Shown: piece after piece, positions 1 to 64,000 of the stretch
Layout: the number at the start of each line of letters is the position of its first letter
How positions within the stretch are numbered: the first letter of the stretch is position 1
DNA from: Verrucomicrobiia bacterium
Lineage (GTDB): Bacteria > Verrucomicrobiota > Verrucomicrobiia > Palsa-1439
Length of the DNA stretch: 64,000 bases
Assembly: GCA_022072455.1 (NCBI GenBank)
Contig: JAJVHY010000009.1
Coordinates: forward strand, 62,001 to 126,000
Reading direction: 5' to 3'
Notes under the pieces: model-generated
Databases searched by the model: none
Seen by the model: only the letters and a program-made list of their open reading frames with translations
Told to the model about the DNA's origin: nothing
Translations under genes and position numbers: made by a program

Positions 1-446
1 TGGGACCAGCGACCGGCTCGGCGACGAACATCGCCTACATGACTTCGGCGCGAGCCGGCTTCGTGAATAACTTTGCATTGGGCACGTTGGAGATTTCCAA
101 CTTCAGCACGGTGCGCGTGACCGACGCTTTCCTCAATATTGGCCCCAACGACTTTCAGATGGCGGGCTTGTATTTGGAGAATCTGTTTATGGGCACGGAT
201 TCGCTATTGATTATTGACACTAATGTGCAAGTGTATTTTATTAATTCAAACAACTGGAGCTTGGCCAATATTCGCTTAGTCAACAATCAGTCCTCCTTGT
301 TCGGCGGTGATCTGGGCAACTACGACAATACAATCAGCGGGCTGCACCAAGTCGTGGTAATTCCTGAACCGAGTGTTCTGCTGTTGTCCGTGGCCGGATT
401 GATGATCATCAGCTTGGCCCGGCGGCGCACCCGGCAGTTGACATGA
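1..446 (+). CDS. PEP-CTERM surface protein, C-terminal part (5' truncated by window)
   Basis: The reading frame is open from base 3, so the gene starts before the window. About 148 C-terminal residues are visible. They end in a PEP-CTERM sorting signal: a VIPEPS motif, a hydrophobic stretch, then RRRTRQ. This signal is normally cut by an exosortase/archaeosortase-type enzyme during export. The 110 residues before it closely match the C-terminus of the protein at 44524-47301 (shared [20 protein letters not shown] and [10 protein letters not shown]), so the two are paralogues. The stop overlaps the start of the next gene as ATGA, implying translational coupling to a pseudopilin. Confidence 0.85.
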   Translation, partial: GPATGSATNIAYMTSARAGFVNNFALGTLEISNFSTVRVTDAFLNIGPNDFQMAGLYLENLFMGTDSLLIIDTNVQVYFINSNNWSLANIRLVNNQSSLFGGDLGNYDNTISGLHQVVVIPEPSVLLLSVAGLMIISLARRRTRQLT

Positions 447-1141
447 TCAAGCAGTCACGAATTTATATACTGAATCCCGTGCACGGGCGCGGATTTACGC
501 TCATTGAGTTGATGGCGGTGGTGCTGGTGATCTTGGTGTTGGCAGCAATTGCGTTTGGGGTGGGGCGTTATGTGAAGCAGCGCGTCGCGATCAGTGCTGC
601 CCGAGCACAACTGGCCGCGTTGGAGGCGGCGCTGGAGAGCTACAAAAGCGATTGGGGATTTTATCCGCGGACAGGTCCGGAGCGAATCTCGTTCAATCAA
701 GTCAGTGAAGGCTCGAACAATCTGGTGCTCTATCGGGCGGTGTCTGGAGATCGCGGGCCGACGCTCCCGGCAGGAAAACGGTACATGGCATTTCCGTCGG
801 GCACGATTCGCACCAATATGCACCTACCGCTGACGATGGCGGGCACCAGCGGCTATCAACAGCTGGGCATTTTCGATCCGTGGGGGAAACTGTATAATTA
901 CTATAATTCGCCCAACACGCCGTATGAAAACATTAAGACAAACGCGTATGCCGGGTATACACGTGGGGGACAAGTCAATGTCATCACTTACGACCTTTTT
1001 TCCTACGGACCAGACGGCGGCACTTTCGTTCCCGGTAATCCACCGTATGCCTATGATCATCCTTGGTATGGTTGGTACGAGACTTCGGCACTCTGGGGAA
1101 GAACCAACTCAGCCAATGATGATATTACCAACTGGAAATAG
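443..1141 (+). CDS. Type II secretion GspG-like pseudopilin
   Basis: This 232-residue protein has a type III prepilin signal: a short basic leader, then G/FTLIEL at about residues 17-23 with the conserved Glu at +5 of the mature protein. A roughly 20-residue hydrophobic helix follows. The next segment (ARAQLAALEAALESYKSDWGFYP) is typical of GspG-type major pseudopilins. It should be cleaved by a PilD-type prepilin peptidase and assembled in the inner membrane. The start ATG overlaps the stop of the preceding PEP-CTERM gene. No other secretion genes are nearby, so its machine must be encoded elsewhere. Confidence 0.85.
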   Translation: MIKQSRIYILNPVHGRGFTLIELMAVVLVILVLAAIAFGVGRYVKQRVAISAARAQLAALEAALESYKSDWGFYPRTGPERISFNQVSEGSNNLVLYRAVSGDRGPTLPAGKRYMAFPSGTIRTNMHLPLTMAGTSGYQQLGIFDPWGKLYNYYNSPNTPYENIKTNAYAGYTRGGQVNVITYDLFSYGPDGGTFVPGNPPYAYDHPWYGWYETSALWGRTNSANDDITNWK

Positions 1142-1146
1142 GTCGG

Positions 1147-2256
1147 ATGGGTAAAAAATCGCACTTCAAGCAGGGCTTCACCTTGGTGGAATTATTGGTG
1201 GTGATCACGATTTTGGCGATTCTCGCCGCCTTGTTGTTGCCTGCGCTGACGACTGCCCGGGCCCGGGCCAAGACCGCGCAATGCGCCCACAACCAACAGC
1301 AGATTTCGGTGGGGATGTCGACTTTTCTTGGCGATCACAATGGCTTTTACCCTTACCAGTTCTCATTGCCGAAAGAGATCTTCGACCAAACCAACTCGGT
1401 CACGTTGCAGCCCTGTTCAAATGCCACGTACTGGTGGTCGCCTTATTATAATTGGTACTATCTCTTTGCTCCCTATATTGGGGGATTGGGCAAGGACAAG
1501 TACGGAAATGGTCCCTATACAACGGCCTTTTACAGGATCATGCGGTGCCCGGGAAACCCTTGGCCACTGGCGGACTACTATGATACCAACGCGTATTTCG
1601 GCGGGTCCTCATTGCCACCTTTCCCGCCAATCAGCCCCTCTTCGTATTCACTGAATAAACAATTGATCGCGATCAGTTGGGGGGTTCCGCAGACGGGCTA
1701 CGCCTGCGCCTTCCGCTGGGACAACGCCGGGGGGTGGTCAAAACGCACCAATATCAATGATATTCGAAACCCCGCGTCCGCGGCTCTCCTGTTGGAAAAT
1801 CCGTTGAATCCAAGAACCGTCAGCACCGGTCGGGTTGGGAGTCCTGCAAACAATCCGTGGCTCAGCGCTCCCGATTCTTGGATCCACAGCCAGCCCATGC
1901 CCTTTGTCGGTGGTGGCGGATTATACGCGGGCAGCGACGCCAGCATGGTCACGAATTGGTGTCAAGTGCCCGATGCGCGGTATATGTACCAATGGTTGCG
2001 GCCCGACTGCAATTACTCGGTTTCGACATTCCACAATCTGAACATGAATGTGTTGTTCTTCGACGGTCATGTGGGCCGCATCAGCAAGGCCCAGTTGATG
2101 GCTTACTCGGTCGAGGTGCTGGCGCCGGGTGGCTGTGGTGGCGGTGCCCATTATGCTGGCCCGCTCAACACGCCCGCGGGGATCTTCTGGACCGATGGTC
2201 GTGGGCAAGGTTCGCGCTGGAACTACAATCAGTATCCAGGGTACGATTTTTACTAA
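1147..2256 (+). CDS. Prepilin-type protein with H-X9-DG domain
   Basis: The 369-residue protein starts with [27 protein letters not shown], split here only by the cleavage site: a class III signal followed by a membrane helix. Near residue 297 it has FHNLNMNVLFFDGHVG, the H-X9-DG signature of the family expanded in Planctomycetes, Verrucomicrobia and Lentisphaerae. The function of this family is unknown; it is thought to be exported like pseudopilins. It lies 5 bp after the GspG-like gene and probably shares its transcript. The middle part is rich in Tyr, Trp, Pro and Asn, as is usual for the family. Confidence 0.88.
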   Translation: MGKKSHFKQGFTLVELLVVITILAILAALLLPALTTARARAKTAQCAHNQQQISVGMSTFLGDHNGFYPYQFSLPKEIFDQTNSVTLQPCSNATYWWSPYYNWYYLFAPYIGGLGKDKYGNGPYTTAFYRIMRCPGNPWPLADYYDTNAYFGGSSLPPFPPISPSSYSLNKQLIAISWGVPQTGYACAFRWDNAGGWSKRTNINDIRNPASAALLLENPLNPRTVSTGRVGSPANNPWLSAPDSWIHSQPMPFVGGGGLYAGSDASMVTNWCQVPDARYMYQWLRPDCNYSVSTFHNLNMNVLFFDGHVGRISKAQLMAYSVEVLAPGGCGGGAHYAGPLNTPAGIFWTDGRGQGSRWNYNQYPGYDFY

Positions 2257-2269
2257 CTGCAGAGAAATC

Positions 2270-2929
2270 GTGAACCGCCAACTTACCGTTGTACTGTGTT
2301 GTCTCGCGCTGCTGATCGCGCTCGGTGCGATCTGGGTTCAACTCCGGCCCGCTGTTGATCGCATTCCCCGTGCGGAAACAGTCGGTACGCAAACCGGTCT
2401 TGGCAGAGTGTTGGGCGAGGAAGCGGCCAAAGTTGCAACCGCGCAAGGCCGGGTCGTTGTTATTATCCCTTCCAATCCTGTCCCCATCAAACAACGGCTG
2501 CCCGAGTTGTGGAATGCATTGGAAGATGAGTTAAAAAAGCACAACCTCAGCCTCACAGTGGTGGAATGTCCGCTGAACGCTTGGGAAACCGGCTCGCTGC
2601 AGGATGATCGAGCTGCCTTCAACCAAGTTTTGGAGCAAAATGCCGGGGCTGACGTCTTGATATTTCTGACTGATTTGCTGGAGTGGGGGCGCGCGCAAGA
2701 GGCGTTACCGCAACAGGGAATTCCCAAAATCATTGCGGTTGACAACTTGAAACAGCGAACAAAAATCCGCTACAGCGGCTTCTTCAACCGGGGCGTTTTG
2801 GTGGCGTTGATTGGGGCGCGCTCTGAGCCAAGATCCGCGGTTACCGCCAAGCCGCAGACTCCGCGCGAGTGGTTCGACCTGCACTACCGGGTCTACACCG
2901 CAGCGGACAGCGAAGCGCTCCCCGAGTGA
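2270..2929 (+). CDS. Membrane-anchored protein of unknown function
   Basis: I chose the GTG at 2270, giving 219 residues, because the longer frame from 2129 runs through the preceding pseudopilin gene and this start places a transmembrane helix right at the N-terminus (LTVVLCCLALLIALGAIWV, about residues 4-22). The rest looks soluble and extracytoplasmic. Segments such as GRVVVIIPSNP, GADVLIFLTDLLEW and IPKIIAVDN resemble alternating beta strands and helices, as in Rossmann-like or periplasmic-binding folds. I do not recognise the family. It starts 13 bp after the H-X9-DG gene and is probably the last gene of that operon. Confidence 0.65.
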   Translation: MNRQLTVVLCCLALLIALGAIWVQLRPAVDRIPRAETVGTQTGLGRVLGEEAAKVATAQGRVVVIIPSNPVPIKQRLPELWNALEDELKKHNLSLTVVECPLNAWETGSLQDDRAAFNQVLEQNAGADVLIFLTDLLEWGRAQEALPQQGIPKIIAVDNLKQRTKIRYSGFFNRGVLVALIGARSEPRSAVTAKPQTPREWFDLHYRVYTAADSEALPE

Positions 2930-2936
2930 ACCCAGC

Positions 2937-4565
2937 TCAGAACTGCGCGCCGACGTACCGCTTCTTGAGCCGGTTGCGAATGTAGATCGCGCTCAGGTTC
3001 AACAACGCGATCAAACCGATCAACAACAACGTCGTCGTGTACACCATCGGTTTACCGGCTTCGCTGTTGGGCGATTGAAAGCCGACATCGTAAATATGGA
3101 ACCCGAGGTGCATGAAGCTCCGGGACAAGTGGAGAAACGGCGCGTGGCCGTCCACCGGCAATTCCGGCGCCAGCTTGACCACGCCGGTAATCATCAGCGG
3201 TGCGACTTCGCCGGCACCGCGCGCCATCGCGAGAATCAAACCGGTCATCACCCCCGGCATGGCGCGCGGCAACACGATGCGGCGGATTGTCTGCCACTTG
3301 CTCGCGCCGCAGGCGTAACTGCCTTCCCGCATCGAGCCCGGCACCGCCGCCAGCGCTTCTTCGGTGGCGACGATCACGACGGGTACCGTCAACAGCGCGA
3401 GCGTCAACGACGCCCAGATGATGCCGCCGGTGCCGTAGGTTGGTGTGGGCAGTTTTTCCGGGAAAAACATCTGATCAATTCCGCCGCCAACGACGTAACA
3501 AAAAAAGCCCAACCCAAACACGCCAAACACGATGCTCGGCACACCGGCCAGGTTGTTCACCGCGATCCGCACCGCGCTGAGAAGCGGTCCCTGCTTCGCA
3601 TACTCGCGCAGGTACAACGCCGCGACCACGCCGAACGGCGCGACGGCCAGTGACATGATCAGCGTCATCATCACTGTCCCGAAAATCGCCGGCAACACGC
3701 CGCCTTCGGTGTTCGCTTCGCGCGGTTCGTCGGTCAAGAACTCCCACCACCGGCTCGCGTACACGCCGATTTGCTGGAGCAGGTTGAGGTGATTGGCCGG
3801 GTAGGCGCGCACGATTTCAGAAATCTTTTGTTCCTTCGTCTGGCCGTTCACTTCCGCCAGGACCACGGTATACCGGGCATCCTCGGCGCGCAGGCGGGTG
3901 ACTTCCGCGCCGAGTTTCGCGTACTCCGCCTGCAATTCCGTCTCGCGCTTCGTCGTTTCCGCGACGGCGCGGATGTATTCCGGGGATTCTTTGCCGCGCT
4001 TCAACTCGATCCGACGCAAGTCCAACCGCAATTCTTCGATCGCGCGATTGACCTCGCCGATTTCGTTTTTCTCCATGCTCTTGAGTTGGTGAAACCGTTG
4101 GCGAGCCGGGCCGTGCAATTCCGCGAAGGTCTGACTGACCGGCTGGCCGTCGATTCGGACTTCTTTGAGGAAGCCGACGAACAAGCCCCACTCCTGCCGT
4201 TCAACCGTCCACGCCTCGGCGGGGTAATCGATGCGCGCAACGTCATGCCGGCTGATCCATTTGAAATGGTCACCGAACAGATCGAAGTTCGCCGTCCGCA
4301 ATAGTTGCCGGTGGGCGGGTTTTCCGTCGTGCTGGTAAGCCTCCGACCGGGAGACTTCGCCGAGATACTTCATGCCGGCGTGGGTGGTGATTTGGGTGAG
4401 TTTCTTGGGCCAGAAGGTCAGGGTGCCGTTGAAGACCACCAGCAAGAGCAAACCGGCAATCATCAACGTGGCCAGCACGAGGCCGCCGCCGGTCAACCAG
4501 ACCATCGGTTCACCGCGGGCTGTCAACGAAGTATGGCGCGGGCGGCGTTGTTGTGGCGAATTCAC
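2937..4565 (-). CDS. pstA: Phosphate ABC transporter permease PstA, long form
   Basis: Inner-membrane permease subunit of the high-affinity phosphate importer. It has 542 residues against about 280-300 in E. coli. A first membrane helix (residues 21-50) is followed by about 210 extracytoplasmic residues with a coiled-coil-like stretch near 150-215, as in the long PstA forms with an N-terminal extension. The permease core begins near residue 290 (LPAIFGTVMMTLIMSLAVAPFG) and holds the EAA loop that contacts the ATPase (EALAAVPGSMREGSYACGAS). The GTG start overlaps the pstC stop as GTGA, so the two are translationally coupled. No pstB ATPase gene follows. Confidence 0.93.
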   Translation of the reverse strand: MNSPQQRRPRHTSLTARGEPMVWLTGGGLVLATLMIAGLLLLVVFNGTLTFWPKKLTQITTHAGMKYLGEVSRSEAYQHDGKPAHRQLLRTANFDLFGDHFKWISRHDVARIDYPAEAWTVERQEWGLFVGFLKEVRIDGQPVSQTFAELHGPARQRFHQLKSMEKNEIGEVNRAIEELRLDLRRIELKRGKESPEYIRAVAETTKRETELQAEYAKLGAEVTRLRAEDARYTVVLAEVNGQTKEQKISEIVRAYPANHLNLLQQIGVYASRWWEFLTDEPREANTEGGVLPAIFGTVMMTLIMSLAVAPFGVVAALYLREYAKQGPLLSAVRIAVNNLAGVPSIVFGVFGLGFFCYVVGGGIDQMFFPEKLPTPTYGTGGIIWASLTLALLTVPVVIVATEEALAAVPGSMREGSYACGASKWQTIRRIVLPRAMPGVMTGLILAMARGAGEVAPLMITGVVKLAPELPVDGHAPFLHLSRSFMHLGFHIYDVGFQSPNSEAGKPMVYTTTLLLIGLIALLNLSAIYIRNRLKKRYVGAQF

Positions 4566-7069
4566 AGTTGGAATGCCCTCTTGCGGAAGCGTTGCCGGAT
4601 GATTTCGGCGACCGTGTTCAGCGCAAATGTCATCACGAACAAGGAAACGGCGGCCAGAAAGAGCATCCGGTAGAGCGTGCCGTCTTTGACCGCTTCGGGC
4701 AGTTCGACAGCGATGTTGGCGGACAACGCGCGGAGGCCGTTGAAAATGTTGACGTCCATCAAGGGCGTGTTACCCGCGGCCATGACGACGATCATGGTTT
4801 CGCCGACGGCGCGGCCGAGGCCGATCATGATCGCGGAGAAGATGCCGGACATTGCGACCGGGACGATGACGCGGACGGCGGTTTGCCATTGGGTCGCGCC
4901 GCAGCCAAGGGAGGCGGATTTGAGTTGTTCCGGCACGCTGGACAGCGCGTCCTCGGAAATGGTGTAGATGATCGGGATGACGGCAAAGCCCATGACGAAC
5001 CCGACGACCAGCGTGTTGCGTTGGACGTAGGTGCCGACGAGACTGCCGCGCGGGTCCATGCCGAATTGCGTGAGAATCATCCCGGTAATCCAAGCCAATG
5101 CTGTGGCCGCCGCGAGAATGGCGAGCAGTTTGCCCAACTCGATCACACCCACAACGACGCGACTGCGGCCGGCCAGGGTTTGGTTGAGCCGGTTGGTGAT
5201 GATTTTGTGTTGGGCGTACCAGACGACCGCGAGACAGACCGGCCAGGCGAGCGTGGCGATACCGGGAATCGCGGTGCCGACGCGGCCGTCGAGCCAGGCT
5301 TTGAAATCGCCGGAAAACAACCACGCTTCGAGCGGGCTGCTGATCACGCGGCCCACGAGGACTGCGACAAAAACGCCGGCCAGCAACAGCGCGAATTTGG
5401 GCCAGCCTTCCCACCGTAGCGTGACGTGCCGGGGCAGCATCTGCCAGAGGTACCCGCCAAGAAGCACGACGACCGGGATCAGCAGGAATGTCGCGAGAAC
5501 TTGGAGTAACCGGTTTTCCACGATGGGCGCGAGCACAAGCGCGGCGATGAATCCGAGCACGACACTGGGCAGGGAGGCCATCGTTTCGACGGTGGATTTG
5601 ATCGGCATGCGGAGACGTTTGTCGAGGAATTGGGAGGTGTAGATCGCGGCGAGCAACGCAATCGGCACGGCGAACAGCATCGAGTAAACCGTGGCCTTCA
5701 AGGTGCCGAACACCAGCGGGATGAGACTGAACTTGGGTTCAAAGTCGTCGTTGCCGGAGGAGGATTGCCAAGTGTAGTCGGGATGATCGTAGCCTTCGTA
5801 CCAGACTTTGCCGAAGATCGTTTGCCAAGTGGTTTCGGGGTGCGGGTTGTGGACGGCCCAGCGGTGGGCGTGGCCGGCAGAGTCGAGAGCGAAGATGGCG
5901 TCGCCTTTGGGGGTGAGGTGCGTGGCTCGGATGCTTTTTTCCAAAGTGACCCGGCTGAGCACGCGTTTGCTGGTCATGTGGCGCAGCCAGATATCGCCGG
6001 TTGTGGAGCCGGTCACAAAACATTTGTCGCGCGTGGACATATCCGTCGCGGTGATTGGGCCGGTATGGGCCTCGAGTTTGTGGGCCGGGACGAGACGATA
6101 TTGATCGGCGGTGCCGGCTTCGGGACGGTGGACGCGGAACCAGGCGGTGACAGAGCCGGCGGAGTCGCCGGCGATGAGGGATTGATCGCCAAACATGAAT
6201 TGGAGATTGGTCAGCTCGATGCCGGGTTCGGGAGTGAAGTCGGTGGTTTCGGCGATGAGTGGCCGATCAATCGTGCGGAGGTCGTAGCGTTGGACGGTGC
6301 CGTCGCGCCAGGCGAGGAAGACTTGGTCGCCTTGCGAGTTTTGGAGGAGGTAGTCCGGCAGGTTGGTGTGTCCGGCGGGCGGTTGGTAGGGGAGGTCGTG
6401 CTTGGCGAGTTTGGTGGTGATCTTCCCGGTCAGAATGTTTTCGCGGCGGGTGACTTCGTCCCAAACAAGTTCGCCGTCCGCTTTGAGGACAGTGACAACT
6501 TCCCGGCGATCACTGACTTTGTAGTCGAGCCGGTGAACGGGAACGTCCTTTTTGCCAATGGTCAGCGGGTCTTCGAGGACGGCTTCGGCGCCGGCGTCGG
6601 TGAACCGGATGCGACCGAGGCGGATGGTGCCGTCCGCGAATCCGAGACCGATGTAACCGCCACGCAGAGTGCGGGTGAATGCGGTGATGGCCGGCGTTGC
6701 CGGCAGGATGGGTTCGTCGGAGAGAATCTTGCCGGTGGCGACGTCGAAGACGGCCAGCTTGCCTTGCCGGTCGAGGATGAAGCCGCGGTGTTGGTGTTCA
6801 TCGAGTTGGAGGGTCCAGAGTTGGTTGACCCGGTCGGGGGTGAGGAGCGGATAGCGGCCGGCGGCGGTGAGGGTGGCCCCGCGGAAAAGTGGGAGGACGA
6901 CGCTGACGAGGTAAACGAGGATGCCGATGACGGCGACGATGACCATCAGGCCACCGGTGGTGATGAGCGCGGTGGTGAATTTGTCCACGAGCCGAACCGC
7001 CGGGCTGGTCGTCCGCCGGTAGGCACGCGGGGATGCGGCTGGCGGGGGTGGTTCGGTGAGGGTGGGCAT
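4562..7069 (-). CDS. pstC: Phosphate ABC transporter permease PstC with large extracytoplasmic insertion
   Basis: Permease partner of PstA; 835 residues from the ATG at 7069, more than twice the usual length. The frame can be extended to a TTG at 7120, but those codons (reading SFKGEGQGEG) lie in an inverted repeat, so I prefer 7069. One membrane helix comes first. About 350 residues then carry recurring motifs such as HQHRGFILDRQGKLAVFDV, LIAGDSAGSVTAW, CFVTGSTTGDIWL and IFALDSAGHAHRW, which look like a beta-propeller (WD40-like). The permease core (about residue 455 onward) has the EAA loop near the end (EDALSSVPEQLKSASLGCGA). The core is itself interrupted by about 150 extra residues. Confidence 0.92.
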   Translation of the reverse strand: MPTLTEPPPPAASPRAYRRTTSPAVRLVDKFTTALITTGGLMVIVAVIGILVYLVSVVLPLFRGATLTAAGRYPLLTPDRVNQLWTLQLDEHQHRGFILDRQGKLAVFDVATGKILSDEPILPATPAITAFTRTLRGGYIGLGFADGTIRLGRIRFTDAGAEAVLEDPLTIGKKDVPVHRLDYKVSDRREVVTVLKADGELVWDEVTRRENILTGKITTKLAKHDLPYQPPAGHTNLPDYLLQNSQGDQVFLAWRDGTVQRYDLRTIDRPLIAETTDFTPEPGIELTNLQFMFGDQSLIAGDSAGSVTAWFRVHRPEAGTADQYRLVPAHKLEAHTGPITATDMSTRDKCFVTGSTTGDIWLRHMTSKRVLSRVTLEKSIRATHLTPKGDAIFALDSAGHAHRWAVHNPHPETTWQTIFGKVWYEGYDHPDYTWQSSSGNDDFEPKFSLIPLVFGTLKATVYSMLFAVPIALLAAIYTSQFLDKRLRMPIKSTVETMASLPSVVLGFIAALVLAPIVENRLLQVLATFLLIPVVVLLGGYLWQMLPRHVTLRWEGWPKFALLLAGVFVAVLVGRVISSPLEAWLFSGDFKAWLDGRVGTAIPGIATLAWPVCLAVVWYAQHKIITNRLNQTLAGRSRVVVGVIELGKLLAILAAATALAWITGMILTQFGMDPRGSLVGTYVQRNTLVVGFVMGFAVIPIIYTISEDALSSVPEQLKSASLGCGATQWQTAVRVIVPVAMSGIFSAIMIGLGRAVGETMIVVMAAGNTPLMDVNIFNGLRALSANIAVELPEAVKDGTLYRMLFLAAVSLFVMTFALNTVAEIIRQRFRKRAFQL

Positions 7070-7089
7070 GGGAGTCGGGACGGCGGAAC

Positions 7090-7141
7090 CCTCACCCTGC
7101 CCCTCTCCCTTGAATGACAAGGGAGAGGGAAGGGGATGAGG
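7090..7141 (-). repeat. Inverted repeat between pstS and pstC
   Basis: Two arms of about 21 bases (roughly 7091-7111 and 7119-7140) are near-perfect inverted copies of a CCCTCTCCCTT-type sequence. On the minus strand they form a strong hairpin in the mRNA just after pstS. Elements of this kind, often read as LKGEGQGEG in annotation, are dispersed intergenic repeats in many bacteria. A hairpin here would stabilise or limit the transcript so that the binding protein is made in excess of the permeases. That role is inference. Confidence 0.7.
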
Positions 7142-7147
7142 TCGGAT

Positions 7148-8125
7148 TTATTTTAAGCCGAGCTTGCGTTTCTCCTCTTGGATGATGGAGTTGGGGACGG
7201 GGAGATAGCCGTCTTTGATGACGACTTCCTGGCCTTCTTTGCTGAGAACGAAACTCAGAAACTCACCACGAAGCGGATCGAGCTTTTCGCCGGTCTTTTT
7301 GTTGACGTACAGCAGGAGGAAACGAGCCAGCGGGTAGTCACCGCTGTAGACGTTGTCCATGTCGGCTTCGTAGGCGGTTTCGCCGGCTTTGTTGGCCAAC
7401 GGCACGGCGCGGACGTCGGCGGTCTTGTAGCCGATGCCGGAGTAGCCCATCGCGAATTTGTCGGAGGCAACGCCTTGGACGACGGAGCTGGAGCCGGGTT
7501 GTTCTTTGACTTCGTCTTTGTAGTCGCCTTTGAAGAGCGCGTGTTCTTTGAAGTAGCCGTAGGTGCCGGAGGCGCTGTTACGGCCGTAGAGGCTGATCGG
7601 TTTGTCGGCCCATTCGCCTTCGAGACCGAGGTCGCCCCAGGTCTTGATGTCCTTCGCGTAACCGCCGCGGCGCGTCTTGGAGAAGATCGCGTCCACTTGC
7701 TGCATGGTCAGGCTCTTGAGCGGGTTGTCTTTGTGAACGTAAACCGCCAGCGCATCAAAACTGGTGCGCACGGCGGCCGGCTTGTAGCCGAATTTCTTTT
7801 CGAACGCGTCGAGCTCAGTATCCTTCATCGGGCGGCTCATGGGGCCGAACTGGGCGGTGCCGGCGACGAGGGCGGCGGGCGCGGTGGCCGAGCCTTTTCC
7901 TTCGACTTCGAGTTTGACGTTGGGGTATGACTTGCAGAAGCCTTCGCCCCAGAGCGTCATGAGGTTGTTCATGGTGTCGGAGCCGATGCTCTTGAGGTTA
8001 CCGGAGACGCCGCTGGTGGCGGTGTAAGCCGGAATGGCCGGGTCAACTTGCACGGCGCCGGCGTGGGCCGGCGTGAGTTGGCTCGCGAGGGCCAAGCCGG
8101 CGAGGAGGGTGGTGAGTGTTTTCAT
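7148..8125 (-). CDS. pstS: Phosphate ABC transporter substrate-binding protein PstS
   Basis: Periplasmic phosphate-binding protein of 325 residues with a clear Sec signal peptide (MKTLTTLLAGLALASQ, cleavage near AHA-GA). Typical PstS features follow: SIGSDTMNNL near the N-terminus, EGKGSATAP and GPMSRPMKDTE for ligand contacts, SFDALAVYVHKDNPL, and GRNSASGTYGYFKE. A Shine-Dalgarno AGGAAA precedes the ATG. It is the second gene of a minus-strand operon (porin, pstS, pstC, pstA). Its upstream gap holds four tandem 11-bp units that look like a Pho box array, which implies induction under phosphate limitation. Confidence 0.95.
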   Translation of the reverse strand: MKTLTTLLAGLALASQLTPAHAGAVQVDPAIPAYTATSGVSGNLKSIGSDTMNNLMTLWGEGFCKSYPNVKLEVEGKGSATAPAALVAGTAQFGPMSRPMKDTELDAFEKKFGYKPAAVRTSFDALAVYVHKDNPLKSLTMQQVDAIFSKTRRGGYAKDIKTWGDLGLEGEWADKPISLYGRNSASGTYGYFKEHALFKGDYKDEVKEQPGSSSVVQGVASDKFAMGYSGIGYKTADVRAVPLANKAGETAYEADMDNVYSGDYPLARFLLLYVNKKTGEKLDPLRGEFLSFVLSKEGQEVVIKDGYLPVPNSIIQEEKRKLGLK

Positions 8126-8152
8126 TGTGTCTTTCCTTTGGTTACAGGCTGG

Positions 8153-8196
8153 ATGTTACGGTTGTGTGACGGAAGTGTTGCGTTTGTGTGAGTTTG
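8153..8196 (-). promoter_or_regulatory. Four tandem 11-bp repeats upstream of pstS (putative Pho box array)
   Basis: On the plus strand four consecutive 11-mers start at 8153, 8164, 8175 and 8186: ATGTTACGGTT, GTGTGACGGAA, GTGTTGCGTTT and GTGTGAGTTTG. On the minus strand the shared core is close to CGTCACAC. PhoB-type regulators bind direct repeats with exactly this 11-bp spacing, and the array sits 28-71 bp before pstS. The same core recurs upstream of the porin gene. PhoB binding itself is inferred. Confidence 0.6.
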
Positions 8197-8198
8197 CC

Positions 8199-8227
8199 CC
8201 GGTGCCGGTCGAACAACCCGGCACCGG
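8199..8227 (-). terminator. Hairpin after the porin gene
   Basis: A perfect 10-bp inverted repeat (8199-8208 CCGGTGCCGG and 8218-8227 CCGGCACCGG) with a 9-base loop lies 17 bases after the porin stop. There is no following U-tract on the minus strand. It is therefore either a factor-dependent or partial terminator, or an mRNA 3'-end stabiliser. It would let the porin be expressed above the downstream pst genes. Confidence 0.5.
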
Positions 8228-8244
8228 AGCACAGGAGGCTCAGG

Positions 8245-9612
8245 TTAGAACTTGAAGACGTTGTCAATTTGGACGCGGAGCAACGTATCGTCGGGATTGG
8301 CTGCCGCGATGGTGTTCGGGCCACCGCGGTTGCTGACCTTCTCCGTGAAGAAGGCGGTGATGCCGAGTTGCCACCATTCTTGGAAGTTGTAGCTGCCGCG
8401 GAGCACGTGGCCTTTGCGGTCGGTGCCGCCGGTGCCCCAATCCGAATCGGTCAAGCCATCATAAACGGCATCGGCTTCGAGGTATTTGTATTGATAAGCA
8501 AGCTGCCATTCGCCCTTCTTGCGCGCGCTGCCGAAGCTGATCTGGCCGCTGTAGCCCTCGGTCGCGGAGGACAGGTTGACGAGGTTGGTGGAGGCTTGGT
8601 TGAGCGAGTCGAAGCCGTTGGCGAGGTTCTTGACGTATTCGGCGCTGACGGTCACGATCGCGGGGGTGCCGAGGAACGGTTTGTTGGAGATCTGCCAGGC
8701 GATTTCGCCGCCGACGTGCACAACTTCGAAGTCGTCGACGATGTTGCCGGTGTTGTCAACGGCGTTACCGAGATTGGGTGAATCAGCCTGTTGGGCGCCG
8801 ATGTTGACGTTGTCAGTCAGAAACAGACCGCCGGCCGCGCGGACGCGGACGGTCGGCGTCTTGGGCTCGCCGCCGAAGCGGAGTTCGCCGCCGACTTGCG
8901 CGTCGAGGAGGTAGCCGTCGGTGTCGGACGAGGCGCCGATCTCATTGAGCAAGTAACCACCCACGTTGGCGAAGAGGCTGTGGCGTTTTTCGTCGTCGAG
9001 ATTGAAGACGAACTGACCGACCACGCCTTCGGGCGTGGCGTCGTTGTCATAGACGAGCGGTGAGTTAAAGCTGGGATGGTAGTACGGCGCCTGCAACATC
9101 TTGCCGGCGGTCAGGCTCACCCAGTCCCACGCGGGCGGCTTGATAATGACGTAGGCCGCGTCGATCTGCAGCGGGTCCTTCTGGAACGTGTCATCGAATG
9201 ATTCGTTGGTGCTGACCGGATCATTGGCGTCGCCACTGGCGAGGCGCAGGCCGACGGTGGCCCAACTCTTCATCTTCGACTCCACCCCCAACCGCAGCCG
9301 GTACCGATACCGCCAGCGGTCAACGGTGTTGGCTTGGTCTTCGTTGTCGAAGAATTCGCCCCGCAGCCGCAGGTCGCCGGACCATTTCATTTCATCAATC
9401 CAACTGGCGACTTTGGTTTTGTTGGCGCGATTCATCGCCCGGGCGAGGTCGGCATCGGCCTCGGTCTTGAGGTCTTTGGCTTCGCGCTCTGTGACGATGC
9501 CTTTGCGCACCAGCAGGTCAATGATCGAGTCAGTGCCTTGGGCGGCGGCGTGGCTACCGGTCAGAGCGGCGGCCAACACCAAGGTTGCGGCGGTGTAACG
9601 AACTACTTTCAT
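8245..9612 (-). CDS. Putative outer-membrane porin (phosphate-linked)
   Basis: A 455-residue protein starting at the ATG at 9612, which has AAGGAG six bases upstream; the longer frame has no such support. It has a signal peptide (MKVVRYTAATLVLAAALTG, cleavage near AAA-QG). A short region (IIDLLVRKGIVTEREAKDL) comes next, as in periplasmic-facing N-termini of the putative-porin family. Many alternating beta strands then run to a C-terminal aromatic residue (VQIDNVFKF), the usual outer-membrane barrel ending. Its place at the head of the pst operon suggests a role in phosphate entry, like OprP or PhoE, though it need not be homologous to them. Confidence 0.85.
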   Translation of the reverse strand: MKVVRYTAATLVLAAALTGSHAAAQGTDSIIDLLVRKGIVTEREAKDLKTEADADLARAMNRANKTKVASWIDEMKWSGDLRLRGEFFDNEDQANTVDRWRYRYRLRLGVESKMKSWATVGLRLASGDANDPVSTNESFDDTFQKDPLQIDAAYVIIKPPAWDWVSLTAGKMLQAPYYHPSFNSPLVYDNDATPEGVVGQFVFNLDDEKRHSLFANVGGYLLNEIGASSDTDGYLLDAQVGGELRFGGEPKTPTVRVRAAGGLFLTDNVNIGAQQADSPNLGNAVDNTGNIVDDFEVVHVGGEIAWQISNKPFLGTPAIVTVSAEYVKNLANGFDSLNQASTNLVNLSSATEGYSGQISFGSARKKGEWQLAYQYKYLEADAVYDGLTDSDWGTGGTDRKGHVLRGSYNFQEWWQLGITAFFTEKVSNRGGPNTIAAANPDDTLLRVQIDNVFKF

Positions 9613-9655
9613 GGGTTCTCCTTTTTGGGTTGATGGGCGGCAGAGTGCCGGGTGC

Positions 9656-9699
9656 GTGTGACAGATCAAGAGCGTCGATGTGACAATTTGGTGACGAAC
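9656..9699 (-). promoter_or_regulatory. 11-bp periodic TGTGAC repeats in the porin/DUF47 divergent promoter region
   Basis: The 140-bp gap between the divergent phosphate operons contains 11-mers GTGTGACAGAT (9656), ATGTGACAATT (9678) and TGGTGACGAAC (9689). They lie in register at 22- and 11-bp spacing; the unit at 9667 is degenerate. On the minus strand they read as GTCAC repeats, matching the array before pstS. A PhoB-like regulator probably controls the porin-pst operon here, and perhaps also the DUF47-pit operon. Confidence 0.55.
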
Positions 9700-9752
9700 C
9701 GTTGTTGCCAAGTCGTCACAATTCGGCTACACACGGGCCGCGAGGAGCGTGC

Positions 9753-10379
9753 ATGATTACCCAGCTACTACCCAAGAAAAACGAGTTTTTTGATTACTTC
9801 AACGAAGCTGCTGACCGCGCTGTTGAGGCGGCCAAGGTGTTGCGGAAGATGATGGACAGCAACGCGTCCGTGGAGACGTTGGGCCACGAGTTGAAAGCCA
9901 TCGAACACGCTTGTGACGATGTCGCGCACAAGACGATGGAACTGCTCAATTCCACGTTTATAACGCCGATCGATCGCGAGGACATCCACCAGTTGATCTT
10001 GAAGATCGATGATGTGGTGGATTTGCTGAATGCGTCGGGGGGCCGGTTTGTTTACTTCAAAGTCGGTGCCAGCACGCCGTTCGCCGTCCGGCTGGCCGAC
10101 CAACTGGTGCATGGCTGCGAGAAAATGGCGTTGACCGTGCGGGCGTTGCGCAACTCCAAGCAGTACCCCGAAGCCGTCCGGTTGTGCATTGACATCCACG
10201 AGGTCGAGAATGCCGGCGACGAGATTCTCCACGAGGCGTTGACCCATCTTTTCGAGAACGTGAAAGATCCCATCCAAGTCATCAAGTGGAAGGAAATCTA
10301 CGAAATGATGGAGCGCGCGACCGACCGGTTGGAAGACGTTGCCAACGTCATCCAAGGCATGATTTCCAAGATGAGCTAA
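9753..10379 (+). CDS. DUF47 (PhoU-like) phosphate transport accessory protein
   Basis: A 208-residue, mostly helical protein starting at the ATG at 9753 with GAGGAG six bases upstream. The sequence (KKNEFFDYFNEAADRAVEAAKVL, split around residue 20, and ELKAIEHACDDVAHKTMELL) matches the DUF47 family, relatives of PhoU with metal-binding Glu/Asp motifs (EHxxD, ExxxD) in a helical bundle. These proteins are commonly encoded just before a Pit transporter and are thought to modulate it, as here. It is not the PhoU of the pst system by family, though it might stand in for it. Confidence 0.9.
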   Translation: MITQLLPKKNEFFDYFNEAADRAVEAAKVLRKMMDSNASVETLGHELKAIEHACDDVAHKTMELLNSTFITPIDREDIHQLILKIDDVVDLLNASGGRFVYFKVGASTPFAVRLADQLVHGCEKMALTVRALRNSKQYPEAVRLCIDIHEVENAGDEILHEALTHLFENVKDPIQVIKWKEIYEMMERATDRLEDVANVIQGMISKMS

Positions 10380-10388
10380 GCACCGCCC

Positions 10389-11399
10389 GTGAGTCTCGAC
10401 CCATCCACCCTGCTCATCATTGTGGTCGTATCGGCCTTGCTGTTTGACTTCGTCAATGGCTGGAACGATTCGGCCAACGCCATCGCCACCGTCGTCTCCA
10501 CCCGCACATTGGGCCCGTTGCAAGCGGTTCTGATGGCTGCCGTTCTCAACTTCGTCGGTGCCCTCGTTTCGACCAAAGTCGCAAAAACCATCGGCGGTGA
10601 CATCGTCAATCCGCAGATTGTCACGGGCGACATCGTGTTGGCGGCCATGCTGGCGGCCACATTGTGGGTCGCCTTCTGCACGATCCTCGGCCTCCCGATC
10701 AGCGGCTCGCATTCCTTGGTGGGCGGGTTGGTGGGGGCGGCGGTTGCCCGATTCGGCACCAGTTGCGTTCACATGGCCGGCATCTGGAAGGTCATGGTGG
10801 GCCTTTTTCTGTCACCGGTGCTGGGATTCATCATCGGGTACATTCTTTTGGTGGCCGTGTATTGGATCGCCTACAAAATGAAACCGCGCACGGTGCGGAA
10901 AACGTTTGGCGTGCTCCAGGTGCTTTCCAGCGGCTTCATGGCTTTCACCCATGGCATGAACGACGCCCAAAAAGTCATGGGGGTCATCACCCTCGCCTTG
11001 TTCTCCGCCGGCAAGATCGCCGACATCATCGTGCCTGTGTGGGTCATGCTGACCTGTGCCGCCGTCATGGCCTTGGGCACCGCCGCGGGTGGTTGGGGTG
11101 TGATCAAAACCCTCGGGATGAAACTGGCTCACATCCGCCCCATCGAAGGTTTTGCCGCCGAAACGGCCGGTGGTCTCGTACTCTCCCTGGCCGCGCACTT
11201 CGGCGTCCCCGTCAGCACCACCCACACCATTACTGGCTCGATTATGGGAGTCGGCACGGCGTTCCGCGCCAAAGCCGTCAAATGGAGTCTTGGCACCAAG
11301 ATCGTCTACGCGTGGGTTTTCACCCTTCCGTGTACCGCGCTCTTTGCGGCAGCACTGACCGTGGTCTTCGCCAAACTTGGAATCGTCGCCACTCGTTGA
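10389..11399 (+). CDS. pit: Low-affinity inorganic phosphate transporter, PiT family
   Basis: An integral membrane phosphate:cation symporter of 336 residues with a GTG start 9 bp after the DUF47 stop. Both inverted-repeat PiT signatures are present: DFVNGWNDSANAIATVVSTRTL near residue 20 and GFMAFTHGMNDAQKVMGV near residue 180. The second repeat ends with GVPVSTTHTITGSIMGVG. About ten hydrophobic helices are visible. It converges on ilvD with a 1-base gap. Placing constitutive-type Pit and inducible-type Pst systems back to back suggests that the two are balanced by one regulator. Confidence 0.94.
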   Translation: MSLDPSTLLIIVVVSALLFDFVNGWNDSANAIATVVSTRTLGPLQAVLMAAVLNFVGALVSTKVAKTIGGDIVNPQIVTGDIVLAAMLAATLWVAFCTILGLPISGSHSLVGGLVGAAVARFGTSCVHMAGIWKVMVGLFLSPVLGFIIGYILLVAVYWIAYKMKPRTVRKTFGVLQVLSSGFMAFTHGMNDAQKVMGVITLALFSAGKIADIIVPVWVMLTCAAVMALGTAAGGWGVIKTLGMKLAHIRPIEGFAAETAGGLVLSLAAHFGVPVSTTHTITGSIMGVGTAFRAKAVKWSLGTKIVYAWVFTLPCTALFAAALTVVFAKLGIVATR

Positions 11400-11400
11400 G

Positions 11401-13098
11401 TTAGCGCGCCACGACGTCTTCCGGCAATGCCAACACCGCGCCTTTGCTGGCGCTCGTCACCAGCCGGCTGTAACGCCCCAGCCAGCCGGTATTGATTTTC
11501 GGGGCGGGTTTTTTCCAGGCAGAACGGCGGTGCGCCAACACCGCGTCGGTGACTTGCAGCGTCAACGTCCGCTTCGGAATATCAATGATGATGACGTCGC
11601 CGGTCTGCACGAGACAGAGCGGCCCGCCTTCCGCCGCTTCGGGGCTGATGTGACCAAGACAGAGACCGGCCGTCCCGCCTGAAAAACGACCATCCGTGAT
11701 GAGCGCAACCTGTTTGCCGAGACCCTGGCCGCGAATCATCGAGGTCGGCGACAACATCTCCGGCATACCGGGGCCGCCCTTCGGGCCTTCGTACCGGATT
11801 ACAACCACGTGACCGGCTTTAATCTGCTGCTTCGCCAGTGCGTCGAGACATTCATCCTGCGACTCGAACACAATGGCCGAGCCCATGAAGTAATGGCACT
11901 CCGGGTCCACGCCGGCCACTTTGATGACGCCGCCCTCGGGCGCGAGGTTGCCGAACAAGACCGCCAAGCCGCCATCTGGCGAGAAAGGGGTCTCGATTCG
12001 GTGGATGATCTTCTCGTCGGTAATCTCCGCGTTCTTGATGACCGCGCCGAGCGTCTTGCCGGTGACAGTCTTCGTGCGCAGATTCAGGAGGCCGGGTTTC
12101 TTGCTCAATTCCTTCAAGATGGCGCTGATGCCGCCGGCGCGATGCACGTCTTCGATATGCACATCCATCTTCGACGGCGCGACCTTGCAGATGCAGGGCG
12201 TCCGCGCCGACACCTCATTCAAACGCGCCAACGGATAATCCACGCCGGCCTCGCGCGCCAACGCGAATGTATGTAACACGGTATTCGTCGAACCGCCCAT
12301 CGCCATGTCGAGTGCGAACGCATTATCAATCGCTGCCGCTGTCACGATGTCACGCGGTTTCAGGTCCATCTCGACCAACTTCATGATCTGCTTGCCGGCT
12401 TTACGGGCGAGTTTCTTGCGTTCGTCGGCTACCGCCAGAATCGTCCCGTTGCCCGGCAACGCGAGGCCGATGGCTTCGAGCAAACAGTTCATCGAATTCG
12501 CCGTGAACATGCCGGAGCACGACCCGCAGGTCGGACACGACACTTCTTCGAGCTTCTTCAACTCCGCTTCGTTGATCTTGCCGGCTTGGAATTTGCCGAC
12601 GCCTTCAAAAATTGTGATCAAATCGCTCGATGTTCCGTCTTCGAGCTTGCCGGCTTTCATCGGGCCGCCGGTCACGAAGATGGTCGGGATGTTGACGCGG
12701 ACGCTGGCCAGCAACATGCCGGGTGTGATCTTGTCGCAATTGGAAATGCAGACCATCCCGTCGAACCGGTGCGCCTCGACCATCGTCTCGACCGCGTCGG
12801 CGATGAGTTCCCGGCTCGGCAGGGAATACCGCATGCCGATATGCCCCATCGCGATGCCGTCGTCGACAGCGATGGTATTGAACTCGAACGGGATCCCGCC
12901 CGCCTTGCGCACCGCCGCCTTCACGACCTCGGCAAATTTCTTGAGGTGGACATGCCCTGGCACGACATCGGTATACGAATTCGCGATGGCGATGAACGGC
13001 TTCTCAAAATCCGCGTCCGACTGGATGACGCCGGTGGCTCGCAGTAATCCCCGGTGAGGCGCACGGTCGGCGCCGCGTTTGACGATGTCTGATCTCAT
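11401..13098 (-). CDS. ilvD: Dihydroxy-acid dehydratase
   Basis: Catalyses the dehydration of 2,3-dihydroxy-isovalerate and 2,3-dihydroxy-3-methylvalerate in branched-chain amino acid synthesis. The ATG at 13098 was chosen because the family begins MRSDIVKRG...APHR, giving 565 residues, the usual size; upstream codons are not family-like. Iron-sulfur cluster ligands are visible in [10 protein letters not shown] and [17 protein letters not shown]. Also present are GSTNTVLH and the C-terminal [11 protein letters not shown] and [10 protein letters not shown] motifs. No other ilv or leu genes are nearby. Confidence 0.96.
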
Positions 13099-13157
13099 AA
13101 TGCGGAAAACTATACCGGTTTTTCGCGCTGTGGTAAACAGCCAGTATGTTCCGGTTG

Positions 13158-13178
13158 GGACGGCGCGCCGCGCCGTCC
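13158..13178. repeat. GC-rich palindrome upstream of ilvD
   Basis: GGACGGCGCG (13158-13167) is followed after one base by its reverse complement CGCGCCGTCC (13169-13178). The position is 60 bases upstream of ilvD, next to the 21-bp repeat array. It may be the arm of a dispersed palindromic element; no function can be assigned. Confidence 0.5.
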
Positions 13179-13258
13179 GCATTGTGGGTGAGTCGTGGCG
13201 CTTGTCCCCAGAGCTCTTTCATGACACAACTTCCGTCAGGCACATGCTGCCGACACGT

Positions 13259-13575
13259 CCGCACCGCGAGCGGCGCCACGGGATGTTGCGCCTGAGGCTG
13301 GGGACGTTGTTGGGGAGGGGCGGGGCGCTGCAACTGAGTCTGGGGACGTTGTCGCCACCAGCCGGGACAGCGCAACCGTGGCTGGGGACAGTGCCGCTGA
13401 CTTGGGGCACGTGTCCCCAGCGGCTCCGGCAACGTCCCGCAAGACAAGTGACATGTCCCGCGCCGCTCCAGCACGTGCCACCGCCAGACGGGACATGTCC
13501 CGCACAGTCGCATACTTGTCCCACGAGGTGCGCGACATGTCCCCGCGCGCTCCAGCAGCGTCCCATCTCCCGTGA
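13259..13575. repeat. Mirrored 21-bp tandem repeat array
   Basis: A GGGAC core recurs at 13280, 13301, (13322 degenerate), 13343, 13364 and 13385, every 21 bases. At 13402-13420 the sequence is a near-palindrome (TTGGGGCACGTGTCCCCA). After it the core appears in reverse orientation (GTCCC) at about 13408, 13429, 13449, 13470, 13491, 13513, 13534 and 13555. Because 21 is a multiple of three, every frame reads as degenerate 7-residue repeats (for example LGTLSP, GTCPA, GDMSRA) and open frames occur on both strands. I see no gene with support here and treat it as a non-coding array. Confidence 0.75.
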
Positions 13576-13660
13576 AATAGTGCCGGAGTCGTTCTAAATC
13601 AGCGACTTGCGACTTTGGTAGCTGTTCAACCCCTCCGACACCCTTCTAACGCAGTCAAAG

Positions 13661-13743
13661 GGTCAACGGTGCGGCAACTGTAACCCCATTCGTTGTCGTA
13701 CCAACTGACGAGCTTGAAGACTTTCTTGTTCAATTCGATGCCG
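13661..13743 (-). pseudogene. Relic of a second glyceraldehyde-3-phosphate dehydrogenase gene (3' part)
   Basis: These 83 bases align without gaps to 16383-16465 in the 3' end of the intact gap gene, with five differences. They encode [20 protein letters not shown] and then YSCRTVD. Four of the differences are silent and the fifth changes Phe to Val. That pattern fits decay of a former functional paralogue better than a fresh duplication of the neighbour. Homology stops abruptly at both ends. The flanking 13576-13660 shows nothing recognisable. Confidence 0.8.
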
Positions 13744-13777
13744 TGGGTGGTGTCGCCGACGCTCCCACAAACCCTGT

Positions 13778-14029
13778 TCATAACGACACGACTGCACTGA
13801 GGATGAGCCCCACTAAGCTGCACAACAGACCGGCGAGTATGCCGGCGACGACGGCGACCACAAGGTTGCACTTCTTGCGCACGAGAACTCCGGTGCCCGT
13901 GCCAACCAGGAAAGAGATCGTCAGGTTAGCAGCGTGCTTCCACGGTTCAATATACAGCCCGTGTGCCTGGGCTTGGCACACCAGAACCAGCCAGACTGCG
14001 ATGCCGACAATCCATATGTCTCCCTTCAT
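13778..14029 (-). CDS. Small membrane protein of unknown function
   Basis: From the ATG at 14029 this encodes 83 residues with an N-terminal hydrophobic helix ([18 protein letters not shown]). A second ([15 protein letters not shown]) and a third ([25 protein letters not shown]) hydrophobic segment follow. A longer frame to 14134 adds non-hydrophobic residues without an obvious start signal. No Shine-Dalgarno is evident, so the call rests on the hydrophobic pattern alone. It sits alone between the gap relic and the ankyrin gene. Confidence 0.45.
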
Positions 14030-14358
14030 AGTTTCGACGCCAGGCGATTTATGCGCGTTTGGATGCGGGGCAGAAAAAGATGAAATAGAAGTGACGACGG
14101 GCGTCGCTGCCAGATCCTCATGGCGGTCTCGCATGGGAAGGTGATGTGAATCCGTCCATCCGTCCCGCGCTGGCCGGCGTGGGCCTCGCGCTCAGACGCC
14201 AATTCCGCCTTCTCGGTAACGCAAATGGGTATCACTACGGCCACACAGGCCTCAGCCTTCACTTGCCGGTAAATCCGTCAACACGACTTCGATCTTGTGC
14301 GTCGGGAACCCCGAGCCGACCGTGGATGCGGTCGGCAGTCTGGCGAAAGATCGCGGGT
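14030..14358. other. Intergenic stretch without a supported gene
   Basis: Short frames exist on both strands but none has a start signal or family resemblance. A hairpin with an 8-bp stem and 6-base loop (14315-14322 with 14329-14336) lies 23 bases after the ankyrin gene and may mark the end of its transcript, although no U-tract follows. Confidence 0.4.
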
Positions 14359-15216
14359 TCATGGTTGCGGCACGGTGATCGTTAAATTCGTGATGCTGGC
14401 CGCCTCGCGCAGAGCGGCGGCGATGGCCGGTTTGTTTTCTTTCTCGGCCAGTGTCAGGGCCGTGTCCTGCTCATCGTTGCGGGCATTCAGATCTGCTCCG
14501 TGCGCCAGCAGGACTGGCAGCACGGTGGCATGGCCGTTGGCCACGGCGCGCATGAGCGGCGTCCAACCGCGTTTGCTGCGGGCGTTGACTTTGGCGCCCC
14601 GCGACAGCAGGGCGGCTACGGCCTCCGGCGTCCCACCAGCGGCGGCGTAGAACAATGGTGTCCAGCCATTGTTATCGGTGATTTCGATATTGGCGCCACG
14701 GTCGAGCAACACCGTGATCGCCGGCGGGTGACCGTGAAGCGCGGCATAATGCAGTGCCGTGCAGCCATCGTCGCGCGGCTCGCTGATGTTGGCTCCGTGC
14801 TCCAGAAGGAATTCCACTGTTCCGGCACGCCCTGCGGCGGCGGCGGCTTGTAACGGACTGCTGGAACGATTGCCATTGATGGAGAGCCCACGTTTCAGGA
14901 GCACTGCCACGACGGCGTTGTGTCCATTGCGGGCGGCCAATTCCATCAAGGAGTAGTTGTTGTAGGCGGTGGCGGCCCCGGCATCCAAGAGCAGTATGAC
15001 GATTTCCGCGTGCCCATTCTCGGCTGCAAGCTGGACGGGCCGGTAACCGCGGGAGTAATCGCATGAGCCATCGGCTTGCGTCGGGTCTTTCGCCAGAATC
15101 CGTTTCACCTCCGCCACATCGCCATTGGCTGCCGCAGTGCAGATGGGTTTGGAGCAGCCGCACAGACACAGCGCCAAAGCGGCGCCGATAAACAAGACCG
15201 GTCCAAGCGTTTTCAT
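14359..15216 (-). CDS. Ankyrin-repeat lipoprotein
   Basis: The 285-residue product starts at the ATG at 15216, which overlaps the stop of the upstream gene as ATGA. It begins with a lipoprotein signal (MKTLGPVLFIGAALALCLCGCS), so it should be lipid-anchored outside the cytoplasm. About seven ankyrin repeats follow, with the usual GxTPLxxAxxxGH pattern (for example DGCTALHYAALHGHPPAITVLLD and NGWTPLFYAA). Ankyrin repeats bind proteins; no enzymatic domain is present. It is coupled to the membrane/TPR protein encoded just before it. Confidence 0.85.
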   Translation of the reverse strand: MKTLGPVLFIGAALALCLCGCSKPICTAAANGDVAEVKRILAKDPTQADGSCDYSRGYRPVQLAAENGHAEIVILLLDAGAATAYNNYSLMELAARNGHNAVVAVLLKRGLSINGNRSSSPLQAAAAAGRAGTVEFLLEHGANISEPRDDGCTALHYAALHGHPPAITVLLDRGANIEITDNNGWTPLFYAAAGGTPEAVAALLSRGAKVNARSKRGWTPLMRAVANGHATVLPVLLAHGADLNARNDEQDTALTLAEKENKPAIAAALREAASITNLTITVPQP

Positions 15217-15755
15217 AAACCCCTTCGTTTCTGCAGAATTTCCATGCAGGTCAGTGAGTCCTTGGCCCACTCGGAGGTCGGATATTTCTCGATAATCTCC
15301 CGGTACAGAGCGAGCGCTTTGTCGTATTCGCCCCGGGCCTCCTGCTTGACCGCTGTGTTGAATAACTTCTCCACGGCTGCGGCTTCATCCACCACCGCCG
15401 GTTGCGCAGGGCGGGGCGGTCGGCGGCGCCACAAAAGGATGCCGCCGATGCCACCGAGCACCGCGGCGGGCGCCAGCAAGAGCATGCAGGCGAACGTGAG
15501 AAGAAACCAGAATCCGCCGAGAATCTTACTGCCGGCCAACGTGAATCCTGCCCCTTCATTCCCGTGAACGAATGGCGAGACCGCAAACACAATCACCAAG
15601 GCTTCCAGCACACAAGCCGGCGGCAGCAAAAGTGAATAGAGCAGCCACCCCGGCGACGACGCGCCGGGCAGGGTCTTGGCAACCACCCGACGCACCACCC
15701 AGCGAGCCGGCGGCAGCAGCAGCAAGGCGATAACGCCGATCACGATCAGTTCCAT
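15213..15755 (-). CDS. Membrane protein with C-terminal TPR-like segment
   Basis: The 180-residue protein has three hydrophobic regions: residues 1-20, about 40-64 (LLYSLLLPPACVLEALVIVFAV) and about 80-108 (FWFLLTFACMLLLAPAAVLGGIGG). A cytoplasmic or periplasmic tail follows, with a TPR-like pair of helices (FNTAVKQEARGEYDKALALYREIIEKYPTSEWA, about residues 132-164). TPRs mediate protein contacts. It is translationally coupled to the ankyrin lipoprotein, so the two may act together at the membrane. The family is not recognised. Confidence 0.7.
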   Translation of the reverse strand: MELIVIGVIALLLLPPARWVVRRVVAKTLPGASSPGWLLYSLLLPPACVLEALVIVFAVSPFVHGNEGAGFTLAGSKILGGFWFLLTFACMLLLAPAAVLGGIGGILLWRRRPPRPAQPAVVDEAAAVEKLFNTAVKQEARGEYDKALALYREIIEKYPTSEWAKDSLTCMEILQKRRGL

Positions 15756-15826
15756 GGCATCCCATCCTGATGGTGGCGACGGTGTCTGCGGTCATCCGGT
15801 TTGTCGTTGTGGTTGCGAAAACCCAT

Positions 15827-16186
15827 TCAGTATTTTCCCTCGATACCGGCCTGTTGTCGCAGCCGCTTGATCGCGGCCACGTTGTTGTTCAGATACTCGA
15901 TGAACTGGGTCATGCCGGCGTTGATTTGTTCATTGAGCGCCGGCCACTGCTTTTCGTCCACGAACACACTCTGGGGATAAATCGTCTTGAGGGCCGGCAT
16001 GGTTTTCCCCTCGGCCAGCCCGGCACTGTGCTTGCCCACGGCGATCTGTAATCCCGCGGAGTTGTAGTAGGGCGTGATGTAAACCGGTATCCCGCCTTCC
16101 GTGCGTGCCGGCTTGTTGCAGGACGGCAATGTCATGGCCAGCAGTACCAAAAGCCGAGACGCAGTCGCGGTGAGACTTTTCACCAT
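15827..16186 (-). CDS. Small lipoprotein of unknown function
   Basis: The ATG at 16186 has GGAGGA four bases upstream, giving 119 residues with a lipoprotein signal (LLVLLAMTLPSCNKPA; Cys near residue 23). The mature part is about 95 residues and contains GGIPVYITPYYNSAGLQIAVGKH and a helical C-terminus. No family is recognised. A good promoter precedes it (16225-16252). The 71 bases between it and the membrane/TPR gene show no terminator, so cotranscription is possible. Confidence 0.75.
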   Translation of the reverse strand: MVKSLTATASRLLVLLAMTLPSCNKPARTEGGIPVYITPYYNSAGLQIAVGKHSAGLAEGKTMPALKTIYPQSVFVDEKQWPALNEQINAGMTQFIEYLNNNVAAIKRLRQQAGIEGKY

Positions 16187-16224
16187 CTTCCTCCGAAGCG
16201 CGCTCGTTTGCACTGACGGGGGGC

Positions 16225-16252
16225 ATTGTACGCGCGCAACCGTCTGGTGCAA
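16225..16252 (-). promoter_or_regulatory. Sigma70-type promoter of the small lipoprotein gene
   Basis: On the minus strand TTGCAC (16252-16247) and TACAAT (16230-16225) are separated by 16 bases and lie 39 bases before the ATG at 16186. The strong -10 match makes this one of the clearest promoters in the window. Confidence 0.5.
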
Positions 16253-16304
16253 TTCATTTTGTCTCGGTTGCCACCCCGTCGCTCATTCCGCCTGAGACAG
16301 CATG

Positions 16305-16338
16305 AAAAAGCCGGGCACTCCTTGCGGAATGCCCGGCT
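16305..16338 (-). terminator. Rho-independent terminator of gap
   Basis: On the minus strand AGCCGGGCA (16338-16330) pairs with TGCCCGGCT (16317-16309) around a 12-base loop. It is followed at once by a run of T residues (16308-16305), 16 bases after the gap stop. Confidence 0.9.
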
Positions 16339-16353
16339 CTTGGGAAGTACCGG

Positions 16354-17476
<1,123 letters not shown>

Positions 17477-17600
17477 ACGAAACATTCCGGTGCATGCGCC
17501 ATTCGGGTATTGCCAAAGCCCAAACCGGCCATTATTCTCAAACCACTGGCAGAGGCGTGAGATGGTTGTTAGCGCGTGGCCGATGGGAGAAGTGGGTTCA

Positions 17601-18059
17601 ATGAACCGGTCGGGCCACATTGTGGTGTTTGCGCTGGATGAACAGAGAGTGGCGTTACCTCTGTCCGTCGTCGAACGGGTCGTGCGCGCGGTTGAAGTAA
17701 CACCCCTCCCCATTGCGTGGACGATTGTGCTGGGGGCGATCAACTTCCACGGTCAAATTCTTCCCGTCTTCAATCTCCGCCGGCGCTTGCGGCTGCCGGA
17801 CCGCGAGATGGAACTCAGCGATCACATCATCATCGCCAAAACCGCGCGGCGGCTGGTGGCGCTCGTGGTGGATGCGGCGGTCGGGGTGCTGGCGTGTCCG
17901 GAAAAGGAGATTGTCCCGCCTGAAGCGATCGTTCCCGGTATCGCTGACCTCGTTTCGGGAGTGGTAAAGCAGCCCAATGGGATGATTTTCATCCATGATC
18001 TGGACAGGTTTTTGTCGTTGGCGGAGACGCAGCAGTTGGAGGCGGTGTTGGCGGTATGA
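17601..18059 (+). CDS. CheW-like coupling protein 1 (WspB-like)
   Basis: A single CheW domain of 152 residues that should link receptor and kinase in a chemosensory array. Typical segments are IVVFALDEQRVALPLSVVERVV, the loop VLGAINFHGQILPVFNLRRRL and VALVVDAAVGVL. The ATG at 17601 is preceded by GGGAGA; ATGs at 17583 and 17562 are possible but would add non-family residues. Its stop overlaps the next start (ATGA). It is the first gene of an operon running to 26402. Confidence 0.88.
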   Translation: MNRSGHIVVFALDEQRVALPLSVVERVVRAVEVTPLPIAWTIVLGAINFHGQILPVFNLRRRLRLPDREMELSDHIIIAKTARRLVALVVDAAVGVLACPEKEIVPPEAIVPGIADLVSGVVKQPNGMIFIHDLDRFLSLAETQQLEAVLAV

Positions 18060-19387
18060 CCACCACCATCGCCAATCCGTTGCTCGCGCAGTTCAGCGAG
18101 TTCGTGACCGCGCAACTCGGGCTGCATTTTCCGCCGGAGCGCTGGCCGGATTTGCAGCGTGGCATTGGTGCAGTCGCGCATGAATTTGGGTATGACGACT
18201 CTGCAGCGTGCGTGCGCTGGTTGATGTCCGGGCCATTAACGAAGGCACAGGTGGATGTGTTGGCCGGCAACCTGACGGTCGGGGAGACGTATTTTTTTCG
18301 TGAGAAACGGACTTTTGAGGTGCTTGACCAGCAAGTCTTGCCGGAGTTGATCCGGCAGCGACGGGACGGTGAACGCCGGTTGCGGTTGTGGAGTGCGGGC
18401 TGTTGTACGGGTGAGGAAGCGTATTCACTGGCCATTTTGGTCCACCGTTTGTTGCCGGATTGGCGGGACTGGAACGTGATGATTCTGGCGACGGATGTGA
18501 ATTCGCGGTTCCTGCACAAGGCAACGCAGGGCGTGTTTGGGGAGTGGTCATTCCGTGACGCGCCGGCGTGGTTGAAGGAGGAGGCTTTTGAGTGCGTGGA
18601 GGGCAAACGGTATGCGATCCTGCCGGAGATCCGGCGGATGGTGCAGTTTGAACATTTGAACTTGGCCGAGGACGTGTATCCGTCGTTGTTGACCGACACG
18701 AACGCGATGGACGTGATCTTTTGCCGGAACGTGCTGATGTACTTCGCGCCGGCGCAGGCCCAGCGCGTTGTCACGCAGCTCCAGCACTGTCTCGTTGACG
18801 GTGGGTGGCTGGCGCTGAGCGCGACCGAGACAGCCGTGGCGATTTCCCAACAGCTCACGGTGGCGAACTTTGATGGGGCAATCCTCTATCAGAAGGGCGA
18901 ACGTCCGCCGGTGCCGGTCGCCACGCCGGTTGTCTGGGAGATGCCGGTCAAGGACAAGCGGCGGGTGGAACCACCGGCGCCGGATGCGCCAGCGATGATC
19001 CAACTGACGCGTGAGTTGGCGAATCAAGGCCGGTTGGCGGAGGCCCGGGCGTTGGCGGACAAGTTGGTGGTCGCGGAGAAGCTGAATCCGGTCGCCCAGT
19101 ATCTGCGGGCGATGATCGCGCTGGAACAAGGTGCTTTGCCGGAGGCAGCAAGGGCGTTGCAGCGGGCGGTGTACCTCGACCACAACTTCGTCATCGCCCA
19201 TTTTGCGCTGGGTAATCTGGCGCGCAGTGCCGGGCGGCGCAAGGAAGCGGAGAAACATTTCACGAATGTGCTGCACTTGCTTGACCGGTATGGTCAGGAT
19301 GACCTCTTGCCGGAGTCGGAGGGGATGACGGCGGGACGGTTGGCGGAAATCGTGAACTCGCTGCGTGACGAGGCGCCGGTCTCATGA
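18056..19387 (+). CDS. CheR methyltransferase with TPR domain (WspC-like)
   Basis: SAM-dependent methyltransferase of 443 residues that would methylate glutamates on the operon's receptor. The CheR core shows NLTVGETYFFRE, LWSAGCCTGEEAYSLAI (SAM-binding motif), MILATDVNSRFL and MDVIFCRNVLMYF. The C-terminal part (about residues 305-430) has TPR-like helices (ANQGRLAEARALADKLVV; PEAARALQRAVYLDHNFVIAHFALGN). This CheR-TPR fusion is characteristic of Wsp-type systems. Start and stop both overlap neighbours as ATGA. Confidence 0.92.
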   Translation: MTTTIANPLLAQFSEFVTAQLGLHFPPERWPDLQRGIGAVAHEFGYDDSAACVRWLMSGPLTKAQVDVLAGNLTVGETYFFREKRTFEVLDQQVLPELIRQRRDGERRLRLWSAGCCTGEEAYSLAILVHRLLPDWRDWNVMILATDVNSRFLHKATQGVFGEWSFRDAPAWLKEEAFECVEGKRYAILPEIRRMVQFEHLNLAEDVYPSLLTDTNAMDVIFCRNVLMYFAPAQAQRVVTQLQHCLVDGGWLALSATETAVAISQQLTVANFDGAILYQKGERPPVPVATPVVWEMPVKDKRRVEPPAPDAPAMIQLTRELANQGRLAEARALADKLVVAEKLNPVAQYLRAMIALEQGALPEAARALQRAVYLDHNFVIAHFALGNLARSAGRRKEAEKHFTNVLHLLDRYGQDDLLPESEGMTAGRLAEIVNSLRDEAPVS

Positions 19388-19905
19388 CCGAAGACCAGCA
19401 ACGCATTCTGAAGGCGCGCGCGCAGGCGCTGGCGCAGGAGCCGGTCGCCCAGGCGACCGAGGCAATGATCGAGGTGGTCGAGTTTTCGCTGGCGACGGAG
19501 CGGTACGCGATCGAGATCAGCTTCGTGCGCGAAGTGTTTCCGTTCAAGGAGCTGACGCCGGTGCCGTGCACACCGCCGTTCTATACCGGCATCGTGAACG
19601 TTCGCGGCCGGCTGATCCCGGTGGTGGACTTGAAGAAGTTCTTCGATTTGCCGGCCAACGGTCTGCAAGACTTGCACAAGGTCATCATCCTCCACTCGGC
19701 AGAAATGGACTTGGGCATATTGGCGGATGACGTGGGCGGGGTGCGGAGCGTGTCGGTCAGTCAGTTGCAGGCGGCATTGCCGACGTTGAGCGGGATCGGG
19801 CAAGAGTACCTGCGCGGGGTGACCGGCGACCGGCTGGTGGTGTTGGATGCCGAGCGGATACTTGGCGATCCGAAAATCGTCGTGCACGAGGAAATCGAGA
19901 AATAA
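19384..19905 (+). CDS. CheW-like coupling protein 2 (WspD-like)
   Basis: The second CheW domain protein of the operon, 173 residues, with about 30 extra N-terminal residues. Conserved parts are MIEVVEFSLATERYAIEISFV, TGIVNVRGRLIPVVDLKKFF and DLGILADDVGGVRSV. Two different CheW proteins flanking CheR is the arrangement of wspB-wspC-wspD. It is coupled to cheR by ATGA and followed 23 bp later by the receptor gene. Confidence 0.92.
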   Translation: MTEDQQRILKARAQALAQEPVAQATEAMIEVVEFSLATERYAIEISFVREVFPFKELTPVPCTPPFYTGIVNVRGRLIPVVDLKKFFDLPANGLQDLHKVIILHSAEMDLGILADDVGGVRSVSVSQLQAALPTLSGIGQEYLRGVTGDRLVVLDAERILGDPKIVVHEEIEK

Positions 19906-19928
19906 CGACAAGCAATCAGAGAAAAACC

Positions 19929-21656
19929 ATGAAACAAAGTATAAGCATGAAAATTGGGGGCGTGCTGGCGTTGGCGCTGGTCGCGTTGGTGATTGTGGGA
20001 ACGCAGTCCTACCGGGCCACCCGCCGGCTGATTACCGATGCCGGCTGGGTCACCCATACCCAACAGGTGCGCGAGGAAATCGCGAGCCTGCTGGCCGGGT
20101 TGCACGAGGCGGAAACGCTCCAGCGCGGATATTTGCTGACCGGCAAGTCGGACTACTTGGAGAGCTACAAGGCTGCGGCGAAAACGATAAATCAACATCT
20201 GCTTTCCCTGCGTCAACTGACCGCTGACAACCTCAACCAACAACGGCGGCTCGACAATTTGGAGCCGCTGCTCAAGGACCGGCTGGACCGGCTGGCGGAG
20301 GGAGAGAATGCCCGCACGGAGAAGGGCTTGGAAGCGGCGGCCCAGTACGCTGAAAAGGGTTTTGGCCGCAACCTGATGAACGAGATCCGCGCCATCACCG
20401 GCGAAATGAACAAGGACGAAAGCGCGCTCTTGGAAAAACGGACACGTGAATCAGAAGCCAGTTCCAACGCCGCTCTTAACACGATCCGATACGGCATGCC
20501 GCTCGCCATCGTCGTGGTCTGCATCATCGGTTTTGTGCTGACGCGCAACATCATCCGCCCGCTCAAAGCCGCCACGACGATCGCCGAGCGCATGGCTAGC
20601 GGCGATGTGTCGGTGGAGATCGAAGGAGAAGATCGCAGGGACGAAGCGGGCCAGTTGCTGCAGGCGTTCAAACGGATGACCGGATTCCAGCGCGAGATGG
20701 CCGGGATGGCGGGAAAAATCGCCGCCGGCGATTTGCACGTTCAGGTCAAACCGCAGTCGGCGCAGGATCTACTGGGCAACGCTTTCGCGTCGATGGTAAC
20801 GAACTTGCGAAGCCTGACGAGCGAAATCAGCGACGCGGTCAACGTGCTCGGCTCGGCTTCGAGCGAGATCGTGGCCTCCACCACGCAACTGGCCGCCAGC
20901 GCCACCGAGACGGCGACGGCAGTTACCGAGACCACCACTACCGTCGAAGAGGTAAAACAAACGGCGCAGGTGTCGAGTCAGAAGGCGAAGTCGGTTTCGG
21001 ACAGCGCGCAGAAGTCGGCGCAAATCTCGCAGGCCGGCCGCAAGTCCACGGACGATACGGTCGAGAGCATGAAGCGGATTCACCAGCAAATGAGCTCGAT
21101 AGCCGACAGCATGGTTCGCCTCAGCGAGCAGACCCAGGCCATCGGCCAGATCATCGCCGCCGTGGACGACCTCGCCGCGCAATCAAACTTGCTCGCCGTA
21201 AATGCCGCCATCGAGGCGGCGAAAGCCGGTGAGCAGGGCAAGGGTTTCACGGTCGTCGCGCAGGAGGTCAAGAGCCTCGCCGAGCAATCGAAGCAAGCGA
21301 CGGCGCAGGTGCGAACGATTCTCAACGACATCCAGAAAGCCACCAGCGCCGCCGTGATGGCGACCGAACAGGGCACGAAAGCCGTCGAGGCCGGGGTGAA
21401 ACAATCCGCGCAGGCCGGTGAGTCAATCTTGGCGTTGACCGGCAGCGTAACGGAATCGGCGCAATCGGCGACGCAGATTGCCGCGTCGAGCCAGCAACAG
21501 TTGATCGGCGTGGATCAGGTCGCCTCGGCGATGGAAAGCATCAAGCAGGCGACCGCACAGAACGTCGCCAGCGCGAAACAAATGGAAACCTCCGCCCGCA
21601 ACCTGAACGATGTGGGCCGGAAACTGAAACAGTTGATCGAGCGTTACAAGGTGTAG
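19929..21656 (+). CDS. Methyl-accepting chemotaxis protein with CHASE3-like sensor
   Basis: Transmembrane receptor of 575 residues. A first helix (GGVLALALVALVIVG, about residues 10-28) is followed by an extracytoplasmic domain with CHASE3 hallmarks (VREEIASLLAGLHEAETLQRGYLLTG). The second helix (MPLAIVVVCIIGFVLT, about 185-203) leads into a HAMP domain. The signalling domain has the conserved hairpin tip DDLAAQSNLLAVNAAIEAA followed by GEQGKGFTVVAQEVKSLAEQS. Candidate methylation glutamates and glutamines are frequent. It is the only receptor in the operon; its ligand is unknown. Confidence 0.94.
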   Translation: MKQSISMKIGGVLALALVALVIVGTQSYRATRRLITDAGWVTHTQQVREEIASLLAGLHEAETLQRGYLLTGKSDYLESYKAAAKTINQHLLSLRQLTADNLNQQRRLDNLEPLLKDRLDRLAEGENARTEKGLEAAAQYAEKGFGRNLMNEIRAITGEMNKDESALLEKRTRESEASSNAALNTIRYGMPLAIVVVCIIGFVLTRNIIRPLKAATTIAERMASGDVSVEIEGEDRRDEAGQLLQAFKRMTGFQREMAGMAGKIAAGDLHVQVKPQSAQDLLGNAFASMVTNLRSLTSEISDAVNVLGSASSEIVASTTQLAASATETATAVTETTTTVEEVKQTAQVSSQKAKSVSDSAQKSAQISQAGRKSTDDTVESMKRIHQQMSSIADSMVRLSEQTQAIGQIIAAVDDLAAQSNLLAVNAAIEAAKAGEQGKGFTVVAQEVKSLAEQSKQATAQVRTILNDIQKATSAAVMATEQGTKAVEAGVKQSAQAGESILALTGSVTESAQSATQIAASSQQQLIGVDQVASAMESIKQATAQNVASAKQMETSARNLNDVGRKLKQLIERYKV

Positions 21657-21666
21657 GACTGCCGGC

Positions 21667-23772
21667 ATGAACGGACGTGACGACGAATTCCTGAAGTCGC
21701 TATTGGCCGCCTTCCGGGGCGAGGCCGCGGAGCATTGGCAGGCGATCTCCGCGGGTTTGCTGGAGTTGGAGCGGTCACCGGCACCGGAAGTCGTCGAGCG
21801 CGTCTATCGCGAGGCGCACAGTTTGAAAGGTGCGGCGCGCGCCGTCAGCCAGACCGAGATCGAAACGGTGTGTCAGGCCTTGGAGTCTGCCTTTGCCGGC
21901 TGGAAACGGCAAGAGTGGCAACCCGTGCCGGCCAGCTTCGACACGTTGCATCGCGCGACCGACTTGATCCAACAACTTGTCGAAGCGCCGGGCAGCATCG
22001 ACCCGGGACGCGTGACGCAAATGAAGTCGGATATTGAGACGCTGTGTTTGCTTGCACCGCGAGCACCGGCCCCCGAACACGTGGAGCCGGTGATGCCGGC
22101 AACGCACGGGGGGGAGACGATCCGGGTGGCGACGCGAAAACTGGACGGCCTGATGCTGCAGGCGGAGGAGATGTTGGCGGTCAAACTCGCGGTCAATCAA
22201 CGGGCCGGTGATTTGCGGGAGTTGCGGACGCAGTTTAACGAACAACTCCGTGCTGAGGCGCCGGACCCGCACCAGTTGCGGGTGTTGGAAGCGAAACTGC
22301 AAACGTTATCGCGGGTGGCCGAGCATGACAACCACACCATTGGCCGGATGGTGGACGATTTGCTGGAGGGCTCGAAACAACTCTTGATGCTGCCGTGCGC
22401 GACATTCCTGAACGTGCTCCCAAAACTCGTGCGCGATCTCTGCCGGGATCAGGCGAAGGAAGCGGAGCTGGTCGTGCATGGCGGCGAAGTCGAGATCGAC
22501 AAGCGGATTCTGGAAGAGATGAAAGATCCGCTCATTCATCTCGTCCGCAACTGCGTTGATCACGGCGTCGAGAAACCGGCCGAACGCGCCCGGCTCGGTA
22601 AACCGGCCCGCGCGACGATCACCGTCTCGGTCACGCAGGTGGATGGCAACAAGGTGGAACTCGCTGTGAGCGATGACGGCGCGGGCGTGGCGGTCGAACA
22701 CGTCAAAGCGGCCGCCGTCAAACACGGACTGGTGTCCGCCGCAGATGCCCGGCAACTGGATGAGCCGGCGGCGTTGGCGCTGATGTTTCTCTCCGGCGTC
22801 TCGACGACGCCGATCATCACTAAGATTTCCGGACGCGGGCTGGGGTTGGCGATTGTGCGTGAGAAAGCCGAGAACCTCGGTGGCCGGGTGGCGGTGCAGA
22901 CGCAAGCCGGCAAGGGGACAACATTTCGGATTCTGCTGCCGCTGACGCTCGCGACATTCCGTGGGACGTTGGTGCAGGCGGCTGGACAGACATTTGTGAT
23001 CCCGACCACCAACGTTGAACGTGTCGGTCGGGTGCGTGTGGCCGAGATCAAGACTGTTGAGAACAACGAGACGATTGCGATGGATGGCAAGACGGTCGCG
23101 CTGGTCCGGCTGGCGCCAGTGTTGGAGTTGCCGGCCAATTCGGCGCTGACGGACGAGCCGGTCTGGCTGACGTTTGTGGTCGTGACCGCCGGCGAGAAGC
23201 GCATCGCGTTTGGCGTGGAGGCGGTGCTGCGGGCGCAGGAGGTGTTGGTCAAGTCGCTGCGGAAACCACTGGTGCGCGTGCGCAACATTGCCGGTGCGAC
23301 GGTGTTGGGGTCCGGGGCCGTGGTGCTGATTCTGAATGTCGCGGACTTGCTGCAGTCGGCGACAAAGGTCCGGCTGGTGGTGAAGGGCGCGCCGGCGCGG
23401 GCGGTGGAGCGGAAGGTCGTGTTGGTGGTGGAGGATTCGATCACATCGCGGATGTTGTTGAAGAATATTCTCGAATCGGCGGGTTACCGGGTGCGGACGG
23501 CGGTGGATGGGTTGGATGCGTTGAGCCAGTTGAAGACCGAGCCGGTCGACGGTGTCGTGTCGGATGTGCAGATGCCGCGGCTGGATGGGTTCAACCTGAC
23601 GGAGAAGATCCGGGCGGATCGGAAATTGGCGGAGTTGCCGGTGGTGCTGGTGACGGCGCTCGGGACCCAGGAAGACCGGGAGCGCGGTGTGGAGGTCGGC
23701 GCGAACGCGTACATCGTGAAGAGCAGTTTCGATCAGAGCAACCTGCTGGAAGCATTGCGGCGCTTGGTGTGA
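21667..23772 (+). CDS. Hybrid CheA histidine kinase with receiver domain (WspE-like)
   Basis: Array kinase of 701 residues. The N-terminal HPt domain carries the phosphorylatable His51 in YREAHSLKGAARAV. A dimerisation/ATPase region follows, with HLVRNCVDHGVEKP (N box), DDGAGV, GVSTTPIITKISGRGLGL (F/G boxes) and GKGTTFRILLPLTLA. A CheW-like regulatory domain (about 415-550) and a C-terminal receiver (about 575-701; VVEDSITSRM, SDVQMPRLDG) complete it. No P2-like domain is obvious. The fused receiver is typical of alternative-function (Wsp/Frz-type) arrays and may act as phosphate sink or relay. Confidence 0.94.
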   Translation: MNGRDDEFLKSLLAAFRGEAAEHWQAISAGLLELERSPAPEVVERVYREAHSLKGAARAVSQTEIETVCQALESAFAGWKRQEWQPVPASFDTLHRATDLIQQLVEAPGSIDPGRVTQMKSDIETLCLLAPRAPAPEHVEPVMPATHGGETIRVATRKLDGLMLQAEEMLAVKLAVNQRAGDLRELRTQFNEQLRAEAPDPHQLRVLEAKLQTLSRVAEHDNHTIGRMVDDLLEGSKQLLMLPCATFLNVLPKLVRDLCRDQAKEAELVVHGGEVEIDKRILEEMKDPLIHLVRNCVDHGVEKPAERARLGKPARATITVSVTQVDGNKVELAVSDDGAGVAVEHVKAAAVKHGLVSAADARQLDEPAALALMFLSGVSTTPIITKISGRGLGLAIVREKAENLGGRVAVQTQAGKGTTFRILLPLTLATFRGTLVQAAGQTFVIPTTNVERVGRVRVAEIKTVENNETIAMDGKTVALVRLAPVLELPANSALTDEPVWLTFVVVTAGEKRIAFGVEAVLRAQEVLVKSLRKPLVRVRNIAGATVLGSGAVVLILNVADLLQSATKVRLVVKGAPARAVERKVVLVVEDSITSRMLLKNILESAGYRVRTAVDGLDALSQLKTEPVDGVVSDVQMPRLDGFNLTEKIRADRKLAELPVVLVTALGTQEDRERGVEVGANAYIVKSSFDQSNLLEALRRLV

Positions 23773-23773
23773 G

Positions 23774-24817
23774 ATGAACAAGGACAAGATCAACGTGCTG
23801 GTGGTGGAGGATTCGCCGGTGGTGCAGATGTTGATGAAACATCTGCTCGACAGCGATCCGCAATTGCACGTGATGGGCACGGCCAATAACGGGCAGGAGG
23901 CAGTGGATTTCGTTGCCGGGCAGAAGCCCGACGTGATCCTGATGGACGTGCACATGCCGAAAATGGACGGCTACGAAGCGACGCGGCGGATCATGGAGAC
24001 GCAGCCAGTGCCGATCGTTATTTCCAGCGCGACGATGACCAATCAGGAAGTCGGGGCCACGTTCCATGCGCTGGAAGCCGGCGCGGTGGCGTTTATCGAG
24101 AAGCCGGTCGGGCTGGGCGGGGCAAACTTTGACCAGATGGTGCAGAAGCTTTTGCAGACCGTGAAGTTGATGGCCGAGGTCAAGGTGGTGAAGCGGTGGG
24201 GCCGCCAGCCGCGGGTTGAACCATTCCGGCCGGTGGGCAAACCCAGCGCCGCAATCAGAGTGATCGCCATCGGTGCTTCGACGGGCGGGCCGCCGGTTAT
24301 TCAGTCAATTTTGGCTGGGGTGCCCAAGGACCTACCGGTGCCGGTGTTGATTGTGCAGCATATTGCCGCCGGTTTCCTCCAGGGGATGGTTGATTGGCTC
24401 AAGCAGACAACTGGCTTCCCGGTCCATATGGCCGCACACGGAAAGGAAGCCTTGCCGGGGTGCGCTTATCTTGCGCCCGATGGTTGGCAGATGGGCCTTG
24501 GTTCCAATGGCCGGATTCTGCTGAGTAACGCCCCGCCGGAAAACGGACTGCGCCCGGCGGTTTCGTACCTGCTGCGGTCGGTTGCCCAGACTTGCGGACC
24601 GAACGCTGTGGGGGTCTTGCTGACCGGGATGGGGACCGACGGTGCGGAAGAACTCAAACTGCTGAAGGATCAAGGGGCAATCACCATTGCGCAGGATGCG
24701 GAAACAGCCGTGGTTCACGGCATGCCGGGGGCGGCGATCCGGCTTGGAGCGGCGACGTACATACTGCCAGCCAACCGGATCGCAGCGGCGCTGGCGACAC
24801 TGGTCAGTCGAAAATGA
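23774..24817 (+). CDS. CheB methylesterase response regulator (WspF-like)
   Basis: Demethylates the receptor when phosphorylated. The receiver domain (1-125) has acidic residues in VVEDSP and the phosphoacceptor Asp58 in LMDVHMPKMDG. The esterase domain (about 160-347) has a full catalytic triad: Ser169 in IGASTGGPP, His196 in VQHIAAGF and Asp289 in TGMGTDGAEE. Length (347 residues) is normal. It starts 1 base after cheA and its stop overlaps the next start (ATGA). Confidence 0.95.
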   Translation: MNKDKINVLVVEDSPVVQMLMKHLLDSDPQLHVMGTANNGQEAVDFVAGQKPDVILMDVHMPKMDGYEATRRIMETQPVPIVISSATMTNQEVGATFHALEAGAVAFIEKPVGLGGANFDQMVQKLLQTVKLMAEVKVVKRWGRQPRVEPFRPVGKPSAAIRVIAIGASTGGPPVIQSILAGVPKDLPVPVLIVQHIAAGFLQGMVDWLKQTTGFPVHMAAHGKEALPGCAYLAPDGWQMGLGSNGRILLSNAPPENGLRPAVSYLLRSVAQTCGPNAVGVLLTGMGTDGAEELKLLKDQGAITIAQDAETAVVHGMPGAAIRLGAATYILPANRIAAALATLVSRK

Positions 24818-26046
24818 AAAACACCCAACCCATCCACCTCCTCCTCGTCGACGACAATCCCGTGGACGCCGCGTTGGCGCAGCGCATGTTGCAGTCGCTG
24901 GAAAACGAATTGGCAATCGCCGCGCAGTGGGTTGACAGCGCGGAAAAGGCGTTGCTTGAAGTGCGCAATCGTGCCTTCGACGTGATGTTGCTGGATTACA
25001 ATTTACCGGGCATCAGCGGTTTGGAGGTTTTGGCGCAGATCCATCAACTCCCGCCCAACCAGCAGCCGGCCGTGATCATGTTGACCGCCAGCGGCAGCGA
25101 GAAGATTGCCGTGGAAGCGATGAAGAATGGCGCGCGCGATTACCTGCGCAAGGAGGATCTCGCGGTGGCCCCATTGCTGCGCGCCATCATCAGCGCGCTG
25201 TCACAGAAGCGGATGCAGGACCAACTGGCCGCGTACGTGACGCAGACGCAGGCCGACTTGAAGATGGCGCATGAGCTCCAGTGCGCGCTTTTGCCGCGCC
25301 ACTTCCCGCTCTTTCCACATACGGCTGACGATGCCGAAACCGCCGTGCGCTTCCATGCCCGGTACGTCTCGACGACAGATTTGGGGGGCGATTTTTACAG
25401 TGTCGTTCGGCTGTCGGACACGGTGGCGGGTGTATTCATCTGCGACGTCATGGGCCACGGAGTGCGGGCCGCGCTCGTGACGGCGATGATTCGCGCGCTG
25501 GTGGAAGAGTTGCAACCGCTGGCCCGAGAGCCCGGCCGGTTTTTGGCGGAGGTCAACACCGGTTTGCTGGCGATTTTGCAGCACACCGACGAACCGTTGT
25601 TTGCCACGGCCTTGTATCTCATCGCCGACATCGGGCGTGGTGAGATTCGCTACGCCAACGCGGGCCATCCCTCACCACTGCACGTCCACGCCGACCGGGG
25701 AGTGGTTGATGAGTTTCAATTTGCCATGGGCAATACCGGTCCAGCGTTGGGGCTGTTTCGGGTAACTGAGTACCCAACTGATACTGTTCCGATTGCCGGC
25801 GGCGATCTGTTGGTGTTGTTCACTGATGGCTTGTTCGAGGTGCAAGGCCCCGCCGACGATGAATACGGCCCCCACCGCTTGCGGGAGGCGGTCCAGCGCC
25901 GGGTGAGTGAGCCGCCCGCTGCGATGCTGGACGGGTTGATGACCGAGGTCCGGCAATTCTCCTCAACGGGCCAGTTTGTCGATGATGTGTGCCTGTTGGC
26001 GATAGAAGTGAGGCGGTTGGCCGCCGGCCTCAAGGAGGCGCGATGA
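24814..26046 (+). CDS. Receiver-PP2C phosphatase response regulator (RsbU/SpoIIE-like)
   Basis: A 410-residue protein, start ATG at 24814 overlapping the cheB stop. The N-terminal receiver has LLLVDDNPVD, phosphoacceptor Asp61 in LLDYNLPG and a conserved Lys in YLRKEDL. After a linker helix the C-terminal half is a PP2C/SpoIIE serine phosphatase with the metal-binding motifs DLGGDFYSV, FICDVMGHGVRAALVTAM and LLVLFTDGLFEV. Such proteins dephosphorylate STAS-domain anti-sigma antagonists. In Wsp operons this position is held by WspR, a receiver-GGDEF protein; here the output domain is a phosphatase. Phosphorylation by the CheA homologue is inferred from position. Confidence 0.93.
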   Translation: MKNTQPIHLLLVDDNPVDAALAQRMLQSLENELAIAAQWVDSAEKALLEVRNRAFDVMLLDYNLPGISGLEVLAQIHQLPPNQQPAVIMLTASGSEKIAVEAMKNGARDYLRKEDLAVAPLLRAIISALSQKRMQDQLAAYVTQTQADLKMAHELQCALLPRHFPLFPHTADDAETAVRFHARYVSTTDLGGDFYSVVRLSDTVAGVFICDVMGHGVRAALVTAMIRALVEELQPLAREPGRFLAEVNTGLLAILQHTDEPLFATALYLIADIGRGEIRYANAGHPSPLHVHADRGVVDEFQFAMGNTGPALGLFRVTEYPTDTVPIAGGDLLVLFTDGLFEVQGPADDEYGPHRLREAVQRRVSEPPAAMLDGLMTEVRQFSSTGQFVDDVCLLAIEVRRLAAGLKEAR

Positions 26047-26402
26047 GTGATTTTACCGGATTAGACCTGGCCACGATTGAGAAACTCAAGCAATTGGGGG
26101 GAGGCCCGTTTGCCGGCCAGATGATCGATCTTTTCTTTCAGTATCTGCCCGGCAAGTTGGCGGAAGCCAAGGCCGGGCTTGGAGGGGGAGATTTTCACGC
26201 CATCCAACAAGCCGTGCACCCGATCAAATCCAGCGCCAACAACGTGGGAGCTGTGGCCGTCAGGGAGTTGGCGCGGCAGATCGAACAACTGGCCTTGGAC
26301 AAGAACGGGGAGACAATTCCCGCCCTGCTGCATGATCTGGAAGAGGCGTATGCGCGGGTGGCGGTGCAACTCAAAGAGCAGCGCGCCGGGCTGGAGGCAT
26401 GA
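26043..26402 (+). CDS. HPt phosphotransfer domain protein
   Basis: A 119-residue helical protein, start ATG at 26043 overlapping the previous stop as ATGA. It has the HPt signature HPIKSSANNVGA, with His59 as the likely phosphorylated residue, and downstream helices (VRELARQIEQLAL). It lacks any kinase domain, so it must be phosphorylated by a receiver, for example the one fused to CheA. It can then pass phosphate to another receiver, such as the stand-alone protein at 27031-27468 or the PP2C receiver. It closes the plus-strand operon, facing the STAS gene with an 8-base gap. Confidence 0.88.
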   Translation: MSDFTGLDLATIEKLKQLGGGPFAGQMIDLFFQYLPGKLAEAKAGLGGGDFHAIQQAVHPIKSSANNVGAVAVRELARQIEQLALDKNGETIPALLHDLEEAYARVAVQLKEQRAGLEA

Positions 26403-26410
26403 GCCGCCGC

Positions 26411-26968
26411 TCAGGTTTTTGCTGGTGGCTCGGGCAGGCTTTCTTCGCGCAATAATTGGATCACCGTGGCGAACTTCGCTGCGTTCCGGTTGTCGACGCG
26501 AACCAGGTCGGTATGGGCGGTCAGCATGATCTGGCGGGTCTCCTGCTGATTCAGCGGCTTGCGCTGTTCCGCAGTGTTTGAATCCGGTAACTGCTGGAAG
26601 ACGAGGTTGACGGGCAGGTTCAAACAGGAATGGTCAGTCCCGCTCGCCGCCACGTTGAATATGCGATGCAAGCCCAGTCCTCGGAGTAGGTCCTGATGTT
26701 GCTGGTTGGCGTTGATGACCCAGTTCGTTCCTGACCCGCCTTGCTGGTGGAGCCGCATTCCAAGGCCGGCCAACACACCCAAAAACGTGCTGTCCATTCC
26801 CACACACTGCGCTAGATCCACCACGAGTTCGTTGCTGCCGGACCGGACTTTGTTGGAAACGTATTGCTTCAACGCTGGGCTGTTCTGAAATGTTCCCCGC
26901 CCTTGAATCCGAATCCACACACTCGTTCCGGTAGAGGCGACATATATTCCCTGCGACAGTTCAGCCAT
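26411..26968 (-). CDS. STAS-domain protein (anti-sigma-factor antagonist-like)
   Basis: 185 residues from the ATG at 26968, with GGGAGGT just upstream. The first 100 residues form a STAS domain: IYVASTGTSVWIRIQGRGTF, NELVVDLAQCVGMDSTFLG. Ser60 of MDSTFLG is at the position phosphorylated in SpoIIAA/RsbV proteins. About 85 further residues follow, with no recognised domain. It is the likely substrate of the PP2C phosphatase encoded by the converging operon. No RsbW-like anti-sigma kinase was found in the window. Confidence 0.85.
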   Translation of the reverse strand: MAELSQGIYVASTGTSVWIRIQGRGTFQNSPALKQYVSNKVRSGSNELVVDLAQCVGMDSTFLGVLAGLGMRLHQQGGSGTNWVINANQQHQDLLRGLGLHRIFNVAASGTDHSCLNLPVNLVFQQLPDSNTAEQRKPLNQQETRQIMLTAHTDLVRVDNRNAAKFATVIQLLREESLPEPPAKT

Positions 26969-27030
26969 TCGACCTCCCAATTTCACCGGCCATGGCAACG
27001 CCCTGGGGCCGCGTTTGCTTCACTCGTGGC

Positions 27031-27468
27031 TCACGCCGGAGGGGGGACCTCGTCGGCGCTGGCGGAGCGTCCGAACCGGAAACTGAAGAACGGCATCTCC
27101 AACATTTCGTCGAGCAGTTGAATCAGCCGCTTGGCATCCACCGGTTTGGGAACAATGGTCCGGCAGCCGACTTGGCCCTGCAAGGCTTTGGCGACCTGTT
27201 GTGTGACCGTCGCAGTCAAGAGGATGACCGGGGTGTTTTTCAACTGACCTTTGGTTTGGAACTCCGCCAGCAGTTGCCCGCCATCCATCTGCGGCATCAC
27301 CACATCCAGCAGGATCGCCGCGGGCTTGAACTCCAATGCCGCCGCGACCGCCTGCAGCGGGTGATTCTCAACGCGAACCTCATACCGACCGGTCCGCTCC
27401 AAGTTCATCTTGACCAAGTTGGTAAACGGGACTTCATCATCAATCATCAAAATGCGTTTTTTTTCCAT
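27031..27468 (-). CDS. Stand-alone receiver domain response regulator
   Basis: A CheY-like receiver of 145 residues: RILMIDDEVPF at the start, phosphoacceptor Asp55 in LLDVVMPQMDG, a conserved Thr in LLTAT and Lys108 in IVPKPVDAK. There is no output domain; the last 20 residues are Pro/Ala-rich. It follows two kinase genes and an unknown gene on the minus strand, so it is the probable target of those kinases or of the nearby HPt protein. Confidence 0.92.
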   Translation of the reverse strand: MEKKRILMIDDEVPFTNLVKMNLERTGRYEVRVENHPLQAVAAALEFKPAAILLDVVMPQMDGGQLLAEFQTKGQLKNTPVILLTATVTQQVAKALQGQVGCRTIVPKPVDAKRLIQLLDEMLEMPFFSFRFGRSASADEVPPPA

Positions 27469-27483
27469 AGCTGATCTCCGGGT

Positions 27484-27915
27484 TTAGGCTTGGTTGAGGA
27501 AATATTTGATTTGCCGGGCGACTTGGATGAACTGCAAGGGATCCTTCATGACGGCCTGCCACTGCGCGGTCGTCGCCGGCCAGTCGCCGCCGCCTTGGCT
27601 GCACCGGTTGAGCAACTCGGTGGCCCAGCGTTCGACTCCCGTTCGATCCGCCAGTAGCGCGCAGGCAATCAGCAACGACCGCACTGCCCGCAGGGTCGCG
27701 CCGGTGACTTGGTTGGCGACGATGTCCTTGAGCACCGGGGTCGTGTCGAGTTCGACGCAGCGGTGCAACTCCGCGACATCCAGATCCACTCGCGGCCGGT
27801 ATTCGATCACGTCCCGGAATAAGCGGGCGAAATCCGCGCCGTACTTCTGCCGCAGCCCGGCCTCGAAGGCATCGGTCAATACGGTCTGTACGTCTTTGAG
27901 ACAATGGATTTGCAT
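27484..27915 (-). CDS. Unknown protein encoded between histidine kinase and receiver
   Basis: 143 residues, mostly predicted helical, without membrane segments or a recognised motif (MQIHCLKDVQTVLTDAFEAG at the start). Its ATG overlaps the stop of the upstream histidine kinase by one base (TAATG), so the two are translationally coupled. It is followed 15 bp later by the receiver gene. Its location suggests a partner of the kinase or of its receiver, but the sequence gives no direct clue. Confidence 0.8.
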   Translation of the reverse strand: MQIHCLKDVQTVLTDAFEAGLRQKYGADFARLFRDVIEYRPRVDLDVAELHRCVELDTTPVLKDIVANQVTGATLRAVRSLLIACALLADRTGVERWATELLNRCSQGGGDWPATTAQWQAVMKDPLQFIQVARQIKYFLNQA

Positions 27916-29147
27916 TAGTGCACAGCTCCTTTCCCGTTGTGAAATACGATAGTGGCTTGGACGCCGCCCTCGGGACGGTTGGCGACTTCGAGTGTCCCGG
28001 TGTGCTGAAGAATAATCTGTTGTGCGACCGCCAATCCCATACCGGAGCCGACGCCGACCGGCTTCGTGGTGAAGAACGGATCGAACACCTTCGCCAGCGC
28101 CTCCGGCGGAATCCCGGTGCCCGTATCCAAGACCTCGACCACCACATCCGCGTCGCGCAGGCTGGTGCGGACGGTCAACGTCCCGCCTTTGGGCATCGCA
28201 TGGCAGGCGTTCATGAACAGGTTGATGAACACCTGCTCGATGCGGATCCGGTCAATCTGGCGGGGCGGCAGGGCGGGGGCAAACTTCCGCACCACTTGAA
28301 TCCCGCGAGCGCTGAACTCGTGATGCACCAACCGCAACGCCCGATCCACGACCGAATTCAGATTTTCAGTGGTCGGTTGCAGTTCGCGGGGCGCCGCGTA
28401 GTCGAGGAGTTCACGCACAATGGCGTCGGCCCGTTCCACAGCATCGCGCATGTCGTGCAGGACGGTATCGGTTTCTGGCTGCCCAGTCTGCAGGCAATCC
28501 TCAAAGTACCCGACGCCCATCAATAAAATGGCGAGCGGATTCTTGATCTCGTGCGCGATGCCGGCCGCCAATTGGCCGATGGATTCAAGTTTCTCGGCCT
28601 GGATCAATTTCGCCTGCGTGTTTTTGAGATTCTCGTATGTCGCCAGCAATTCGATCTGACTGCGCGCCAGGTCGGCATTAAACTGGTGCAGTTGTTCGGC
28701 GGCCTGCTTGCGCGCGCTGATGTCGTGGTTGACGCCGGCCACGCCGATGAATTCGCCGGCCCTGTCGCGCAGGGCCACTTTCGTTGTCAACAACCAGCGC
28801 GCCCGCCCTTGGGCATCGGTGAGGCAAGCTTCCCGGTTGATCAGCGGCTGACCGGACTGCGCGAGGGCGCGTTCCTCGCTGGCAAATTGCTCCGCCAAAC
28901 CCGCCGGGAAAAAATCAAAATCCGTCCGCCCGAGGATCGCGTCGGGTGTGGTGTTGAAAAAATGCGCCGTCGCGGCGTTGACCAACACAAACCGGCCCTC
29001 AGAATCTTTCACATAGATTTGGTCCGGCAGCGAATCGAGAACCAGATTCGCCCAGTCGCGAGTGTTGAATGCGGGGCGAGCCAGTGTCGCCGTACTCACC
29101 GCGCCTGATTCCTCCAACCATCCCGCCGCTGCATGATAGGTTGCCAT
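27915..29147 (-). CDS. PAS-domain sensor histidine kinase
   Basis: 410 residues, apparently soluble. A PAS domain occupies about residues 30-150 (DQIYVKDSEGRFVLVNAATAHFF, then WLLTTKVALRDRAGEFIGVAGV). A coiled-coil linker leads to the HisKA domain with His199 in GIAHEIKNPL. The HATPase domain has the N box FINLFMNACHAMPKGG, G1 VLDTGTGIP, F box FDPFFTTKPVG and G2 GSGMGLA. It belongs to the NtrB-like group. It is the second kinase of the minus-strand signalling operon, 66 bp after the GAF kinase. Confidence 0.93.
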   Translation of the reverse strand: MATYHAAAGWLEESGAVSTATLARPAFNTRDWANLVLDSLPDQIYVKDSEGRFVLVNAATAHFFNTTPDAILGRTDFDFFPAGLAEQFASEERALAQSGQPLINREACLTDAQGRARWLLTTKVALRDRAGEFIGVAGVNHDISARKQAAEQLHQFNADLARSQIELLATYENLKNTQAKLIQAEKLESIGQLAAGIAHEIKNPLAILLMGVGYFEDCLQTGQPETDTVLHDMRDAVERADAIVRELLDYAAPRELQPTTENLNSVVDRALRLVHHEFSARGIQVVRKFAPALPPRQIDRIRIEQVFINLFMNACHAMPKGGTLTVRTSLRDADVVVEVLDTGTGIPPEALAKVFDPFFTTKPVGVGSGMGLAVAQQIILQHTGTLEVANRPEGGVQATIVFHNGKGAVH

Positions 29148-29213
29148 ATCGCGCAGTGGAAAAATAACGCCGGCAGCTCTTCGCCGTCAACCGCAGTTAC
29201 CCCCTGAATCGGT

Positions 29214-30932
29214 CTAGGGGGCTCCATCCGCCGGCAAGAGAATATGAAACGCTGTGCCCTGCCGGGGAGCGCTCTCGACTTCGATCCGACCTTGGTGGGC
29301 GTCCACGATGATCTTGTAGACGATGGCCAAGCCGAGGCCGGTCCCGTGGGCTTTCGTCGTCAGAAACGGCTCGAACAACCGCGCCTGTTGTTCCGGTGTC
29401 ATTCCCACGCCGGTGTCGCGAAATGTCACCACCACCGTGCCCGGCGCGCGCACGCCGGTGGTGATGGACAATTGCCCACCCGCCGGCATCGCCTCAGCGG
29501 CGTTGAGGATGAGATTCAGACAAGCCTGTTCGAGTTGGCCCCGGTCAGCCTTGAGCGCCGGCAGATGGCCGGCCAAGTCGGTGACCAATTCGACCCGCTG
29601 TTGCTGTAATTTCCGGCGCGTCAGCATGAGTACATCGTTGAGCAAGGCGTTAAGATCAACTGGCTGGAAACTCGGTTCGTTCGAGCGCGCGTAGCTGAGC
29701 AGGCGTTCCACGATTTTGTTTAGATGCTCCATTTTCTCCGCGACGATTTCCGCATCGCGCGCACGCGGATCAGTGGCCGGGAACTTCAACTCCAGCGAAT
29801 GAAACAACATTTGCATCACCGTCAACGGATTGCGGATCTCATGCGCGACCTCGGCGGCGAGCAGGCCGAGGGTGCCGAGTCGTTCGGCTTGCCGGAGTTG
29901 TTCTTCGGCTTGCACCACTTTTTCGTGCGCCTGCGCGTTGGTGATCGCGACGGCGGCCAGGCTGGCCAGCGTGGAGAGGATTTTCATGTCCTGCGTCGAA
30001 TACCGGTACGGCGTGGCGCTGTAGACGCTGAGGGCCCCAATGACTTGCTCGCCAAATTCGAGCGGCACCGAGAGCAGTGACACCAGTCCGTCTTGCCGGG
30101 CCAGTTCGATGTGCTGATACGCATCGTGGTGCTGGACGTTGTAGACCTGAATCGGTTTCCGGCGGCGGACGACGCTGCCGATGATGCTCTCACTGACCGG
30201 TAACGGCGGCTTGCTCAGGTAATCCGCACTCGCGCCGTGGCAGGCGCGGAGTTCGAGCTGGTCCCGGTCCGCATTCAGCAACATCAGCGAACAGACTTTC
30301 GTCTCCATCAACCGGCACGCGGCGGCGGTCACGCGTTTGAGCACGTCCTCGAGATTGAGGGACGAGTTGATGGATTGCGCGACGTGGAAGAGGGCTTCGA
30401 GTTTGCGGGCGTTGTGGGCGACGGCTTCGTAGAGCCAGGAATTGTGGATGACTTGCGCCGCCTGATTCGCGAGCGCGACGAGCAAATCTTCCTCAGCCTG
30501 GCTGAACGCATTCTGGCGCGTCGAGTCCACGTTGAGCACGCCGATGAGCTGGCCTTCGAGCAGCAACGGCACCGCCAGCTCGCTGCGAATGTCGTTGCGA
30601 ACCGAGATGTACCGCGGGTCGGTGCTGACGTCGGCCAGTCGCAGCGGTTGGCCGGTTTTGGCGACCCAGCCGGTCACGCCGCGCCCAATGGCAAGTTTGA
30701 GTTGCCGGGCTTCGTCACTCAGGCCGATGGCGACTTCGATTTCGAGGAGTTGCGTGTGCGGGTCAATGAGCACGAGCGAACCGCTCGTCGCCTTCATTAG
30801 TTCGACGGCTTCGCGGAGAACGAGGTCGAGGACTGTGGCCGGTTCGAGAGAGGAATTGATGACGCGGCTGACCCGGGTCAGCACTTCGTAGTGCCGGAGT
30901 TTTTCGTTGGCCGGTGGGGTGGAGCGCGCCAT
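29214..30932 (-). CDS. Histidine kinase with two GAF domains
   Basis: 572 residues from the ATG at 30932; the longer frame to 31058 has no family resemblance. GAF1 (about 25-170) and GAF2 (about 185-335) are followed by HisKA with His364 in AAEVAHEIRNPLTV. The ATPase domain has LNLILNAAEAMPAGG, FRDTGVGM, LFEPFLTTKAHG and TGLGLA. No membrane helix is visible, so it should sense a cytoplasmic ligand or redox cue. It is the first gene of the minus-strand operon (two kinases, unknown, receiver, STAS) converging on the chemosensory operon. Confidence 0.93.
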   Translation of the reverse strand: MARSTPPANEKLRHYEVLTRVSRVINSSLEPATVLDLVLREAVELMKATSGSLVLIDPHTQLLEIEVAIGLSDEARQLKLAIGRGVTGWVAKTGQPLRLADVSTDPRYISVRNDIRSELAVPLLLEGQLIGVLNVDSTRQNAFSQAEEDLLVALANQAAQVIHNSWLYEAVAHNARKLEALFHVAQSINSSLNLEDVLKRVTAAACRLMETKVCSLMLLNADRDQLELRACHGASADYLSKPPLPVSESIIGSVVRRRKPIQVYNVQHHDAYQHIELARQDGLVSLLSVPLEFGEQVIGALSVYSATPYRYSTQDMKILSTLASLAAVAITNAQAHEKVVQAEEQLRQAERLGTLGLLAAEVAHEIRNPLTVMQMLFHSLELKFPATDPRARDAEIVAEKMEHLNKIVERLLSYARSNEPSFQPVDLNALLNDVLMLTRRKLQQQRVELVTDLAGHLPALKADRGQLEQACLNLILNAAEAMPAGGQLSITTGVRAPGTVVVTFRDTGVGMTPEQQARLFEPFLTTKAHGTGLGLAIVYKIIVDAHQGRIEVESAPRQGTAFHILLPADGAP

Positions 30933-31048
30933 CAGCGCGACCCGGTAACGAGATTTGTGGCGTCTGTCAACAATCCAAAAAGTCACTCGACGCCGCGCGC
31001 CGCCGGCGTTAATTTCGCAATGGTTGCAAAAATAACTGGAGGATTTCC

Positions 31049-32137
31049 ATGACAACAATCAAAGCAATCTCGCGGGTGAGTCAGTTTCAGTGCGTTGTGC
31101 TGGCAGTGGCGCTGGTTGGAGCGTCAGCTTGGGCGATCGATGGGGGCGATGATTTCAATGACAACACCGTGGAGCCCACCAAGTGGGGCACCGACGAACA
31201 GATCGGTGGCGGTGCCTTGGCCGAGACCGGCGGCCAGTTGCAATATACCGTCACGAAAGGCAGCAAGTGGGATGAGACGCTCCGCCCGTGGGTGCTGACT
31301 CAATTCCCGACGACCTCGAACTGGGAAGTCGTGGTCAATGTCATCAACACCATTGAGCTGGGTAAAAATCAGGTGTGCAGCTTCGGGTTTTACATTCGGA
31401 ACTGGCGCGATCCGTATGACCGCCTCGGTGTGGAGCTTTACTCCTCGACGCTGGGCGGTGGGCCGACCCGACGCGGGTTTTATTCGTTTCTGGTGACGGA
31501 CGACTGGTTCGTCAACGATACCGATACCTTTGACATTGGGACAACATTCGGCGCGGTGCGCATCGCGTTCAACAGCGCGACGCAAGTGCTGACCGCATAC
31601 TACGACGTGAATTCCGCCAACGGCTATCAATGGGCGGTGTTGGGTTCGTATGGTATCGGCGGCAGCGGCGGCGCGTCCGGTAACACCGATTGGGACATGG
31701 GGGCAACTGACCGGTTGACCTTGTTGTTGTATGGCTACGGCGAGAAGGCGGTGATTACCGGCAATACACTCGCCGGCGACGACCTCGCCACCACCGGCGG
31801 AATTCCCTATGAAATTGCCCCGAGCAATCTGACCGGAGCTTTTTCCGGCGTGAAAGAAAAATGCTCCACGCTCTGCACCCTCAAAGGCAAACTCGCCATG
31901 CTCAACGGCACGACCTCGCCGATACGCCCGACACGAGTGCGGATTTTCCTGTCCACTGATGCGGTTTTCAACGACGGGGTTGATAGCTTGATTCAGACTT
32001 CCCTGACCAAGTTTGCCAAACCCGGCAAAGCGGCCAAACTCAAATTGGCTGCAGCGAGTGAATCCAGTTTCAGCGGATTTTACCTGCTGGCCGTGGATGA
32101 CAGCGGGCAAGTCTTGGGGAGTTACCTGATTCCCTGA
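31049..32137 (+). CDS. Secreted protein of unknown function
   Basis: 362 residues with a signal peptide (FQCVVLAVALVGASAWA, cleavage near residue 29) and GGAGG six bases before the ATG. The N-terminal 220 residues look like a concanavalin/jelly-roll beta-sandwich (DGGDDFNDNTVEPTKWGTDEQ; WEVVVNVINTIELGKNQ), as in LamG-like or glycosidase-associated domains. A second beta-rich domain of about 100 residues follows (CTLKGKLAMLNGTTSP). No PEP-CTERM signal is present. Its stop is 4 bp before the adenylation gene, so the two probably form an operon. Confidence 0.8.
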   Translation: MTTIKAISRVSQFQCVVLAVALVGASAWAIDGGDDFNDNTVEPTKWGTDEQIGGGALAETGGQLQYTVTKGSKWDETLRPWVLTQFPTTSNWEVVVNVINTIELGKNQVCSFGFYIRNWRDPYDRLGVELYSSTLGGGPTRRGFYSFLVTDDWFVNDTDTFDIGTTFGAVRIAFNSATQVLTAYYDVNSANGYQWAVLGSYGIGGSGGASGNTDWDMGATDRLTLLLYGYGEKAVITGNTLAGDDLATTGGIPYEIAPSNLTGAFSGVKEKCSTLCTLKGKLAMLNGTTSPIRPTRVRIFLSTDAVFNDGVDSLIQTSLTKFAKPGKAAKLKLAAASESSFSGFYLLAVDDSGQVLGSYLIP

Positions 32138-32141
32138 CCCC

Positions 32142-33881
32142 GTGACAAAACCCGGTGTTGTCTGGACGAAACGCGACTGCGAGCAAACAATCCCGCAGCG
32201 TTTCGCGACCATCGTGGCGCGGTATCCCGGCCAGATTGCCATTCGCACCCGGGACGCCACGTGGACTTACCGGGAGTTGGACCGACGGGCGCAAACCATC
32301 GCGACTGCGTTGCGAAACCTTCGCGGTGACGCCTTGGAGCCGGTCGGGCTGTTGTTTCCGCAAGGCGCGTGGCAGTGCGCCGCGACACTGGGGGCGCTCC
32401 AAGCCCGGAAAATCTATGTGCCGCTCGATCAATCACTGCCCCCGGCCCGCCGTGCTGAGATTGTCGCGGAGGCTGAGATCAAGGTGGTTCTTACCGATAC
32501 CAAGCAACCTGGTACCGTCGATGTCACTAAATTGGAATCCAGTGAGGAGTTCCGGCTGCCAGCCGCTGACTGCCGCGACCCGGCATACATCTACTTCACC
32601 TCCGGCACGACCGGCAAACCCAAGGGCGTCGTGGATTCGCACCGGAACGTGTTGCACAACATTTTGCGCTATACGAGTCAACTCCACATTCAGGCCACGG
32701 ACCGGCTTTCGCTATTGCAGGCACCGGCCTTCAGCGGCGCGGTCTCGTCGTTTTTCGCGGCTGTGCTCAACGGGGCCACAAGTTTGCCGGCCGATGTGCG
32801 CGCGGAACATCCCGACGCGCTGGCCGAATGGCTGATCGCCGAACGCGCTACGATGTTGCACGGCGTGCCGGCCTTGATTCGGAGTCTGCTGCGGCCGGGG
32901 CGGCGTTTCCCGGCGCTGCGCGTAGTCCGGCTCGAAGGTGATCAAGCCACCAGTCAGGATGTCGAACTATTCCGGCAACATTTTCCCGCCGACTGCCTCC
33001 TCGCGAACGGACTGGGCGCAACCGAAATGGGCTTAGCCCGGCAATTCATCATCACGCCGGCAACCGCCGTGCCGGCCGGGATCCTGCCGGTTGGTTATCC
33101 CGTGCCGGATGTGCGCGTGTTGATTTTGGACGAGAACGGTCTGGATGCCGGCGTGGAAACGGTCGGCGAAATTGCGGCGCAGAGTGAATATCTGGCGTTG
33201 GGTTATTGGAAAAACCCGACGGCAACCGCTGCGCGATTTCTCGTAACGCCGGCCGGCCGCATCTACCGGACAGGTGACCGGGGACGATTGCGGGCCGACG
33301 GTTGTTTGGAGTTTCTCGGCCGGACGGATTCACGAATCAAGATTCGCGGGCAATTCGTGGATTTGGCGGAAGTGGAAACGGCGGTGTTGGCTTTGCCGGC
33401 GGTGTGGGAAGCAGCGGTGGTGGCGCGGCCCAACCAATGGGGCGAGAACGAGATCGTCGCGTTTGTCGTTGCGCCGATCGCCGTTGCCAAGCTGCGCGCC
33501 GAACTGGTCGGCCAATTGCCGGCGGTGATGATGCCGACGCGGTTGGTCGCGGTTGACCGGCTGCCGCTCAACGAAAATGGGAAAGTGGACCGGCGCGCGT
33601 TGCAGAGCCGGGAACTTCCATCCGTGGAGTTGACCGGCAGCCGCGCTCCCCGGACCGAATGTGAACTCAAACTAGCCGCGATCTGGGCGGTGGTTTTGGG
33701 TCGAGAGAGCGTGGCCGTGGACGCGCCATTCTTGGAGTTGGGCGGGGATTCGTTGCGCGCGCTGCAAATCCTTTCACGGGTGCGCGATGAGTTCCGCATC
33801 GAGTTGACACCGCAGGAATTCTTCAACGCGCCAACCGTTCTCGATCAGGCCCGGTTGCTGGCGAATGCCGGCTCACTTTAG
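32142..33881 (+). CDS. Adenylation-carrier didomain protein (NRPS-like)
   Basis: 579 residues with a GTG start at 32142. An AMP-forming adenylation domain shows core motifs YIYFTSGTTGKPKGV (A3), NGLGATEMG (A5), YRTGDRGRL (A7), GRTDSRIKIRGQFV (A8) and NENGKVDRRAL (A10). The last 80 residues are a carrier domain with FLELGGDSLRAL, whose Ser takes phosphopantetheine. There is no condensation, reductase or thioesterase domain, so it can load an amino or other carboxylic acid but needs partners in trans. The AcpS encoded at 37805 or another transferase could activate it. The substrate cannot be told from sequence alone. Confidence 0.88.
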   Translation: MTKPGVVWTKRDCEQTIPQRFATIVARYPGQIAIRTRDATWTYRELDRRAQTIATALRNLRGDALEPVGLLFPQGAWQCAATLGALQARKIYVPLDQSLPPARRAEIVAEAEIKVVLTDTKQPGTVDVTKLESSEEFRLPAADCRDPAYIYFTSGTTGKPKGVVDSHRNVLHNILRYTSQLHIQATDRLSLLQAPAFSGAVSSFFAAVLNGATSLPADVRAEHPDALAEWLIAERATMLHGVPALIRSLLRPGRRFPALRVVRLEGDQATSQDVELFRQHFPADCLLANGLGATEMGLARQFIITPATAVPAGILPVGYPVPDVRVLILDENGLDAGVETVGEIAAQSEYLALGYWKNPTATAARFLVTPAGRIYRTGDRGRLRADGCLEFLGRTDSRIKIRGQFVDLAEVETAVLALPAVWEAAVVARPNQWGENEIVAFVVAPIAVAKLRAELVGQLPAVMMPTRLVAVDRLPLNENGKVDRRALQSRELPSVELTGSRAPRTECELKLAAIWAVVLGRESVAVDAPFLELGGDSLRALQILSRVRDEFRIELTPQEFFNAPTVLDQARLLANAGSL

Positions 33882-36628
33882 CTCGCGAGCAGGTGGATGG
33901 CGGCTTCGAGTTTTTCGCGGATGTTGGCGAGTTGGGCTTCGTCGGTGATTTTCTCACCGGCGAAATTTTGGACGTAAAAGGAATCAATCGCGGCGCCTTT
34001 TTCCGTGAAGATTTTCGCGAAGCTGATGTCCAGTCCCAGCGTGCTGAGCGTGCTGGTCAACGCGTAGAGTAAGCCGACGCGGTCTTCAGTCTGGATTTCG
34101 ACGACGGTCCGCGTTTGGCTGATTTCGTTGTCGAAATCGATGACCGTCGGGATGCGGACTTCCCGGATCCGCGGGACGGTGCCGCGTTTGGCGCGGATTT
34201 TTTCGAGGACCTGGTGAAAATCAATGTCCTCCTTGTTCGTCAACGTGCGCCGCAACATCTCCTCCGCGGCGGCAATTTGCTTTTGATCGCTGACGGCTTG
34301 AAGGTCACGGTCGCAGACGCCAAAATGGTCGAGGACGACGTGGTCGCCGCGGGTGTAGATGTGCGCGCTAAGGACGTTCAACTCCGCGGCGGCAAACGCA
34401 CCGGCGATTTTCGAGAATAATCCGAGTCGGTCCCAGGTACAGATCGATACGCGCGAATAGGATTGCGCCGGGAAGGATTGCCAGTTGATGACTGGCACGA
34501 GGGTGTCTTCGGCGGCTTCGACTTCGAGTTGGCGCATGAGAAACCGGTGGATCAGTAAAAGATGTTGGGTGGCTTCGTCGGCGCTGGTGTTGATGTAGTA
34601 GCTGGCCGGCATCAACTCGAAGTGCGAGTAAATCTCCTCCAGCGGCAACTGGCCTTTCAGTTTCGCGCTGACTTCTTTGTAGAGCTGCTCGATGCGCTTG
34701 GAGAGGATGTTTTTGGCGCGTTCGCCGCCTTCGATGGCTTGGGTGGTGCGGTTGTACAATTCCCAGAGCAATGCCTGTTTCCATTCCGACCAGGTCTTGA
34801 TGCTCGTGCCGGCAGCGTCGGCGAAGGTCAACAACATGAGGCTGTCGAGATAGGCCTGGAATTTCACGATGCGGACGGCGGCGTCAATCGTGGCGCTGTC
34901 GTCAATGTCGCGGCGCTGGGAAAGCAGGCTGAGTTTGAGGTGATCGCGGACGAGGAACAGCAATTTCGCCGTCTCATCGGTGCCGAGGCGGAGCCGGTGC
35001 GCGACTTTTTTGGCCATCTCGTTGCTGGCTTCGGCGTGCAGCTTTGCATTCGCGGCCTTGCCGACGTCGTGGAGCAGGACGGCGAGGTAAAGCACATGCG
35101 GTTGGTCGAGTTTTTGAAAAAGCTTCCGGTACGCCGCGTGGGGCGGTTCAGTGGCTTCGAGGGTCCGGTCGAGGTGTTCGACAACTTGCAGCGTGTGTTC
35201 ATCCGCGGTGTAGCGGTGAAAAAACTCGTGCTGCACGAGACACGTCAGCCGGCCGAATTCGGGCAGTAGTTTTCCGAGGAACTCAACCTCATGCATCTGG
35301 CGGAGGATCCGCGCGACCTGCCCTTTTTGCTGGAGAATCGCCAGCAACGTGTCGCGGGTGGTCGGCGCGGATTGGAAGGATCGATCCACCAGCGCGAGAT
35401 TTTTCCGCACCAGCGCCTGTAGGTCCGGGCTGAGTTCAGCATTGCGTTGTTGGGCGTACAGAAAGACGCGCAGCATGCGGTGCCGGTCTTCTTTGAAAAC
35501 GTCCGGGGTCGCTGCGTCAATCTGTCCGGCGCGAATCAGAAAGCCGTCAATTTCCTCCGCCTTCGGTCCGCGGCGGAGCAGGGCGGTGAGAAGGGGAAAG
35601 CGCGGCGGTTTGATCGCCATGCGTTCGGCCAGCGAGTTGGTGAGCAGAAAAATGGTGCGCGAATGCATGTAGTAGTCGCGCATGAACGCCTCGGTGCGCC
35701 GCAAGACATCGTGTTGGCGGTAACCAAAATCATCGGCCAACTGCAACTGCAGACCGAGCGCGATCGAGTCACACGGCCGGTTGGTCAGGTAGTGCAGCGC
35801 GTTGCGGATGCGGAGAATGAAATCATACGCGGCGTCGAGTTGTCGTTGTTCGCTGGGCTCGACCAGGCCCTGCTTCCGCAATTCCCCCAACGAGAGCGCC
35901 CCGTGCTTGAAGAAAGCCATCCAGATCAGGTTTTGAAAATCGCGCAGTCCGCCGCAGCCGTTCTTCACATTCGGCTCTTGCAGATAAACGGAGTCGCCGT
36001 ACTTCTCGTGCCGGGCGCGTTGGTCTTCCATGCGCGCCGCGATGTACTCGTCCTCGTGACCCTGCACGCACTCCTTCACCAACGTGGTGTGAAACTGCTC
36101 GAACAACTGCCGGTCCCCCATCAACAGCCGCGCCTCAATCAGCGCCGTCTTTGATTGCATATCGCTGTTGGCCTGCGCGACGGCTTCGGCTATCGAACGC
36201 GTCGAATGGCCGACCTTCAACCCGACATCCCACAACGCATACAATACCGGCTCGACCACCGCGGCGATGAACGGCGCATCTTTCGAATTATGCACAAACA
36301 TGATGTCGAGGTCGGAACAGGGACTCAACTCCCCACGCCCATAACCGCCGTACGCAATCAACAACAACGGCACTGCCGGTAAATCGGTCTTCTTGATCGC
36401 CGTGGTGAAGAGATGTTCCAACAACAAATCCATCACATCCGCCCGCCCCTGCGCCACTTCCCGGCCCGTCGCACCAGCTCCATGCAACAAGCGCAGCCGG
36501 TGGGTTTCCACTTTCAAGAACCGCTTGTAAGTCGCAAGAATCTCGGCCGGTTTCGCGCCCGGCTTCAACGTCAGCCGTTCCTTGGCATGATGCCGGACTT
36601 TCTCCCGGTGCAGGTGCTGGGCGGTCAT
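33878..36628 (-). CDS. glnD: [Protein-PII] uridylyltransferase / uridylyl-removing enzyme
   Basis: Nitrogen-status sensor that uridylylates and deuridylylates PII. From the ATG at 36628 it has 916 residues, close to typical. The nucleotidyltransferase motif GGYGRGELSPCSDLDIMF is near residue 97, the HD phosphohydrolase site includes LLHDVGKAANAKLHAE, and two C-terminal ACT domains bind glutamine (SRVSICTWDRLGLFSKIAGA; TVVEIQTEDRVGLLYALT). Upstream in-frame codons to 36796 overlap the region before a divergent gene and are not family-like. It converges with the adenylation gene, overlapping by 4 bases. Confidence 0.95.
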   Translation of the reverse strand: MTAQHLHREKVRHHAKERLTLKPGAKPAEILATYKRFLKVETHRLRLLHGAGATGREVAQGRADVMDLLLEHLFTTAIKKTDLPAVPLLLIAYGGYGRGELSPCSDLDIMFVHNSKDAPFIAAVVEPVLYALWDVGLKVGHSTRSIAEAVAQANSDMQSKTALIEARLLMGDRQLFEQFHTTLVKECVQGHEDEYIAARMEDQRARHEKYGDSVYLQEPNVKNGCGGLRDFQNLIWMAFFKHGALSLGELRKQGLVEPSEQRQLDAAYDFILRIRNALHYLTNRPCDSIALGLQLQLADDFGYRQHDVLRRTEAFMRDYYMHSRTIFLLTNSLAERMAIKPPRFPLLTALLRRGPKAEEIDGFLIRAGQIDAATPDVFKEDRHRMLRVFLYAQQRNAELSPDLQALVRKNLALVDRSFQSAPTTRDTLLAILQQKGQVARILRQMHEVEFLGKLLPEFGRLTCLVQHEFFHRYTADEHTLQVVEHLDRTLEATEPPHAAYRKLFQKLDQPHVLYLAVLLHDVGKAANAKLHAEASNEMAKKVAHRLRLGTDETAKLLFLVRDHLKLSLLSQRRDIDDSATIDAAVRIVKFQAYLDSLMLLTFADAAGTSIKTWSEWKQALLWELYNRTTQAIEGGERAKNILSKRIEQLYKEVSAKLKGQLPLEEIYSHFELMPASYYINTSADEATQHLLLIHRFLMRQLEVEAAEDTLVPVINWQSFPAQSYSRVSICTWDRLGLFSKIAGAFAAAELNVLSAHIYTRGDHVVLDHFGVCDRDLQAVSDQKQIAAAEEMLRRTLTNKEDIDFHQVLEKIRAKRGTVPRIREVRIPTVIDFDNEISQTRTVVEIQTEDRVGLLYALTSTLSTLGLDISFAKIFTEKGAAIDSFYVQNFAGEKITDEAQLANIREKLEAAIHLLAS

Positions 36629-36725
36629 AACCGACACATATAGCCCGAGCCGCCTGCTGCCGCAAGGTGGAACCCGCTGGGATTCAAGCCGGTAGCGTGT
36701 TGCCAACTTGTCACACGCTCCGGGG

Positions 36726-36753
36726 TTGCATTCGTCACAAGTTCCATTATGGT
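36726..36753 (+). promoter_or_regulatory. Candidate promoter of the small conserved gene
   Basis: TTGCAT (36726-36731) and TATGGT (36748-36753) are separated by 16 bases and lie 36 bases before the ATG at 36790. Matches to the consensus are moderate. Confidence 0.35.
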
Positions 36754-36789
36754 TTCGCCACTTTTTGACCTCAAAGGAGGGGGTTAAAC

Positions 36790-37014
36790 ATGACACAACG
36801 ACACATCAAAAAAGATCCTTTAGCTGAAATTGACCGATCCCAGCATGAGGAAATCAAACAATACAAATGGATCGAGAGTGAAAAGTTGGGCAAAGACATC
36901 GGTTGGGAACGCGCCCGGCAAGAGTGGTTGGCCAAACACTTCCCCGCGTGGAAGCAAGACCGGTGGCAACGCGCCATCCGCGAAGCCGACACCGCCAATG
37001 TCAGCCTAAACTGA
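36790..37014 (+). CDS. Small conserved protein, function unknown
   Basis: 74 residues, highly charged, with a perfect Shine-Dalgarno (AAAGGAGG) eight bases before the ATG. The sequence includes [21 protein letters not shown] and [16 protein letters not shown] think similar short proteins occur in other Verrucomicrobia, but I cannot name a family. The strong ribosome site and a following terminator show that it is a real single-gene transcript, probably well expressed. Confidence 0.85.
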
Positions 37015-37024
37015 AATCAACACC

Positions 37025-37058
37025 ATCGGGGCGAGACAAACTCGCCCCGATTTGGTTT
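37025..37058 (+). terminator. Rho-independent terminator after the small conserved gene
   Basis: ATCGGGGCGAG (37025-37035) pairs perfectly with CTCGCCCCGAT (37041-37051) around a 5-base loop, followed by TTGGTTTT. It lies 10 bases after the stop codon. Confidence 0.88.
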
Positions 37059-37094
37059 TGCGTTCCAGGCGCCGGAACGTGTAACCTTCCCACC

Positions 37095-37808
37095 ATGCTC
37101 CAACTCGGCGTCAACATTGACCACGTTGCCACCCTCCGGCAAGCCCGCTACAAAACGCCGGTCCGCGGCGACCAACCCGAACCGGACCCAGTCGCCGCCG
37201 CGCGCGAAGTCGAAGCCGCCGGCGCCCACGGCATCACCGTCCATCTCCGCGAAGACCGCCGGCACATCCACGACCGCGACGTTTTCCTGCTCCGCAAAAC
37301 CATTCGGACCCGCTTGAACCTCGAAATGGCCGACGTGCCGGAAATCGTGGCCATCGCCGAAAAACTCCGGCCCGACGAAGTTTGCCTCGTCCCCGAAAAA
37401 CGCGCCGAAGTCACCACCGAAGGCGGCCTCAATGTGGCCGGCAAATCGCTCCCGCGCACCATCGCCCGCCTCAAAAAAGCCGGCATCCTCGTCAGCCTGT
37501 TCATTGACCCCGATCCCACACAAATCCGCGCGGCCGCCGCCAGCGGCGCGCAATTCATCGAACTCCACACCGGCGGGTATTCGCGCGACCCGCGCCAACT
37601 CAAAAAACTCATTGCCGCCGCCGAACTCGCACACCGGCTCGGCCTCCGCGTCAACGCCGGCCACGGCCTCAACTACCAAAACACCCCCGGCATCCTCGCG
37701 GTGCCGCATCTCGAAACCTTGAACACCGGTCACGCCATCATCTGCCGGGCGGTCTTCGTCGGCCTCCGGCAAGCCGTGCGGGAAATGCTCGCCCTGATGC
37801 GGCCATGA
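37095..37808 (+). CDS. pdxJ: Pyridoxine 5'-phosphate synthase
   Basis: Condenses 3-amino-2-oxopropyl phosphate with deoxyxylulose 5-phosphate in the DXP-dependent vitamin B6 pathway. The protein has 237 residues and starts with the family N-terminus [15 protein letters not shown]. Further conserved parts are [38 protein letters not shown] and [10 protein letters not shown]. The stop overlaps acpS as ATGA, the pdxJ-acpS order seen in many bacteria. Confidence 0.97.
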
Positions 37809-38185
37809 AAATCATCGGCACCGGCATTGATATTGTCGAAACCGGGCGAGTTCGGGAATCAGTTGCCAAATTCGGCGACCGGTTTCTCCACCGCTGTTTC
37901 TTGCCGGACGAGATTGCGTATTGTCAGAGCATGAAATTTCCCGAACTGCATTACGCCGCCCGGTTCGCCGCGAAAGAAGCCATCTCGAAAGCCTTCGGCA
38001 CCGGCATCGGCCGGCAACTCGGCTGGAAAGACATGGAAATCTGCAAACACGACAGCGGCGCGCCCTTTGTGAAACTGCATGGCAAGGGGGCAGAATTGGC
38101 AACCGCGCGCGGTGTGACCGAAGTCCTCGTCAGCCTCTCGCACTCCAAAGACTACGGCGCGGCCTCGGCCATCGTGGTGGGTTGA
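37805..38185 (+). CDS. acpS: Holo-[acyl-carrier-protein] synthase
   Basis: Transfers 4'-phosphopantetheine from CoA to acyl carrier protein. The 126-residue length is normal. Mg/CoA ligands are visible: Asp9 in [12 protein letters not shown] and Glu58 in [30 protein letters not shown] lies near the end. It is translationally coupled to pdxJ. It may also act on the carrier domain encoded at 32142-33881, but AcpS enzymes are often selective for fatty-acid ACP. Confidence 0.96.
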
Positions 38186-38189
38186 TCTC

Positions 38190-38255
38190 GGAGGGGCGCG
38201 CTTCTGCGCGACCGCGTCGTTGACCGGTTCTGGTCGCGCGGAAGCGCGGCCCTCC
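38190..38255. repeat. REP-like inverted repeat between acpS and the permease gene
   Basis: Two 24-base arms, 38190-38213 and 38232-38255, are imperfect inverted copies of GGAGGGCCGCGCTTCCGCGCGACC-like sequence. They are separated by 18 bases and sit between converging genes. The hairpin probably ends or protects transcripts from both sides. Comparable GC-rich repeats are dispersed in many bacterial genomes; I see no second full copy in this window. Confidence 0.7.
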
Positions 38256-38266
38256 GCGGGCGGCGG

Positions 38267-39343
38267 CTACCGTGCCCGCCACAGCAGCACGGCGCCGACG
38301 GCGACAAAAATCCCATTCGTCAACCACGCCGCCAGTACCGGCGCGATGTGGCCGCCTTTTCCGAGCGCCAGTGTGATGTGCGTGAGAAAATAAAATGCCA
38401 CCACCAACCCCAGCGCCACGCCTACTCCCAGCAACGCCCCGCGTTTGCTCACGCGCATCCCGAGCGGAATCGCCAGCCAGATTACAATCAGGCAGGTGAC
38501 CGGAAACGCGTACCGGTAATGCAACGCAACCTGATACTCGCTCAGCCGATAAGTGCGGCGGGATTGTTGCAGGGTCTCGATGTGCCGCCGAAGTTCGCGA
38601 GTCCGCAGTTGCTCCGGTTTCCGGCCGTCGCGCGCCAGCTGTCGGGGTTGCTCGGTGAATGCCGCGAAATTCGTCTCCGCCACACGCGTGACCGCATCTT
38701 CCGCGCCGCTGTAGTCATAAATCGCGGCGTCAAGAAACCGCCACTGATTGTTGGTCCACACCGCACTGGCCGCAAAAACATCCATCACCGGCGCGCCATC
38801 GGAGCGGTGCTGGTGCACCTCCACGCTGGCGAGCGTCTTGGTGCGCGTGTCGAATTGCCGGGCATACCAGTCGCGATGCGCGCCGGCGTTTTTATAAAAG
38901 AAATTATTCACCACCGCCCGCGACCCCCGGCCGCGCAGCTCGGCCATGAACGCCGCGGTACGCTCGTTTGCCTGCGGGACAAACGCTTCGTGGAGGACAA
39001 ACACGAAGACCGTCGCGATGATGCCGACCCCGATAAATGGTGCCGCCAACCGCACCAAGCTCACCCCGCCCGCTCGGAGCGCGATCAACTCGTTGTGTTT
39101 GCCGAGATTCGTCAGGCAGAACAACGCCGCCAACAACAACGCCATCGGCAGCATCATCACCACCGCCTCCGGCAAGACGATGAGGTAGTACCGCACGACG
39201 GTGGAAAATTTGGCGTGGAACTGGACAAAATCGGAAAGATTGCCGAGCAAATCCTGGACGATGAACAACAACAGAAACGCATCGAAGCAATACAGCAGCG
39301 GCAGGAGAAACTCCTTCAGCAGGTATTTATCAATGATGCGCAC
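38267..39343 (-). CDS. LptF/LptG family (YjgP/YjgQ) permease
   Basis: 358 residues with a GTG start. It has about three N-terminal helices (KEFLLPLLYCFDAFLLLFIV; YYLIVLPEAVVMMLPMALLLAALFCL; APFIGVGIIATVFVFVL), a periplasmic beta-jellyroll region (about residues 130-260) and three C-terminal helices. This is the layout of the lipopolysaccharide-export permeases that work with LptB. The conserved NELIALRAGGVS lies between helices 2 and 3. Only one of the usual LptF/LptG pair is encoded here, so I leave the exact symbol open. Confidence 0.88.
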   Translation of the reverse strand: MRIIDKYLLKEFLLPLLYCFDAFLLLFIVQDLLGNLSDFVQFHAKFSTVVRYYLIVLPEAVVMMLPMALLLAALFCLTNLGKHNELIALRAGGVSLVRLAAPFIGVGIIATVFVFVLHEAFVPQANERTAAFMAELRGRGSRAVVNNFFYKNAGAHRDWYARQFDTRTKTLASVEVHQHRSDGAPVMDVFAASAVWTNNQWRFLDAAIYDYSGAEDAVTRVAETNFAAFTEQPRQLARDGRKPEQLRTRELRRHIETLQQSRRTYRLSEYQVALHYRYAFPVTCLIVIWLAIPLGMRVSKRGALLGVGVALGLVVAFYFLTHITLALGKGGHIAPVLAAWLTNGIFVAVGAVLLWRAR

Positions 39344-39410
39344 GCGCGGAGATTAGGCAAGCCGGCGAAGTGGGGCAAGGTGGAAAGTGGCGGCACCCAC
39401 AGTCGCAAAC

Positions 39411-42400
39411 TCACTGGAGCACAAACGCATGCAGTTCCATCGGTCCGGTGGTGAGTTCAAACTCCGTCCCGACAATCTCACCGGTCACGAGATTGCGGAG
39501 TTTGCCGGTGACGGGCAGTTTGATCGTGAGCTTCTTGCCGGCGTCGCCTTTGTAGGCGATGCCGACGTACTTGCCGGCGTAGAGCCGAATCTTCACGTCC
39601 GGGTCCGCTTGTTCAACGACGGTTCCCTCCACCGCCGGTAACGCCAGAAACGCCTGCGCAAAGCGCCGGTGCGCGGCGGCAAAACCGCGGCCATACGTGT
39701 ACACCGTGTAATTCAACGTCCGCGCGTCGCTGTGAAAGTACGGCAGAAGTTCGAGCGCCATGCTGAACGCCGGGCCGCCGGGGGTGATCATGTTTCCCTC
39801 GTACTTCGGGTTGATCGTGCGTGAGCCGATCTCGTCGTACGAAACCACATGGCTGACCGCCACGCCATCCGCTGTGCGAAAGTAGTTCAGGTATTCCGGC
39901 AGGTCGGAGTAGCAGCGGTAATTCGCCGGCGCAAAAATCTGGAACCCCGGCAAGTCGCGATACAACTCCGGCCGAATCCCATAATCCGCGCGGTTGATGC
40001 CTTTGCTCGCTTTCCCCCAGTTGCCGGACCGCATCACGTAGATGTAGTCCGCCGCCGTGAAACTCTTCCGCACCGCGCGCTCGCGCTCGTAGGCCGCCCG
40101 TCCACCGTGCGGTGGCGGCTTGACCACCTCCGACACAAACGCCCACGCCGTGATGTCGGGTTCGATCAACCCGAATTTGTCCGGATCCCAATTGTAGTAA
40201 TACAACTTCAAGTCCGGTCGGTAACTCGTGAGCAGTTCCACCGCTTGCCGGTGAAACTGGGCGCGTTTTGCGTGCCACCACTCGTCGTACCGGCCGCTCA
40301 TCTCGCGGGTCGCCCACGCGGCGCGTTGCTCGTAACCGCCCGGCGGTAACGGCGTGTTGGTTTCGCGGGCAAACATCTCGATGTCGGCCGCGCCATAGCT
40401 GATCGGCAACCGGTCACAGCGGATCCGCCAGTGCGCGCCGGTCAACTGCGGGTTGTCTTTGACGTAGGGTTTGATCAAGTGATCCAGCAACTTTTTCAGA
40501 TCATCCCACGTGCGCGGGTGCAGGAGATTGGCGCACCACGGCGCGAACCGGTTGGGCTTCGCGAACTGCCCGGTCGCATCGCGCGCCCGCGCTTCCGTCG
40601 GCAAATCCTGCGAGCCACCCCATTCAAACCGGGGGATGTAATCCAGTCCGAATTGTTTTGTCGCTTCGAGATACCGGACGTGCGGGGATTGCCGGTCGGG
40701 ATCCGGCGCCGTGGCCGGTTGGCCGCTGGCGGGGTCGTACGGTTTTTGGGTCCAGTAATTCTGCGCATCAACCCCGACCGTCGTGTAGCCGTTCAACGGT
40801 TCGCTGTAGTTGGCAAAAAACCATTTGATGATGACCGGCGAGATGGCGCTGTAGCCCATCAACTTCGCGTACTTCACGAGATCCGCCGGTTCGTGGTCGG
40901 GTTGCCGTTCCCAGTCGAACGCCAGCACGCGCTGCGGCAAGTCTTGGGGTTTATGAATCACCGGCGCGTGTTTCTCGACGTCAATCTCGTACAACTTCAG
41001 CCGCGCCACGGCCGGCCCGCCCTCCCACATCGCGTAGTAAGCGTCCGGCTTGAGCTTGTTCATGAAATACACCCAGAACCCGTTCGCCGCCGGTGCGCTG
41101 CCCGTCCCGCCGGTGCCGACCGTCTCATCATCCAGCGGCACAATCACGTCGTACGACTGCCATTGTTTGCTCAACGGCCAGTTGTCGTACACGTCGTCAG
41201 GCGCGACCCCGTTTTTCCAGCCCACGTCCATGTAATTTTGGCCGGTCTGGATTTCGATGGGCGCGAACCGGGGTCTGTCCTCCGGATACTCGATCCGCAA
41301 CAAATACGTCTGCCGCGGGGTCAGTTTTCCGCGTCCGATCCGGTAAGCAAACCACCCATACTCGCTCTCACGCGCCGGCCGGCCGAGAATGTCGACCACC
41401 TTCACATTCAACGTCACGCCTGGCGTGTGATGCGACGCCGCGTGATCGAACCCGCTCTCCAAATACGGATGCGGCTCCGTCATTGTCGCGGTCGCGCAAT
41501 CGATTTCGTCCACCAACTTCAGTTTGCCGTACGGCGTTTCCTCGAAGCGTTCCGGCAACGCCGGCAAGGGGGTCAGGTCGCGTTTTGCGAACGAGAGCTG
41601 ATCCACCTGACGCAGGCCGGTATAGACCGCCTCACCGGCGGCGTTCTCCACGACCAACGTCGCGCGCCACTGGCCCCGCAAGTAGAGCGCGAGCGCCTGC
41701 GCCGGGGTCACCGTGACACTCGCCGTCCCGGCTGCCAACGGTGCCTGGCCGGCCAGAATCTCGCCACCGGCGATATCGGTCAACCGATAGCGGAGCCGCG
41801 CGCCCGGTTCTTTCGTCAACTCCGTCGGGAAGGAAAAAACGATCTCGAAGGGTTGCCCCCGTTGCGCGTCGCTCAAATCAAACAACGGCGCCGCCATCGC
41901 GGGCCCGCCCGGCGCCCGCAATTGAATCTGGTACGGATCAAACTCCGCCACCAACGGGCCTTTGACCAACCCGCTGTTTTTGCCGATGAACGAGAGATGC
42001 CCGCCCCAGATGCGCAGCGCGAGGCTGTTGGTTTGCCCGAAGCGCACCAACGCGGGCGGCACGGTGTAGACCCGCGTGATCCAGTTGCGATATTTATACT
42101 CGCCGGTGATCCCGCCGATGCGTTCGCCGTTGAACCAGACTTCGTCGTCCGCCGGTATCTCCGCGAGCCGCAACGTCAGGGGGGTGCCGGCCATTTCCTG
42201 GGGCACGAAGATTTGTTGCCGGTACCAACCCCAGCCGGAGTGATCAACGCCTTGTTGCTGCCATGACTGACCGGTTTTGAGAATCCTCCAACTCGAATCA
42301 TCGAACGTCGGCGCAAACCAGTTGGCGGCCCGGCCTTGATTGCCCGCATCGGCGGCAAACCGCCACTCGCCGCTGAGACTGATCGTGAGCCGATGCGATT

Positions 42401-43013
42401 TCCATGAGTCATCAGTGAATGGCGAGTTGCCGACGGCAATTTCGGCGATGGTGACGGTTGCCGCATTCCCGCCGGCGGCAACCCGAAAACCGAGGCCGGC
42501 CACCTTCGCGAAATTCTTGAGACCGAACAATTCCACCGGCAGCGTGACGCGTTGCCAGTCGCCCGGCTGCGTGCTGAACTTGGTGTGATACGTCCCGGCG
42601 GATTTCCCGCGTTGCAGCAGATGAAAAGTCAACTCCGCCGCCCGGTCACTCCGGCAGAGGAACGATACGTAATTCGCGCGGTTTTTCGTCCACACATCCC
42701 CATTGGCCGCACCATCACCCGGCAACAGAATCCGCACGGTGGAACGCCCCGGCGCGAGCGCGCCAGTCAAGAGACGCAATGCGTTCCTGCCGTCGTCGGT
42801 CAAAACCTGAAAGGCCGGCGTGGTGGCGGTGCCGTTTTCCACTTCCCACCGGTTGGTGACACTCGGCGAATAACAATCCAAGGTCGCGCGGTACGGAGTC
42901 GCCGTCGCTGCGGTCAGTTTTCGGGGTGGAACTTTCACTCCCGCGCCGAATGGCTCCAGCGCGATGGCCACGACCGGAGTTGCCATAGTGAGACAAAGAG
43001 TCAGCATTCGCAT
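39411..43013 (-). CDS. Large secreted glycoside-hydrolase-like protein
   Basis: 1200 residues with a signal peptide (MLTLCLTMATPVVAIALEP). Residues about 30-200 form a carbohydrate-binding-like beta-sandwich. A GH2-type sugar-binding jelly-roll follows at about 205-340 (LSGEWRFAADAGN, DDSSWRILKTGQSW, GWGWYRQQIFVP, DEVWFNGERIGG). The C-terminal 550 residues look like a TIM-barrel region (LGYSAISPVIIKWFFANYSEP, QFGLDYIPRFEWGG, LKLYYYNWDPDKFGL). I cannot assign a glycosidase family or catalytic residues. It starts 1 base after the CBM9-like gene and ends a four-gene operon with a PEP-CTERM protein, so a polysaccharide substrate is likely. Confidence 0.8.
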   Translation of the reverse strand: MRMLTLCLTMATPVVAIALEPFGAGVKVPPRKLTAATATPYRATLDCYSPSVTNRWEVENGTATTPAFQVLTDDGRNALRLLTGALAPGRSTVRILLPGDGAANGDVWTKNRANYVSFLCRSDRAAELTFHLLQRGKSAGTYHTKFSTQPGDWQRVTLPVELFGLKNFAKVAGLGFRVAAGGNAATVTIAEIAVGNSPFTDDSWKSHRLTISLSGEWRFAADAGNQGRAANWFAPTFDDSSWRILKTGQSWQQQGVDHSGWGWYRQQIFVPQEMAGTPLTLRLAEIPADDEVWFNGERIGGITGEYKYRNWITRVYTVPPALVRFGQTNSLALRIWGGHLSFIGKNSGLVKGPLVAEFDPYQIQLRAPGGPAMAAPLFDLSDAQRGQPFEIVFSFPTELTKEPGARLRYRLTDIAGGEILAGQAPLAAGTASVTVTPAQALALYLRGQWRATLVVENAAGEAVYTGLRQVDQLSFAKRDLTPLPALPERFEETPYGKLKLVDEIDCATATMTEPHPYLESGFDHAASHHTPGVTLNVKVVDILGRPARESEYGWFAYRIGRGKLTPRQTYLLRIEYPEDRPRFAPIEIQTGQNYMDVGWKNGVAPDDVYDNWPLSKQWQSYDVIVPLDDETVGTGGTGSAPAANGFWVYFMNKLKPDAYYAMWEGGPAVARLKLYEIDVEKHAPVIHKPQDLPQRVLAFDWERQPDHEPADLVKYAKLMGYSAISPVIIKWFFANYSEPLNGYTTVGVDAQNYWTQKPYDPASGQPATAPDPDRQSPHVRYLEATKQFGLDYIPRFEWGGSQDLPTEARARDATGQFAKPNRFAPWCANLLHPRTWDDLKKLLDHLIKPYVKDNPQLTGAHWRIRCDRLPISYGAADIEMFARETNTPLPPGGYEQRAAWATREMSGRYDEWWHAKRAQFHRQAVELLTSYRPDLKLYYYNWDPDKFGLIEPDITAWAFVSEVVKPPPHGGRAAYERERAVRKSFTAADYIYVMRSGNWGKASKGINRADYGIRPELYRDLPGFQIFAPANYRCYSDLPEYLNYFRTADGVAVSHVVSYDEIGSRTINPKYEGNMITPGGPAFSMALELLPYFHSDARTLNYTVYTYGRGFAAAHRRFAQAFLALPAVEGTVVEQADPDVKIRLYAGKYVGIAYKGDAGKKLTIKLPVTGKLRNLVTGEIVGTEFELTTGPMELHAFVLQ

Positions 43014-43014
43014 T

Positions 43015-43773
43015 TCAATCCTTCAGGTGGAGATGGCCCATGCGGGCCGGTGAGTTGTGCGGGTTGCCCAGCAGCACGGTGGACCAACTTTGTTGCTGCA
43101 GCTCTTTCCCGGCCCAGTCATAGCGGACGAAGTTGGCGCGGATGGTGGTGGAGAAAAAATCGGTGCGCCCCAGCCGTTTCATGATGGGGGGGGCCGGGAT
43201 GGCCAGTTCGGCGCTCCAGCCGGTCGCCGTGCGGCGCGCCGCCGTCCGCAACCCCGGCAAGTCCCATTCGAGAAATTTCCAGCGATCGGTGTCGCAGAGC
43301 TGTGGCGTGAACCGCATTTCCGGCGTGTACTCGGCGGCTTTGGTGAAGAGGTACATCAGATCGAGATTGACGCCGGCGGGGTTGACTTGAATCTCGATGA
43401 ATTGCCGGCCATCGCCGAAACCGTCAATGAACACTTCGCAAACGTCTTCCTCGTAAAGCGCGTCATCGTGGCGTTTGGTGCCGGTGCAGAATACGTCAGC
43501 ATCCACGCAGTCGAAGCTGAAGTAGAGATTTTTCGCGTCCCACAACACGCGGACGGTGGTGGGTTGGGGCGGGACAGTGTGTTGGTACGCCGGCAATAAA
43601 GACGGGATGACGGCAGCGCGTTGCCAGCACTCATCACCGAGATTGCCATCAATGACCGGCGGCGTCGGCGAACGGGGTACCGCGAGCGCGGGGAGCCGTC
43701 CCAGCCGGTCGGGCGTTTGACAGCCGATGGCAAGGCTGACCGCGATGATTCCGAGCCAGCGATGGTTGATCAT
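43015..43773 (-). CDS. Lipoprotein with carbohydrate-binding family 9-like domain
   Basis: 252 residues from the ATG at 43773, which overlaps the stop of the pseudopilin gene (ATGA). The lipoprotein signal is [16 protein letters not shown]. The rest is one CBM9-like domain: [62 protein letters not shown], and the ending [20 protein letters not shown]. Such domains bind glycans at the cell surface. It probably hands substrate to the large glycosidase-like protein encoded next. Confidence 0.88.
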
Positions 43774-44519
43774 TGTGGAAAAACATCCCGGAAACGGCGC
43801 CCCGTGTTCCAATTTGCCGCGATGGCGGCATCCATCACCCCGGCCCCGTCCACATGGCCGGCCGCGGATCCGTCGACCCGTAAAAAATTGTAGAAATTGT
43901 CATGATTGCGCGGGCAGGGTGGGGTGAAATTTGAGTCCGCATGCCAATCGCTGACAATCGCCAGCATCGGCGGCAGATTGGCGAGTCGTTGCCGGCAGTT
44001 GCCGACGTTGGTGTTGGTGCAGGCGTAGGCGTCGCCGCCGGTGCCGTCGGTCCACGAGGAGAGGTTGGGGTTGGTGGAGTAGGAACTGGTGACATCGGTG
44101 TTGCCGGCGTTCCAGCGCTGTTCGGCCGTGTTGGATTGGATCCACCGGGGCCGATTCCAGCCTGGCGCAAACTTGGAGCTGGGGCAGAACGTGATCTGAG
44201 GCGGGAAGGGGATATAGCCTTCACTGACCAAGGTGCCGAGATATTCGAATGCGCCGGTGCCGGGATAACGCAGGAGATATTCATTGCCCCGGTATGAACC
44301 CATGCCCCAGCCGTTGTGGTCGTCGGCGTAGACAGTGATGCAGATGCCGATTTGCTTGAGGTGATTGAGGCAGGCGGTGCGCCGGGCGCGTTCGCGGGCG
44401 GACTTCAACGCCGGCAGCAGCAACGCCATCAGAATTGCGATGATGGCAACCACGACCAAAAGTTCGACCAACGTAAACGCCCGCGATGGGGCGCGGGGAG
44501 TTGACTGTGACAGTTTCAA
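43770..44519 (-). CDS. Prepilin-type protein, H-X9-DG-like
   Basis: The signal [33 protein letters not shown], with its cleavage site after Arg-Ala, marks a pseudopilin with a membrane helix. The C-terminal part has [19 protein letters not shown], a slightly altered H-X9-DG motif. The start is uncertain: the frame is open to 44588, but a TTG at 44519 lies 5 bases after the PEP-CTERM stop and gives a short leader (249 residues). I prefer that start. It links the PEP-CTERM gene to the CBM9-like gene in one operon. Confidence 0.82.
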
Positions 44520-44523
44520 GTTT

Positions 44524-47301
44524 TCAGCGTGACGTGGGTTTGCGCCGCCGGTGTCCCCGTGCCAGCCAGAGCGTGCCCAGTCCACCAATCAAAAGCAAAA
44601 GTGTGCTGGGTTCGGGGACAATCACCAGTTGATGCAGGCCGCTGATGGAATTGTCGTAAGTATACAAGTCGCCGCCCAGCCCTTGGTTGTTAACCATCCG
44701 GATGTTGGCCAGTGTCCAGTTGTTGGAGTTACGGAAATAGACTTGGACGTTGGTGTCAATGATCAGCAGCGAGTTGGCGCCGAGGAACAGATTTTCCACG
44801 TACAATCCGGCCAGGAATCCATCATCCGCGCCCAATCCACTCAAGCCCATGAACGCATCGGTGACGCGCACGGTGCTGAAGTTCGAGATCTCCAGCGTGC
44901 CGAGTGCGAAATTGGCCGTGAAGCCGGGCGGCGTGCCGGCCGTCGTCAACATATTGGTGGCGGTCAGTACTGGCGTGCCGGGCGTCGGCCCCAAGTCGCG
45001 GCCGGCAATGGTGAATTGTTGCGTGAGGGAGAGGCCGCCGCTGAACAGGAAGCTGCCGGGCAGAAGGTTGCTGGCCGCCTTGTTCGTGCTGACGTTGATG
45101 AAATTCGCCGGTGTGCCACTGACGGTGTTGGTGAACACATAGCGGTCGCCGGCGGCCATGGTGATGACGCCGCTGATGGTGTTGGTCAGGCCGAAGTTCT
45201 GGAAGATGTTGGTGGTCGGATCGGTTTCCCAGCGACCGGCATTGATGACGCCCGCACTGAACGTGCCGAAGCTGTTGAGCATCGTGCTGGTGCCGTTGTT
45301 ATAGACCCGGCTCTCGTAGGTGACGCGGGCATTGGCGACGCTCAACGAGCCGGAATTGGTGAACAGGCCGGTGATGGTGGCCTGCGTGTTGGAGATGAGC
45401 ATGGCACCGCCGCTGCCGACCGTGATATTGCCGCCGCGGTAAGCCGTGTCGCCATTGACCAGCACGAGCGCTTGATAGTTCGTCACGATGCCGGTGTTGG
45501 CGAGCGAATCGAACCGGTAACTCTGCGTGGCTGATGTCACATTGCTGGCGGCATTCAGCATGAAGGTGTTGTTGCCGGCAAAGGCGATGTTGGTCATCGA
45601 AGATCGGGCGTTTTCGCGGATGTCGGCGTCGTTGATGGCGCGATAGGAAATGGTACCATCGGTAATGGCGATGTTGCCGAAGACATCGGGGGCGAAGGTG
45701 TTCCCATCCCGTTCGAATTGGTAGACGCCGCCGACGTTGCTGATGGTGTTGCCGGTCGAGCCGGCCAGAATCGTCATGGCGGAGTTCGCGGCGATTTCCA
45801 AGACTCCTCCGGCAGTGACGAAGACAGAATTGTTGCTGTCGCCGGCCACGTTGCCAACTTGGACCGCGCCGCCGAAGTATTGGCCGCCGTTGCGAATGAT
45901 GAGTTGGTTGCCGATGGCGTTAGTGTTGGGGGAGCCTAATTTGCCGGTGCCGACGATGGTGCCGCCGGCGATGACGGTCCCGGCGTCCACGAGCAACACG
46001 TTGCCGGTGCCACTGCCGTGGTTGCCGCCGCCGATGCGGATATTGGCGCCGAGTTGCTGCAGTGTGCCGCCGGCCAAAACTTGCAGGGTGTTATTGGAAC
46101 TGCCGCTGCCGATCAGAATATTGACCGCCCCGCCGGCAATCAGCGTGGCATTGGTCACAATCAGCCGGTTTTCGCCGCCACCAACGGCGCCGACGTTGAG
46201 CGCGCCGTTGCTGGCAAAACTGGACAAGCCCAAACCGCCGACTTGGTAAAGATTGCCGGCAGAGCCAGTCGCGCTACCCACATTCAACAGGGCGCCGATG
46301 ACATACGCGTTGTTGCTGAAGATGACGCTGTTGTGACTTCCGCCGGACAAACCGATGTCCCATTGGGTGGAGTTGGTGAGACTGGCGTTGTTCACGATCA
46401 AAAGGTTGTTGTTAGCGGCACCGTTGCCAATCCGCATGGCTTTGGCCCCGTTGTCCCACCCGGCCCCGCCTTGCACGACCACGGTGTTGTTGGAAGATCC
46501 AAAGCCGATGATGGTGTTGGCGCTGGCATGCCGGCCCGCGAAAACTTCGGCGGCGCTGTCCACCAACATCGAATTACCTCCAGAGCCATTCCCAATGGTC
46601 AGGCTGCCGCCTGAAATGAACAGCGCGGAGTTGGAGATGATCAACGCGTTGCCGGTGCTGGTCGAGAACGTGCCGACATTAAAAGTGCTGCTGTTGGTGT
46701 AATACGCGCCGCTACCGGCAATGACTAGGGTGCCGCGGCCGCCGTCGCGGGTGCCGAGTTTAGTCTGCGTGGAAATGACAGTGCCGTTGGTGATGCGAAA
46801 TTCGCCCACGCCCTGCCCCCCGATGATCAGGTTCGGGGTGGAGGTGCCGGCGCTATTGGTGACGGCCAATGTGCCACCGGCCAAGTACACGGTGGCCGTC
46901 GTGTTCAACGCTTGCGCAACGACAAATGCGGCGCGCGCATCGCTGGCGGTGCCGTTGGCGTTGTTGGTCAACGTCCAACTGGCACCGCTAATGTCGAGCG
47001 TGACGACGCCGGCATGACCGTTGAAAAAATTGCTGGCGAGGATGGCGCTGGCGGGGAACTGGACGGTGTAACTTGTGTCGTTGGTGAAAATGGTGGCGTC
47101 AGTCGAACCGACGCCGGGGACGCCGACGGGCGCCCAATTATTGGCGTCGGTGTAATCACCGCTGGCGGTAGTGTTGGTCCAGATCAGACTGGCGGCCTGA
47201 CCCGAGCCGGTCGCCAGTGCGAGGATGGCTGCTGCCAGCAGTGGCCGCCATAAGCTGGTTGGGAGTTGGTTTGAGCCTGCGGAGATGGTTCGTTGCATCA
47301 T
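44524..47301 (-). CDS. PEP-CTERM surface protein with beta-helix-like passenger
   Basis: 925 residues: a signal peptide ([19 protein letters not shown], to about residue 36), then about 850 residues of Asn/Gly/Ser/Thr-rich repeats ([35 protein letters not shown]) resembling autotransporter-type beta-helices. The C-terminus is [13 protein letters not shown] plus a basic tail, a PEP-CTERM signal. Its last 110 residues match the truncated protein at the start of the window. First gene of an operon with pseudopilin, CBM9-like and glycosidase-like genes, divergent from a LacI-type regulator. Confidence 0.92.
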
Positions 47302-47329
47302 GGTCCCTCGTCAACTTCTCACTCACCTG

Positions 47330-47344
47330 TGATTAACGTTTCCA
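47330..47344. promoter_or_regulatory. Candidate LacI-family operator
   Basis: TGATTAACGTTTCCA has the AACGTT centre and partial dyad symmetry expected of operators for LacI-family regulators (pattern TGnnAACGTTnnCA). It lies in the 94-bp gap between the divergent LacI-type gene and the PEP-CTERM operon, about 29 bases before the PEP-CTERM start. Assignment is by pattern and position only. Confidence 0.4.
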
Positions 47345-47395
47345 TATTATGCCTGTTATTGCCGGATTTAAAGACCTCTGTTATTGAACAGTTCA

Positions 47396-48418
47396 ATGAA
47401 CGGTTCCCGTCGCCCCAGTCTTCGCGACATTGCCGCCGCCACCGGCGTCGGGCGCACGACGGTTTCGCTGGCGCTCCGCAACGACCCGCGGTTGCCGGCG
47501 GCGACCTGCCAACGGATCCAGGCGACAGCCCACCAGCTTGGCTATGTTGCCAATCCGTTGGTTTCCAGCATCATGGCCACGCACCGGCACGCGGGGGGGC
47601 GGAGTATTGTGGGCACACTCGGATTTCTGACCGCCCATCCCACCCGGTCGGGGTGGCGCAATGCAACCTCCCAGCGGAACTACGAAGGGGCCTGCGCCCG
47701 CGCCAAACAACTGGGCTATCAGATGGAGGTTTTCTGGTTGAAAGAGGCCGGCATGACCGGCCGCCGCATGACGACGGTGTTGCGCACGCGTGGCGTCGAG
47801 GGCCTGATCATCGCGCCACTGGAACGCGCGGTTGGCCATTTGTCATTGGATTGGTCGCGGTTTGCCGCCGCCGCACTGGGGTACACGATGCGGCGGCCGG
47901 AGTTGCACCGGGCGGTCCATCATCATTTTGACGGCATGACCATGACACTGCGGCGTCTCAAGCGGCTCGGTTACCGCCGGGTTGGCTTGGTGCTGGCGAC
48001 GCAATTTGATGAACGTGTCCAGCATCTCTGGCGGGCCGGGTTCTTAGTGGCGCACGATCAGTTGCGGCCGGCTGAGCGGGTGCCGGTTCTGCTGATGCGC
48101 CGCCCCAACCGGCAAGAATTCGCGCGGTGGTACGACCGGCACCGACCCGCGGTGATCATCGGCGCGGATGCGGTCGTGGTGGAATGGTTGCGGATGCTGG
48201 GGAAACGGGTGCCCGACGATGTCGGATTCGCGCATTTGGACTGGGCGAAGAACCTGCCCGGTCTGGCCGGAGTGGATCAAAAATCCGAGGCCGTCGGGGC
48301 CGCCGTGGTGGACTTGGTGGTCAACCAACTCCAGCGTGGCGAGCGCGTCTTGCCGGCGACGCCGATTGTGCAAATGGTCGCGGGCCGGTGGGTGGACGGG
48401 AACAGTCTCCAGGCTTAA
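47396..48418 (+). CDS. LacI-family transcriptional regulator
   Basis: 340 residues from the ATG at 47396 (a TTG at 47384 would add four). The N-terminal helix-turn-helix is classic: SLRDIAAATGVGRTTVSLALRND, then hinge-helix sequence HQLGYVANPLVSSIM. The C-terminal 270 residues are a periplasmic-binding-protein-like ligand domain (VEGLIIAPLERAV, RLKRLGYRRVGLVLA, PAVIIGADAVVVEWL, VGFAHLDWAKNLPGLAGVDQ). It probably represses the divergent PEP-CTERM/CBM9/glycosidase operon and responds to a sugar. The GAACAGTTC dyad at 47386-47394 overlaps its own start region and might be autoregulatory. Confidence 0.92.
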   Translation: MNGSRRPSLRDIAAATGVGRTTVSLALRNDPRLPAATCQRIQATAHQLGYVANPLVSSIMATHRHAGGRSIVGTLGFLTAHPTRSGWRNATSQRNYEGACARAKQLGYQMEVFWLKEAGMTGRRMTTVLRTRGVEGLIIAPLERAVGHLSLDWSRFAAAALGYTMRRPELHRAVHHHFDGMTMTLRRLKRLGYRRVGLVLATQFDERVQHLWRAGFLVAHDQLRPAERVPVLLMRRPNRQEFARWYDRHRPAVIIGADAVVVEWLRMLGKRVPDDVGFAHLDWAKNLPGLAGVDQKSEAVGAAVVDLVVNQLQRGERVLPATPIVQMVAGRWVDGNSLQA

Positions 48419-48987
48419 GAAACCATCCCAAAACCGCTGGCGGGTGGCGGAGGAGTTCCTTGTGGGAGCGGCGTCCCCGCCGCGACTGCCGCCACCAACG
48501 CTTCGACACCCCAGTGCAGATACCGACCAGGGTTGGCGGGGCGAAGGGCGCGGGCCAGTTCGGTGCGCAAGCGGGCCAAAGCTTCTGCTTCGATTTGCCG
48601 GACGCGTTCGCGGGTGATGCCGCCGCGGCGTTCGCCGCCGATCTCGCGGAGCGTCGGGCGTTTCAGCCACGGCCGGAACAACGGATCAGTCAGGCCAAAG
48701 CGTTGTTCGAGGACGTGGTGTTGCCGGGGAGTGAGAAATTCGCGGAGCCAGGCCGGCAGATCAGGCAAAAGTTCGCCGCCGGCTTCCAACTGGTTTGTCC
48801 AAGCGAAGAACCACCGGACGTCGCGTAGCGAGCGCCCCCCAAACGCCGGAAGCGCGAGTAACCTGGCATCATTCCATTGCCTGAGTTCGCCAATTGTCGT
48901 GATGCCGGCGCGGGTGAGACAGGTGACGGGCCGGGAGGTCAGGCCCGAGGTGGCGACCGGCCAGGCATCAATCGCGGCGCGATTCAC
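48415..48987 (-). CDS. Protein joining an RNAP alpha-CTD-like and a sigma region 4-like domain
   Basis: 190 residues. Residues about 15-60 (LTSRPVTCLTRAGITTIGELRQWND, LLALPAFGGRSLRDVR) resemble the helix-hairpin fold of the RNA polymerase alpha C-terminal domain. Residues about 85-145 (LTPRQHHVLEQRFGL, TLREIGGERRGGITRERVRQIEAEALARLR) resemble sigma70 region 4 with its -35-recognising helix-turn-helix. No sigma region 2 is present, so it cannot be a full sigma factor. Its start overlaps the LolA-like stop as ATGA; its end overlaps the converging LacI gene by 4 bases. Confidence 0.75.
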   Translation of the reverse strand: MNRAAIDAWPVATSGLTSRPVTCLTRAGITTIGELRQWNDARLLALPAFGGRSLRDVRWFFAWTNQLEAGGELLPDLPAWLREFLTPRQHHVLEQRFGLTDPLFRPWLKRPTLREIGGERRGGITRERVRQIEAEALARLRTELARALRPANPGRYLHWGVEALVAAVAAGTPLPQGTPPPPASGFGMVS

Positions 48988-49763
48988 GGTTTTTGCGTGG
49001 ATTTCATCAGCTGGAGCAGGATGGCGGTCATGTCAATGACGCGGACTCCAGCGGTCGGCTCGTACCGGAACAAGTCTGCCGGCAAGTCGGGGTTGAGTTT
49101 CAGATTCGTGAATTCGATTGTCATGATGAGATTGGTATTGGTGCTGTCGAATTGTTGGACTTGGTGGACGAAGCCGTCGGTCTGGCCGATGAGGAGGCGT
49201 TGCCGGCCTTGGTCGCGGGTGAGCATGGCGAGGTGGCCGGGGAGTTTGCGTTTGGGATTGAGGGTGCCGTCGAGGATGTACATTTTCTGGCCGTTCAACT
49301 CGGCGGTGCCGGTCAGGGTTTGGGTGTAATCATTGCGGATGCGGGCGACGAAGCGCTGTGGGTCTACGGTATCGAACGGGTTTTTCAGCATGGCTGCCGC
49401 CGGGTGGTTGGTGGGGAGCGTGGTCAGATCCATTTTCATCGCGGTCGGGGGGCCGCTGCTGGCGGTTTCCTGCCAGAGGATTTGGTCGGCGCCCATGACG
49501 GCGACCACCTGTTGGGGCGGCGCGCCGGTTGCGCCGACGTGCATGGTCAGACGGGTTTGCGCGGGTTTTTGGAAGTGGATGGTGCCGGTCATTTGGGTCG
49601 GGGTATCCAGCAGCCATTGGGTTTGGATGAAATCCGCCGCGAACGCGTTGTACTGCGCGCTCTGCCGGAGGACGAATTCGAGGACGGCGGCGGCGTTGGT
49701 TAATTCGGCGGTGTGGGCGGTGGCGGTGATCGCCAGGATGAGAAGCAAGCCCCTGAGTTTCAT
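48984..49763 (-). CDS. LolA-like outer-membrane lipoprotein carrier protein
   Basis: 259 residues with a signal peptide (LRGLLLILAITATAHT, cleavage near residue 18). The half-barrel lipoprotein-carrier pattern is visible: FAADFIQTQWLLDTPTQMTGTIHFQKPAQTRLTM, QILWQE, and a C-terminal DLPADLFRYEPTAGV. Family members shuttle lipoproteins or lipids through the periplasm. Sequence identity to classical LolA appears low, so a relative such as the DUF2092 or MucB-like group is possible. Coupled by overlapping codons to genes on both sides. Confidence 0.75.
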   Translation of the reverse strand: MKLRGLLLILAITATAHTAELTNAAAVLEFVLRQSAQYNAFAADFIQTQWLLDTPTQMTGTIHFQKPAQTRLTMHVGATGAPPQQVVAVMGADQILWQETASSGPPTAMKMDLTTLPTNHPAAAMLKNPFDTVDPQRFVARIRNDYTQTLTGTAELNGQKMYILDGTLNPKRKLPGHLAMLTRDQGRQRLLIGQTDGFVHQVQQFDSTNTNLIMTIEFTNLKLNPDLPADLFRYEPTAGVRVIDMTAILLQLMKSTQKP

Positions 49764-51490
49764 GGGGCGGGGTTCAGGGCGGTTTCGAGTTGGGTGTCGC
49801 GCGCGGCTCCGAGTTCGAGGGCTTTTTGGTAGTGGTAGCGGGCGAGTTCCCGGCGGGGAGTGCGTTGCCGGGTGTAGAGGACGGCGAGGTTGAAATGGGC
49901 GTCGGCGTAGTTCGGATTGATTTCCAGTGCGCGGCGGATTTCTTGTTCAGCGGCGGTGGCCCAGCCTTTTTCGTTCATCACGATGCCGAGATAGTTGTGG
50001 GCTTCGGAATTGCGCGGGTCAATCGCGACGGCGCGGGTCAATTCGTTGTAGGCGTCCTCGGTCCGACCGTGGCGGAGGCCGATGATCCCGAGCAGCGACC
50101 GCGCGGGGCTGTGGTTGGGGGCGGTGGTGATGAGTTGCCGGAGCGTGGTCTGGGCTTCGTCGAGCTGGCCGAGTTGGTAGAGGGTGGTGCCGAGGTTCAT
50201 CAGGACGACGACGTTGCCGGGATCTTTTTCGGCGGCGGTCGTCAGGTAGGTTTTGGCGGTGGCGTAATCTTTCGCGGCGATGGCGGTGCCGGCTTGGGCG
50301 AGTAAGAGGCGGACTTCGGCGGTGCCGACGCCGGAATCCGCGGCGGTTTCGGCAACGGCTTTCACTTCGGCGGCGGCGGCGCGGGCGGCTTCGGTGGGAG
50401 CCGGGGCGGAAACGGTCGCGGTGAGTTTGCCCGGTTCGGATTGGGCGGTGGCGGGTGTGGGCGGCGGGACGGCCACGGGTTTGGGTTTGGGTTTGAACCA
50501 AAGGAAACCGCCACGCGGGGCCGGTGGGGCGGCGTCAGTTTTGTTATCGGCAATTTGCCGGAGGAGTTCGTTTTCTTTGCGCAACTGCTGGATGAGTTGA
50601 TTGTCTTTTTCGGTCGAAGATTTGGCGGCGCGCAATTGCCGGTCGGATTCGGCCAGCCGGGCGGTGAGCTGCTCATTTTCCGAGCGGACTTGGGCCAGTT
50701 CTGTGCGCAACTGAATGGTGTCGGCCGACGAGTTCCGGCTGTTGGCGATTTCGGATTGGGCGGTGGCGAGTTGGGCGGTGAGGTCGGCGTTTTTCTTGAG
50801 GAGTTCCTCAATCTGCGGCGTGGTTTGCGCGTCGGCGATTTTGGCGAGGGCTTCCTGGAGTTTGGTGGTCAACTCAGCTTGGCCGGCAACGAGTTCGCGG
50901 ATGCGTTGTTGGGAGCGGTCAAGTTCGATGGTCAGTTGTTCGGTGCGGGCGGCTTGGGTTTCGGCGACCGCCAGTTTCGTTTTGATCTCGTCGTTGGCTG
51001 CCTGCAAATCGCGGAGTTGTTGGAGGGTTTGCTTGGCGGTTTCCCGGTCGGTGGGCGCGGGGTCTTGCAGGCGGGTTTGGAGTTCGGCGGATAGTTTGTC
51101 GCGTTGTTGTTCCAATTCTTTGACAGCGGCGCGGGCTTGCTTGAGTTCGGCCAGCAATTCGGCCGTCGGATCGGGGGCGCTGGGTGGCGGCGGTGGTGGT
51201 GGGCGAACGAGCGGCAAGGACGCGAGTTTTGGCGTTAACGTGACTAAGTGATCCGTGCAGTATTGCCGGCGAAAGGCGATCAGGTCGGGGTGCCAGTCGG
51301 GCGACTGGGTTTTGATTTCGTTGAGGATGGCAAGTGCTTCGGTGAATTTGGTGTGCGCGGTGGCCCAGTCGCCTTTGGCTTCCGCCGTGTCGCCGGCTTG
51401 GAGCAAAAAATAGGCGGAGAAGAACCGGTCGCTCGGGTCGGCGTTGACGACGACCGGAAGCAGGAGGGCGACAAGCAGGGCGCGAATCAT
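49760..51490 (-). CDS. Periplasmic coiled-coil and TPR protein
   Basis: 576 residues from the ATG at 51490, chosen because it opens the signal peptide (MIRALLVALLLPVVVNA). A TPR-like segment lies near residues 25-60. A long coiled coil with many Leu/Glu/Gln heptads follows at about 105-320, then a Pro/Ala-rich linker (330-390) and four TPRs (about 410-560; LGTTLYQLGQLDEAQTTLRQLI, AHNYLGIVMNEKGWATAAEQEIRRALEINPNYADAHFNLAVLY). It is a likely envelope scaffold, first gene of the operon with the LolA-like and sigma-like genes, which it overlaps (ATGA). Confidence 0.85.
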   Translation of the reverse strand: MIRALLVALLLPVVVNADPSDRFFSAYFLLQAGDTAEAKGDWATAHTKFTEALAILNEIKTQSPDWHPDLIAFRRQYCTDHLVTLTPKLASLPLVRPPPPPPPSAPDPTAELLAELKQARAAVKELEQQRDKLSAELQTRLQDPAPTDRETAKQTLQQLRDLQAANDEIKTKLAVAETQAARTEQLTIELDRSQQRIRELVAGQAELTTKLQEALAKIADAQTTPQIEELLKKNADLTAQLATAQSEIANSRNSSADTIQLRTELAQVRSENEQLTARLAESDRQLRAAKSSTEKDNQLIQQLRKENELLRQIADNKTDAAPPAPRGGFLWFKPKPKPVAVPPPTPATAQSEPGKLTATVSAPAPTEAARAAAAEVKAVAETAADSGVGTAEVRLLLAQAGTAIAAKDYATAKTYLTTAAEKDPGNVVVLMNLGTTLYQLGQLDEAQTTLRQLITTAPNHSPARSLLGIIGLRHGRTEDAYNELTRAVAIDPRNSEAHNYLGIVMNEKGWATAAEQEIRRALEINPNYADAHFNLAVLYTRQRTPRRELARYHYQKALELGAARDTQLETALNPAP

Positions 51491-51621
51491 GCCGGACAGT
51501 GTAACGGAAGCCCGGTGAGTTATCAACGGCGCGCCGCGACCGCCCCGACGTGGTTGGGGAACTTTTCGCGCTGGGTGGTGTCAGGCTTCGTGGTACAATC
51601 CCGAACACGGAGAACCAATCT

Positions 51622-53268
51622 ATGCTGAAGCATTGTTCGACAATCGCAGGGCTGGTGTTGGCGGTGGCGAGTCAGGCGGCGGAGCCAATCGCCGCGCCGG
51701 GAAAAATCACCGCGGTCACAGTTTATCCCGACCGGGCGCAGGTGACCCGCACAGTGGAAGTGGACGTGCCTGCCGGCGAGTGCCGTATCGCGGTGCCGCT
51801 GTTGCCGGTGGCGTTGCAGGACGATTCGGTGCGCGCCGCCGGGAGCGCGGCCATGACGGTGAGTATTCAGGATTTGGAAGTCCGGCAGGTGGTGGGGGAG
51901 AAGATTCTCGATGAGGAAGCTGCGCGACTGGAGAAGCGGTTGCGGGAGTTGCGGGATGCGCGCGCGGCCTTGGAAGGCCGGCAACGGGTGCTCGACCAGC
52001 AGGCCAGTGTTTTTCAGCAAATTCAGATCAAGGCGACCGGCGATTTGAACCGGGAGATTCAGGTCAATAAATTCGACCTCGAACAATTGAAGGGGTTGCC
52101 CGGATTTGTCGCGGCGCAGGTGGCCCAACTGGAAGAAAACCGGCAGAAGCTGGAAATCGAACGCCGCGAGTTGGAGCACACCATCCGCGCCGCGGAGGCC
52201 GAGTTCAATAAGCGGCGGGTGGCGGCCAGTCGCACCTCGAAGACGGTGCTGGTCAGTCTGAACGCGACCGCGCCGGCGCAGGCCCGGTTGCAGGTGAGTT
52301 ACGTGGTGCCGAATGCGTCGTGGGCGCCGGTCTATGACGCGCGCGCCGTGGCCGATAAGGGGCAAGTGGCGTTGACCTATGGCGCGATCGTTCGGCAGCG
52401 CACTGGCGAAGATTGGGCCGGAGTGAATCTCACGTTGTCCACCGCGAAGCCCGCGATTGGCGCTTCGTTACCGGAACTGGGCAAGTGGGTGGTGAACTTC
52501 TTCGAGCCTCGACCGATGGTGGCTACGATGAAGTCGTCACCGGGCATGACCCGGATGGCCGCCGGCGAGATGGCCGGACGGGAGAGCGACAGCGGCCTGG
52601 GTCTGGCGGAGGTCGAGATGACCGTGCCGACCGCGACGGTGGAACAAGGGGTGACGGCGACGGTATTCCGCGTGCCGCGAGCGGCCGACGTACCGGCCGA
52701 CGGCGAAGGGCACCGCCAGACGGTGTTGGTCGCGACACTGCCGGCGACCTTCAGCTACGAGACGACGCCGAAATTGACACCGTTCGCGTATTTGAAGGCG
52801 GTCACGACCAACGTGACCGACGCGCCGTTTCTCGCGGGGCCGGTGCAGGTGTTTGTCGGCCCGGACTTCATCGGGACCGGGCGGTTGGAAACGACCGCGC
52901 CCACGGAGGGCTTGACGCTGTCGATGGGCATTGACGAGGGGATCCGTGTGAAGCGTGAGGAATTGAAAGACCGGCGCGGCAAAGCCGGCATTTTCAACAA
53001 ACGCAAACGGCAGACCTACGCCTACAAGATCACCGTCGAAAACTTCAAGGATCGGGTGCAGCGAGTTGTCGTGGCGGACCAGATCCCCGTGACGGCCAAC
53101 GAGGAGATCAAGGTGGCGCTGGGCGAGACAGTGCCCAAGCCGGACAAGGTGGAGGAGGCATCCGGCAAGCTGTCGTGGGAGTTGCTGCTGAAGCCGCGGG
53201 AGAAGCGCGAACTCGTTTATGAGTTCACAGTCGAATGGCCGCAAGACCGCGCGGTCAGCGGATTGTGA
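51622..53268 (+). CDS. MuiA family (mucoidy-inhibitor-like, DUF4139/DUF4140) protein
   Basis: 548 residues from the ATG at 51622 (GGAGAA eight bases upstream), with a signal peptide (STIAGLVLAVASQAAEP). The N-terminal DUF4140 part has AVTVYPDRAQVTRTVEVDVPAGE. A long coiled coil (about 95-180) precedes the DUF4139 beta-rich domain (VSYVVPNASWAPVYDARAV, VRQRTGEDWAGVNLTLSTAKP, YAYKITVENFKDRVQRVVV, EKRELVYEFTVEWPQDR). The biochemical function of the family is unknown. It is a stand-alone gene converging on transketolase. Confidence 0.9.
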   Translation: MLKHCSTIAGLVLAVASQAAEPIAAPGKITAVTVYPDRAQVTRTVEVDVPAGECRIAVPLLPVALQDDSVRAAGSAAMTVSIQDLEVRQVVGEKILDEEAARLEKRLRELRDARAALEGRQRVLDQQASVFQQIQIKATGDLNREIQVNKFDLEQLKGLPGFVAAQVAQLEENRQKLEIERRELEHTIRAAEAEFNKRRVAASRTSKTVLVSLNATAPAQARLQVSYVVPNASWAPVYDARAVADKGQVALTYGAIVRQRTGEDWAGVNLTLSTAKPAIGASLPELGKWVVNFFEPRPMVATMKSSPGMTRMAAGEMAGRESDSGLGLAEVEMTVPTATVEQGVTATVFRVPRAADVPADGEGHRQTVLVATLPATFSYETTPKLTPFAYLKAVTTNVTDAPFLAGPVQVFVGPDFIGTGRLETTAPTEGLTLSMGIDEGIRVKREELKDRRGKAGIFNKRKRQTYAYKITVENFKDRVQRVVVADQIPVTANEEIKVALGETVPKPDKVEEASGKLSWELLLKPREKRELVYEFTVEWPQDRAVSGL

Positions 53269-53299
53269 CGCAGTGGCGGCGAGCGCAGAACGGCACTCT

Positions 53300-53320
53300 G
53301 TTTCGAAACGGCGCGCGCCG
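53300..53320. repeat. Paired palindromes between converging genes
   Basis: GTTTCGAAAC (53300-53309) and CGGCGCGCGCCG (53309-53320) are perfect palindromes lying edge to edge in the gap between the MuiA-like gene and tkt. They may form transcript 3'-end structures or be part of a dispersed element. No U-tract follows on either strand. Confidence 0.35.
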
Positions 53321-53350
53321 GTGTGCCTCACTACGAACCCAAACCGGCTG

Positions 53351-55348
53351 CTACAATAGTTTCTTCGCGGTCGCGTAGACGTTTTCGACGGTGAATCCGA
53401 ACTGTTTGAAGATGTCCTTGAACGGAGCGGAGGCACCGAAGCCGTCGCGGCCAATCACCGCGCCGTCGAGACCGACGTACTTGTGCCAGCCTTGCGTGGT
53501 GCCGGCCTCGACCGCGAGACGTTTGCGGATGCTGCGCGGTAGGACTTGCTCCCGGTAGGCGGCGGGTTGCCGGTCGAAGAGTTCACACGACGGCATGCTG
53601 ACGATGCGGACTTTGACGCCTTCCGCTTTCAACTTCTCACCAGCTTCGACGACGAGCGCGAGTTCGGAGCCGGTGCCGATGAGGATGAGATCGGGTTGAC
53701 CGGCGCTGTCGCTCAAGATGTACGCGCCTTGCCGGAGACCAGCGGCGGCGGCGTATTTGGTGCGATCGAGCGTCGGGACGTTTTGCCGGGTCAGCGCGAG
53801 AGCGATGGGCTGTTTTTTCTCGGCCATCACGACGCGCCAAGCTTCGGTGACTTCGTTGGCGTCGCCGGGACGGATGACGATCATGTTCGGGATGGCGCGG
53901 AGTGAGGCGATTTGTTCGATGGGTTGATGGGTGGGGCCGTCTTCGCCGACGCCGATGCTGTCGTGCGTGAAGACGTGGATCACCGGGAGATCCATGATGG
54001 CGCCGAGGCGGAGCGAACCGCGGGCGTAGTCGGAGAAGATGAGGAAGCCGGCGCCGTAGGGGCGGAGTTTGCTTAGGGCCATGCCGTTGATGATGCCGGT
54101 CATGGCGTGTTCGCGGACGCCGAAGTGGAAGTTGCGACCGGTGTAGGAACCTTTCGCAAAATCTCCGCCGCCGGCAATCAGGGTTTTGGTGGACGGGGCG
54201 AGGTCGGCGGCGCCGCCGAGCAGCCACGGCACATTTTTCGCGACGGCGTTGAGGACTTTGCCGTTGGATTCGCGGGTGGCCAGACCTTTCGGGTCGGCTG
54301 GGAAGACGGGGAGATCTTTGTCCCAGTTGGCCGGGAGTTCCTGATTGTGGATTTGGTTCCATTCGGCGGCGAGGGCGGGGGTGAGGGTGGCGAGTTTTTC
54401 CTGCCAGAGTTTTTCGAGTTTACGACCCCGCCGCCAAGCTTTGCGCATGTGGTTGCTGACGTCTTCGGGGACGAGGAATTTGGCGTCGGTGGGCCAGCCG
54501 TAGGCGGCTTTGGTCTTGGCGATTTCGTCGTCGCCGAGCGGTTCGCCGTGAGCGCTGTGGGTGTCTTGTTTGGTGGGCGCGCCGAAACCGATGTGGCTAT
54601 CCACGACGATGAGAGACGGTTTGTCGGTTTGCTTGTGGGCTTTTTTGATGGCGCTGTTGAGGGCGCGGAGGTCGTTGGCGTCTTTGACGTGTTGGACGAA
54701 CCAGCCGTAGGCTTTGAAGCGGAGGGCGACGTCTTCGGTGAAGGCGAGGGTGGTTTTGCCTTCGATGGTGATTTTGTTGTTGTCGTAGAACCAGAGAAGT
54801 TTGTGGAGGCCGAGGTGGCCGGCGAGGGACGCGGCTTCGGAGCAGACACCTTCCATCATGTCACCGTCGCCGCCGATGGCGTAGACGCGGTAGTCCACGA
54901 CTTCGTTGCCGAACCGTGCGGCGAGCCAGCGTTCGGCGATGGCCATGCCGACGGAGTTGGTGAAGCCTTGACCGAGGGGGCCGGTGGTGGTTTCGACGCC
55001 GGGAGTATGACCGTATTCGGGGTGGCCGGGGGTTTTGCTGCCCCATTGCCGGAACGATTGGAGTTCGCTCAGCGGGAGATTGTAGCCGGTGAGATGGAGG
55101 AGACTGTAGAGCAACATCGAACCGTGGCCACCGGAGAGGACAAACCGGTCGCGGTTTGGCCAGTGGGGATTGTCGGGGTTGTGCTTGAGAAATTTGTCCC
55201 AGAGAAGATAGGCGACCGGCGCGAGTCCCATCGGTGCGCCGGGGTGGCCGGAGTTTGCTTTTTGGACGCCATCCATCGCGAGGGTGCGGATGGTGTTGAT
55301 GCAAAGTTGGTCGAGCGGTTTGGTTTGGGGGTTGTCGAGGGTGGTCAT
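53351..55348 (-). CDS. tkt: Transketolase
   Basis: Thiamine-diphosphate enzyme of the pentose phosphate pathway; 665 residues, the usual size. Conserved parts include [40 protein letters not shown] (split by one residue), the diphosphate-binding [20 protein letters not shown] with DNNKITIEG, the central [20 protein letters not shown] and the acceptor-site HEPs-like region [11 protein letters not shown]. The ATG at 55348 has no Shine-Dalgarno and lies very close to a promoter (55361-55389), so the mRNA may be almost leaderless. Confidence 0.97.
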
Positions 55349-55360
55349 AAAATTGGGCGC

Positions 55361-55389
55361 ATGCTAAGCAGCCGCGCCGGCAAGTTCAA
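55361..55389 (-). promoter_or_regulatory. Sigma70-type promoter of tkt
   Basis: On the minus strand TTGAAC (55389-55384) and TAGCAT (55366-55361) are separated by 17 bases. The -10 is identical to that of the gap promoter. Transcription would start about 6 bases before the start codon. Confidence 0.45.
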
Positions 55390-55410
55390 GGTTCAATCTT
55401 GCGGGCCGGC

Positions 55411-56250
55411 TTAGTGGGAGGATCGGAGCGTTTTTTTGAACTGTGTTGGCGAGGTGCCCACGGCGCGTTTGAAAACGGCATGGAACTGACTGAGCGAACC
55501 GAACCCCGATGTATAGGCCACGTCCACCATTTTTTCCTGGGTGGTGACGAGAAGGCGTTGGGCGTGGTAAACGCGGAGTTGGTTGAGGTGGTCGACCAAA
55601 TTCACCCCGCAAGTTTTGCGGAATTGCGTGATGGCGTACTTCGGGCTCAAGCCGACCGCTTCGGCGACTTGCGTCACCAGCAGCGGTTCGGTGTAGTGCT
55701 CAGTCAGGTACTGGATCATCTGGGCGACTTTGGCATTGGGGAAGGGGCCGCATTTTTCGGCCGGCAGTTGCGCGGCGTTTCGGAAGAGCCGGCGGATCCG
55801 CGCTTCGGCTTCGAGCATGACGATCTTGCGCGACTCGGTATCGCCCAGTTTCAGCAACTCGTGCCACCGGCGGAACGCGACCAGATCGGCGGCTTGTTCG
55901 TCGGGCGCGGAGTGCGATTCGCAGAAGCACTCGCCGTGAAAGAGGCGCGCCAGGATTTCTTTGGGCAGTTCGTATTGCAGAACCCACGGCGCGGGAACTG
56001 AAAGCGAATATGCCCGGTACGGCGCGACGACTTTGACGAATCGGTGGGGGACGGCGCTCCAGAAGAAGTAGACTTGCTTGAGAACCGGCGTCAGCAGTGC
56101 ACCGCCGCGTTCGTACGTCGCGCTGCCGGAATAGATAAGGTCGAGTTCCATCTCATTGTGCTGGTGGAAGGACGGGAGTTCGTTCGTCTTCCAGTCGGCA
56201 TGCGCCATCCAGAAACCGTAGCTGGTGTATTCGATGGTGGGTTGGGGCAT
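55411..56250 (-). CDS. AraC-family transcriptional regulator
   Basis: 279 residues. The N-terminal 150 residues look like the cupin-type ligand-binding domain (LPSFHQHNEMELDLIYSGSATYERGG). The C-terminal AraC DNA-binding domain has both helix-turn-helices: PLLVTQVAEAVGLSPKYAITQFRKTCGVNLVDHL and DVAYTSGFGSLSQFHAVFKRAVGTSPTQF. It is divergent from the PEP-CTERM/pseudopilin/glycosidase-like operon starting 74 bp away, which it probably activates in response to a carbohydrate. Confidence 0.92.
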   Translation of the reverse strand: MPQPTIEYTSYGFWMAHADWKTNELPSFHQHNEMELDLIYSGSATYERGGALLTPVLKQVYFFWSAVPHRFVKVVAPYRAYSLSVPAPWVLQYELPKEILARLFHGECFCESHSAPDEQAADLVAFRRWHELLKLGDTESRKIVMLEAEARIRRLFRNAAQLPAEKCGPFPNAKVAQMIQYLTEHYTEPLLVTQVAEAVGLSPKYAITQFRKTCGVNLVDHLNQLRVYHAQRLLVTTQEKMVDVAYTSGFGSLSQFHAVFKRAVGTSPTQFKKTLRSSH

Positions 56251-56324
56251 AGCGTACTTTTTCAGATAAACACGCTCAAATATCGGAAGAAGTTCGGCGG
56301 AGTCGGTCGTATAGTCAAGACTAG

Positions 56325-59300
56325 ATGGGTCACAATGTTTCCAACCCGGTGAGGTTTCGAAGGTCGTTAGTGGTGGCGATTGCTGGACTCGTCATATCTA
56401 TGGCAGGGCCGCAGGCAGTTGCTGCGACTGCCACTTGGACGAACACGATTGCAGGAGCCAGTGATTTCTGGACCAACAACGTCAACTGGACCGCCGCGCA
56501 TCCCAGTGCCTTGGCCGACAACGCCTTCCTCACCAACAGCACTGCGACGACCTACACCAACATTCTTGATGCCGCCATCACGGTCGGTCGCGTGGTGATC
56601 TCCAACGCCAATGCCAGCGGGCAGGCCTGGCTGGTGGTCACCAACGGTGCCTTGAGTGTGACCAATGTTGCGCTGGGGATCGCCGGGCGACTACGGATCG
56701 ATGACGGCGGCATCGTGTCCAATGTGACCTCGCTGACAATGGCTGGGAATAATGGACTATTGCAGATCAATGCCGGCGGGATGTTGATGTTGACCGGTGG
56801 GGTTTCGGCCATCTTGGTGGGGACCAATAGCACCGGTAATCGTTTTGAAATCATCGGCGACGGCACCGCGCGCAGCGCCCTGGCGACCAATGTGGGAAGC
56901 GTCAGTTTGGGCGGAGTTGGCGGGTCGGCCAATTTGCTGATCCTGACCAATGGCGGCGCATTGCTGACAGGCGCTTCAACCGTCGGTCTGAATTCGAGTC
57001 TGAATGTCGGCACCATCACCAGCGAGGGTTCAGTTTGGGATGCGCGGGCCGGGCGTGTCACAGTCGGTTTTGCTGTGTCCGATGGGATATTTGCGACGAA
57101 CAACACGCTCCACATTACCAGCGGTGGGATGGCGACAAATCTCGTTGTTTGGGTCGGACTTCGCAACGCGATAAGCAGCGGCGCCAATTCCAATTCACTG
57201 ATCGTCAGCAACGGGGGTAAACTTTATAGCGGCGCAGCCCTGCAGCCATTTGGCGACAGTATTGTCGGTTACCAGTCCATGAGCAACTCGGCCACCGTGA
57301 CGGGGGATGGCTCGGTTTGGGACATGGGCGGCCGGCTGCTGACGATTGGCATCGGTCGGTTTAACTTTGCGCACTCCTCCAACAACACCGTGACGGTTAC
57401 TGATGGCGGCTTGCTGAACAACGCCGCCATCCACATCGGCAGCGCCAGCAATCAGGCGCAAGTCGGAATGAATCGTTTGATCGTTACGAACCGGGGCACG
57501 GTCGTTGCCTCAAGCGTGCTCGTTGGCGGTTTTTACACGGTCGGATCCGCGGCGAATGGCAACTCAGTTCTTGTCCTCGACAACAGCGTGCTGGAAGCCA
57601 ATGTGCTCAGCAACTTTACCGGCGGAGTCGGCAACACCATCAGCAATCGCAACGCGACCTACCAATTCACCACTGCGTCACCAACGATCTTCAATAACGG
57701 TGCCGCGAACATCGCAATCACGGACGGCACGATCTCGTTCCGCGCCATCAGCAACGCCGACATCACCAACAACCTCGGCAACGGCGCGCTCAGCGGCATC
57801 CGCTTTGCCGGCGCGAATACCTTCATGCTCAACGCGGCCTCGAACACCACCGCCGGCCAAGCGTACACCTTCGCGGTCACCGCCAGCCCGTCGAACTACG
57901 TCAACCTCGCCATGGTCAACGGCCACACGGCCTACCGGGGCGGCAACCTCAACATCGGCGCGACCGGCGGGATGCTCGTCAGCAACACCACCGCGACCAT
58001 CGGCAACCAACTGATCGCCGACGGCACCGTCCGTACGGTCAGCAGCACGTTGCGCCTGAACGATGGCCTGACCGGCAGCGGCGTGGTGACGAATGCCGGC
58101 GCGAATAGCACGCTGGTGTTCGACGGCGGCGCGGCGACGTTCGGCGGAACATTGCGCGGCGCCGGTTTGGCCGTCACGATGTCCAGTGGCGAACAGACGT
58201 TGACCGGTAATCACTCGTATGGCGGCGCCACCACGGTCAGCGGCGGGACCTTGACTCTGGCCAATACCAGCGGGACGGCGTTGAGTCTCTCGGCCATCAC
58301 CGTGAACGGCGGTCAGTTGCGCGTCGCCAATACCGGCGGCGCGGCGGTCGGGGCCGGCAACACCGTCACGGTCAGCAGCGGCGGTTCCTTGACCGGTAAC
58401 GGCACACTGGCCGGCGCGATCATCGTCAACAACAACGGCACGATTTCGCCCGGCAGCAATCTCGCCTTGGGCACGCTGACGACGGGGGCGTTGACGTTGA
58501 ACGCGGGGAGCCGGCTGGACTTTCAGTTCAGCGGCGGCAACAACGATTTCCTGGCAGTGACGGATACCGGCGGATTGAGTATTGACGGCGGGGTGTTCCG
58601 GTTGTTGCAGGGCGACGGGGTGACGCCATTCGATGCGGCGAATTTGTATTACCTCATGAATTACACCGGCGCGATTGGCGGCACCGGCGTGGGAGCGTTG
58701 TCCGTCGGCAATCCGACCGCGAATCGCACCTACAACTTTGGGACGAGCGGGGGTTATGTGACGCTCGCGATTGGCGGGACGGGTATCGGCTGGAATCCCG
58801 GGATGCTGTCCGCGGACGCGTACTGGATGACCGCGGCGAATTGGAACGGCGGCAGTGGCCCGGCGCCGGTGGAGTTCGATCAGTTGGTGTTCGACGGCAA
58901 CACGAAAGTCGCCGCGACGAACAATTTCGCGTCGGGCACACGGTTCAGCGGGATCGTGTTCACGAACACCGCCGGCAGTTTCGTGCTCCAGAGCCTGAGC
59001 TCCGGCAGCAACATCGTGAACCTCGTGGGCAACGTCGTCAACCGCAGCGCCAACACCCAAACCATCAACGTCCCGCTGACGCTGGAAGGCGGCTCCCGGA
59101 CGTTCAACGCGTCCAATGGCGCGTTGGTGATCAACGGCGTGATTCGCGGCGCGGACAGTTCCGTCGGGTTGATCAAGCAAGGCAATCACCTCGTGACTCT
59201 GACCGGCGCGAACACGTACAGCGGCATCACCGAGATCGTGACGGGGACGTTACGCGCGACACACGGCGCGGGGTTGCCGGCGGCGAGCAATTTGAAATTC

Positions 59301-60290
59301 AGCGGGGGCGTGCTGGAAAGTTCCGGGACGTTGAGCCGAAGCGTTGGCACCGCTGGTGGTTCGGTGCAATGGGCCGGAGCCGGCGGATTCAGCGCGTACG
59401 GCGGCACCTTGTCGGTGAATCTGGGTGCCAGCGTGACGTGGCCCAGCAATGTGTTGATCTTCAGTTCCAGCACTGCCAATAGCACGGTGAATTTCATCAG
59501 CGGACTCGACCTCAACGGCAGCATGCGGACCGTCCAAGTCGTCAACGGCACCGCGATTGTGGACGCCGACATTACCGGCGCGATTACCGGTGGCGCGGGG
59601 AGCGGATTGACCAAGAGCGGCGATGGCACGTTGCGGTTGAGCGGGAATAATTCATACAGCGGCCCGGTGTTGGTCAATGCCGGGACGCTGGTGATGAATG
59701 CGCCGCTCGCCGCCGGTAGCCCGCTGACTCTGGCCGGTGGCGCGTGGTTGGGCGGGACGGGAACCGTCGGGCGCGTGGTGACCGGCAGCGGCGGCATCGC
59801 TCCCGGTAACAGCCCCGGCATCTTGACGGTGGATCAACTCAATCCGTCGGCGAACATGAATTTCAGTTTTGAGTTCACGAACATCGGCTCGCCGGATTAC
59901 ACGCAGCCGGGCGCGAGTCTGAACGATGTGTTGCGGATCACGAATGCGCTGCCGTTCACGGTGGCGTTGGGGCTCACGAACACGGTGCATCTGTACATTC
60001 AGACGCCGTTGACGCTTGGGGTGACGAATGTTTTTCGCGGCGGGTTTTACACGGACGTAAGCGCGAGTTTCGACGGGAGCATTACCGGCGCGACATTCGT
60101 GGTGCATGGGCCGGGGACGTTGCTTTACGTGACGACGACAAATGAGCCGGCGTTCAGTCAGAATGGGTATGTGATGGAATTCGGCGTGTTCGGGGTCGCG
60201 GCGGTCGTGCCGGAACCGAGTGTTTTGTTGTTGCTGATCGGTGGGCTGGCCACGCTGTACTTCTCGCGGCGGCGGATGAAGCGCCAATGA
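56325..60290 (+). CDS. Giant PEP-CTERM protein with autotransporter-associated beta-strand repeats
   Basis: 1321 residues: a signal peptide ([21 protein letters not shown]), then over 1200 residues of Asn/Gly/Thr-rich beta-helix repeats. Several carry the PATR-type pattern ([55 protein letters not shown]). The end is [20 protein letters not shown] followed by RRRMK, a PEP-CTERM signal. It should be exported and displayed or shed. The stop overlaps the following pseudopilin start (ATGA). It shares the domain plan of, but little close sequence with, the protein at 44524-47301. Confidence 0.93.
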
Positions 60291-61153
60291 AACGGCTCCG
60301 GCGGGCATTTACGCTGATTGAATTGCTGGTGGTGGTGGCGATCATTTCCGTGCTGGCGGCCTTGCTCATGCCGGCCCTCAAGAAGGCGCGCTCGGCGTCG
60401 CGACGCGCGGTCTGTTCCAACAATGAACGGCAGATTGGCGCGGCACTGTTCATCTTCGCGGATGATACCAACGGCTATTATCCGTATGCCCGCCCGGCTT
60501 GTTCTTACAACGCCTTCTCGGCGGCCTGCTGTTTTGGCTGGCATTTGCAGACGATGCCGTACCTCGGCGGTAAGCAAAGCCCGAGTGCGGCCCGCGTGTT
60601 TGCCTGTCCCGAAAACCCATGGCGCGTGCCGGCGCTTAACGCGTACAGCTTGAACGGCCCCGCGTTGACCTACGGGTTGAATTCGTCGGCGTTTCCGTAC
60701 AACTGGCACGATCAGAGCGGGGTGGACCCGGCCGGCGGTGGAAATCATTACAACGAACGCGCCAATCTCCGCGATTTTACCAATCCCGCCGGGGTGATGG
60801 TGCTGGGCGAAGTGCCCCACACCGACGGCAGTGATAACGGCGGATTTGTCATGCGCAGTTTCACCGTGGACGTGACGCCGTTCTGGACGGTGGTGGCGGC
60901 CTACGCGGCGTACTGGCGCACCCCGGAAATTGCCTCACGCTGCAACAACTGCACCCCGGTGGCGCGCGTCAACCACAACTACGCCTGGAATGCCTTGATG
61001 CTCGATGGCCATGTCGAATTGATTTCCAAGACCACACTCATCAAAGAAGGATTGCGCGAATACGGGGGGCAGACCAGTCAACTTTGGGACGGCGGCAAGG
61101 GGGCGAACTGGTACTCGGGCCGCAGTTTCATTCGCGGGCCGTGGCCGTATTGA
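60287..61153 (+). CDS. Prepilin-type protein with H-X9-DG domain
   Basis: 288 residues. The leader [16 protein letters not shown], and the helix after it to residue 27, form a pseudopilin signal. [17 protein letters not shown] near residue 233 is the H-X9-DG motif. Central parts are rich in Asn, Tyr and Trp. Translational coupling to the giant PEP-CTERM gene implies that the two products are made in fixed proportion and may be exported or assembled together. Confidence 0.9.
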
Positions 61154-61183
61154 CTGCCTCCAATTTCGCCAACAAAGGCCCGC

Positions 61184-62218
61184 ATGAAATTTCAACAATA
61201 TGCCCTTTGGACGTGGCCGGGCGCTGTGCGCGCTGGCGAACCGCAACGACTCGTGGATCGCGCGAAAGCCGCGCGCGTTGATATTCTGATTCCCTACATC
61301 TCCCGGCGTGGTGGCACGCGACTCATCAACGGCGTGGAGACGGTGGATTTCCCGCAGTACGAAGACAACCTGCACGCGCTCATCGCCGAAGCCCACCGGC
61401 AAGGGCTGAAAATTCACGGTTGCTTCGACGAGATGAACATCTATCCGCTCATGCCGGCGGACGTGCAAAAGCTGGCGCAGGTGCGGCGCGATGGTTCACT
61501 GGGGAACGTGTTGTGTCCGGCCAATCCCACCGTCCGTGAATATATCCTCGGCGATTTGCGGCGCGTGTTGAAGGGGTTCGCTTACGACGGCATCAATCTC
61601 GAAGACGGTTACATTTTCAATCCCAACACCATTTACGATCCGGCGCATCAACTTGGCACGCAGTTCCGCACCATCCCGGTTTGCTTCTGCGACTGGTGCA
61701 AAGCTCACGCGCCGATTGACCAACTGGAGTGGACCGCGTGGCGGCAGCAGGCGTTGACGGAATTGGTGACGGCACTGGGGGCGTTGGTTCGGCCGTTCAG
61801 TGCCGCGGCGCGGATGCCGTACCGGCGGGCGTTTTATCCGCCCGACGTGGCGCACTATGACGGCTGGCAGTACTGCCAGAGCCGCGACGCGATGATGGCG
61901 GATTGGGCAGCCTGGCCGCTCGATTTTGTTTGTCCGATGACGTACTTCCACGACTCGCGCATCGTTGAATTGCAGACGCGGGAGTGTCAGCAGTTGGTGC
62001 CGGTGGAAAAACTCTGGATGGGCCTCGCGTTGGGTGGCGCGAGCGCAGAGTACTCGTTCGGCGCGACGAAGGAAAACCCGCAGTACTTCAACGATGCCGG
62101 CAAGCTGGCCGAGCAGTTGGAACTGCAACTGCGGCTCGGTCAGAAGCAGTGCGTGTTTTTCGAGCACGGGCAGATGCGCGACGAGCACATCCCGGTGTTG
62201 GCACGCTTTCATGGCTGA
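61184..62218 (+). CDS. Putative glycosyl-hydrolase-like (GHL10-type) protein
   Basis: 344 residues without a signal peptide. The sequence fits a TIM barrel: LVDRAKAARVDILIPYISRRGG, EDNLHALIAEAHRQGLKIHGCFDEMN, VREYILGDLRRVLKGFAYDGINLEDGYIF, WPLDFVCPMTYFHDS and KLWMGLALGG. The Asp/Glu pair in GINLEDGY is at the end of a predicted strand, where catalytic acids of GHL10 (DUF4015-like) proteins lie. The substrate is unknown. It follows the pseudopilin by 30 bp and completes the AraC-controlled cassette. Confidence 0.75.
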   Translation: MKFQQYALWTWPGAVRAGEPQRLVDRAKAARVDILIPYISRRGGTRLINGVETVDFPQYEDNLHALIAEAHRQGLKIHGCFDEMNIYPLMPADVQKLAQVRRDGSLGNVLCPANPTVREYILGDLRRVLKGFAYDGINLEDGYIFNPNTIYDPAHQLGTQFRTIPVCFCDWCKAHAPIDQLEWTAWRQQALTELVTALGALVRPFSAAARMPYRRAFYPPDVAHYDGWQYCQSRDAMMADWAAWPLDFVCPMTYFHDSRIVELQTRECQQLVPVEKLWMGLALGGASAEYSFGATKENPQYFNDAGKLAEQLELQLRLGQKQCVFFEHGQMRDEHIPVLARFHG

Positions 62219-62246
62219 TACGGGGCGGTTTTGCTAGAGTGCCGGC

Positions 62247-62822
62247 GTGCTCGAACCGGATCTACTTTTGGATGCGTACCGGCAGGGAATTTTTCCGATG
62301 GCCGTTGATGACCGGGGGCGCATCGGTTGGTTTTCGCCGGACCCGCGTGCGATCATTCCGCTGGATGACCGGTTTCATCTGCCGCATGGCCTGCGGCGGA
62401 CGTTGAAGAAAAAGCCGTTCGCGGTGACGTTTGACCAGGATTTCCCGGCGGTGATGCGGGCGTGTGCGGACCGGTCAGACGGGACGTGGATTTCGCCGCA
62501 GATCCTGAAGAGTTATTGCCGGCTGCACAACCTGGGGCACGCGCACAGCGTGGAAGTGTGGCGGGACGGCGACCTGGTTGGCGGATTGTACGGAGTGCAT
62601 ATTGGTGCGGCATTTTTTGGCGAGAGCATGTTTCATCGGGCGACGGATGCGTCGAAGGTCGCGCTGGTGGCATTAGTCAACCGGTTGCGCGAACGCAATT
62701 TCGTGTTGCTCGACACGCAGTGGCAGACGCCGCACCTTCGGCAGTTTGGGACGTACGAGATTTCGCGGGCGGAGTATTTGGCGATCTTGAAACGCGCGAT
62801 TGGGTTTAATGAAGACTTCTGA
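62247..62822 (+). CDS. aat: Leucyl/phenylalanyl-tRNA-protein transferase
   Basis: Adds Leu or Phe to proteins with N-terminal Arg or Lys, marking them for ClpAP degradation. 191 residues with a GTG start, somewhat shorter than the E. coli enzyme. Conserved parts are LDAYRQGIFPMAVDD, IGWFSPDPRAIIPLD, AHSVEVWRDGDLVGGLYGVHIGAAFFGESMFHRATDASKVALV and LLDTQWQTPHLRQFG. It overlaps queA by 14 bases. Confidence 0.95.
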   Translation: MLEPDLLLDAYRQGIFPMAVDDRGRIGWFSPDPRAIIPLDDRFHLPHGLRRTLKKKPFAVTFDQDFPAVMRACADRSDGTWISPQILKSYCRLHNLGHAHSVEVWRDGDLVGGLYGVHIGAAFFGESMFHRATDASKVALVALVNRLRERNFVLLDTQWQTPHLRQFGTYEISRAEYLAILKRAIGFNEDF

Positions 62823-63765
62823 TTTCGATTACGAGTTGCCGGCGGAGTTGATTGCGCAACAGCCGTTGGCCGACCGGGCGGCAGCGCGGATGTTGGTGGT
62901 GCAGCGCGCGACCGGTGAGATTGTTCATGAACAGTTCCGCAATATCGGCCGGTATTTACGGCCCGGTGATCTGTTGGTGCTTAATGACACGAAAGTGATC
63001 CCGGCGCGCGTGTGGTCGGAGAAGCCGGTGGTGGAGTTGTTATTGGTGGAAGATTTGGGCGACCGGCGGTGGAGTGCGCTGGTGAAGCCGGGCCGGCGCG
63101 CGCGGGTCGGCACAACACTGCAATTTGCCGGTATGACGGCTGTCGTGGAAGGAGAGACGAATTTTGGCGGGCGGGTGCTGCGGTTTACCGGGGACGTGGA
63201 AGCGTGGTTGGAGCGACACGGGGTGCCGCCGTTGCCGCCGTACATCAGACGCGACCGACCCGACCGGCAGGAGTTGCCGCGGTATCAAACGGTCTTCGCC
63301 CGGCAAGCCGGCGCGGTGGCGGCGCCGACGGCGGGGTTGCATTTTACGCCGGAATTGCTGGCGCAGTTTCCGCATGCGTTCATTACGTTGCACGTGGGGA
63401 TTGGGACGTTTCGGCCGGTAAAAGTGGAGGATGTGGAGCAGCATCAGATGCATTCGGAGCGGTTTGAAATACCGGCCGCGACGAAGGCGGCGATCGCGCG
63501 GGCGCAACGGGTGGTCGCGGTGGGGACGACGGTGGTGCGGGCGCTGGAGTCCACGACGACCGGGCGGACGGAAATTTTTATCCGGCCGCCATTCGAGTTC
63601 ATAGTGGTGGACGCGTTGTTGACAAATTTTCATTTGCCGAAGTCCACGTTGCTGATGTTGGTGAGCGCCTTCGCTTCGCGGGAGTTGATTTTGCGGGCGT
63701 ACGCGGAGGCGGTGCGGGAGCGGTACCGGTTTTTCAGCTACGGCGATTGTATGTTAATTCTTTGA
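62809..63765 (+). CDS. queA: S-adenosylmethionine:tRNA ribosyltransferase-isomerase
   Basis: Forms epoxyqueuosine in tRNA from preQ1 and SAM. 318 residues from the ATG at 62809, inside the end of aat. Family motifs: FDYELPAELIAQQPL, LLVLNDTKVIPAR, the long PPYIRRDRPDRQELPRYQTVFA, GAVAAPTAGLHFT, LHVGIGTFRPV and LTNFHLPKSTLLMLVSAFA. A shorter substrate loop may explain the smaller size. It converges on the terC-like gene with a 12-base overlap. Confidence 0.97.
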   Translation: MKTSDFDYELPAELIAQQPLADRAAARMLVVQRATGEIVHEQFRNIGRYLRPGDLLVLNDTKVIPARVWSEKPVVELLLVEDLGDRRWSALVKPGRRARVGTTLQFAGMTAVVEGETNFGGRVLRFTGDVEAWLERHGVPPLPPYIRRDRPDRQELPRYQTVFARQAGAVAAPTAGLHFTPELLAQFPHAFITLHVGIGTFRPVKVEDVEQHQMHSERFEIPAATKAAIARAQRVVAVGTTVVRALESTTTGRTEIFIRPPFEFIVVDALLTNFHLPKSTLLMLVSAFASRELILRAYAEAVRERYRFFSYGDCMLIL

Positions 63766-64000
63766 GTCGCCGTTGGTTTTCGCGGGCCAGATCAAGGACG
63801 CGATCACTGACAACACCAAGACACCGGCGACGACTCCCAAGGCGATGCCAATGGGGATTTTGATGTGCCAGGCGGAGAGAATCATTTTGGTGCCGACGAA
63901 GACGAGGATGAGCGAGAGGCCGTAGTGCAGGAGGTGGAAGACGTTCATCACACCGGCAAGTGCGAAGTAGAGGGCGCGGAGGCCGAGGATGGCGAAGACG
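63754..64000 (-). CDS. TerC/Alx family membrane protein, C-terminal part (5' end beyond window)
   Basis: The frame stays open to the window edge, giving about 81 C-terminal residues. AILGLRALYFALAGVMNVFHLLHYGLSLILVFVGTKM, read across residues near the edge, matches the TerC family, which is linked to metal (Mn) export and tellurite resistance. A last helix (GIALGVVAGVLVLSVIASLIW) and a short polar tail follow. The internal ATG at 63951 is not the start. Confidence 0.88.
   Translation of the reverse strand, partial: VFAILGLRALYFALAGVMNVFHLLHYGLSLILVFVGTKMILSAWHIKIPIGIALGVVAGVLVLSVIASLIWPAKTNGDSKN

Follow-up and report, generated by a model that had tools for sequence, protein, structure and literature searches.

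The locus lies within a 64,000-nucleotide stretch of a Verrucomicrobiia draft genome (4.8 Mb, 95.6% complete), the whole of which was analysed and is called the window here. The contig that carries it is C18 in our genome numbering; a paralogous STAS gene and an RsbW-like gene lie on contig C6. A plus-strand chemosensory operon converges with a minus-strand run encoding a GAF kinase, a PAS kinase, a protein of no known family, a receiver, and a STAS protein (Table 1). Only 8 bp separate the HPt gene, the last of the chemosensory operon, from the STAS gene; gene coordinates and Pfam matches bear out both this gap and the gene order given in an original prediction made from the sequence. The HPt and receiver-PP2C genes share 4 bp. 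Spacing within the minus run, from STAS inward, is 62, 15, −1, and 66 bp, and the STAS and GAF kinase genes are therefore its looser ends. An SD-like GGGAGG precedes the STAS ATG at 26968. Terminator-like sites in the region numbered 8 versus 5.7 expected, with the promoter and terminator scan near chance.

Table 1. Features of the two converging gene sets (positions in the window)
Feature	Coordinates	Strand	Basis
Chemosensory core: CheW, CheR-TPR, CheW, CHASE3-HAMP chemoreceptor, CheA-REC, CheB	17601..24817	+	Pfam; operon spacing
Receiver-PP2C (SpoIIE) response regulator, RssB-like	24814..26046	+	Pfam; NCBIfam RssB; PDB 3eq2/3f7a
Single-domain HPt protein	26043..26402	+	PF01627, E=1.1e-13
Short palindrome across both stop codons	26400..26413	.	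Terminator-like on + strand; weak
STAS protein, RssC-like, Ser60 in MDSTFLG	26411..26968	-	PF01740; family comparison
Single-domain receiver	27031..27468	-	PF00072; found with PAS kinase and 143-aa protein in relatives
143-aa helical protein, no known family	27484..27915	-	No Pfam or NCBIfam match
PAS-HisKA-HATPase histidine kinase	27915..29147	-	Pfam; homologs in G001, G002, G004
GAF-GAF-HisKA-HATPase histidine kinase	29214..30932	-	Pfam

The receiver-PP2C protein carries a receiver and a SpoIIE domain as its only domains above the Pfam cut-off, with no C-terminal HATPase kinase or anti-sigma domain recognised by Pfam. Its PP2C part is full-length and catalytic-looking as judged by its motifs, and we take both the receiver Asp and the PP2C catalytic motifs to be present. 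RssB was its best full-length NCBIfam model (92 bits versus a curated cut-off of 700), and Pseudomonas RssB was likewise its best full-length PDB match (3eq2/3f7a; E=1.7e-22). In a tree of related proteins, it fell into a group without resolved branching (support 91/67) and with 29 rows, of which 25 belong to the window's family and the other 4 are PP2Cs linked to STAS-A in different families; a CheA-linked receiver-PP2C of another class genome (G151), 35% identical to the window protein, fell outside this group. The whole genome encodes only four SpoIIE-type PP2C genes. Given a multidomain response regulator (receiver-SpoIIE) in the cluster together with a CheR with TPR, a combination tied to "alternative cellular function" (ACF) chemosensory pathways (PMC3447774), the best reading of the operon is that it is of this sort, with the receiver-PP2C protein and then HPt as its output. 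The CheA C terminus, CheB, and the receiver-PP2C protein each carry a receiver by Pfam, three in all, and HPt therefore has candidate partners inside its own operon. The minus-strand free receiver is not needed by HPt, and the earlier proposal that the chemosensory operon lacked a receiver for it was mistaken.

The PAS kinase, the receiver, and the 143-aa protein are kept together in three relatives (G001, G002, and G004) without this kind of CheA, and no HPt or STAS gene was recognised among the neighbours of this core there. By this conservation, the three look like a module of their own, separate from the chemosensory operon. For the GAF-GAF kinase, only the C-terminal 107 residues were recognised in a same-genus genome (69% identity), upstream of the PAS kinase. 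The 143-aa protein is present in 4/286 class genomes. It had no NCBIfam match and no Pfam match, apart from a stray hit (E=0.04) in one of five members, and its helical AlphaFold2 model, which is weak (mean pLDDT 67.6), retrieved nothing from the PDB at E≤0.001. CheA of the window's kind was detected in 1 of 11 genomes of the order, some of these relatives being far less complete than the source genome. With the kinase core kept in relatives that lack this CheA, the operons therefore adjoin only here. Both operons together were found in no other genome searched, and the co-occurrence check went against the expectation that they would be neighbours in related genomes.

The STAS protein belongs to a family, STAS-A, matched in 260/286 class genomes (E≤0.001). 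Ser60, correctly picked out beforehand as the predicted phosphosite, is invariant in all 23 aligned family members, and both it and a conserved C-terminal motif are intact in the window copy. Tree placement indicates that this copy is an extra, diverged paralog within the family: it clusters with family-f1 copies, with moderate support (92/73), and its branch is long (1.35), the pattern expected of an added, diverging copy. A search of plasmids found no STAS relative. The RssC NCBIfam model matched 21/23 STAS-A members; for the window STAS, the match extends into the C-terminal extension but reaches only 29.5 bits versus a curated cut-off of 250. A PP2C-like gene, identified as such by phmmer similarity to the receiver-PP2C of the window, adjoins the STAS-A gene in 15 of the 20 class loci read; 11 of the 20 also contain grpE (dnaJ was named by eye). 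At the STAS-A loci of the window's own family, none of 10 lies beside a PP2C gene, and the other STAS-A genes adjoin STAS-B and RsbW. Of the 11 order genomes, just one encodes this chemosensory operon; that genome alone carries STAS-A in duplicate, a coincidence of little weight.

At this locus, the STAS gene lies 364 bp from the receiver-PP2C gene. Under a simple model that disregards the clustering of signalling genes, the chance of placement so close to one of the four PP2C genes is ∼0.0024, or 0.012 if any of five STAS matches is allowed. This closeness, the PP2C-like neighbours elsewhere in the class, and the likeness to RssB/RssC support the STAS protein as likely substrate of the chemosensory phosphatase, as originally suggested, but the window's own family offers no such neighbour. 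The reading we tentatively favour, at somewhat short of even confidence, is that two units meet here and that the RssC-like STAS at the 3′ end of the second is functionally tied to the phosphatase of the first. Of the proposal that the operons form one merged network, the STAS-phosphatase tie is supported as likely, but a place for the kinase-receiver operon, its core conserved in three relatives without this CheA, is not supported.

The STAS gene is on the strand opposite the phosphatase gene, 62 bp behind the receiver gene, and is probably cotranscribed with the kinase run. Shared strand, short gap, and probable common transcript would suit a STAS protein that serves only as output of the GAF and PAS kinases and the receiver, with the chemosensory operon nearby by accident. 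We consider this unlikely, since the module occurs in G001, G002, and G004 without a recognised STAS gene beside it and the STAS family keeps company with PP2C-like genes across the class, as it does here. It is likewise improbable that the operons are plain convergent neighbours with no shared signalling and that the extra STAS either works with the C6 switch or is degenerating: the long STAS branch and the failure of the operons to co-occur in any other searched genome would fit, but the chance of such PP2C/STAS closeness is ∼0.2 to 1.2% under the simple model, and Ser60 and the C-terminal motif have been retained. Full merging, in which HPt phosphorylates the minus-strand free receiver and both operons act as one network, appears doubtful in the extreme despite their adjacency and the presence of HPt and receiver motifs, given that this receiver accompanies the PAS kinase and 143-aa protein in genomes without such a CheA, with no HPt recognised nearby, and that the chemosensory operon already has receivers of its own. 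Very remote is a role like that of CheS, a STAS protein of alphaproteobacterial chemotaxis clusters that binds CheA (PMC12654446); here, the STAS protein would bind CheA and tune phosphate flow without any partner switching. Against this, the family lies next to PP2C-like genes and grpE rather than che operons in the 20 loci read.

Sixteen matches to PF13581, the RsbW-type HATPase profile, were found genome-wide, none of them on C18. An RsbW-like protein is encoded on C6 (at 44824), beside the genome's other STAS-A copy, with 88.2 bits to PF13581 (cut-off, 27.4) and 77.5 bits to the RsbW name model, below its cut-off of 145. The suggestion that such a kinase lies elsewhere is thereby borne out, and a true absence of an RsbW-like protein is rejected. 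The accompanying search, for sigma factors with region 3, returned three in this 95.6% complete genome, none of them of SigB/F/G type. Two are short and scored 291.3 and 312.6 bits against the rpoS model (cut-off, 378.7), their RpoD/RpoS scores exceeding those for SigBFG (113.8 and 117.1 bits; cut-off, 234.35). The third (554 aa) was taken as RpoD by eye.

From the observed gene content, motifs, paralogy, and adjacency, we infer each phosphotransfer, dephosphorylation, and binding step of the following scheme. The first unit would be the chemosensory operon with its receiver-PP2C output and then HPt, and the second an independent two-component module of GAF kinase, PAS kinase, 143-aa protein, and receiver. 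Signals would pass from the chemoreceptor to CheA and on to the receiver of the PP2C protein, optionally by a relay from CheA's own receiver through HPt to that same receiver. The PP2C would remove phosphate from STAS Ser60, and STAS without phosphate would switch partner. Its likely partner, and the Ser60 kinase, would be the RsbW-like protein on C6, the genome's best. Alternatively, the receiver-PP2C protein itself may be the STAS partner, as in RssB/RssC, with one of the two RpoS-like sigma factors as the target.

Several known systems resemble this arrangement. Closest is RssB-RssC of Pseudomonas and Azotobacter, which likewise combines a receiver-PP2C with a STAS protein and gave the best full-length profile and PDB matches; the two RpoS-like sigma factors here may be counterparts of its RpoS. 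In contrast to its single operon, the genes here are convergent with HPt between them and attached to a chemosensory operon. With scores far below curated cut-offs, the pair at most works like RssB/RssC and should not be equated with it. CrsR-CrsA of Shewanella che1 also joins a chemosensory locus to a phosphatase-type regulator and a STAS partner (PMC9855816), but CrsR has an extra anti-sigma/kinase domain (PMC6482189), whereas the regulator here has none and the RsbW-like gene lies elsewhere. In Pseudomonas aeruginosa, the HptB-HsbR-HsbA pathway runs from hybrid kinase through HPt and receiver-PP2C to STAS (PMC6482189). The same set recurs here, the HPt and STAS genes adjoining the receiver-PP2C gene and STAS convergent, but HsbR has a kinase domain and the inputs are hybrid kinases rather than a chemosensory array. 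The gammaproteobacterial F7 "stage 1" clusters encode a serine phosphatase along with anti-sigma factor antagonists (PMC7184735) but in another gene order, with CheY, CheD, and Aer2-type receptors. For Campylobacterota, a link among receiver-PP2C, STAS, and chemoreceptor has been predicted (PMC9239204), but in the reverse direction (STAS onto receptor), with a fused kinase, and as a proposal only. With RsbU-RsbV-RsbW, the genome has in common a PP2C, a STAS protein whose Ser is invariant, and an RsbW-like protein; the RsbW-like gene, however, is on another contig, and none of the sigma factors with region 3 is of SigB/F/G type.

To our knowledge, outputs have been established for few ACF chemosensory pathways. 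At this locus, the genes for the output enzyme and its likely substrate lie close together, which makes a reaction at STAS Ser60 directly testable, and the locus is perhaps a route from sensory signals to stress-type regulators. We found no paper joining Verrucomicrobia, STAS, and partner switching, nor one on Wsp-like systems with SpoIIE. In at least nine other class genomes (three of them from a single genus and one the source of the search proteins), a chemosensory operon ends in a receiver-SpoIIE gene that shares a strand with CheA and lies at most 1.6 kb from it; the class searches scored few candidates per genome (four in one search, six in another), and such counts are minima. The same stretch in these nine clusters, counted without control stretches, contains neither STAS nor RsbW matches in two, STAS matches in six, RsbW matches in six, and one or the other in seven. 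These operon endings, several with STAS or RsbW nearby, are much as in Shewanella che1; therefore, chemoreceptor control of partner switches may reach beyond Proteobacteria. A bolder and rather improbable extension is that the array governs how much of an RpoS-like sigma factor is available, via the RssB/RssC-like pair and the CheA receiver-HPt-receiver-PP2C relay, with the STAS protein co-opted from a STAS-PP2C-grpE stress switch found throughout the class and hook-ups of this kind having arisen there more than once. The proteins of the parallel clusters are distant from those of the window, at 33 to 38% identity for CheA and 23 and 24% for the two receiver-PP2C proteins measured.

The draft source genome (G000; 4.82 Mb, 36 contigs), in which the window spans 62001-126000 of contig C18, carries the two convergent gene sets tabulated below. 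Genes of the chemosensory operon are spaced by -4 to 23 bp. As the original prediction held, only 8 bp separate the HPt and STAS genes by their coordinates, and Ser60 of the STAS protein was rightly singled out: the motif D59-S60-T61-F62, together with a C-terminal motif, is kept in 23/23 rows of the family alignment. The window proteins retain the residues and motifs expected of their kinds: Asp in the receiver, His in the HPt protein, the motifs of PP2C, and the serine of STAS. A 14-bp palindrome (26400-26413) spans the two facing stop codons and is a possible terminator shared by the HPt and STAS genes.

Genes of the two convergent sets, in transcription order
Feature	Position	Strand	Remark
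CheW, CheR-TPR, CheW, CHASE3-HAMP chemoreceptor, CheA with C-terminal receiver, CheB		+	chemosensory operon
Receiver-SpoIIE (PP2C) phosphatase	24814-26046	+	follows CheB
HPt	26043-26402	+	last gene of chemosensory operon
GAF-GAF kinase, PAS kinase, 143-aa protein without known family, receiver		-	kinase run
STAS	26411-26968	-	last gene of minus-strand run

The minus-strand kinase genes form a separate unit. Its 143-aa protein was found in 4/286 class genomes, all within the window's family, and in each of the three relatives (G004, of the same genus, G002, and G001) it is preceded by a PAS kinase and a receiver; the relatives' order is kinase, receiver, 143-aa protein, whereas the window has the last two swapped. 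In G004, recognition of the GAF kinase was limited to its C-terminal 107 residues (69% identity), which precede the PAS kinase. Apart from receiver-only matches, the stretches examined around the module (∼17.7 kb each in G004 and G002 and just 4.3 kb in G001) gave no recognizable STAS, HPt, or che operon. A second, diverged kinase-receiver-143-aa protein module lies on another G000 contig (C3; L078:4198-7704), with more receivers and kinases behind it. Of 11 genomes searched in the order, one gave a CheA of the window type; that of G002 is of a different kind (37% identity across half the length). The closest class CheAs among the matches listed (G174, G151, and G120) share 55 to 59% identity, and a class-wide search for the 143-aa protein gave no match in these genomes. 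Since this CheA was not found in the genomes with the module, nor the 143-aa protein in those with the nearest CheAs, the operons co-occur and adjoin in G000 only, among the genomes searched. This is the first of the two findings that the original prediction named as together refuting one merged network.

The window STAS gene is a member of neither unit. Its family, STAS-A, was matched in 260/286 class genomes (E ≤ 0.001), although the weakest matches may be other STAS proteins. In 20 loci read, picked from listed matches across many families, a PP2C-like gene (433 to 523 aa, with one shorter call of 312 aa) adjoined or lay near STAS-A in 15, and a GrpE match fell within the same stretch in 11. 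Seven class loci (L159, L161, L162, L164, L165, L166, and L168) repeat the order STAS-A, PP2C-like phosphatase, grpE, dnaJ (dnaJ named by eye), possibly a heat/stress switch. Within the window's family, STAS-A is followed by STAS-B, an RsbW-like gene, and grpE, with no PP2C between; STAS-B and the RsbW-like gene occupy the PP2C's place. All four were recognized in 9/10 family loci, including G000's own, the exception being G009, which lacks a STAS-B match; no STAS-A match was found in G003 (53% complete). G000's own cluster, on contig C6 (C6:43815), carries the genome's best RsbW-like match (E = 1.5e-24), and its STAS-A copy is 43% identical to the window STAS. The latter groups in the tree with the family-f1 sequences (support, 92/73) but outside the ten orthologs; given its long branch and the moderate support, its exact place is unsure.

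Pseudomonas RssB was the best full-length match of the window receiver-PP2C in both NCBIfam (92 bits versus a cutoff of 700) and PDB (3eq2/3f7a, named RssB in passages of PMC12143880). For the window STAS, the RssC match (NCBIfam, 29.5 bits versus a cutoff of 250) extends into the C-terminal part of the protein; RssC is matched by 21/23 STAS-A members. Both matches indicate resemblance, not membership. Passages of PMC12143880 and PMC12923157 state that RpoS degradation in Azotobacter and Pseudomonas needs both RssB and RssC.

CheR-TPR and a multidomain regulator, described as marks of alternative-function chemosensory pathways (PMC3447774, in part), mark the window operon as such a pathway. 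Most economically, the chemosensory array would act through CheA on the receiver of the PP2C protein, either directly or by way of CheA's own receiver and the HPt, much like the HptB step through which hybrid kinases reach HsbR (passages of PMC6482189). By either route, PP2C would then dephosphorylate STAS Ser60. One candidate for the next STAS partner is the C6 RsbW-like protein; the G000 sigma-factor search found none of the SigB/F/G type. It may instead be the receiver-PP2C itself, in the manner of RssB and RssC, with G000's two RpoS-like sigma factors (both under the rpoS cutoff) in view.

Published chemosensory loci already combine a phosphatase-type regulator with a STAS protein, as do Shewanella che1 with CrsR/CrsA (PMC9855816, in part) and F7 stage-1 clusters (PMC7184735, in part). 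CrsR has its own kinase/anti-sigma domain (passages of PMC6482189), whereas the window receiver-PP2C has none by Pfam. A literature search at listing level found no report of a verrucomicrobial form.

Within the class, CheA and receiver-SpoIIE genes lie ≤1.6 kb apart on one strand in at least nine genomes (G013, G020, G052, G088, G130, G135, G166, G229, and G278), as counted by comparing the listed places of each. Pfam recognized both receiver and SpoIIE domains in two of these, and in the separate case of G151; the remaining seven match receiver-SpoIIE over almost the whole length (54 to 97% identity). By raw count, STAS and RsbW matches each occur in 6/9 of the 19-kb stretches. G130 and G088 have such genes directly upstream, and G229 has a single RsbW and a single STAS there; these three genomes are of one genus, and the search proteins came from G130. 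In other genomes of the nine, matches lie up to ∼4 kb away (on the opposite strand in G278), and G135 and G020 have neither in their stretches. Because the proteins of the nine are distant from the window's, these loci are parallels, not orthologs. In L151:1101-12716 (G130), L219, and L220, the order STAS, RsbW, RsbW, STAS stands immediately ahead of a complete chemosensory operon whose last gene is receiver-SpoIIE, with just one RsbW and one STAS recognized in L220.

Matches in G000 number four for SpoIIE-type PP2C and five for STAS, one of the latter within a SulP-like transporter. Under a simple length model that ignores clustering of signaling genes, a randomly placed STAS would fall ≤364 bp from one of the four PP2C genes with a probability of ∼0.0024, or 0.012 for any of the five STAS matches. 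The window receiver-PP2C shares 52% identity with a C6 protein of the kind. In relatives, such a receiver-PP2C gene mostly closes a group that begins with a kinase and a small receiver. Of 10 loci read, 9 (all but G009) had one or both of these ahead of it, and none of the 10 had an HPt or STAS-A match. Two relatives carry tandem receiver-PP2C genes (L084:6057-8515 and L088:2-2406), which suggests ongoing expansion of this phosphatase family within the window's family.
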